From positions 1-32,227 of the forward strand of contig CAOJZZ010000008.1 in assembly GCA_948466315.1 (NCBI GenBank): 32,227 nt of DNA, in the 5' to 3' direction. This document shows positions 1 through 32,227 of this stretch, piece by piece. Made by a program: the position numbers and the translations under genes. The notes beneath the pieces were generated by a model that worked only from the letters and a program-made list of their open reading frames with translations, did not search any database and was not told where the DNA came from. The first letter of the stretch is position 1. Each line of letters begins with the position of its first letter. This stretch comes from an uncultured Mycoplasmatota bacterium. Its GTDB lineage: Bacteria > Bacillota_I > Bacilli_A > RF39 > UBA660.

Positions 1-262
1 ATTTATTTTTTTCTATATTTAATTAAATTTTCTCGTAAAAAACCTAAACTCAAAAGACTTAATCATTTACAATTAATAGTCATAATAGTATAATAATACT
101 AGGTATATAAAGTTATCAACAACTTAACCACTGCATATAATATAACCTAAATAAAAAATAATTGCTTAAAATAACCTCCTTATTTAAAGATTACTTGCTT
201 TAAAAATCACAAATAGAAAAGAGAATATTCTAAGTATTATTATAAAAGTAAGGAGAAAATTT

Positions 263-937
263 ATGAATAACATAACAAAAATATTTTGGGGATTTGCTTT
301 TGTTGCTATAGGAGTTATTATTGGTACCAATAGTTTTGGTCTAACTAATATTAATATTTTTTTTGATGGATGGTGGACTTTATTTATTATCATTCCATGT
401 CTAATAGGTCTTTTCAACGCTCAAGAAGATAAAGTTCATAATATAATTGGTTTAGCAATTGGTATCTTTTTATTATTAGCCGCTCAAGATGTTATTAGCT
501 TTTACATGGTAGCTAAATTAATCATTCCTATGATTTTAATTGGTATAGGTCTATCTTTAATATTTAATAATACCATTAAAAGTAATGTTACTAAAAAGGT
601 AAAAGAAGGTAGAAAAAAAGATCAAGAAGTAATTGTCGCTACCTTTTCTGAACAAAAAGTAATTGAAGAAGAAAAGTTTTCAAATGGTCATTTAGAAGCA
701 ATTTTTGGTAGTGTTTACCTTGATTTAAGAAAAGCTAAATTAGAAAAAGAATCAACTATTTCTGCTAGTGCAATTTTTGGTGGTATAGAAATAATTCTTC
801 CAGAAAATGTTAAAGTAGTAGTAAAAAGAACTGCTATATTTGGTGGGGTTCAAAATAAAGTACTATCATCTAGTGATGCTTCTAAAACAATTTATATTGA
901 ATCATTCGCTTTATTTGGAGGGATAGACTTAAAATGA
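263..937 (+). CDS. LiaF-like membrane protein (cell-wall-active antibiotic response family)
   Basis: A 224-residue protein. The N-terminal half has four hydrophobic segments (about residues 7-25, 37-51, 62-78 and 82-102), and the C-terminal half (about 134-224) carries the repeated IFGG motif (IFGSVYLDLRKA, AIFGGIEIILPENV, TAIFGGVQNK, ALFGGIDLK) typical of the LiaF C-terminal/DUF2154 beta domain. In Bacillota, LiaF proteins sit in the membrane and restrain the LiaRS envelope-stress two-component system; no kinase or regulator is visible here, so that role is inference. The ATG is preceded by AAGGAG. The stop overlaps the next start (ATGA), so this is the first gene of a five-gene operon ending in an ABC exporter, pointing to envelope stress or antimicrobial peptide response. 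Confidence 0.8.
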   Translation: MNNITKIFWGFAFVAIGVIIGTNSFGLTNINIFFDGWWTLFIIIPCLIGLFNAQEDKVHNIIGLAIGIFLLLAAQDVISFYMVAKLIIPMILIGIGLSLIFNNTIKSNVTKKVKEGRKKDQEVIVATFSEQKVIEEEKFSNGHLEAIFGSVYLDLRKAKLEKESTISASAIFGGIEIILPENVKVVVKRTAIFGGVQNKVLSSSDASKTIYIESFALFGGIDLK

Positions 938-1752
938 CAGACTTACAAAAAATTATCAAAGCATTTGCTATTTTTTTAGCAATAATCATTATTGGAAGTA
1001 TAATTAATGCTATTTTATTTTCTGTAAACTTATTAGTTAATATTACACCATCTGAATCTGGTGAACATTTTCAAACTACAACTACTAGTTATACTAATAT
1101 AAACAAAATAAAAATAGATACTATAAATACTGATATCAAAATAAAAGAAGGTACTAAGCTAAAGGTAGAAATACAAAATCAAAAGAAAAACATCAGAACC
1201 TATCAAGAACATAATACTCTAAAAATAAAAGAAAAAAAATCATGGTTATTCCAAAGAAGAAATACCGCTAATATAACAGTTTATATTCCCAAAAATATAG
1301 CTTTAGATGAATTAAATATTGATTCTGGTACTGGTAAAATAATAATAAGTAATATAGCTTCCTATGAACTTGACGTTGACCAAGGAGCAGGAATTTTACA
1401 AATAGATAATTCTAAATTTGAAAAAACTAACATTGATGGTGGAGCAGGAAAATTATCACTAAATTCATCTACCATAAATGATTTAGACTTGGATGCTGGA
1501 GTAGGTGAAATTGATATTAATTCTCATATTACTGGCCATAGTAAAATAGATTGTGGAGTAGGCAATATTAATATAGCTATACCTGATACAGAAAAAAATT
1601 ATTCTATTCTAGCTGAAAAGGGCCTAGGTAATATTACAATTGATGATAAAAATTGTCCAAATGATACCATCCATGGTCAAGGAGAAAATAAAATAGAAAT
1701 AGAAGGTGGCGTAGGTAATATTAATATTACCTTCAAAAAACACCATTACTAA
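934..1752 (+). CDS. DUF4097-type putative adhesin / beta-solenoid protein
   Basis: A 272-residue protein with one N-terminal membrane anchor (about residues 9-33) and an extracytoplasmic part of repeated short beta strands: LNIDSGTGKIIISNI, LDVDQGAGILQIDNS, TNIDGGAGKLSLNSS, LDLDAGVGEIDINS, SKIDCGVGNINIAIP. This D-x-G-x-G-x-I rhythm is typical of DUF4097 proteins, which often accompany LiaF, PspC and LiaG-like proteins. The start overlaps the upstream stop by 4 nt, so the two are probably translationally coupled. LiaG of Bacillus has a related architecture, which would fit the neighbour, but I cannot confirm orthology. Molecular function is unknown. Confidence 0.75.
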   Translation: MTDLQKIIKAFAIFLAIIIIGSIINAILFSVNLLVNITPSESGEHFQTTTTSYTNINKIKIDTINTDIKIKEGTKLKVEIQNQKKNIRTYQEHNTLKIKEKKSWLFQRRNTANITVYIPKNIALDELNIDSGTGKIIISNIASYELDVDQGAGILQIDNSKFEKTNIDGGAGKLSLNSSTINDLDLDAGVGEIDINSHITGHSKIDCGVGNINIAIPDTEKNYSILAEKGLGNITIDDKNCPNDTIHGQGENKIEIEGGVGNINITFKKHHY

Positions 1753-1782
1753 TAATACCAAGTAAAAGAAAGTAGGTATAAA

Positions 1783-2724
1783 GTGGAAAATACTATTGAG
1801 GTAAAAAACCTAACTAAAAAATATAAAAACTTAACAGCTATCAATGATTTATCCTTTTCTGTTAAAAAAGGTGAAATATTAGGCTTGTTAGGACCAAATG
1901 GTAGTGGTAAATCAACAACTATAAATTGTCTTTTATCATTGCTATCCTATGATCAAGGAAGTATCAAAATATTTAATGAAGAAATGACACCAGATTCTTA
2001 TGAAATAAAAAGAAAAATTGGTGTCGTTTTTCAAGAAGTAGCCATATTTGAAGAATTAACAGTAAAGGACAATATTGACTATTTCTGTGGTTTATACATA
2101 AAAGATAAAAATACTAGAAAAAAATATATTGAAGATGCCATTAAGTTAGTAGGCCTAGAAAAATTTAAAAAATTCTATCCTAAACAATTATCAGGAGGTC
2201 TTCTTAGAAGATTAAATATTGCTTGTGGTATAGCCCATAAACCCAAATTAATCTTTTTAGATGAACCAACAGTAGCAGTCGACCCTCAAAGTAGAAACAA
2301 TATCCTAGATGGTATCCAAAAACTTAGAAACCAAGGAGCAACCATTATCTATACCACTCATTATATGGAGGAAGTAGAACTTATTTGTGATAGGATAATA
2401 ATACTAGATAAAGGAAAAATAATTGCTAGTGGGACTTTAGATGAGTTAAAATCCTTAGCAACCATCGAAGAAAAAGTAAGTGTAGAAGTCCAAGACTTAG
2501 AAGAAAAATATCTAGAAGAAATAAAAAAATTAAAATATGTAGATTTAGTTACTTATCAAAATAATAATTTACAAATCACTTATAAAAAAGGGCAAAATAA
2601 CATTTCTCATCTAATTGATTTTTTTAATAAAAATAAGATAGCTTATAATAAAATATTTTCTGAAAGACCAACTTTAAATGATGTGTTTTTAGAACTTACT
2701 GGTAGAGAGTTGAGAAACGAATGA
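1783..2724 (+). CDS. ABC transporter ATP-binding protein
   Basis: A 313-residue cytoplasmic ATPase. Walker A is GPNGSGKST (residues 37-45), the Q-loop Gln is at 84 (FQEV), the signature is LSGGL (136-140), Walker B is LIFLDEPT with Glu161 as catalytic base, and the switch His is at 193 (TTHYMEE). The last ~90 residues form the extra C-terminal domain common in drug- and bacteriocin-export ATPases of the ABC-2/CcmA type. The start is GTG, with a weak AGG six bases upstream. The stop overlaps the ATG of the first permease gene (ATGA), and two permeases follow, so the likely complex is one ATPase dimer with a permease heterodimer. Its place after LiaF-like and DUF4097 genes suggests export of, or protection from, a cell-envelope-active compound. 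Confidence 0.9.
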   Translation: MENTIEVKNLTKKYKNLTAINDLSFSVKKGEILGLLGPNGSGKSTTINCLLSLLSYDQGSIKIFNEEMTPDSYEIKRKIGVVFQEVAIFEELTVKDNIDYFCGLYIKDKNTRKKYIEDAIKLVGLEKFKKFYPKQLSGGLLRRLNIACGIAHKPKLIFLDEPTVAVDPQSRNNILDGIQKLRNQGATIIYTTHYMEEVELICDRIIILDKGKIIASGTLDELKSLATIEEKVSVEVQDLEEKYLEEIKKLKYVDLVTYQNNNLQITYKKGQNNISHLIDFFNKNKIAYNKIFSERPTLNDVFLELTGRELRNE

Positions 2725-3902
2725 GACATAACTTTAAATATACTTTAAAAATATTATTTCAAAATAAAGCCTTAATATTTTGGACTTTTGCTTTTCCTAT
2801 TATATTAGGAACTTTCTTTAATATGGCTTTTTCTGATATTGAAAAAAATGAGAAACTAGCTATTATTGACGTTGCTGTTGTCAAAAATGAAAAGTTTGAA
2901 AATGATGAGTTTTTAAAAAATGCTCTTAAAATCTTAAGTGATAAGAAAAACAAGGATCAATTATTCAATATTGAATATGTAAATCAAAAGCAAGCTAAAA
3001 AATTATTAGTAGAGGATAAAATAACAGGCTATTTAATCGTAACTAATAAACCCAAAATAGTAATTAAATCTAATGGTATCAATGAAACTATTTTTAAATA
3101 TATAATAGAAGAAATAACAACTACTAAAAAAATGGTAAATATAATTGCCAATAACCGTTTATATAAAGAAATACCAACTAATAAAATTTCCAATATTGAA
3201 AACTTTTACACTTCAATCTATAAAAAAATTCTTTCCCTAAAAGATGAGTCTATCAATATAAAAGATATTTCTAATAAAAACTTAAGCTATACTATGATAG
3301 AATTTTATACCTTGATTGCTATGGCTTGCCTTTATGGGGGGATTATTGGTATGACCGCTATAAACAATAACCTACCTAATATGAGTAATAAAGGTAAAAG
3401 AATAGCCATAAGTTCTATTCCTAAAAAAAAGCTATTACTTAGTACAGTAGCAGCTTCCTATCTTGTTCAACTTATTGGTCTTATTTTATTATTTATTTAT
3501 ACTATATTTATATTGAAGATCGATTACGGAGATAATATTTTCTTAATTATTCTTTTAAGTCTAGTATCATCCCTTGCTGGACTATCCCTAGGAATTACAG
3601 TATCATGTTTAATCAAATCTTCAGAAAATACTAAAACTGGTATCATTTTAGCCCTAACCATGTTCTGTTGTTTTCTATCAGGTATGATGGGAATTACCAT
3701 GAAATACATAATAGATAAAAACATTCCCCTTCTTAATAAAATAAATCCTGCAAGTATGATTACTGATGGATTTTATTCCCTTTATTACTATGATACTCTA
3801 AGTAGATATACAAAAAATATTATAAGTCTTCTCATCTTCTCTATAATCTTACTTGTAATAGCAACATTCTGTTTAAGGAGGCAAAAATATGATAATATTT
3901 AA
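2721..3902 (+). CDS. ABC-2 family permease (subunit 1)
   Basis: A 393-residue integral membrane protein with ABC-2 exporter topology: one N-terminal membrane segment (about 11-33), a ~150-residue extracytoplasmic domain, then five or so C-terminal membrane segments (about 185 to 385). The motif FAFPIILGTFFNMAF near the N terminus is typical of the ABC-2/YhgE-type permeases. It overlaps the ATPase gene by 4 nt and the second permease by 14 nt, indicating coupled translation. Together with the next gene it probably forms a heterodimeric channel driven by the upstream ATPase. The substrate cannot be told from sequence. Confidence 0.85.
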   Translation: MRHNFKYTLKILFQNKALIFWTFAFPIILGTFFNMAFSDIEKNEKLAIIDVAVVKNEKFENDEFLKNALKILSDKKNKDQLFNIEYVNQKQAKKLLVEDKITGYLIVTNKPKIVIKSNGINETIFKYIIEEITTTKKMVNIIANNRLYKEIPTNKISNIENFYTSIYKKILSLKDESINIKDISNKNLSYTMIEFYTLIAMACLYGGIIGMTAINNNLPNMSNKGKRIAISSIPKKKLLLSTVAASYLVQLIGLILLFIYTIFILKIDYGDNIFLIILLSLVSSLAGLSLGITVSCLIKSSENTKTGIILALTMFCCFLSGMMGITMKYIIDKNIPLLNKINPASMITDGFYSLYYYDTLSRYTKNIISLLIFSIILLVIATFCLRRQKYDNI

Positions 3903-5043
3903 AACATTTTTAAAAATCCTCTTAAAAAATAAGTTTATAATTATAACATATACAGCCATACTGATATTCTTTGGCTGTTTTAATACTCAAACCAATGATA
4001 ACACTACCAACTTTTCTGCAACTAAACCAGATATATTAATTATTAATAAAGATGAAAATAAAGGTCTTACTAAAGATTTAATTACTTATCTAAATAAAAA
4101 TAGCAATATCAAAAAAATACCTGATAAAAAATACTCCTTAGACGATGCTCTCTTTTATAGAGATGTTAATTATATCATTTACATTCCTAAAGATTTTAGA
4201 GAAGATTTCTTAGCTAATAAAAATCCCCAAATAAAAATAAAATCAACAAAAGATTATCAAGCCTCACTTGCTGAAATGATGTTAAAAAGATATTTAAAAA
4301 CAGCAACCATTTATCATAGTGAAATTCCTAACGAAAAAGATTTGTTAGAAAGTATAAATAGCACTTTAAAAGTAAGTACTCAAATCCAAATGACTACTAA
4401 GTTAAATACTAATTCTTTAAATAAAATGATTAGCTATTATAATTTTGCTAACTACAGTATCTTAGCTGGTTGTGTTTATGTTATCTGTTTAATACTTTCT
4501 AGTTTTAAAGAAAAAAGTATTCGTAAAAGAACTATTATCAGCAGTTTAAAAAGTAGTACTTATAATCTAAATCTTTTATTATCAAATAGTCTATTTGCTC
4601 TAATACTTTGGATATTTTATGTTATACTAAGCATCATTTTAGTAGGAAATGCAATGTTTACACCTCATGGTATTTTATTAATTATAAATTCTTTTATCTT
4701 TACTCTTTGTGCCTTAACATTAGCCTTTTTTATAGGAACATTACTAAGTAATAAAAATGCTATTAATGGTATCGTCAATGTAATAGCACTAGGAAGCAGT
4801 TTCTTGTGTGGATCATTTGTTCCTATAGAATATCTTCCTAAAAGTGTTACTCAAATAGCTCATATTCTTCCATCATATTACTATATAAAAAATAATGAAT
4901 TAATCAAGAAAATAGAGATAATAAACTTAAAAACTATAAATGAGGTATTAATAAATGGTATCATCTTAATAATATTTATACTGATTTTTATCTTATTAAC
5001 CAATATCATTTCCAAAAAAAGAAGAGATTTTTCTTATCAATAA
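3889..5043 (+). CDS. ABC-2 family permease (subunit 2)
   Basis: A 384-residue membrane protein with the same layout as its upstream neighbour: an N-terminal membrane segment (about 7-27), an extracytoplasmic domain to about residue 180, and a group of C-terminal membrane segments. The stretch GSSFLCGSFVPIEYLPKSV near residue 310 matches the conserved P-x-x-x-L-P region of ABC-2 permeases. The ATG lies inside the end of the preceding gene and is preceded by AAGGAGG (within codons of that gene), so start choice is secure. It is the last gene of the operon; no clear terminator follows, only about 230 bp of AT-rich DNA. Confidence 0.85.
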   Translation: MIIFKTFLKILLKNKFIIITYTAILIFFGCFNTQTNDNTTNFSATKPDILIINKDENKGLTKDLITYLNKNSNIKKIPDKKYSLDDALFYRDVNYIIYIPKDFREDFLANKNPQIKIKSTKDYQASLAEMMLKRYLKTATIYHSEIPNEKDLLESINSTLKVSTQIQMTTKLNTNSLNKMISYYNFANYSILAGCVYVICLILSSFKEKSIRKRTIISSLKSSTYNLNLLLSNSLFALILWIFYVILSIILVGNAMFTPHGILLIINSFIFTLCALTLAFFIGTLLSNKNAINGIVNVIALGSSFLCGSFVPIEYLPKSVTQIAHILPSYYYIKNNELIKKIEIINLKTINEVLINGIILIIFILIFILLTNIISKKRRDFSYQ

Positions 5044-5226
5044 AGATGTAATAGATAAAAAGAAAAATCATTTTAATAAAAAGCATTATACATTAGATTA
5101 TTGAGATATTCGAAAAGTAATAATTTTACAAAGAAAGATAAAATTCATCTATTACTTTAATAACTATAAAACATTAAGTAATTAAAGTAAAACAATATAC
5201 TTTAAAACTTATTATATATAGTAATA

Positions 5227-5251
5227 ATTCATATTAGAAATTATTATGAAT
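5227..5251. promoter_or_regulatory. inverted repeat in front of the choloylglycine hydrolase gene
   Basis: ATTCATA and TATGAAT face each other around an 11-nt centre, ending 25 bp before the ATG of the hydrolase gene. It could be an operator or a 5'-UTR hairpin; no T-tract follows directly enough to make it a convincing terminator. In DNA this AT-rich a 7-bp dyad is weak evidence. Confidence 0.25.
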
Positions 5252-5276
5252 AATTTTTAATAAAGGAGAGATTACT

Positions 5277-6257
5277 ATGTGTACAGCAATTTCTATAGTT
5301 TCTAAACAAAATGAGGTCTTCTTTGGAAGAACAATGGATTTTAATCATGAAATTGACCTAGAGGCTTATATTGTTCCTAGAAATTATAAATGGAGTGGAA
5401 AGTATTTAAAACATGATTACCGTACTAAATACTCATTTATATGTACTGGTCAACCTATAGGAAGACTTCTTGCTGCTGATGGTATGAATGAAAAAGGTTT
5501 AGGAGTAGCAGCACTTTATTTTCCAGGATTTGCTCATTATAAAAGTAGAAAAACTCCTGGCAAATTATCTATTACAAGTGTTGAATTAGTTAATTATTTA
5601 CTAAGTAATTGTCAGAATATAGAAGAAATAATTTCATTAGCACCGATTCTTGAGATTATTGGTGCACCTGACCCTGTAACTAAAGCAGTTATGCCCCTTC
5701 ATTGGATAGCAACAGATAAGACAGGAAAAAGTATTGTAATTGAAAGTACTAGACAAGGACTAAATATTTTACCAAATCCAATAGGTGTATTAACTAATAG
5801 TCCAGATTATTATTGGCATTATACAAATCTACGTAATTATATGATGCTAAGTCCAGAGTCTACAGAACAAAAAGAGTGGGGAAATTTAACTTTAAAAGCA
5901 TTGAGTAAAGGAACTGGTTCTTATGGTTTACCAGGAGACTTTACTTCTACTTCTAGATTTGTACGTATTACCTTTGCTAAGAATTTTATGGAATTACCTA
6001 AAACAAGAGAAGAAATGGTACTTGCTTGTTTTCATATTATGAAATTAGTAACTATTCCTAAAGGCATAGTGATAGCAAACAATAATAAGGAAGAATATAC
6101 CCAATATACTAATGTTATGAACTTAAATACAGGAAGCTATTATTTTACTAGTTACTATAATAATGAAATAAAATGTGCCAATATTAAGGATAACCAATCA
6201 AATGATGTACTTTTTTTAGGGAAAATAAAAAGCTATGCAACACCTAAGCATATATAA
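5277..6257 (+). CDS. choloylglycine hydrolase family protein (bile salt hydrolase / penicillin V acylase)
   Basis: A 326-residue Ntn-hydrolase. The Cys2 nucleophile follows Met1 directly, as in BSH enzymes, with Arg18 and Asp21 (FGRTMDF) in the expected places; later residues N174 (VLTNSPDYYWH) and R227 (TSTSRFVR) match the family's oxyanion/active-site Asn and Arg. The family cleaves the amide of glycine- or taurine-conjugated bile acids, or of penicillin V. There is no signal peptide, so it acts in the cytoplasm. The position that is Asn in Clostridium and Bifidobacterium BSH (GLNFP) is Tyr81 here (ALYFPGF), a residue associated with penicillin V acylases, so substrate is uncertain. AAAGGAGAG lies 6 nt before the ATG. 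It appears monocistronic, with no linked bile transporter. Confidence 0.9.
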   Translation: MCTAISIVSKQNEVFFGRTMDFNHEIDLEAYIVPRNYKWSGKYLKHDYRTKYSFICTGQPIGRLLAADGMNEKGLGVAALYFPGFAHYKSRKTPGKLSITSVELVNYLLSNCQNIEEIISLAPILEIIGAPDPVTKAVMPLHWIATDKTGKSIVIESTRQGLNILPNPIGVLTNSPDYYWHYTNLRNYMMLSPESTEQKEWGNLTLKALSKGTGSYGLPGDFTSTSRFVRITFAKNFMELPKTREEMVLACFHIMKLVTIPKGIVIANNNKEEYTQYTNVMNLNTGSYYFTSYYNNEIKCANIKDNQSNDVLFLGKIKSYATPKHI

Positions 6258-6423
6258 AATATCAGTTAATGTTAATTATAAAATTCATAAATAATGAAAT
6301 AAATACTAACAAACTATAAAATATTTTGAATATAATAAATTAAGTAATAATGAAAAAATAAGATTATTTATAATCTATATAATAAAAAAGTATGCATAGA
6401 ATACTCCGAAAGGAGTAAAAAAT

Positions 6424-7115
6424 ATGAAGTGTAATCATCATTATGAAGATGACAAAGATAAGAAATGTTGTCCAAAATATATTTTTTGTCTTGGTGCTAC
6501 TGGACCAACAGGTCCAACGGGACCATCTGGAGGCCCAACAGGTTCAACGGGTCCAACAGGTCCAACAGGTTCAACGGGTCCAACAGGCCCAACAGGTCCT
6601 GCTGGTAGTAATGCTAATTCTACCACTTGCTTTTGTGTTGATCAGATGAGAAATGTCATTCAACAAATTATTACTTTATATCCTAATGATAATCTTACTG
6701 TAGCAATGGAAAGTGGTAATAATGCTAGTGGTAGACCAGGATCACTTTTACCTGGACCTAATAATAATCCTAATTCAGGACTTTTCCAATTAGTAAATAA
6801 TCAAGGAACACCAGAAGAGGCTCTATCAATTTGTGGATTGCCTCTATAACAATTACAAGTAGTACTTATAATGATGCTATAACTTATCTTCCTGCACCAA
6901 CACCACAGCCAACAGGATGTGATAGTAATTGTGAAGAAGCTCAGCGTGAATATTTACCAGTAAGAACTACAGGCGTTGATATAAATGCAGGAGGACAAAC
7001 AGTAGCTCAAGGAACCGTTATAAAGAGTGAATATGGCATGGTAGTAATTGTAGGAAATAATAATAGTAATCCAGCTTTCGTATCTTTATGTAAATCAGAA
7101 ATTATAAATAAATAA
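6424..7115 (+). pseudogene. collagen-like (Gly-X-Thr/Pro) surface protein gene with a one-base frameshift
   Basis: The first 23 residues are Cys/His/Lys-rich ([18 protein letters not shown]). Residues about 24-61 are collagen-like triplets ([12 protein letters not shown]) with one phase slip at GPSGGPT. Then comes a C-terminal domain that runs into TAA at 6847-6849. An open frame one base back continues to 7115 with [18 protein letters not shown] and related sequence. Inserting one A between 6837 and 6838 would turn GGA-TTG-CCT into GGA-ATT-GCC and join both parts into a protein of about 231 residues. Such collagen-like proteins with a C-terminal beta domain occur on spore or cell surfaces of Bacillota; location is inferred. 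GAAAGGAG precedes the ATG. The frameshift may be real, variable or an assembly error. Confidence 0.75.
6493..6606 (+). repeat. 9-bp tandem repeats encoding collagen-like triplets
   Basis: Repeated units close to GGTCCAACA / GGTTCAACG code for Gly-Pro-Thr and Gly-Ser-Thr. Local GC is far above the neighbourhood. Such tandem DNA can vary in copy number by slipped replication, changing the length of the stalk. Confidence 0.85.
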
Positions 7116-7135
7116 ATAAATAAAATAAAGTATCT

Positions 7136-7165
7136 AAGAACAGAAAAATCTCTGTTCTTTTCTTT
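7136..7165 (+). terminator. intrinsic terminator after the collagen-like gene
   Basis: A 9-bp perfect stem, AAGAACAGA pairing with TCTGTTCTT around a 6-nt loop, followed by a T-rich tail (TTCTTT). It begins 20 bp after the last stop. Confidence 0.8.
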
Positions 7166-7478
7166 AGATGAAATTAAAGTTAAGAATTAAATTACCAATT
7201 AGTATTTAAATAAAAAAATATATATCTAAGTTCAATCCTAGATTGTGAGGGATAATACTTATTTTCAATATTATGTTAGTAATCAAAATAAAGGTACTAT
7301 ATAGGTGATTCCTTATAATCTATGACAGAGCTTATATCTATATAAATAATGTACAAATTTAATATGTAACAAATAACTAGACAAGACCAATAAAAAAATA
7401 AAAATACAAAATCTATAAAAATCTAATAAAATAAAGTATAATAAAATAGAACATAAATGTTTGAAGGTGAGGTCTAAA
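7166..7478. other. intergenic region, nothing firm found
   Basis: About 310 bp of AT-rich DNA between the terminator and the ROK gene. I see only a TATAAT at 7437-7442 that could be the -10 of the ROK gene promoter (no good -35) and a small dyad CAATC/GATTG near 7235. No open frame with coding character on either strand. Confidence 0.5.
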
Positions 7479-8336
7479 ATGTATAAATTAGGAATAGACA
7501 TTGGAGCAAGTCATATTGGTTTTGGAATTATTGATAGTAAAACAGATAACCTAATAACTAAAAAGTATGTTTCGTATAATCGTCCTCTAAAAATATTCAA
7601 CTATATTTTTACTAAATCTATTACTAAAAGATATCTCAGATTTTTAATCAAGAATATTGATAATTTTATAAAAGACTATCCCATAGAGTATATAGGAATT
7701 GGCTGTCCAGGAGGAGTTGATCCAAAACAAGCTATTTTTTATGGTTCAAAAGCTCTAGTAGTAGGAAAAATTGATTTTTCTACTGCACTTTCCAAATATC
7801 AGTGCCAAATTTATGTAGATAATGATTGTAATTGTGCCGCAATAGGTGAAGCTAATAATAACAATATTGAAAGTTTTTTAATGATTACAATTGGTACAGG
7901 AGTAGGTTTTTCTCTTATAAAAAAAGACCATAACAATATCTTTCTAGCAAGAGATGAACTTATTTGGAAAATATTAAATATAAATAAAATTCCTAATACT
8001 AAACATGAAAAATATATTTCTAGTTTTAAAAAACTCTCTAAAAAATATAATAAATTAAAGCACCAGAAACTAAAAAGAGATGCTATTTTTAAAAATAATG
8101 ATTATGCTAATCATCTTTTAGAAGAGTATCTAAATAGCTTTATTATTGGAATTAAAAAAATACATAAAGAAATACCATTAAAAGAAATTTGTATTGGAGG
8201 AAGTTTTGCTCAATATAGTGATAAATATCTAAAAAAATTGGTAAAAGAACTACCACAATTTCATATTTTTAAAACAGAATTAGAAAATGATGCTGGAATT
8301 ATTGGAGCTACTAAATTACCAATAACTAGATATTAG
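7479..8336 (+). CDS. ROK family protein (sugar kinase-like)
   Basis: A 285-residue protein of the ROK (repressor, ORF, kinase) fold. The phosphate-binding motif is at the N terminus (LGIDIGASHIGFGIID), the region IGIGCPGGVDP follows, the catalytic Asp is in VDNDCNCAAIGEAN, and the second phosphate motif is ITIGTGVGFSLI. There is no N-terminal helix-turn-helix, so it is a kinase-type rather than a repressor-type member. The usual zinc-binding C-x-C-G-x-x-G-C cluster is absent; that region is replaced by a Lys/Tyr-rich stretch. The start chosen is the ATG at 7479, preceded by AAGGTGAGG; an earlier TTG at 7461 lies within the ribosome binding region. Glucose, N-acetylglucosamine or N-acetylmannosamine are typical family substrates; none can be assigned. 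Confidence 0.8.
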   Translation: MYKLGIDIGASHIGFGIIDSKTDNLITKKYVSYNRPLKIFNYIFTKSITKRYLRFLIKNIDNFIKDYPIEYIGIGCPGGVDPKQAIFYGSKALVVGKIDFSTALSKYQCQIYVDNDCNCAAIGEANNNNIESFLMITIGTGVGFSLIKKDHNNIFLARDELIWKILNINKIPNTKHEKYISSFKKLSKKYNKLKHQKLKRDAIFKNNDYANHLLEEYLNSFIIGIKKIHKEIPLKEICIGGSFAQYSDKYLKKLVKELPQFHIFKTELENDAGIIGATKLPITRY

Positions 8337-8412
8337 CTTAATATATATACAAGTTAGCAAAATTTCTTTATAGAAAATAAGAATAATTAAAAGTTATATA
8401 AAGGAGAAAAAT

Positions 8413-10623
8413 ATGTCAAAAGTAATTTTAAGTATAGAAGGAATGAGTTGTAGTGCTTGTTCCCAAGGATTAGAAAAATATCTAAATAAACAACCTGGAG
8501 TTATTAATGCCACTGTAAACTTAGTATTAGCTCAAGCTATGATAGAATATACTGAAAATGTAACTTTAGATGAGTTAAATACTTGGGTAAAAGAAGCTGG
8601 ATTTATAAGTCTAGGTATCTATGATGAAGTACAAGAAAAAAGAAAAAAGAATAATAAAAATAACTTATTGTTCTTTACTATATTATCTATATTAGTACTA
8701 TATATATCAATGGCTCATATGCTTAACTTACCAATAATTCCCTTTTTGAATATGGAAAAATATCCTCTCAATTACTCCATAACATTACTAATTCTTACTA
8801 TACCATATTTATTTTATGGTTTAGATATTTTTAAAAGTGGTTATAAAAACTTAATTCATAAATCACCTAATATGGATACCTTAGTATCAATAGGTGTTAT
8901 TACGAGTTTTTTATATAGTCTATTTAGTACTATTATGATTTTAACTTCTAAGTATCAGTATGTAGAAAAACTATATTTTGAATCAGTATGCCTTGTACTA
9001 TTCTTTATAAAATTAGGTAGATTTATAGATTCTAGAAGTAAAGAAAAAACAAAAGATGCTATCAAAGAATTAGTTCAATTAACCCCAGAATATGCTATTT
9101 TAAAAGTAAATAATAAAGAAAAGAAGGTTACTTTAGATGAAATTTCTAAAGGCGATATCTTAGTCTGTAAACCAGGTATGAAAATAGCAGTAGATGGAAC
9201 TATTGTAAAAGGAAACTCTCATTTTGATGAATCATTTATTACAGGAGAATCTATTCCTACTAAAAAAAAGGAAGGAGAGAAAATAGTTGCTGGTAGTCTA
9301 AATATTGATGGATTTATTGAATACAAAGCCGAAAAAATTGGCAAGGATTCTACTATATCTGAAATAGTTAAACTAGTAATAGAAGCAACTAATACTAAAG
9401 CACCTATTTCTAAACTAGCAGATAGAGTAAGTGGAGTATTTGTCCCCAGCATTATGTTAATAGCTCTTTTAACATTTATTATATATCTAATATTAGGAGA
9501 AAATATCTCTATAGCTTTTACTCATTTTACCTCAGTACTAGTTGTAGCTTGTCCTTGTGCCTTAGGTTTAGCAACTCCGTTAGCCATTGTTATTAGCGAA
9601 GGAATATGTGCTAAAAATGGAATTTTAGTAAAAACAAGTGAAACCTTAGAAAACGCCCATAAAGTAGATACTATAGTTTTTGATAAAACAGGAACTCTTA
9701 CCTATGGTAACTTAAAAATATCCGAAATTATTAATGATAGTCCTTATAGTGAAAAAGAACTTCTTCAAATAATTGCTAGTATCGAAGAAAAATCCACTCA
9801 TCCCATAGCTAAGGCTATAACAGATTATGCCAAAGAAAATAAACTGTCTCTTTTAAAGATAAATAATTTTAAAGAATTATCTGGTATAGGCTTAAATGCT
9901 ACTATAAAAGATAATAGCTACTATATAGGAAATGACAAAATACTATCAAAATTAAGAATAGAAAATAAATATCTTAATGAAAAAAACTCCCTAGCAACAA
10001 CAGGTAATAGTCTTATATATGTAGTAGAAAATAAAAAGCTTTTAGCTCTAATAGGCGTAAAAGACATAGTAAGAGAAGAAGCTAAAAAAACTATTTTTGA
10101 GTTAAAAAAACTAGGAAAGAAAATTATTATGCTAACAGGAGATAACGAACTAACAGCTAACGGAGTTGCCAGTCAATTAGATATTGATGAAGTAATAGCT
10201 AATGTCTTACCTAAAGATAAAACAAAAACTATCAAAAGACTTATGGAAAGCAATATGAAGGTAATGATGATAGGAGATGGCATTAATGATGCCCCAAGTC
10301 TAGCTACATCTTCTATTGGAGTAGCCCTATCAAGTGGAACAGATATAGCAAACAACTCAGCTAATGTCATTTTAATAAATGATAATTTAACAAGTATAAT
10401 AAATTTAATTACAATAAGCAAGAAAACCATTAAAAATATTAAGCAAAACTTATTTTGGGCTTTCTTTTATAATATTTGTATGATCCCAGTAGCAATAGGT
10501 ATTTTATCTCCTTTTGGCATAACTTTGAGTCCTATGATTGCAGGACTTGCTATGACCATAAGTAGTCTAACTGTTGTATTTAATGCCCTACGATTAAAAA
10601 ATATAAAATTATCACTAAATTAA
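8413..10623 (+). CDS. copA: copper-type P1B ATPase (heavy-metal exporter)
   Basis: A 736-residue membrane pump. It has one N-terminal metal-binding HMA domain with GMSCSAC (Cys13, Cys16). Membrane segments are followed by the actuator loop with TGES (277-280), the intramembrane metal-binding CPC motif (380-382, VVACPCALGLATP), the phosphorylated Asp424 in DKTGTLTYG, the His-Pro pair (463-464, STHPIAKA) typical of P1B pumps, and GDGINDAP (621-628). CPC plus a CxxC HMA domain point to Cu(I)/Ag(I) export. AAAGGAG stands just before the ATG. No CopY, CsoR or CopZ gene lies beside it, so its regulation is not shown here. Confidence 0.92.
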   Translation: MSKVILSIEGMSCSACSQGLEKYLNKQPGVINATVNLVLAQAMIEYTENVTLDELNTWVKEAGFISLGIYDEVQEKRKKNNKNNLLFFTILSILVLYISMAHMLNLPIIPFLNMEKYPLNYSITLLILTIPYLFYGLDIFKSGYKNLIHKSPNMDTLVSIGVITSFLYSLFSTIMILTSKYQYVEKLYFESVCLVLFFIKLGRFIDSRSKEKTKDAIKELVQLTPEYAILKVNNKEKKVTLDEISKGDILVCKPGMKIAVDGTIVKGNSHFDESFITGESIPTKKKEGEKIVAGSLNIDGFIEYKAEKIGKDSTISEIVKLVIEATNTKAPISKLADRVSGVFVPSIMLIALLTFIIYLILGENISIAFTHFTSVLVVACPCALGLATPLAIVISEGICAKNGILVKTSETLENAHKVDTIVFDKTGTLTYGNLKISEIINDSPYSEKELLQIIASIEEKSTHPIAKAITDYAKENKLSLLKINNFKELSGIGLNATIKDNSYYIGNDKILSKLRIENKYLNEKNSLATTGNSLIYVVENKKLLALIGVKDIVREEAKKTIFELKKLGKKIIMLTGDNELTANGVASQLDIDEVIANVLPKDKTKTIKRLMESNMKVMMIGDGINDAPSLATSSIGVALSSGTDIANNSANVILINDNLTSIINLITISKKTIKNIKQNLFWAFFYNICMIPVAIGILSPFGITLSPMIAGLAMTISSLTVVFNALRLKNIKLSLN

Positions 10624-10731
10624 CATTTCATAAGAATAATTCTTTATATAAATAAAATATTAATAAAAATTATCTACATTTACTATCTAACTATAAAATA
10701 TTATAATAAAAACACTATGGAGGAAAAAATA

Positions 10732-11154
10732 ATGGAAATGATTGATATAACTGGTAAATTAAATAATCATGAGGATTATTTAAAAATACTAAAGGTTTTA
10801 AAGAAAAGAACCAAATATATAGAAATAGTATTAATTGATAACAAGAAAACAAATCATCTTATTGAAAAATTTAAGGGGGATATTCTTCTTCAAAAGAAGA
10901 CAAATAATTGGTGGGGAACTAAAACTACGAAAGAGAATAATCTTATTCGTTTAAAATCAACAAAAGAATTGTTTAATTATTTAGAACAGTTTGAAACGTT
11001 TTGTAAATACTTAACATCTGAAAAATATGGTGAATATGCTGAAATGACTGACTTTCAAGATGATGATATAGCTTTTTATGATGAAAAAGGAAATTACCTT
11101 TTATTTACAACAACACATGAAGGATATATCTGTATTTGTCAGGACTTAATATAA
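10732..11154 (+). CDS. hypothetical protein, 140 aa
   Basis: I do not recognise the family. The protein is soluble with no signal peptide. It starts with a predicted helix-rich half (residues about 1-55, LKILKVLKKRTKYIEIVLID), then a WWGTKTTKENN segment, and ends with strand-like sequence (DDIAFYDEKGNYLLFTTTHEGYICIC). The layout resembles small immunity- or SUKH-like proteins only in a very general way; I do not assign it. I chose the ATG at 10732 because GGAGG (10719-10723) lies eight bases upstream; the ATG at 10717 would put the Shine-Dalgarno inside the gene. It stands alone between the copper pump and the MacB-like gene. Confidence 0.65.
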   Translation: MEMIDITGKLNNHEDYLKILKVLKKRTKYIEIVLIDNKKTNHLIEKFKGDILLQKKTNNWWGTKTTKENNLIRLKSTKELFNYLEQFETFCKYLTSEKYGEYAEMTDFQDDDIAFYDEKGNYLLFTTTHEGYICICQDLI

Positions 11155-11161
11155 ATATAAA

Positions 11162-11181
11162 ATAATTTTTTAAAAAATTAT
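11162..11181. repeat. 20-bp perfect AT palindrome
   Basis: ATAATTTTTT followed directly by its reverse complement AAAAAATTAT, 8 bp after the stop of the 140-aa gene. It may act as a weak bidirectional terminator or be chance in AT-rich DNA. Confidence 0.4.
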
Positions 11182-11238
11182 CTAAAAAAACTAGGAATAA
11201 AGTAATAAATATCTAATAATTTAATAGAGGAGGAATAT

Positions 11239-13797
11239 ATGTTAGAATTAAAAAAGATTAATAAAATATATAAAACCGATAATTTCTCACAACAAGCTTT
11301 AAATGACATAAGTATTAATTTCAGAAAGCAAGAATTTGTTTCAATTTTAGGACCATCAGGAAGTGGAAAAACAACACTTTTGAATATCATTGGTGGATTA
11401 GATGATTATACTAGTGGTGAATTAATCATTAATGGAATAAAAACACAAGAATACTCAAGTAGAGATTGGGATACTTATCGTAATCATCGAGTAGGCTTTG
11501 TTTTTCAAAGTTATAATTTGATTCCTCATCAATCAATTCTTTCAAATGTTGAACTAGCCCTTACTTTATCTGGTGTTTCTAAAACAGAACGTAAAAAAAG
11601 ATCCTTAAATGCTTTAGACAAGGTTGGACTATTAGATCATGTTCATAAAAGACCCAATCAATTATCAGGCGGACAAATGCAACGTGTAGCAATTGCTAGA
11701 GCTTTAGTAAATGATCCAGATATATTACTAGCCGATGAACCAACAGGGGCCCTAGATTCCAAAACAAGTACTCAGATTATGAACTTACTACAAGAAGTAG
11801 CCAAAGATAGACTAGTAATTATGGTTACTCATAATGACTCTTTAGCCGATGAATATTCAACAAGAATTATAAAATTAAAAGATGGTATCATTACTAATGA
11901 TACTAATCCATATCATGAAAACGATGAAATGGAAAAATCCAAAGAAAAGACAAAAAAGACTAATATGTCTTTTCCAACTGCCTTATCATTAAGTTTAAAT
12001 AATTTAATGACTAAAAAAGGACGTACAATTTTAACCTCCTTTGCAGGTTCTATCGGTATTATAGGAATAGCCTTAATTCTTTCATTATCTAGTGGTGTTC
12101 AAAACTATATTGATAGAATCCAAGAAGAAACCCTAACATCTTATCCTATAACTATAGAAAGTGAAACTATTGATTTAACATCGGTTATGACAGAAGGCCA
12201 TGAAAAAAAGAAAAATAATAAAACTAAAAAGAAAAACAGAATTTATTCTAATAACACCATTACTGATACTTTAGCTATAATGAGTAGTAAAGTTCAATCA
12301 AATAACTTATCCTTATTCAAAAAATATATTGATCAAGAAAAAAGTGATTTAAAAAAATATACAACAGCTATTAGTTATGGATACAATCTATCACTTCAAT
12401 TATATAAAAGTGATACTTCAAATGGAATAGTTCAAGTAAATCCTAATACTGTTATGGAAACACTTGGTATGAAGTCAAGTTCTAATCAATCTACTATGCC
12501 TTTAATGATGAATAATGTTTGGAACTTGTTGTTTGAAAATGATGAAATAAATAATAAAATGTACCAAGTATTAAGTGGACGTATGCCTAAAAAATATAAC
12601 GAAGTAGTTTTATTAGTAGATGAGAAAAATCAGGTAAGTGACTATGTACTTTATGCATTAGGCCTAAAGAATCAAAAAGAATTAAAAGAACTATATGAAA
12701 AAGTATTAAACAAAGAAGAGGTACAATCAGAAGAAACAAGTTATACTTATGAAGACATTTTAGGTCTATCATATAAACTATTATTAAATACAGACTACTA
12801 TGAAAAAGTAGGAAATATTTGGGTTGATAAAAGAGAAGATGAAGAATATTTAAAAGAAAAAATTTCTAATGCTGAAGAGATAAAAGTAGTAGGTATCATC
12901 AAACCAAATGCTGATGCTACTATAACTACTAATTCACTAGGAGGTATTCTCTATACTAAAGAATTAGAAAATCATGTAATTGATAAACTTAAAAATGAAA
13001 CTATTATTAAAGAACAAAAAGAAAGTAAAGATAAAAATGTTATTACAGGTCTATCATTTAATAATGAAGAATTTAATATGAATGATTTAAGTTTAGAACA
13101 AAAAAGATATTTACAATCCCTATCCCCAGAAGAACTAGCTGATATAATTTCTAAATATAAAGAGCAATCATCCGCTACCTATGAATCTACCTTACAAGAA
13201 CTAGGTTCTGTTGACTTAGAATCTCCATCATCCATTAACATCTATGTAAAAGATTTTGAATCGAAAGATAAAGTAAAAGATATTATTTCCTCATATAATA
13301 AAATTCAAAGAAAAGAAGGAAATAAAAATAATGAAATACATTATAACGATATGGTTGGTATGCTTATGAGTTCAGTTACTAGTATAATTGATATGATTAG
13401 CTATGTCTTGATTGGATTTGTTTCTATATCATTAATTGTTTCTAGTATTATGATTGGTATTATTACTTATATTTCTGTACTTGAAAGAACAAAAGAAATA
13501 GGCATTTTACGAGCAATAGGTGCTAGTAAAAAAGATGTGTCTAGAGTATTCAATGCTGAGACACTAATTGTTGGATTATTCGCTGGATTATTTGGTATTG
13601 GTATTACTGTTCTTTTAAATATTCCAATCAATTTAATAATAGCTAAAGTGGCTGGTGTAAATAATTTAAGTAGTCTCCCTATAGCAGGTGCTATCATATT
13701 AATTATGATAAGTATTTTTCTAACTATGATAGCTGGTTTAATACCATCACGTATGGCTAGTAAAAAAGACCCAGTCGAATCATTACGTAGTGAATAA
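11239..13797 (+). CDS. MacB-type ABC exporter, ATPase fused to FtsX-like permease
   Basis: An 852-residue fusion. Residues 1-225 are an ABC ATPase: Walker A GPSGSGKTT (38-46), Q-loop Gln90, signature LSGGQ (142-146), Walker B ILLADEPTGALD (162-173), switch His198. A charged linker (about 230-245) leads to the first membrane segment (about 263-286), a large extracytoplasmic domain (about 290-705), then three membrane segments in the FtsX order with LERTKEIGILRAIGASKKDV after the second and a C-terminal SRMASKKDPVESLRSE. This is the MacB/LolCDE/BceB mechanotransmission class, which moves peptides or lipoproteins or senses cell-wall antibiotics. The ATG has AGAGGAGG in front. No adaptor (MacA) or two-component genes are adjacent, so the substrate is unknown. 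Confidence 0.88.
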   Translation: MLELKKINKIYKTDNFSQQALNDISINFRKQEFVSILGPSGSGKTTLLNIIGGLDDYTSGELIINGIKTQEYSSRDWDTYRNHRVGFVFQSYNLIPHQSILSNVELALTLSGVSKTERKKRSLNALDKVGLLDHVHKRPNQLSGGQMQRVAIARALVNDPDILLADEPTGALDSKTSTQIMNLLQEVAKDRLVIMVTHNDSLADEYSTRIIKLKDGIITNDTNPYHENDEMEKSKEKTKKTNMSFPTALSLSLNNLMTKKGRTILTSFAGSIGIIGIALILSLSSGVQNYIDRIQEETLTSYPITIESETIDLTSVMTEGHEKKKNNKTKKKNRIYSNNTITDTLAIMSSKVQSNNLSLFKKYIDQEKSDLKKYTTAISYGYNLSLQLYKSDTSNGIVQVNPNTVMETLGMKSSSNQSTMPLMMNNVWNLLFENDEINNKMYQVLSGRMPKKYNEVVLLVDEKNQVSDYVLYALGLKNQKELKELYEKVLNKEEVQSEETSYTYEDILGLSYKLLLNTDYYEKVGNIWVDKREDEEYLKEKISNAEEIKVVGIIKPNADATITTNSLGGILYTKELENHVIDKLKNETIIKEQKESKDKNVITGLSFNNEEFNMNDLSLEQKRYLQSLSPEELADIISKYKEQSSATYESTLQELGSVDLESPSSINIYVKDFESKDKVKDIISSYNKIQRKEGNKNNEIHYNDMVGMLMSSVTSIIDMISYVLIGFVSISLIVSSIMIGIITYISVLERTKEIGILRAIGASKKDVSRVFNAETLIVGLFAGLFGIGITVLLNIPINLIIAKVAGVNNLSSLPIAGAIILIMISIFLTMIAGLIPSRMASKKDPVESLRSE

Positions 13798-13907
13798 TTA
13801 TTAATATCAAAAGAAAAAACATAGATATATCAAAATCTTACTTTAGAGAAAACAAATAATTGTATTTTTATAACAATATGTTATTATATACACAAAAGGA
13901 ATTAAGT

Positions 13908-14455
13908 ATGAAAGAAGAACTAATTGATGTCTTAGACGAAAATGGTATTAAAACAGCGAAAATATTAACAAGAAACAAGTACATCAAAAAGAATTATGGC
14001 ATCGGATTATTGTTGTTGCTATAGTAAATGAAAATAATGAAATCTTAATTCAACAAAGAAGCAATAATAAAGATAAAAATCCTGGTATGTGGGATATTTC
14101 AGTTACATGACATTTATCAGCTGGCAAAGATTCTCTAACTGCTGCTAATAGAGAAATAAGCAAAGAAGTTAGTGTGAGTTTAGGCTATAGTGTAGAAGTA
14201 AAAGACTTTAGATTTATGTTTTCTTTTAGAAAATAAGAAAAAGTTAATGATAATCATTATGATAGATAATTTTACGACTTCTTCATTTTAAGACAAAATG
14301 GACTAAGAGTTGATAATTTGAAGCTCCAAACTAACGAGGTTCAAGATATCAAATTTGTTAGTCTAGCAGAACTTAATGAAATGAGAGGAAATAATTCTTT
14401 AGTAAATAGAGATGAATGTTATAACAAGTTAGCTAATTACTTATTTAGAATATAG
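13908..14455 (+). pseudogene. decayed NUDIX hydrolase gene
   Basis: The ATG at 13908 has AAAAGGA upstream, but the frame fails after ~23 codons. A missing base near 13970 (AGA-AAC-AAG where AGA-AAA-CAA is expected) shifts the frame. Read in the restored frame, the sequence gives HRIIVVAIVNENNEIL, IQQRSNNKDKNPGMWDIS, then a TGA at 14108-14110 where the NUDIX-box Gly belongs, and SLTAANREISKEV, which has lost the usual box glutamates (K for E). Two more stops follow (TAA after MFSFRK; TAG about 10 codons later) before DIKFVSLAELNEM and the final TAG at 14453. The mix of substitutions and an indel argues for a genuinely dead gene. The original was probably an IDI/NUDIX-like hydrolase of about 180 residues. 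Confidence 0.85.
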
Positions 14456-14475
14456 TAAAAAAAACAGGAGGTTTT

Positions 14476-15828
14476 ATGTTACAAATTGATAATATAAATA
14501 CAATTGAGAGATTAGAAAACATCTTCAGTGAACTTGAAGTTTATTCTATTGATATATCTAGTGCTAAAGCTAATTTGCAAAAAGTTGTTAGTAAATATGA
14601 AAAAGATAAAAGAAAAGACAACAGTAGTAATAATAATACTACTATTGTTATTACACTTAGTGGTAATTATGAATTAGAATTATGCTATGAACTTGGTAAA
14701 ATTGAGTATGATATCAAAGATTATACTCTATTTTTAGATTTAATTCATTTAACTGAAAGCTGTAACTTAAGTATTGATATTGATAATGTTTTTAATTATT
14801 TAGAAACAGCAATTAATCAAGGCTTCTTAGAAAAGTTTTATCAAATAAACATTCAAAGACTAATAATAGAAAGATATCACGATCTTTTACTAAAAAAGAT
14901 TCTAAAGGATTATGAAAAAGGAGAAAAAGAATACTTAGAAAAGTACCAGATTATTAAAGATTTTCCATATCTTAAAAAAAGTATTACTAAATATTTAAAA
15001 GATAATAATATAAATGATATAAAAATAGAAGAATATGACTATAATTTAGAACTATTATTAAAAAAAATTAATATTAAGCCTTCAACTGCTAAAAATGATT
15101 GTGTTGTAGAAAATCATCAATTAATTATCCCTAATATCAATTGCCCTATATCAATTTCTGTCATAATAAATAAATTTATTGAAAAACTAAAATTAATATT
15201 TAAAAACGATACCCAGAAAATCAAGAAACAATTAAGAATATCGAGTTTTGAAAGAATTGATTTTACAGGTTATGATCTATTATATGTTAATTTTAACTAT
15301 AAATTAATTGTAAAATCGAATTTCAAAGGTACTAGAGCTAGAATAAATCCCCAGACTGTTATGGGTAAAAATTTATATGATTGTAATTTAGAAGGATTAG
15401 ATTTAAGTAAAGCTAGGTTTGATAATGTATATATTAGATATACAAGGTTAAAAGGTACCAATGCTAAAATAAACCCACAAACAGTCAAACATAAAGATAT
15501 AGAAGGATGTGATTTAGAAGGTTTAGACTTAAGCAAAGCAAATTTTGATGATGTATCTATAAGATGTGCAAATTTAAAAGGTACTAATTCTATCATTAAT
15601 CCTCAAACTGTTTCATTAGATTGGTATACTTGCTTAATTGGCTGCTATGTAATTAATGACTTTTCTGGATATTCTGACAACATGAGACCTAATTTAGAAG
15701 GAGCAATTTTAGTTGATAGTATGGGTGAAGCTATAGAAAAAAGAAATAACTCACTGCAATCTCCTTTTAACAATTTTTCTAAAGAAGAAGGAAGTAAACA
15801 ATTAATAAAAAAACGGCAAAATAGTTAA
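14476..15828 (+). CDS. pentapeptide-like repeat protein A (two 42-residue repeats)
   Basis: A 450-residue soluble protein with no signal peptide. The first ~250 residues are helix-rich and charged (ERYHDLLLKKILKDYEKGE, FPYLKKSITKYLKDNNI). From residue 284 it carries 42-residue units opening with KGT-x-A-x-INPQTV and continuing with xCxLEGLDLSKAxFDxV...ANL, the A(D/N)LxG rhythm of pentapeptide-repeat proteins: two full units and a third that leads to a cap (GCYVINDFSGYSDN, NLEGAILVDS). AGGAGG precedes the ATG. The next gene is a close paralogue 18 bp downstream, so the two are probably co-transcribed. A right-handed quadrilateral beta-helix in the repeat part is expected from the family; function is unknown. 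Confidence 0.75.
   Translation: MLQIDNINTIERLENIFSELEVYSIDISSAKANLQKVVSKYEKDKRKDNSSNNNTTIVITLSGNYELELCYELGKIEYDIKDYTLFLDLIHLTESCNLSIDIDNVFNYLETAINQGFLEKFYQINIQRLIIERYHDLLLKKILKDYEKGEKEYLEKYQIIKDFPYLKKSITKYLKDNNINDIKIEEYDYNLELLLKKINIKPSTAKNDCVVENHQLIIPNINCPISISVIINKFIEKLKLIFKNDTQKIKKQLRISSFERIDFTGYDLLYVNFNYKLIVKSNFKGTRARINPQTVMGKNLYDCNLEGLDLSKARFDNVYIRYTRLKGTNAKINPQTVKHKDIEGCDLEGLDLSKANFDDVSIRCANLKGTNSIINPQTVSLDWYTCLIGCYVINDFSGYSDNMRPNLEGAILVDSMGEAIEKRNNSLQSPFNNFSKEEGSKQLIKKRQNS
15325..15576 (+). repeat. two 126-bp (42-codon) tandem repeats in protein A
   Basis: Units 15325-15450 and 15451-15576 each open with AAAGGTAC and code for KGT-x-A-x-INPQTV. A diverged third copy begins at 15577 and merges with the C-terminal cap. 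Confidence 0.85.
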
Positions 15829-15846
15829 TAGAAGAGGTGTTTAATC

Positions 15847-17232
15847 TTGCAATTAGATAATATAAATGAAGTTGAAAAATTAACAGCTATTCTCAAAGAA
15901 CTAGAAAATTATTCCATTGATATATCTGAATATTTTCATAGATTAATAGATATTATTAATCAATATAGAAATTATGAACTAGAATTTAGCATAGAACTAA
16001 CTAATCTTGAATATGACATGAGAGACTGTATTTTATTTTTAGACTTGATTCATTCTACAAAAACTTGGGATTTTGAGGTTAATCTTGATGAGGTTTTTAT
16101 CTCTATAGAATATGAAATAACTAGAAATTTTTTAGATGTCTTCAATGATTCAAAAATAAAGCAATTAATAATAGAAAAATATTATGATTTATCTTTAAAA
16201 AAGATTTTAAAAGATTATATAGAAGGTAAAAACACCTATTTAGAAAAATATATGATAATAAAAAACTATCCATATCTTAAAAAAAGTATAATTAAATTTT
16301 TAACCGCTAAAGATATTGATGATATAGAAGTAGATGAATATGATTATGACTTAGAAGGTCTTTTAAATAAAATATTCCAAGTACTTAATAATAACAAAAA
16401 AGTAGTAATACCTGATTTTAATGAATTCATTTATAATGAAGTAAATACTCTAATTAATAATCTAAATAATCATTTCCAAATACAATATCGAGATGATACT
16501 GCTAAAATTATAAAACAATTAAAAGCAATGGGTAAATGTAATTTTAGTAATTTTGATTTCGCTGGGTGGGATTTAAAGTATGTTGATTTTACTAATCAAT
16601 TAATTATAAATTCAATTTTTAAAGGTACCAATGCTAGAATAGACCCTCAAAGAGTTAAATTCAAAAGTATTAGAAATTGTGATTTAGAGGGATTAGATTT
16701 AAGTAGGGTAGATTTTTATGATATAGAAATAACTCATGCTAATTTAAAAGGTAGCAATGCTAATATTAATCCTCAACAAATAAGAAATCTAGATATGTGG
16801 TATTGCAATTTAGAGGGTTTAGATTTTAGTAATGCACGTTTTGATAATATAGGAATTTGTGGAGCTAATTTAAAAGGAACAAAGGCTATAATTGATCCTC
16901 AAAGAGTTAATGCCAAAAGAATTGATTATTGTAATTTAGAAGGGTTAGATTTAAGTGAAGCAAACTTTGATGATGTATTAATGACAGGAGCTAATTTAAG
17001 AGGAACAAACGCTAAAATAAATCCCCAGACTGTCAGATACTTAGACTTAAGTGATACGTGTTTAGAGGGATGTTATGTAATAAATAATTTTAATGGTTAT
17101 AGTGATAAAACAAAACCAAATTTAGAGGGAGTTATTTTAGTTGATAGTCATGACGAAATAAAAGAACTAGAGGATAATCATTATAATCTAAAAAATATAA
17201 GACAAAAAAATTATAAAGTATTGTATAAATAA
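15847..17232 (+). CDS. pentapeptide-like repeat protein B (three 42-residue repeats)
   Basis: A 461-residue paralogue of the preceding protein over its whole length: similar openings (LDNINEVEKLTAILKELENY against IDNINTIERLENIFSELEVY), the same LKKILKDY and PYLKKSI blocks in the helical half, and the same C-terminal cap (GCYVINNFNGYSD, NLEGVILVDS). From residue 259 it has three full 42-residue units rather than two, plus a partial fourth. The start is TTG at 15847, supported by AGAGGTG seven bases upstream and by alignment with the paralogue's N terminus. The pair most likely arose by tandem gene duplication, followed by gain or loss of one repeat unit. Role unknown; a protein-binding scaffold is plausible. 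Confidence 0.75.
   Translation: MQLDNINEVEKLTAILKELENYSIDISEYFHRLIDIINQYRNYELEFSIELTNLEYDMRDCILFLDLIHSTKTWDFEVNLDEVFISIEYEITRNFLDVFNDSKIKQLIIEKYYDLSLKKILKDYIEGKNTYLEKYMIIKNYPYLKKSIIKFLTAKDIDDIEVDEYDYDLEGLLNKIFQVLNNNKKVVIPDFNEFIYNEVNTLINNLNNHFQIQYRDDTAKIIKQLKAMGKCNFSNFDFAGWDLKYVDFTNQLIINSIFKGTNARIDPQRVKFKSIRNCDLEGLDLSRVDFYDIEITHANLKGSNANINPQQIRNLDMWYCNLEGLDFSNARFDNIGICGANLKGTKAIIDPQRVNAKRIDYCNLEGLDLSEANFDDVLMTGANLRGTNAKINPQTVRYLDLSDTCLEGCYVINNFNGYSDKTKPNLEGVILVDSHDEIKELEDNHYNLKNIRQKNYKVLYK
16621..16998 (+). repeat. three 126-bp (42-codon) tandem repeats in protein B
   Basis: Units 16621-16746, 16747-16872 and 16873-16998 code for (K)G(T/S)-x-A-x-I(N/D)PQ... followed by CNLEGLDLS or similar. 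A partial copy from 16999 runs into the cap. The phase is identical to that in protein A. Confidence 0.85.
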
Positions 17233-17319
17233 TAAAACATTTCTTTAACTTACTTTCTGATTTTTACTTAAAGTATGTTATATATTAATATATAATATAA
17301 GGAGAGAGAAAGTATTTTT

Positions 17320-18071
17320 ATGGAAGAGAAAAAAAGACAAATCTAAAATTTTAATAGTAGTAATAATCCTATTAAGTTTTATAATTATAGGAATGGGAAC
17401 TTATATAGCTTATGATAAGGGAGTGATTTTTTCTGAAGTAGATAAAGAGGAAAAACAAAAAAAATAAAGAAAATAAAAAAGATAAAGATGATAAAGAAGA
17501 GCAGAAAAACGACACTAGTAATGATGAAGAGCCTCTAAATTCATCAAAAGCTCTAAATAATATTAATGGTAATACTTACAGTAATCCCTCTGACACTGAA
17601 GGTAATTATGGACTTTTAATTAACATAAATGCAAATAAGAAAAGTATAACACTAAGTATTGATTTTGGTGCGTTAAGTAGTTCTAGTTCTTATGATCCTG
17701 TAACAGAAAAATACCAAATAACAGGATTTTCTAAAGAAGTTATTTCAACATTTGTTGGTGATATAGGACAAGAAGCAAAAGGTATAACTTTATTTTACAT
17801 AATGAATGATCAAACAGTAGAGTATACACCTATATTTAACTTAAAATTTGATAACAATAATAATTCATACTATGAAATGAATTATACCTATGACCAGTTA
17901 ACTGATGGAAGAGTAACTAATCCACATTTTGTTACAAAAGGAAACATTAGTGATGCAAATGGCATTATAAAATTGTATAATACAGATGTTTATAATGGTA
18001 GTGGTTGGAGAACAACTATTGGTACTAAAAAAGATGGGAGTTTTTATGATTTAGGCACTTTTATACAATAG
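17320..18071 (+). pseudogene. membrane-anchored hypothetical protein interrupted at two poly-A tracts
   Basis: GGAGAGAG (17301-17308) precedes the ATG at 17320, which in its own frame stops after eight codons. Dropping one A from the A7 tract (17329-17335) opens KDKSKILIVVIILLSFIIIG, a membrane anchor, running to KEEKQKK and a stop at an A8 tract (17457-17464). Dropping one A there opens a lysine/aspartate-rich linker (ENKKDKDDKEEQKNDTSNDE) and a C-terminal domain of about 185 residues (GNYGLLININANKKSITLSI, NGSGWRTTIGTKKDGSFYD). The last 89 codons, from an internal ATG at 17802, form the longest intact piece with a start. The layout (anchor, charged linker, extracellular beta domain) is common in uncultured gut Bacillota; function is unknown. 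Both breaks are the same type, so assembly error or polymerase slippage should be considered beside real decay. Confidence 0.65.
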
Positions 18072-18073
18072 TT

Positions 18074-18104
18074 AAAAAAGAAAGGTAGATAAAACTTTCT
18101 TTTT
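18074..18104 (+). terminator. intrinsic terminator after the interrupted membrane protein gene
   Basis: AAAAAGAAAG pairs with CTTTCTTTTT around a 10-nt loop, two bases after the stop codon. The stem is AT-rich but ends in a U5 run. Confidence 0.65.
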
Positions 18105-18355
18105 CTATACACAAAATTCTTGTTCTACTTCGAGTTAGTTGAATTAAATTCACTTTATAATCATTGAAAGTTAATTAAAATATAATGACTGATGTAATAA
18201 ATATAATTAACATAAAAAAGAACCAAAATATTTTATTATTACTAAATCATAAATTTACTAATTGAAAAGTATTAAAAAATGTTTTATAATTTACAGGGAA
18301 TAAATAACTATTAATTTTTATACAAATTAAGATATTGTTAGTGAGGTAGTAAATA

Positions 18356-19228
18356 ATGGAAAAGTTCAAAGCAGTTAAAAGAGCAAGTATTTTTGGTATG
18401 ATTGGTAATATCTTTTTATTAATTATAAAAGGTAGTATCGGTTTTATTACTAATAGCCAAGCAATGATTGCAGACGCTTTTAATAGTGCAGGAGATATCT
18501 TTTCCTCTATTATGACATTTATCGGTAATAAAATCGCTTCTAAACCTAGTGATGATGATCACAATCTAGGGCATGGTAAAGCTGAATATATTTATTCAAT
18601 GCTAATAGGTATTATGATGATATTAATAGCTTGCCAAGTATTTAAAAGTTCACTATTTTCATTAATAAATAAAAGTGTTTATGACTTTTCTATTTGGTTA
18701 GTAATAGTTTGTATAATTACTATTGTTGTTAAATTATCTCTTTATATTTACACACATACTCTATATAAAAAACATCACAATCTATTAATTGATGCCAATT
18801 CTAAAGACCATAGAAATGATTGTGTTATTACTCTTATGAACTTAATAGCATGTATATTAAATGTTAATGGTATATATTTTTTTGATGGAGTAGTGGGAAT
18901 AATAATTTCTTTATGGATTTTTATTACCGCCTTACATATTTTTATGGAAAGTTATGATGTATTAATGGATAAATCAATCTGTGATGAAACAAAGAATTTA
19001 GTTTATGATATTATAAATGAACATAAAGAAATAGGAAAAATAACTAATTTTAATTCAACTCCAATTGGCTACCAATATCAAATATCATTTGTTATATATG
19101 TAGATGGTAATTTATCAACTTTTGAAAGTCATAATATCGCAGACAATTTAGAGCAAGAAATAATAGCAAAAATTAAAGAAATATATTTAGTAGTAATTCA
19201 CATTAACCCAATAGAAACTAAAAATTAA
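18356..19228 (+). CDS. cation diffusion facilitator (CDF) transporter, manganese-type ligands
   Basis: A 290-residue antiporter with the CDF layout: six membrane segments in the first ~205 residues and a cytoplasmic C-terminal domain. The membrane metal site is readable: NSAGD in segment 2 (Asn43, Asp47) and DHRND in segment 5 (Asp151, Asp155). Zinc exporters usually have His/Asp at these places (HxxxD); an N/D-D/D set is the arrangement described for MntE-like manganese exporters, so Mn(II) efflux is the best guess. The motif HNLGHGKAEY after segment 2 is the family signature. It starts a possible three-gene group with the uracil-DNA glycosylase-like gene (22 bp gap) and the AAA+ ATPase gene. 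Confidence 0.85.
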   Translation: MEKFKAVKRASIFGMIGNIFLLIIKGSIGFITNSQAMIADAFNSAGDIFSSIMTFIGNKIASKPSDDDHNLGHGKAEYIYSMLIGIMMILIACQVFKSSLFSLINKSVYDFSIWLVIVCIITIVVKLSLYIYTHTLYKKHHNLLIDANSKDHRNDCVITLMNLIACILNVNGIYFFDGVVGIIISLWIFITALHIFMESYDVLMDKSICDETKNLVYDIINEHKEIGKITNFNSTPIGYQYQISFVIYVDGNLSTFESHNIADNLEQEIIAKIKEIYLVVIHINPIETKN

Positions 19229-19250
19229 CATATTATAAAAGGAATGACTT

Positions 19251-19883
19251 ATGTTAGAAGAATTAATTAAAGAATACAACAATATGCAAAACAAATATGG
19301 TGACCCTAGTCTAAATTCAATTAACTTTGGTGGCTGTCTCAAAAACCCAGATATTTGCCTTGTATTTGTAAATCCAACAGCTAGAAATATTACTGCAAAA
19401 AAAGAGTGGACTGGTATTCGCTCTCCTTGGATTGGGGCTAAAAATGTTTGGAGTCTTTTTCACAATATAGGAATGATTGACGATGAAATATATACGAGAA
19501 TAAGAAGTATTAAAGGAAAAGAATGGACTCCTGACTTTGCCAAAGAAGTATATGAAAATGTTGCTAGAAATAAATTTTATGTTACTAATTTAGCTAAATG
19601 TACTCAAATAGATGCGAGGAGTTTACCTGATAGTATTTATAAAAAATATTTAGCTTTATTTTTTAAAGAATTAGAAATAATTAATCCTAAAAAAGTGATT
19701 TTATTTGGTAATCAAGTCTCATCAATCGTTTTACAACAAAAAATATCAGTCTCATCAGTACGTAAAAAAGAATTTTTATTAAATAACAAATTCCGTTGTT
19801 ATGCAGTATATTATCCAGTAGGTAATGGTAGTTTTAATATGGATAAAGCCATTGAAGATATTTTATATATAAAAAGTATTTAG
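19251..19883 (+). CDS. uracil-DNA glycosylase superfamily protein
   Basis: A 210-residue cytoplasmic protein. LVFVNPTARN (about residues 33-42) fits the first UDG-superfamily motif, and FYVTNLAKCTQ, INPKKVILFGNQ and YYPVGNGSF (about 186-194) fit the later motifs; the last replaces the HPSP-type loop of classical enzymes. The four cysteines of family 4 iron-sulfur UDGs are missing. The fold assignment seems good, but substrate (uracil or another damaged base) is not certain, because the motif residues are atypical. AAGGAATG precedes the ATG. Its 22-bp distance from the CDF gene suggests co-transcription without an obvious functional link. Confidence 0.65.
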   Translation: MLEELIKEYNNMQNKYGDPSLNSINFGGCLKNPDICLVFVNPTARNITAKKEWTGIRSPWIGAKNVWSLFHNIGMIDDEIYTRIRSIKGKEWTPDFAKEVYENVARNKFYVTNLAKCTQIDARSLPDSIYKKYLALFFKELEIINPKKVILFGNQVSSIVLQQKISVSSVRKKEFLLNNKFRCYAVYYPVGNGSFNMDKAIEDILYIKSI

Positions 19884-19899
19884 TTATCTAATATAGCTA

Positions 19900-19908
19900 T
19901 GTTATAAT
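19900..19908 (+). promoter_or_regulatory. extended -10 promoter before the AAA+ gene
   Basis: TGTTATAAT is an extended -10 element; a poor -35 (TTAGTT) lies 17 bp upstream. Transcription would begin near 19915, leaving only the Shine-Dalgarno (AGAGGA) and a few bases before the start codon. Confidence 0.45.
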
Positions 19909-19928
19909 ATAATTAGAGGAAGATGCAT

Positions 19929-20885
19929 ATGGAAGAAAAGTTTGATATCAAAAAGAAAAGAATAAGTATTTTAGAAAACTATGGAGAAAACTTTCAAAAT
20001 AAAGATTATATTACTAATCCCGCTATTGGTCGAGATGAACAAATAAAACAATTAATATTAATTTTACTTACTCCTGATAAATCAGCAGTTTTAATTGGTA
20101 AACCAGGTGTTGGTAAAACTGCCATCGTAGAAGGACTAGCTTATCGTATTCAAAAAAATACAGTTCCAGAGGTATTAAATGGGTATCAAGTAATCAAGGT
20201 AAATACCTCAGCTTTATTAGGTGTGGATCCAGTTACAGGTGAAGCTAAAATTCAAACATTAATAGATGAGCTTAAAAGTAAAACCAAACTTATCTTATTT
20301 ATTGATGAAATTCACACTTTAATGGGAACAAAAGGAGAAGCCCTAGACTTTGCTAATATGTTCAAACCAGCCCTTGACCGTGGTGATATAAAAGTAATTG
20401 GAGCAACCACAACCGAAGAGTATGAACGATATATTTTAAGAGATAAAGCTTTTGTTCGTCGTTTTCAAAAAGTCGAGGTTCAAGAACCTACTAGAGGAGA
20501 AAATATTCAAATATTAATAGGAACCCTTCCTAAAATAGAAAAAAGAACAGGTGCTAAAATGCTCTATACTTCATTTATTCAAAGAAAAATGATGGAGTTT
20601 ATTACAGATATTACTAGTGAATACAAAAGAATCTATGAAATTGGTTCTAGATATCCAGATGTTTCACTTACTATAGTTCAACAAGCATTTTCTAATGCCT
20701 TATTTGAAAATAGACAAGAAGTAAATGTATTAGACTTTAGAAACGCTATAACAAATAGTAAAAATATATATCAAGATGTTATTCATAAAGCTTTACCTGA
20801 ATTTGATAAGATATTTGAAGATGAAATCAATTCCTGTCACAATGGTAATATAGTATATGATAGGCTAGGAACTTCAATAGACTAA
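19929..20885 (+). CDS. stand-alone AAA+ ATPase resembling ClpB/ClpA D1 domain
   Basis: A 318-residue protein consisting of a single AAA+ module: NPAIGRDEQIKQLI (about 30-43), Walker A GKPGVGKT (57-64), Walker B LILFIDE (121-127), sensor GATT (158-161), a double arginine (RR, 177-178) in the Arg-finger region, and a small helical lid to about 285. It matches the first ATPase ring of ClpA/ClpB/ClpC but lacks the N-domain, the middle domain and the second ATPase. The pore-loop KYRGEFE found in true Clp D1 rings is replaced by LGVDPVTGEAKIQ, so substrate threading is doubtful. I chose the ATG at 19929 because AGAGGA is eight bases upstream; an ATG six bases earlier is too close to it. Confidence 0.75.
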   Translation: MEEKFDIKKKRISILENYGENFQNKDYITNPAIGRDEQIKQLILILLTPDKSAVLIGKPGVGKTAIVEGLAYRIQKNTVPEVLNGYQVIKVNTSALLGVDPVTGEAKIQTLIDELKSKTKLILFIDEIHTLMGTKGEALDFANMFKPALDRGDIKVIGATTTEEYERYILRDKAFVRRFQKVEVQEPTRGENIQILIGTLPKIEKRTGAKMLYTSFIQRKMMEFITDITSEYKRIYEIGSRYPDVSLTIVQQAFSNALFENRQEVNVLDFRNAITNSKNIYQDVIHKALPEFDKIFEDEINSCHNGNIVYDRLGTSID

Positions 20886-20974
20886 TCTAACATAAATATC
20901 TTCTTTAAAACTAATTATAAACCTAGAAGATATACATCTACTTTCGATTAAAAATTTATAATTAATTATCAATT

Positions 20975-21007
20975 ACATTACAGCAAATTTATGTTGTAAT
21001 GTTTTTA
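20975..21007 (+). terminator. intrinsic terminator after the AAA+ gene
   Basis: ACATTACA pairs perfectly with TGTAATGT, with extra CA/TG pairing inside, followed by TTTTT. It separates the AAA+ gene from glmS. Confidence 0.75.
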
Positions 21008-21087
21008 GTTAATTTAATTATAATATATTAAAAAAATGTTGATATATAGTCTTTTTGTCAATATAATCGTAAAAACCAATTATTTCA

Positions 21088-21115
21088 TTGTACTTTGTAT
21101 TTATTCTGTTATAAT
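21088..21115 (+). promoter_or_regulatory. promoter of glmS
   Basis: TTGTAC (-35), a 16-bp spacer ending in an extended -10 (TGT) and TATAAT (21110-21115). The 5' leader would be about 127 nt. It contains no recognisable glmS ribozyme and no strong hairpin. The rest of the 363-bp gap between the AAA+ gene and glmS holds only this promoter and the preceding terminator. Confidence 0.6.
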
Positions 21116-21248
21116 TAACATAAGATATAATAGGAAAAATTATCTATTTATAACTTATCATATTAAAATAATCAATAATATAAAAATAACTTATTCTAAA
21201 AAATAAAACCATAAACTATAGTGTTCAAATTTAGGAGGTGTTTACTTT

Positions 21249-23018
21249 ATGTGTGGTATTGTTGGATATATCGGTACTAAAAATTCTAAAGAGGTATTAA
21301 TAAATTGTTTGAAAAAGTTAGAATATAGAGGTTATGATTCTGCTGGTATAGCCTTGAAAAATGAAAGAGAAACTCAAATTATCAAAAGCATTGGTAAAAT
21401 CATTAATTTAGAAGATAAACTAAATAGTAATAATTTAATAACAGCAAATATAGGTATTGCCCATACAAGATGGTCCACTCATGGTAAAGCTAATGAGACA
21501 AATGCTCATCCTCATTGTGTTGGAAAAGTAACCTTAGTTCATAATGGTATTATTGAAAATGCTACAACTATTCGTAATGAACTTATAGACTCAGGTATAA
21601 CCTTTTCTAGTGAAACAGATACTGAAGTAGTAGCAGCATTACTAAATAAATATTATGATGGCGATGCTATTTCAACTATTAATAAAACAATAACAAGACT
21701 AACAGGATCTTATGCTCTTGGAATTTTGTTTGAGGATGATAATAATTTATATGCTATAAGAAAAGATTCCCCATTAGTTATAGGCATTGGTGAAAAAGAA
21801 TACTTTATTGCTAGTGATATCACTGCTATCATTAACTATACTAATAATTATATTTTATTAGATGATGATGAAATTGTCACTTTATCAAATGATAATATAG
21901 AAATAAGTAAAGCAGGTACTATAATAAATAAGGAGATATTAACTACAGATCTTAAATCAGAAGAAGATAATAAGGGCGAATATGATCACTATATGTTAAA
22001 AGAGATTATGGAAGAACCAATTCTTCTTGAAAATTTATTTCAAAAATACATCACTAATTTTTCTTTACTCCCAGATTTATCAGATTATGAAGAAATTCAT
22101 ATTGTTGCCTGTGGTTCAGCTTTATATGCTGGAATGATAGGAAAAGTTTTGTTAGAAGAAAAGGCTAATATCAAGGTAATATGTGAAACTGCTAGTGAAT
22201 ATAGGTATAAAAAAACGGTTTATGATCGTAAGACCTTAGTAATTTTAATTTCTCAATCAGGTGAGACGGCTGATACTATCGCTTCTATGCGTAAAGTAAA
22301 TAAACAAAATATTGATACTCTAGCAATTGTAAATGTTAAAACTTCAACAATGGCCCGTGAAAGTAAGTTTAAACTATTTATTGAAGCAGGCGTTGAAATA
22401 GCAGTAGCAACTACTAAAGCTTATCTTCTCCAAGTAGCAACACTGTCACTTTTAAGTTATAAAGCTATTATAAATAAATCACCAGTTACTAATAGTACTT
22501 TAATAAAAGAAATAAAGATTTTACCAGAACTACTAAAAGAAATTTTAACTAAAAGAGAAATCTATCAAAAAATAGCCCAAGTTATTTATAACAATGAACA
22601 TGCTTTCTTTATTGGAAGAAAGATGGATTATGCTCTATCATTAGAAGGAAGTCTAAAATTAAAAGAAATTTCTTATATTCATAGTGAAGCCTACCAAGCT
22701 GGTGAATTAAAACATGGCACCATCTCTTTAATAAATGATAATATACCCGTTATTGCCATAATCAGTGATTCTACTATTAAAGAAAAAACTCTTTCTAACA
22801 TTGAAGAAATAAAGTCACGTGGAGCTAAAATAATTTTAATTAGTAATGAAGAAATAACAGATTATGACTTAACTATCACTATTCCTAAAGTTAATGAAAT
22901 CCTTCAGCCACTTCTAATAGCCCCCTGTCTTCAACTAATAGCATATGAAGTAGCAAAACTTAGAGAATGTGATATCGATAAACCAAGAAATTTAGCTAAA
23001 AGTGTAACTGTAGAATAA
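21249..23018 (+). CDS. glmS: glutamine--fructose-6-phosphate aminotransferase (isomerizing)
   Basis: A 589-residue enzyme making glucosamine-6-phosphate from fructose-6-phosphate and glutamine, the entry to UDP-GlcNAc and peptidoglycan. The N-terminal glutaminase begins MCGIVGYIG with Cys2 as nucleophile, then EYRGYDSAGIA and ARTRWSTHG-like HTRWSTHGKANETNAHPH. Two SIS domains follow (VACGSALYAGMIGK, ISQSGETADTIASMR, ATTKAYLLQ, RKMDYALSLEGSLKLKEISY), and the end is DKPRNLAKSVTVE, as in all GlmS proteins. Length is a little under the usual ~600. AGGAGG precedes the ATG. It is monocistronic between two terminators, showing that the cell keeps amino-sugar synthesis. Confidence 0.96.
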   Translation: MCGIVGYIGTKNSKEVLINCLKKLEYRGYDSAGIALKNERETQIIKSIGKIINLEDKLNSNNLITANIGIAHTRWSTHGKANETNAHPHCVGKVTLVHNGIIENATTIRNELIDSGITFSSETDTEVVAALLNKYYDGDAISTINKTITRLTGSYALGILFEDDNNLYAIRKDSPLVIGIGEKEYFIASDITAIINYTNNYILLDDDEIVTLSNDNIEISKAGTIINKEILTTDLKSEEDNKGEYDHYMLKEIMEEPILLENLFQKYITNFSLLPDLSDYEEIHIVACGSALYAGMIGKVLLEEKANIKVICETASEYRYKKTVYDRKTLVILISQSGETADTIASMRKVNKQNIDTLAIVNVKTSTMARESKFKLFIEAGVEIAVATTKAYLLQVATLSLLSYKAIINKSPVTNSTLIKEIKILPELLKEILTKREIYQKIAQVIYNNEHAFFIGRKMDYALSLEGSLKLKEISYIHSEAYQAGELKHGTISLINDNIPVIAIISDSTIKEKTLSNIEEIKSRGAKIILISNEEITDYDLTITIPKVNEILQPLLIAPCLQLIAYEVAKLRECDIDKPRNLAKSVTVE

Positions 23019-23028
23019 ATTATAGTAT

Positions 23029-23092
23029 AAAAAAGCCAAGAATTAGATGAACTCATAAGAAGAGTCATCGATACTTGACTTTTTATTTTTTT
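23029..23092 (+). terminator. intrinsic terminator after glmS
   Basis: A long hairpin: AAAAAGCCAAG with CTTGACTTTTT as outer stem (one mismatch) and GATGAACTC with GAGTCATC as inner stem (one bulge), then TTTTTATTTTTTT. Confidence 0.7.
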
Positions 23093-23550
23093 ATTAAACT
23101 GATTTATCAAAGATATTTTTTAGTACTGATGATATCAATTATTTCTTTAATCATTCTTATAATTTTGAAATTGATTTTTCCATATACCTTTCCAATTAGG
23201 AGTAATATTGTTAATTCCAAATAATTACTACATATTTAACAAAATTTACCATTTTGTCAAGTAATAGTTCACATAAAATCATATACATGCTATAATGAGC
23301 TTAAATGTTATAAATATTATTAAAATATGATCAATATAATGAATGGAATAATTAATTTTCTTAAAAAATATTACTCTAGTTATTAGTACAATATTTATAT
23401 CTATTTGTATAAAAAGGAATTAAGAGAAGTGTAAAATATATTACTATTACAATATAATTAAAGTTACTAAATAATTTATTGAATAATATTTTATATAAAA
23501 TACTATTTTATTATCAGTTGATATAAGAATGTTAAAACTAAATTATAAAC
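23093..23550. other. intergenic region between glmS and the CRISPR locus
   Basis: About 450 bp of AT-rich DNA with no convincing gene. A good promoter-like pair lies at 23268-23296 (listed separately). On the minus strand around 23160-23235 a short frame reads FGINNITPNWKGIWKN, possibly a remnant of a gene, but it is bounded by stops and not supported further. Confidence 0.5.
23268..23296 (+). promoter_or_regulatory. candidate distal promoter of the cas operon
   Basis: TTCACA, a 17-bp spacer and TATAAT. Transcription from about 23303 would cross the whole tracrRNA gene in antisense before reaching cas9 some 375 nt later. Confidence 0.45.
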
Positions 23551-23642
23551 AAAAAAGAACGGCTATCCGTCCCTCACTAAGTGAGTATTAAGGCTTAAAG
23601 CTTTATTTTAACTCTCTATGTCATCTTAAATGGTATTAAGAC
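23551..23642 (-). ncRNA. tracrRNA of the type II-A CRISPR-Cas9 system
   Basis: Read on the minus strand. The 5' part (23642-23605) is complementary to the CRISPR repeat: TCTATGTC of the repeat pairs perfectly with GACATAGA (upper stem), then a bulge (GA opposite GAGT), then GTTTTA with TAAAAT (lower stem, one G-U pair), the classical Cas9 guide geometry. The rest of the repeat pairs with two G-U wobbles and one mismatch. After a nexus-like segment (AAAGCTTTAAGCCTTAA) come a 5-bp hairpin CTCAC-TTA-GTGAG (23585-23573) and a terminator GGACGG-ATAG-CCGTTC (23572-23557) with a T6 tail. The predicted RNA is about 92 nt. It should be cut with pre-crRNA by RNase III and bound by Cas9. Confidence 0.92.
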
Positions 23643-23647
23643 GCTTC

Positions 23648-23653
23648 TATAAT
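23648..23653 (+). promoter_or_regulatory. cas9: candidate proximal -10 of cas9, overlapping the tracrRNA -10
   Basis: TATAAT on the + strand shares five base pairs with the minus-strand TATTAT of tracrRNA. A -35-like CTTAAA lies 17 bp upstream, inside the anti-repeat. Start would be near 23660, just before the AAGGAG of cas9. The weak -35 keeps this tentative. Confidence 0.4.
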
Positions 23654-23677
23654 ATCAAAAATAAGGAGATAAGTCAA
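23649..23677 (-). promoter_or_regulatory. tracrRNA promoter, overlapping the cas9 ribosome binding site
   Basis: On the minus strand: TTGACT (23677-23672), exactly 17 bp, then TATTAT (23654-23649). The expected start, seven bases on, is the G at 23642, the first base of the anti-repeat. The -35 box ends one base before the cas9 ATG. Confidence 0.8.
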
Positions 23678-23678
23678 G

Positions 23679-26600
23679 ATGGAAAAAGAGTTAAAAAAAT
23701 ATAATATAGGTCTTGATATAGGAACAACATCAGTTGGATGGGCAGTAGTAGAGGAAAATACTCAAAAAATAATAAGAAAAGGTAAGGGAAATAATAGAAA
23801 AGCATTATGGGGAGTAAGATTATTCGAAGAAGCAACAACAGCCGCTGAAAGAAGAGGCTATAGAAGTAGCAGAAGACGTTATGACAGAAGAAGAAATAGA
23901 ATAAAATTATTGCAACAAGAATTTGAAGAAGAAATAAATAAAGTAGATAAAAGCTTTTATAAAAAATTAACTGAATCAAAATATCAGTCTGATGATAAAA
24001 TAAACAAATCTATTCTTTTAAGTGTCAATGAACAAGCAAAAGTAAAAAAATATAATGATAATTATAAGACAATATATCATTTAAGAAGAAGATTAATAAA
24101 TGATAAAGCCAAAGAAGATATTAGATTAATCTATTTAGCAATTCATCATATCATTAAATATCGTGGTAATTTTTTAAATAGTAATGAAAATTTTAATACT
24201 AATAATCTGAATTTAGTAGATCATATAAAAGGATGTTTTGAAGCATTTATCAACTTAGTACCAACGCTTAATATACCAGAAAACTATGAAGAAATAATAG
24301 ATTTAGAAACTTTAGCAACCACTATTATGGATAATAATAAAAATGATGTAAAGATTAATGTAGAAAACTCATTAAAGAATATCTCAGATAATAAAAAGTT
24401 CCCTTCAGAATTTGCCAAAATAGTCGTAGGAAATAAGTTTAGTATCAAAAATTTATTTTATTTAGAAAGTATTGATAAGAATGATGAAATAACAATTAAC
24501 TTTAGTGAATCAGATATGGATAATTCAGAAAAAGTTGTTAAAATAGAACAATTATTAGATGATAAAATAGAAGTAATTAATTTACTAAAAGAATTATATG
24601 ATGCTATATATTTAAAAAAGTTATTCAAAAATAGTGATAAAGCTTCTTTATCTGAGTTGATGGTTGCAAGATACAAAACTCATAGAGAAGATTTACGCTT
24701 TCTAAAAGATCTTTTTGATAAAGAAAGGAACCTTTATAACGAACTATTTAGAACCAAAAATACTAAAAAAATTTGTTTATATGAAAAGTATATCCATAAC
24801 CAAATAAGTTATGATGAGTTTATTAAGGAATTAAATAAAAGATTAGAAAAAGTCTTTGAATCTGATATTGATAATGCTTTAAAAGAAAAATATACTATTT
24901 TTATTAAAGATAGAATAATTAATAAAGAGTTTCTGCCTAGAATAACTGATCCAGAAAACGGAAGATATCCTTATCAATTAAATAAAGATGAACTTATAAA
25001 AATTATTGAAAATCAAGGTAAGTATTATCCTTTTTTATTAGATAAAGCAGGTAATAAATATAAACTTGTCAAATTATTAGAATTTAGAATTCCATATTAT
25101 GTTGGGCCACTTGTTTCAGAAGATAAAAGTGATTTTGCCTGGATGGAAAGAAAAATTCCAAATGTGAAAATAACTCCTTATAATTTTGATGAAGTAGTAA
25201 ATAAAGAGGTAACAGCTGAAAAATTTATCAAAAGAATGATTTCCCACTGTACTTATTTATTGAATGAACCTGCTTTACCCAATAATTCCATCTTATATTC
25301 ACGTTATAAGGTTATGAATGAACTAAAACAAATTAAAATCAATGGTGAAAAACTAACTCAGGATATCCAACATAAAATAATAGAAGAATTATTTATGAAA
25401 ACATCAGGCTCAATTACAGATAAAAAATTTAAAATTTACTTACATAGCTTAAATGAATTTAGTATGCTTGGTAACAATATAAATATCACAGGCTACTCAT
25501 CAGATGAAAAATTTGCTAACAACATGCAGTCATATGTTGATTTCTTTGGAGAAAATGGCATATTTAAAGATACTAGTTATAATGAAGAAGATGCTGACGA
25601 GATTATTGAATGGATTACTATTTTTGATGATAAAGATATTTTAGAAAAGAAAGTAAAGGATAAATATAAAGAATTAAATCCTGAAAAAATAAAAATGATT
25701 TTAACTAAAAAATATAGTGGTTGGGGAAATTTATCTAAAAAGTTATTAACAGAATTATCAATAAAAGATAAAAAGACTAATACTTCAAAAAATATTATGA
25801 CTTTATTATCTGAAACAGAAGAGAATTTTATGCAAATTATTAATAATGATGAGTATAAATTTCAAGACTTAATCAAGAAAAATAATGTAATAAAAGAAAC
25901 TAAAAAAATAAATTATGACTTAGTAAAAGATCTAGCAACCTCTCCATCAACTAAAAAGGGTATTTATCAGGCTTTAAAGGTAATAGAAGAATTAATAAAG
26001 TATATGGGATATCCCCCAACCAATATTATGATTGAAATGGCTAGAGAAAATAATAATAAAAAAGAAAGAACTTTGGATAAAAAGAAATACTTGTTAAAAC
26101 TATATGATAAAATAAAAAATGATTATAAAGATATTTATTCAGAATTAAAAAAAGTAGATAAAATTGATAGCCAGAAGTTATTTTTGTATTTCATTCAAGA
26201 AGGCAAATGTTTATATAGTGGAGAGCCTTTATCAATAGAAAATTTAAATGAATACGAAATAGATCATATTTTACCTAGAACTTTAATTAAAGATGATTCC
26301 ATCGATAATAAAGCTTTAGTAAAAAGAGAATGTAATCAAATAAAAGCAGCCAATTTTGTTTTACCAGAACAATATCGAAGTAGTTATATGAGGAAATGGT
26401 GGAATCACTTAAAAAGTGTTAATCTTATATCTGCTAAAAAGTTTTACTTATTAACAAGATCATCTTATAATGATAAAGATATTCAAGGTTTTATTAACCG
26501 CCAATTAGTAGAGACTAGACAAATAACAAAACATGTAGCTAATATAATAAATAATTTTTATAAAAACACTAAAGTTATCTATTTAAAGGCTAATCTATCA

Positions 26601-27764
26601 CATAACTATCGAGAAAGATTCGAACTATTTAAGTTTAGAGAAATAAATGATTATCATCATGCTCATGATGCTTACTTAGCTGTAGTTTTAGGAGAATATA
26701 AAGAAAAATTCATGAAGAGAGAAATTAACTTTACTATGGTAAAAGTGATGAATGATAAGTTAAGATCATTAGGAAATTATAAACAGTTAAAATATGGCTT
26801 TGTAATCAATAGTTTAGACGAAAATGTGAGTGAAATTGTTACTGAAATTTCTAAGAATATGATAGACGAGAATACAGGTGAAGTGTTGTTTGACGCTAAA
26901 ACATTTAATGAACAAGTGGAAAAAACACTTTATCGGAATGATATTTTAATAAGTAAAAAAACAGAAGTTAGAAGTGGAGAGTTTTTTAACCAAACAAAAG
27001 AGCCTAAAGGAGGGAAGGGAGTTCCATTAAAGAAAAATATGCCAATAAAAAGATATGGTTCATATACTAGTTTAAAGCCAATTTATGCTGTGTTGTTAAA
27101 GTATGAGAAAAAGAAAAAATATGAACAGAAATTAGTAGGAATGCCAATCTACTTAGCAAAATCACCTGAAGATATGCAAACTAACTATTTTAAAGGATTG
27201 TTAGAATTAGAAAAGGATTCTTATTGTGAAGTTATTAGTAAACCTTTACCTTTTTACTCCTTATTAAATTGGAATAATCAAATATGTTATTTAGTTGGAG
27301 CATCCAATAAGGTAGAAGTATGCAACGCTAAAGAATTTCATTATCACAAAAATTTTTATAAATCACATAAACATATATTAAATAAAGTGTTTAATAATAA
27401 CAAAATAGAAATTGATGAAACAGTTTATGATAATGGATTAGATGATGTAATTAAATATATAATCAACAAAATAGAGCAAGAATATGTATTGTTTGATAAT
27501 TTAATTAGTGAGTTAAAGAATATAGTACAGTATGATGATATGGAGGTATTATCCATAGAAGATAAAGAGAATATAATTATTCAATTAACTAAATTATTAA
27601 ATTGTAAGAGCGAAAATGCCAATTTTAAACTTTTAAATTCTTCCTATTCATCTGCTTTTGGAAGAAAACACAATAAAATTATTGATAATGCCTCTGTTTT
27701 ATCATTATCAGTAACAGGTATAAAGGAAAATGATTATGAGCTTTCGGACAGTAGTAATAACTAA
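23679..27764 (+). CDS. cas9: CRISPR-associated endonuclease Cas9 (type II-A)
   Basis: A 1361-residue RNA-guided DNA nuclease. RuvC-I has catalytic Asp13 (GLDIGTTSVGWAV); the arginine-rich bridge helix follows (ERRGYRSSRRRYDRRRNRIK, about 58-77); RuvC-II has Glu786 (IMIEMARE); the HNH domain has Asp862-His863 and Asn886 (EIDHILPRTLIKDDSIDNKA, then ECNQIKA); RuvC-III has His994 and Asp997 (HHAHDAYLAVV). All residues for both strand cuts are intact. The C-terminal ~260 residues form the PAM-interacting part, with RYGSYTSLKPIYAVLLKY in the place of the SpCas9 KKYGGFDSPTVAYSVLV region. AAGGAG lies about ten bases before the ATG. The end overlaps the cas1 start. The PAM cannot be read from sequence alone. 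Confidence 0.96.
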   Translation: MEKELKKYNIGLDIGTTSVGWAVVEENTQKIIRKGKGNNRKALWGVRLFEEATTAAERRGYRSSRRRYDRRRNRIKLLQQEFEEEINKVDKSFYKKLTESKYQSDDKINKSILLSVNEQAKVKKYNDNYKTIYHLRRRLINDKAKEDIRLIYLAIHHIIKYRGNFLNSNENFNTNNLNLVDHIKGCFEAFINLVPTLNIPENYEEIIDLETLATTIMDNNKNDVKINVENSLKNISDNKKFPSEFAKIVVGNKFSIKNLFYLESIDKNDEITINFSESDMDNSEKVVKIEQLLDDKIEVINLLKELYDAIYLKKLFKNSDKASLSELMVARYKTHREDLRFLKDLFDKERNLYNELFRTKNTKKICLYEKYIHNQISYDEFIKELNKRLEKVFESDIDNALKEKYTIFIKDRIINKEFLPRITDPENGRYPYQLNKDELIKIIENQGKYYPFLLDKAGNKYKLVKLLEFRIPYYVGPLVSEDKSDFAWMERKIPNVKITPYNFDEVVNKEVTAEKFIKRMISHCTYLLNEPALPNNSILYSRYKVMNELKQIKINGEKLTQDIQHKIIEELFMKTSGSITDKKFKIYLHSLNEFSMLGNNINITGYSSDEKFANNMQSYVDFFGENGIFKDTSYNEEDADEIIEWITIFDDKDILEKKVKDKYKELNPEKIKMILTKKYSGWGNLSKKLLTELSIKDKKTNTSKNIMTLLSETEENFMQIINNDEYKFQDLIKKNNVIKETKKINYDLVKDLATSPSTKKGIYQALKVIEELIKYMGYPPTNIMIEMARENNNKKERTLDKKKYLLKLYDKIKNDYKDIYSELKKVDKIDSQKLFLYFIQEGKCLYSGEPLSIENLNEYEIDHILPRTLIKDDSIDNKALVKRECNQIKAANFVLPEQYRSSYMRKWWNHLKSVNLISAKKFYLLTRSSYNDKDIQGFINRQLVETRQITKHVANIINNFYKNTKVIYLKANLSHNYRERFELFKFREINDYHHAHDAYLAVVLGEYKEKFMKREINFTMVKVMNDKLRSLGNYKQLKYGFVINSLDENVSEIVTEISKNMIDENTGEVLFDAKTFNEQVEKTLYRNDILISKKTEVRSGEFFNQTKEPKGGKGVPLKKNMPIKRYGSYTSLKPIYAVLLKYEKKKKYEQKLVGMPIYLAKSPEDMQTNYFKGLLELEKDSYCEVISKPLPFYSLLNWNNQICYLVGASNKVEVCNAKEFHYHKNFYKSHKHILNKVFNNNKIEIDETVYDNGLDDVIKYIINKIEQEYVLFDNLISELKNIVQYDDMEVLSIEDKENIIIQLTKLLNCKSENANFKLLNSSYSSAFGRKHNKIIDNASVLSLSVTGIKENDYELSDSSNN

Positions 27765-28608
27765 GCAATCAAAAATTAGCTATAAAAATAGATTTCTAGT
27801 AGTAAAACAAGATACTGATGAAAAATATATACATTTATCAGAAATAGACACAATTATAGTCGACTCTATCTCTGTTTCTATTTCAGCTTACTTACTAAAA
27901 GAGTTATCTTCTAATAAAATTAATATAATATTTTGTGATGAGAAACATAATCCTTTTGGTGAATTGGCTTCTTTTTATTCTAGTCATAATAGTAGTAAAA
28001 AAATAAAAAATCAAATTTCTTGGACTAAATCTAATAAGGATAAATTATGGACTAATATCGTAAAGAATAAAATATTAAATCAAGCAATGATTTTAAAAAA
28101 TACAGGTTCTGATAAAAGTGAGCTGCTTTTGAGTTATATAGACGAAGTCACTATCGGAGATAAAACAAATAGAGAAGGGCACGCCGCTAAAGTATATTTT
28201 AATGCTTTATTTGGTAATAATTTTATAAGAGATGAAGATAATAAAATAAATGCTGGACTAAATTATGGTTATGCTGTTTTACTTTCAACTATAAACAAAG
28301 AAATTATTAGTAATGGTTATTTGACTCAATTAGGAATTCATCATAAAAATGAATTTAATGAATTCAACTTAACTTGTGACTTAATGGAACCATTTAGACC
28401 AATTATTGATAATTTCGTCTATTTTAACTCTAATCGTAATTTTGATACTAACTATAAATTAGATATAATAAATATTTTCAATAATACATATAAATATCGC
28501 GGAAAGAACTTTGTTCTAAAAGATATTATAAAAATGTTTATAAAAACAACTTTAGAATCTATTGATAATACAGAAAATTATAAGGATTTTTTATACTATG
28601 AGGGATAG
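27736..28608 (+). CDS. cas1: CRISPR-associated endonuclease Cas1 (type II)
   Basis: A 290-residue spacer-integration nuclease acting with Cas2. The N terminus MSFRTVVITKQSKISYK and the middle GELASFYSSHNSSKKI match type II Cas1. The metal-binding residues lie in NREGHAAKVYFNALFG (Glu), LTQLGIHHKNEFNEFNL (His) and CDLMEPFRPIID (Asp/Glu), so it should be active. I prefer the ATG at 27736: AAAGGA is eight bases upstream and the MSFRTVV start agrees with the family, whereas the ATG at 27730 is only two bases from it. The gene overlaps the end of cas9 by 29 bp, in another frame, and cas2 starts 4 bp after its stop. Confidence 0.94.
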   Translation: MSFRTVVITKQSKISYKNRFLVVKQDTDEKYIHLSEIDTIIVDSISVSISAYLLKELSSNKINIIFCDEKHNPFGELASFYSSHNSSKKIKNQISWTKSNKDKLWTNIVKNKILNQAMILKNTGSDKSELLLSYIDEVTIGDKTNREGHAAKVYFNALFGNNFIRDEDNKINAGLNYGYAVLLSTINKEIISNGYLTQLGIHHKNEFNEFNLTCDLMEPFRPIIDNFVYFNSNRNFDTNYKLDIINIFNNTYKYRGKNFVLKDIIKMFIKTTLESIDNTENYKDFLYYEG

Positions 28609-28612
28609 AATT

Positions 28613-28918
28613 ATGAGAACAATTATATTTTTTGATTTACCTACTGTATATTCTAAAGACAAAAAGGATTATTTACTATTTAGAAAATATTTATTAAAAG
28701 AAGGATTTATTATGATGCAAAAATCAGTTTATTCAAAAATAGTACTTAATTCTCAACAATCAAAATTATTAATAGAAAGAGTGCGTAAAGAAGCACCAAA
28801 AAAAGGATTAGTACAAGTATTAACCATTACTGAAAAACAATATTCTCAAATAGAATATATTATCGGGGAATCAAACAGTAAAATTATTAATAGCGAAGAA
28901 AGACTAATAGTATTATGA
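28613..28918 (+). CDS. cas2: CRISPR-associated protein Cas2
   Basis: A 101-residue partner of Cas1 in the spacer-integration complex. It begins MRTIIFFDLPTVYSKDKKDY, the usual Cas2 opening with a ferredoxin-like first strand and Asp8, followed by YLLKEGFIMMQKSVYSKIV and VQVLTITEKQYSQIEYI, as in type II-A Cas2. I chose the ATG at 28613, eight bases after GAGGGA; earlier in-frame starts would extend into cas1 and spoil the family N terminus. The stop TGA overlaps the csn2 ATG. Confidence 0.93.
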   Translation: MRTIIFFDLPTVYSKDKKDYLLFRKYLLKEGFIMMQKSVYSKIVLNSQQSKLLIERVRKEAPKKGLVQVLTITEKQYSQIEYIIGESNSKIINSEERLIVL

Positions 28919-29595
28919 AGTTAAAGATTAATTATTTTGATAATAATATAATTATCACTAATGATAAAGTATTTGTAATAGAAATAGAAAATAAAAAGTA
29001 CTTTTATAGATTTGTAAACGATTTATACAATATTTCCAATGGAGATATACTTGAAGATATAACTTTCTTTGATAATAAAAATACAGAAATAAATATATCT
29101 AATAAAATAAATATTTTTACAAATTATTTTGAATTTAACTTTAATTCTAAGAAATATCAAAGTGATATAAATAAATATATAATAGAAAATATTTCTGATG
29201 TTGATAAAAATACCATATTAACTACATATAAAAAGTTAATATCTTCAACCAAAACTATACTAAATAAAGCAGAACTACCTATATGTATATCTATAGAACA
29301 AACGATAGAAAATATAATAAAATCACTAAAAATAAATATAAATAGTAAAGATGATTTACTAGAAAATCTATTACTAATTATAGATTTAGAGAAAAACTTA
29401 AAAAGTAATTATTTATTAATATTTGTAAATTTAAAACAGTATTTATCAAATAACGAATTAAATGAATTATATAAGTATGCAATTTATAATGATATATTTA
29501 TATTATTAATTGATTCACAATGTTATGGGGGAACCAAAGAATATGAAAATAAATTAATTATAGATAACAATTTAGACGAATTTATGTTAAAATAA
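28915..29595 (+). CDS. csn2: CRISPR-associated protein Csn2 (type II-A)
   Basis: A 226-residue protein. Csn2 forms tetrameric rings on DNA ends and is needed for spacer acquisition in type II-A systems; its presence defines the subtype. The sequence is very AT-rich and diverged, but length, position directly after cas2, and the pattern (strand-rich start KLKINYFDNNIIITNDKV; helical middle DKNTILTTYKKLISSTKTIL; late strands YLLIFVNLKQYLSNNELNEL and NDIFILLIDS) fit the short Csn2 class. It overlaps cas2 by 4 nt (ATGA) and is followed by 77 bp of leader before the first repeat. Confidence 0.85.
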   Translation: MKLKINYFDNNIIITNDKVFVIEIENKKYFYRFVNDLYNISNGDILEDITFFDNKNTEINISNKINIFTNYFEFNFNSKKYQSDINKYIIENISDVDKNTILTTYKKLISSTKTILNKAELPICISIEQTIENIIKSLKININSKDDLLENLLLIIDLEKNLKSNYLLIFVNLKQYLSNNELNELYKYAIYNDIFILLIDSQCYGGTKEYENKLIIDNNLDEFMLK

Positions 29596-29672
29596 AACAA
29601 ATGACAAAATAATATCATCTAAAATAATATATATTACTCTATGGTATATATTATAGATTTTAACCTTTTGAG
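29596..29672 (+). promoter_or_regulatory. CRISPR leader
   Basis: 77 bp between the csn2 stop and the first repeat. It holds an extended -10-like TGGTATATA (29642-29650), a 10-bp perfect dyad (ATAATATATA and TATATATTAT around 11 nt), and ends in CTTTTGAG directly against the first repeat, resembling the leader-anchoring sequence (ATTTGAG type) that guides Cas1-Cas2 in type II-A arrays. It also has a short inverted copy of part of the repeat at 29610-29625. Its side is set by the decaying repeats at the other end. Confidence 0.7.
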
Positions 29673-30433
29673 GTTTTAGATCTATGTCATTTTAGATGGT
29701 ATTAAAACACTAATAAACCAATACTTACTAAAAAGATTGTTTTAGATCTATGTCATTTTAGATGGTATTAAAACCTTACTTGAGAGGTGCTTACTTGGAA
29801 GGTGGTTTTAGATCTATGTCATTTTAGATGGTATTAAAACATAGTTTTATCAGTGAGGTGTAGAATGAGAGTTTTAGATCTATGTCATTTTAGATGGTAT
29901 TAAAACTATTATAGTAAAAAATATCGAAGGATATGTGTTTTAGATCTATGTCATTTTAGATGGTATTAAAACTCCAACATACGACCGTAATATTTTCCCC
30001 AAGTTTTAGATCTATGTCATTTTAGATGGTATTAAAACTCCAACATACGACCGTAATATTTTCCCCAAGTTTTAGATCTATGTCATTTTAGATGGTATTA
30101 AAACATGAGTTTGAACGTGTATTTGAAATTGATGGTTTTAGATCTATGTCATTTTAGATGGTATTAAAACGTTTGTTTTTTACCAAAAACTGTAGGTATA
30201 GTTTTAGATCTATGTCATTTTAGATGGTATTAAAACATAAAAATGGTTAGTTATAAAGCATGTAGAGTTTTAGATCTATGTCATTTTAGATGGTATTAAA
30301 ACAGGTACACCTGGTGGTAAATTTAGTATGTTGTTTTAGATCTATGTCATTTTAGATGGTATTAAAACAAAAGATTTTATAAATCAAATGGTCGTATGTT
30401 TTAGATCTATGTCATCTTATATAGTATTAAATA
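29673..30433 (+). CRISPR. type II-A CRISPR array, 12 repeats and 11 spacers
   Basis: Repeats are 36 bp, opening GTTTTAGATCTATGTC and closing GATGGTATTAAAAC, starting at 29673, 29739, 29805, 29871, 29937, 30003, 30069, 30135, 30201, 30267, 30333 and 30398. The first eleven are identical. Spacers are 30 nt, except the last (30369-30397, 29 nt). Spacers 5 (29973-30002) and 6 (30039-30068) are identical. The twelfth repeat has at least five changes in its second half (CATCTTATATAGTATTAAATA), marking the leader-distal end. The GTTTTAG opening and pairing with the minus-strand tracrRNA show transcription runs in the + direction from the csn2 side. Confidence 0.98.
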
Positions 30434-30462
30434 ATAAGCTGCAATTACGAGTGATTTTATAT

Positions 30463-30498
30463 GCTTTAGATAGTGCTAATATTTAAAAATATAGTAAG
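30463..30498 (+). repeat. possible decayed thirteenth CRISPR repeat
   Basis: GCTTTAGAT matches GTTTTAGAT in 8 of 9 positions and lies 29 nt after the twelfth repeat, in phase with the array. The rest has drifted and matches poorly. The 29 nt before it (30434-30462) would be a relic spacer. Confidence 0.4.
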
Positions 30499-30509
30499 AG
30501 GTGAACATA

Positions 30510-30788
30510 ATGTCATGTTATAATTTAGATGATAGTTGGAATGGGTTAAATTTAAAAATTGCTAGAGATTTAAGAGATAAGATTAATAATGAAAGACATG
30601 AAGAACTTGTCAAATATTGCATAGAAATGGAGATAGATTATAAAGATTTATCTGATGAAGAAATGAAGCAAAAAATTAAGACAGAATGTTATGAGAATCT
30701 ATCTTAAGAAGAAGTGGCAATTTTAAATAAAGAGGAACCACTAACAGATGAAGAGATAGAAAAATTTAATAAAGTGTTAAATTTTTAG
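30510..30788 (+). pseudogene. small acidic protein gene with an in-frame TAA
   Basis: Starting at the ATG 30510 (AAGAGGTG six bases upstream), 65 codons read MSCYNLDDSWNGLNLKIARD to TECYENLS, then TAA at 30705-30707. The same frame stays open for 26 more codons of similar acidic, helical character (EEVAILNKEEPLTDEEIEKF) to TAG at 30786-30788. The simplest reading is a 92-codon gene with a nonsense mutation. A functional 65-residue product is also possible. I do not recognise the family. It lies just after the CRISPR array. Confidence 0.5.
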
Positions 30789-30851
30789 TTCTAAACTAAT
30801 AAAAGATATATTATTTCATTCAAATTTATTTTATTATGTTACATAAAATTA

Positions 30852-30879
30852 TTGAAAAAAATTAAAATTTTGATAAAAT
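30852..30879 (+). promoter_or_regulatory. candidate promoter before the nucleotidyltransferase-like pseudogene
   Basis: TTGAAA, 16 bp, TAAAAT. The start would be near 30886, almost at the TTG start codon (30889), leaving no room for a Shine-Dalgarno site. Confidence 0.4.
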
Positions 30880-30888
30880 ATACTTCAT

Positions 30889-31943
30889 TTGATACAAATA
30901 ACTGAAAGTCATAAATTACTAGAAAGAATAAATTATATTATGAAGGATATTGATAAAATAAATTTTTTTATTACAACTGAGCAATATGATAAAAGAAATG
31001 ATATTCTAGGTATAGTTTTCTACGGTAGCAGTAAATATAAAACTGCGACTTCTAAATCAGATATTAACTTACTAATAATAACCTATAATAATAGATGTTA
31101 TAAAGGTGTTAAGTATATTGGTGATACAAAAATAGAATTCTCTGAAAAAGGTTTTGACAATTTATTAATCAAAGTAGAAGAAATTGAAAAAAGTCAAAAT
31201 AATTCTTTAATATCTATTCTAAATAATGGTACTTTGATATATGGAGATTAAATATCCTATAATTATTTAAAAGAATAATTACCAAAGGATAGAAAAATAC
31301 CAAAAAGAAAACGGTCTACATACATTAGTTTATATTTAAACGAATTAAGACAAGTATCAAATGAATCTTATCAAAATTATTTATATTATAATATAATAGA
31401 CCAAATAAGAAAAAAGTACCTTGAAGAAAAAGGTTATAGTTCAATAAGTGGACAAAAAGCCTATTATCTTTATCAAAATAAAAAGTATGCTGAAAAATAT
31501 TATTGTTTAAAAATACCAGATCAGCAATTTATTGACCTTTATTTAGTGGCAATTAATGATAAATATACTGAAAGAAACATATCCAGATTATTAGAGAAAA
31601 TTGATTATAGTAAGGGGTTAGAATACCAAGAAGAACTATTCAGTAAGCAAGAAATAACATTTTATAGTACTATAGTTAATAATGCTAAAGAAAGGAGTGT
31701 TGCTTATTTAGAAACAAAAAATCCTAATGCTATAAATAGTTATTATTTAACATTAGAGCAAATAATGTAAGTTATAATATAAGATATTATCTAGAAAAGT
31801 GTGATGAACAGTTTATTCAATTATTTGATAAATCAATAAAAAACATATCATTTGAGAACATAAATTCATTATTCAATTATGTAACGTAAAGTATTAACAT
31901 TGATTATAAAAATTATAAGATATTAGAATTAACTAACAACTAA
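30889..31943 (+). pseudogene. decayed nucleotidyltransferase-like gene
   Basis: A TTG at 30889 opens 120 codons containing GIVFYGSSKYKTATSKSDIN, the GS...SDxD motif of the polymerase-beta/MNT nucleotidyltransferase fold, with Asn in place of the second Asp. TAA at 31249 ends it, but the same frame continues, with another TAA at 31276, through a long helical region (RSTYISLYLNELRQVSNESY, YLEEKGYSSISGQKAYYLYQ, NISRLLEKIDYSKGLEYQEE) to TAA at 31768. Coding character then moves to another frame (YNIRYYLEKCDEQFIQLFDK) with a TAA at 31887 before the last stop at 31941. Several lesions of different types mark real decay. The domain order suggests a two-domain nucleotidyltransferase with a helical substrate or antitoxin-type partner domain, possibly an old defence or toxin-antitoxin gene. 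Confidence 0.7.
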
Positions 31944-31968
31944 TTTTAGCATATATCTAATATACTAC

Positions 31969-31989
31969 AAAAAAAGTACTTGCTTTTTT
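31969..31989 (+). terminator. weak terminator-like hairpin
   Basis: AAAAAAG pairs with CTTTTTT around TACTTG. Almost all A-T, so stability is low, but the U6 run is right for a terminator at the end of the decayed gene. Confidence 0.35.
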
Positions 31990-32038
31990 CAGCTAACTAT
32001 AATAAAATAAAGAAGTCAACTCATAACAGTGGAGATAT

Positions 32039-32115
32039 GGCGCCGTTGGTGAAGTGGTTAACACGCTAGTTTGTGGCACTAGTATGCAAGGGTTCGATTC
32101 CCTTACGACGCCCCA
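32039..32115 (+). tRNA. tRNA-His (anticodon GTG)
   Basis: A full cloverleaf can be drawn. The anticodon stem CTAGT/ACTAG encloses the loop TTGTGGC with anticodon GTG (32073-32075). The T arm is AAGGG-TTCGATT-CCCTT. The acceptor strand GCGCCGT pairs with ACGACGC, with one C-A mismatch (C 32043, A 32108), and an extra 5' G at 32039 can pair with the C discriminator (32112), the identity element of tRNA-His. CCA (32113-32115) is encoded. A TATAAT about 36 bp upstream (31998-32003) may be its -10. Confidence 0.93.
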
Positions 32116-32173
32116 TTTAAGTTTATAACAAACCATCTATTAAATTGATGGCACGTTTCAATATAAAAAAGTT

Positions 32174-32200
32174 GGTTCTTTGTCAAGTAGTGTTGGTGGA
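32174..32200. mobile_element. possible transposon terminal repeat at the window edge
   Basis: GGTTCTTTGTCAAGTAGTGT and the following GGTGGA resemble, from memory, the terminal inverted repeats of ISL3-family insertion sequences. No transposase is in the window; the element would extend to the right. Position 3' of a tRNA gene fits a common insertion place. Weak evidence. Confidence 0.3.
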
Positions 32201-32227
32201 CCAAAAACTATGTAAAATTAATTGAGA

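Follow-up and report, generated by a model that had tools for sequence, protein, structure and literature searches.

Pentapeptide-repeat proteins (PF00805, PF13599, PF13576) are built of five-residue faces with a central hydrophobic residue (L, F or I) and a preceding N or D, and four such faces make up a coil of a right-handed beta-helix. In the parts of the family review available to us, the definition asks for eight or more pentapeptides in an unbroken row, members with loops or small bulges are described, and the fold is known while the function of most members is not (PMC8145042). In QnrB1, AhQnr and AlbG protruding residues interrupt the beta-helix, and for QnrB1 the same parts of the review give two loops, 8 and 12 residues long, that are unique (PMC8145042). 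The Knotted Solenoid proteins are beta-solenoids that their authors compared with pentapeptide-repeat proteins; according to the portion of that report at hand, the solved members come from Brevundimonas, have three-sided coils and are typically 100-160 residues long (PMC13123833).

The window analysed here, a stretch of 32,227 nucleotides taken as a whole, contains two neighbouring genes, A and B, whose C-terminal halves are predicted to have the faces and coils of pentapeptide-repeat proteins. They differ from them in a seven-residue face that occurs once per two coils and creates a fixed 42-residue super-unit, and in carrying a conserved cap and a large N-terminal domain, helical in prediction, that belongs to no known family. 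As in QnrB1, AhQnr and AlbG, protruding residues would interrupt the beta-helix, but in A and B the interruption is a predicted two-residue bulge of fixed phase, and the NCBIfam cut-offs for Qnr and MfpA are not reached. The cyanobacterial proteins HetL and Alr5209 provide the best NCBIfam models, both matching below cut-off (for B, Alr5209 44.5 bits against 125 and HetL 34.6 against 260), and HetL is also second in Foldseek; the sources on them, as far as available to us, mention no 42-residue unit. Identity with the Knotted Solenoid proteins was rejected on the different bacteria and coil shape given in the accessible part of their report (PMC13123833). The unit appears to be a lineage-specific variant of the known pentapeptide-repeat fold and not a new kind of system.

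The gene pair and its repeat unit

Genes A and B follow each other on the plus strand with a gap of 18 bp (Table 1). Neighbouring open frames, mutual alignment and a common cap confirmed them as the tandem paralogues of the preliminary description, and the cap pattern GCYVIN.F.GYS...P.L...ILV.S occurs in A, B and five relatives. The motif (K/R)G(T/S)xAxI(N/D)PQ starts at residues 284, 326 and 368 of A (the copy at 368 has S for A) and at 259, 301, 343 and 385 of B, and LEGLD(L/F)S lies at A305 and 347 and at B280, 322 and 364. The last motif of each protein continues into the cap, and five complete units are present in all. Their exact length, claimed from first inspection, is borne out by a motif spacing that is always 42 in both proteins and by a self-comparison of the C-terminal part: at lag 42 its identity was 0.30 in A and 0.43 in B, far above the shuffle maxima of 0.214 and 0.210 (2000 shuffles per protein, highest value across every lag tested). 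The pair had further been said to differ by one 126-bp unit, which holds for the count of two versus three units but not for the total length, where the difference is only 11 residues (A has an extra 21-residue stretch in its N-terminal half, among other differences from B).

Table 1. Features of the gene pair in the window
Feature	Position	Strand	Description	Basis
Gene A	14476..15828	+	450 aa, ATG start; 2 complete 42-residue units	Open frame, AGGAGG just 5', relatives
Gene B	15847..17232	+	461 aa, TTG start; 3 complete units	Open frame; N-terminus aligns to A and relatives
A helical N-terminal domain	14476..15243	+	Residues ~1-256	Alignment to B and relatives
B helical N-terminal domain	15847..16533	+	Residues 1-229; helices only	AlphaFold2 model of this part of B alone
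B lead-in coil	16534..16620	+	Residues 230-258, precedes unit 1	Five-residue steps in model
A unit 1	15325..15450	+	Residues 284-325	Repeat spacing
A unit 2	15451..15576	+	Residues 326-367	Repeat spacing
A C-terminal cap	15577..15828	+	Starts with last KGTNSIINPQTV motif	Cap common to A, B and five relatives
B unit 1	16621..16746	+	Residues 259-300	Repeat spacing; model pLDDT block means 87-96
B unit 2	16747..16872	+	Residues 301-342	Repeat spacing; model pLDDT block means 94-95
B unit 3	16873..16998	+	Residues 343-384	Repeat spacing; model pLDDT block means 94-96
B C-terminal cap	16999..17232	+	Starts with last RGTNAKINPQTV motif, ends in helix (435-451, model)	

Compared in pairs, the complete units of A and B share 48-64% of their residues and 63-75% of their bases, which makes this an old repeat and not an assembly stutter; as DNA identity between any two of them stays at or below 75%, the gene pair is old as well. 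The N-terminal domains have diverged to 47% identity. Over 400 aligned codons of A and B pN was 0.28 and pS 0.59, indicating selection for protein sequence. In the genome to which the window belongs (1.5 Mb, 79 contigs, 71% complete) B as query finds A and B only; a separate short pentapeptide protein was seen on its contig C33.

With 46.1 bits for A and 58.5 bits for B, both proteins exceed the PF00805 gathering cut-off of 20.2 in the Pfam scan, which ruled out a new repeat family. The unit had been thought to be something other than the usual five-residue repeat, and this idea was not supported: the steps between central hydrophobic face residues run 5,5,5,5,5,5,5,7, which corresponds to eight faces and two predicted four-sided pentapeptide coils per unit (8 x 5 + 2 = 42), with the two extra residues at the GTxA step. 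Each unit has seven five-residue steps and then one of seven, and the uninterrupted runs are at or just under eight. A match to a described repeat family of known function had been named as evidence against the preliminary description; a described family was indeed matched, but one whose function, by the review cited above, is not known for most members. Hydrophobic residues stand at positions 6, 11, 16, 21, 26, 31, 36 and 41 in 31 of the 43 motif-started 42-residue stretches from the window proteins and from loci L019-L025. In the position table of these 31, which were chosen for fitting the face pattern (the 12 failing stretches were excluded), P and Q are near-fixed, as is the residue type (I, L or F) at most faces.

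The structure prediction agrees with this pattern. In the AlphaFold2 model of B, made from an alignment of 12 sequences, the strands follow the steps 5,5,5,5,5,5,5,7, although in each unit no strand is called at two of the faces. A helical turn is predicted at PQxV. The structural feature once per 42 residues that was expected from the sequence would accordingly consist of the seven-residue face, with its two-residue bulge, and this short turn. Block means of pLDDT are 91-96 across residues 271-430, whereas the overall pTM is 0.50, so the relative placing of the two halves of B is not fixed by the model. Searches of the open-licence literature found neither INPQTV nor 'pentapeptide repeat' together with '42-residue', and no description of the unit alongside FtsZ/Tenericutes, BceAB, RF39/Mollicutes or tubulin/WG repeat; it may be published elsewhere.

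Relatives, tandem arrays and fusions

When a collection of 84,980 genomes was scanned for the motif pattern, 19 stretches matched and 12 were confirmed as relatives; the record titles are all uncultured Bacilli, Tenericutes or bacterium. The unit profile (A3, built from nine rows), a search that the preliminary description had proposed, matched 21/145 genomes of the window's own bacterial family at E 1e-10, its own genome included. At E 1e-15 it also matched 17/241 genomes in the order and 3/296 in the class, every one of them a member of the window's family, and it matched 3/392 in the phylum at E 1e-10, the share of non-family genomes in these three samples not being fixed by the outputs. 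One phylum match (G569) lies outside the family, and the one readable locus of its three lacks the 42-residue unit and is an ordinary A(D/N)LXX array. We also considered whether this bacterial family has hardly any canonical pentapeptide proteins (the Pfam model matches 1/98 genomes at E 1e-8) and rejected the idea, because 39/98 genomes match at E 1e-3 and the apparent scarcity is a threshold effect; many of the matches at E 1e-3 are in frames of ~190-240 residues. Three scans of viral contigs found no relative. The 75 phage records were all below 60% identity with none covering 80% of B, and the same applies to 10 plasmid records, 7 of them cyanobacterial; both sets are taken as generic pentapeptide matches.

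The phase of the repeat is retained in homologues: in a set of 41 proteins, exactly 42 residues separate successive motifs in 109 of 139 cases. These proteins were selected for matching the unit profile, and those of L029 and L030 are close copies. Among the 30 other intervals, 13 come from five L067 proteins that retained the motif but not the spacing, and three are 84 or 126. The unit of L028-L030 is of a GSFDGVDV type with, by eye, one four-residue and one eight-residue face, and is still 42 long. Full-length relatives in L022, L023 and L025-L027 have the N-terminal domain and the cap with one motif and no complete unit. In five close full-length relatives dN (0.02-0.10) is well under dS (0.08-0.32), with dN/dS of ~0.2-0.4, which indicates purifying selection.

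Unit count proved to vary when copy number was surveyed in relatives as had been suggested. Two G009 paralogues are 91% identical over their first 240 bases, yet they have eight versus four motifs. The DNA identity is 98% between neighbouring units in L028 and again between units of two adjacent genes in L066. Together, the near-identical units and the G009 pair show that whole units are gained, lost and exchanged. The genes also form tandem arrays, with six in G127 (the contig ends just after), five each in G062 and G068, and in G086 two followed by the beginning of another; most array genes are headed by short leader domains, as read by eye.

In other proteins the unit stands behind named domains. 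In G133 the domain is a tubulin/FtsZ-like GTPase (PF00091, 4e-18; 66.8 bits against a cut-off of 33), probably not FtsZ itself as the FtsZ equivalog cut-off is missed (116 bits against 295), and the C-terminal tail of this minus-strand gene is 41-50% identical to A and B and had no match in five other genomes. In G125 it is a DnaB_C ATPase (PF03796, 1e-36; 127 bits against 27) and in G086 WG repeats (PF14903, 8.5e-51; 170 bits against 25.6). G124 was not counted as a WG fusion: its WG protein (L082:433-2484) has sub-cut-off pentapeptide scores only, and the best unit match on the contig is in the neighbour L082:2580-4334.

A putative binding scaffold and its alternatives

We give roughly even odds (about 0.5) to the reading that A and B are cytosolic, non-enzymatic binding scaffolds with a bulged pentapeptide beta-helix half and a helical N-terminal part, the cytosolic place being suggested by the N-terminus as read by eye. 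A binding scaffold fits best because no catalytic family was found for either half, the repeat is portable, its length changes unit by unit, and the sequence is under purifying selection. Each 42-residue unit would form two four-sided coils of seven five-residue faces and one seven-residue face (the G-T-x-A-x-I step), the two-residue bulge emerging at the same edge every second coil with the short helical turn at P-Q-x-V adjoining it. The aligned bulges may form a ridge, probably bending the straight tower. Gain or loss of units would alter the length of the tower with the phase unchanged, and the length of the scaffold would be set by the unit count, while specificity for a partner or effector would lie in the helical N-terminal domain, and the beta-helix would be closed by the conserved cap.

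In one bacterial group the unit has been copied, rearranged and joined to other proteins, probably to serve as a binding surface. A wider and rather doubtful idea is that one uncultured Bacilli family has, in the bulged double coil of 42 residues, a mobile block in its own right, intermediate in shape between the straight tower of pentapeptide repeats and the curved arc of leucine-rich repeats (LRR), which has spread by unit and gene duplication and which, joined to cytomotive or ATP-driven domains (tubulin/FtsZ-like, DnaB-like), would provide length-tunable arms on varied effector heads, as in modular immune receptors. The built-in bulge, the copy-number variation among close paralogues and the fusions to named domains offer a natural length series and natural bait domains for finding the ligands of solenoids, and the unit comes with a helical N-terminal domain that no library searched names.

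Tandem arrays (G127, G062, G068, G086), unit exchange and copy-number change would also be expected of the recognition arm of an intracellular, immune-like conflict system, in which units and genes multiply and shuffle to match invader proteins. CRISPR-Cas lies 6 kb downstream of A and B, and the part of a survey of prokaryotic conflict systems available to us lists pentapeptide repeats among their scaffolding repeats and FtsZ/tubulin effectors as rare (PMC7159879). We nevertheless hold this reading to be unlikely. When the N-terminal domain alone was scanned with PADLOC, nothing better was obtained than a type IV Cas7 model in 1/7 members at E 0.11, and the array flanks, read by eye, include the housekeeping genes for mutS, ribosomal protein S20 and lysyl-tRNA synthetase. 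The same part of that survey names MoxR, vWA, tubulin and HSP70 as partners (PMC7159879); none of these was recognised beside A and B in a reading that was not systematic, and the AAA ATPase gene at 19923-20885 scores 20.4 with the bpMoxR model, under its cut-off of 27. The pair formed by A and B is itself old, and its units show no recent exchange.

The neighbourhoods of some close relatives suggest an accessory protein of an antimicrobial-peptide sensing module (Bce-like) that would couple a histidine kinase to an ABC transporter. In L022, L025, L026, L027 and L070 (genome G076) the gene for the relative is flanked, all on one strand, by a response regulator and histidine kinase on one side and by an ABC ATPase and FtsX permease on the other, with a 113-aa frame intervening in L070 and the permease in two frames in L026; in L023 the kinase pair is present upstream and the contig ends after the gene. 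All four neighbours in L025 have the expected Pfam domains above cut-off, the other loci being assigned by matching N-termini only. Such a setting is like that of a Bce-type module for peptide antibiotics. The window itself has a gene for an ABC-FtsX fusion protein upstream of A; it ends 678 bp before A, and a broken gene lies in the gap. However, the six loci are close relatives (dS up to 0.46) and are counted as one event, those in L022, L023 and L025-L027 have the single motif and no array, and neither kinase nor ABC protein reaches the cut-off of a named NCBIfam model (the L025 kinase is closest to SapS, 213 bits against 550). Neighbourhood conservation, by which partners were to be sought, is found in this one group and is absent from the window, G027 and G113; we count it as one lead only, and a sensing role seems distinctly unlikely for A and B.

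Fold comparison and the N-terminal domain

The binding-scaffold reading assumes a four-sided beta-helix, on which the AlphaFold2 face pattern and the Foldseek E-values agree. With the model of B, Foldseek placed the synthetic beta-solenoid 4yc5 first (E 6e-7) and HetL next (8e-6), and the following rows include QnrB1, NP275-NP276 and MfpA, although these top rows superpose poorly as whole shapes (TM-scores <=0.20 by query, rmsd 10-13 Å). In VIA-align the top row was AlbG (Z 11.5, rmsd 6.2 over 184 residues), but the LRR protein InlC2 (Z 10.6, rmsd 3.6 over 189) counts as a tie under the rule that the tool applies. The superposition is tighter on LRR proteins (Z ~9-10.6, mostly 3.6-5.5 Å) than on pentapeptide-repeat proteins (mostly 5-7 Å), and by eye NLEGLDLSxAxF recalls an LRR strand, which would suit a curved, LRR-like solenoid instead of a pentapeptide tower. 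Such a fold is nonetheless highly improbable, as LRR_1 reaches 12.7 bits in B, below its cut-off of 20.6, and has no entry for A in the Pfam scan, whereas PF00805 passes, and the Foldseek E-values favour pentapeptide-repeat proteins. For a pentapeptide tower, the VIA-align fits are a hint, not proof, that the bulges bend its otherwise straight course. The poorest candidate is a topoisomerase-protecting DNA mimic of the Qnr/MfpA/AlbG kind, which the common beta-helix family, the AlbG row and weak NCBIfam Qnr matches bring to mind but which is opposed by scores that fall far short of the cut-offs (32.8 bits for the best Qnr family, where 240 are required, and 21.6 for MfpA, where 360 are), by a repeat part that is not strongly acidic (net sequence charge -4 for B 230-384 and +3 for A 257-367) and by the fact that we know of no Qnr, MfpA or AlbG member with such an N-terminal domain.

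The N-terminal domain had been described as matching no recognised family, and this stood up in the libraries searched. No Pfam family was above cut-off, and a PDB sequence search gave no match under E 0.2; the best PHROGs match was at E 0.026 and the single NCBIfam match at E 9.4. A weak match of B to Pfam ProRS-C_2 (E 0.0048), which at 17.4 bits stays under the cut-off of 25, was found in only 1/7 members and was dropped. When residues 1-229 of B were modelled alone with AlphaFold2, the mean pLDDT was 78.5 and the pTM 0.70, with residues 183-199 below 50. Foldseek against the PDB had no match to this model at E 0.001 (best 0.31), and VIA-align returned short helical matches, led by E. coli RF2 (Z 8.9, 2.4 Å over 67 residues) and DnaK, which are within the tool's helical-bundle range and cover chiefly residues 1-72 and barely the rest. 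There is no convincing fold match for the domain, nor a named family in these libraries. It was found in 4/145 family genomes including the window's own, and in the class sample (1/198) in the own genome only. As the relatives in L022, L023 and L025-L027 have the domain and the cap without a complete unit, the array is not essential to the role, whatever it may be, of the N-terminal domain.

Relatives of the repeat unit and its motif

In genomes of the window's bacterial family, units of the 42-residue type were found fused to a diverged tubulin/FtsZ-like GTPase, in a protein that also includes a CPFCG-type tail, and four motifs of the unit were joined to a DnaB-like ATPase core in a frame that is incomplete, the contig stopping within it. 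A tandem row of five proteins carries the motif without the 42-residue spacing; a C-terminus is common to all five, and the leader domain recurs internally in some of them. The genome of the window also encodes a canonical-looking pentapeptide-repeat protein, separate from the tandem paralogues A and B.

Positions of the features described
Feature	Sequence	Position	Strand
Tubulin/FtsZ-like fusion	L081	5382-6701	minus
DnaB-like fusion	L071	4926-6272	
Five tandem proteins	L067	6128-14717	minus
Pentapeptide-repeat protein (208-aa frame)	G000 contig C33	10982-11095	
NUDIX hydrolase-like frame	window	13907-14456	
Gene downstream of B	window	about 17320-18071	
Collagen-like protein	window	6424-6849	
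Type II-A CRISPR-Cas	window	23679-29595, 29669-30369	

Frames flanking A and B

Directly upstream of A, a frame that by eye resembles a NUDIX hydrolase is interrupted by one frame change and several stops, reflecting either a decayed gene or sequencing errors. The gene downstream of B has a hydrophobic N-terminal stretch and one or two frame shifts, near 17340 and 17465.

Other features of the window

A small protein with collagen-like GPTGPTG repeats scored 21.0 bits against Pfam Collagen, below the cut-off of 27.2. The CRISPR-Cas system comprises Cas9 (1361 aa), Cas1, Cas2, Csn2 and a repeat array with a period of about 66 bp.
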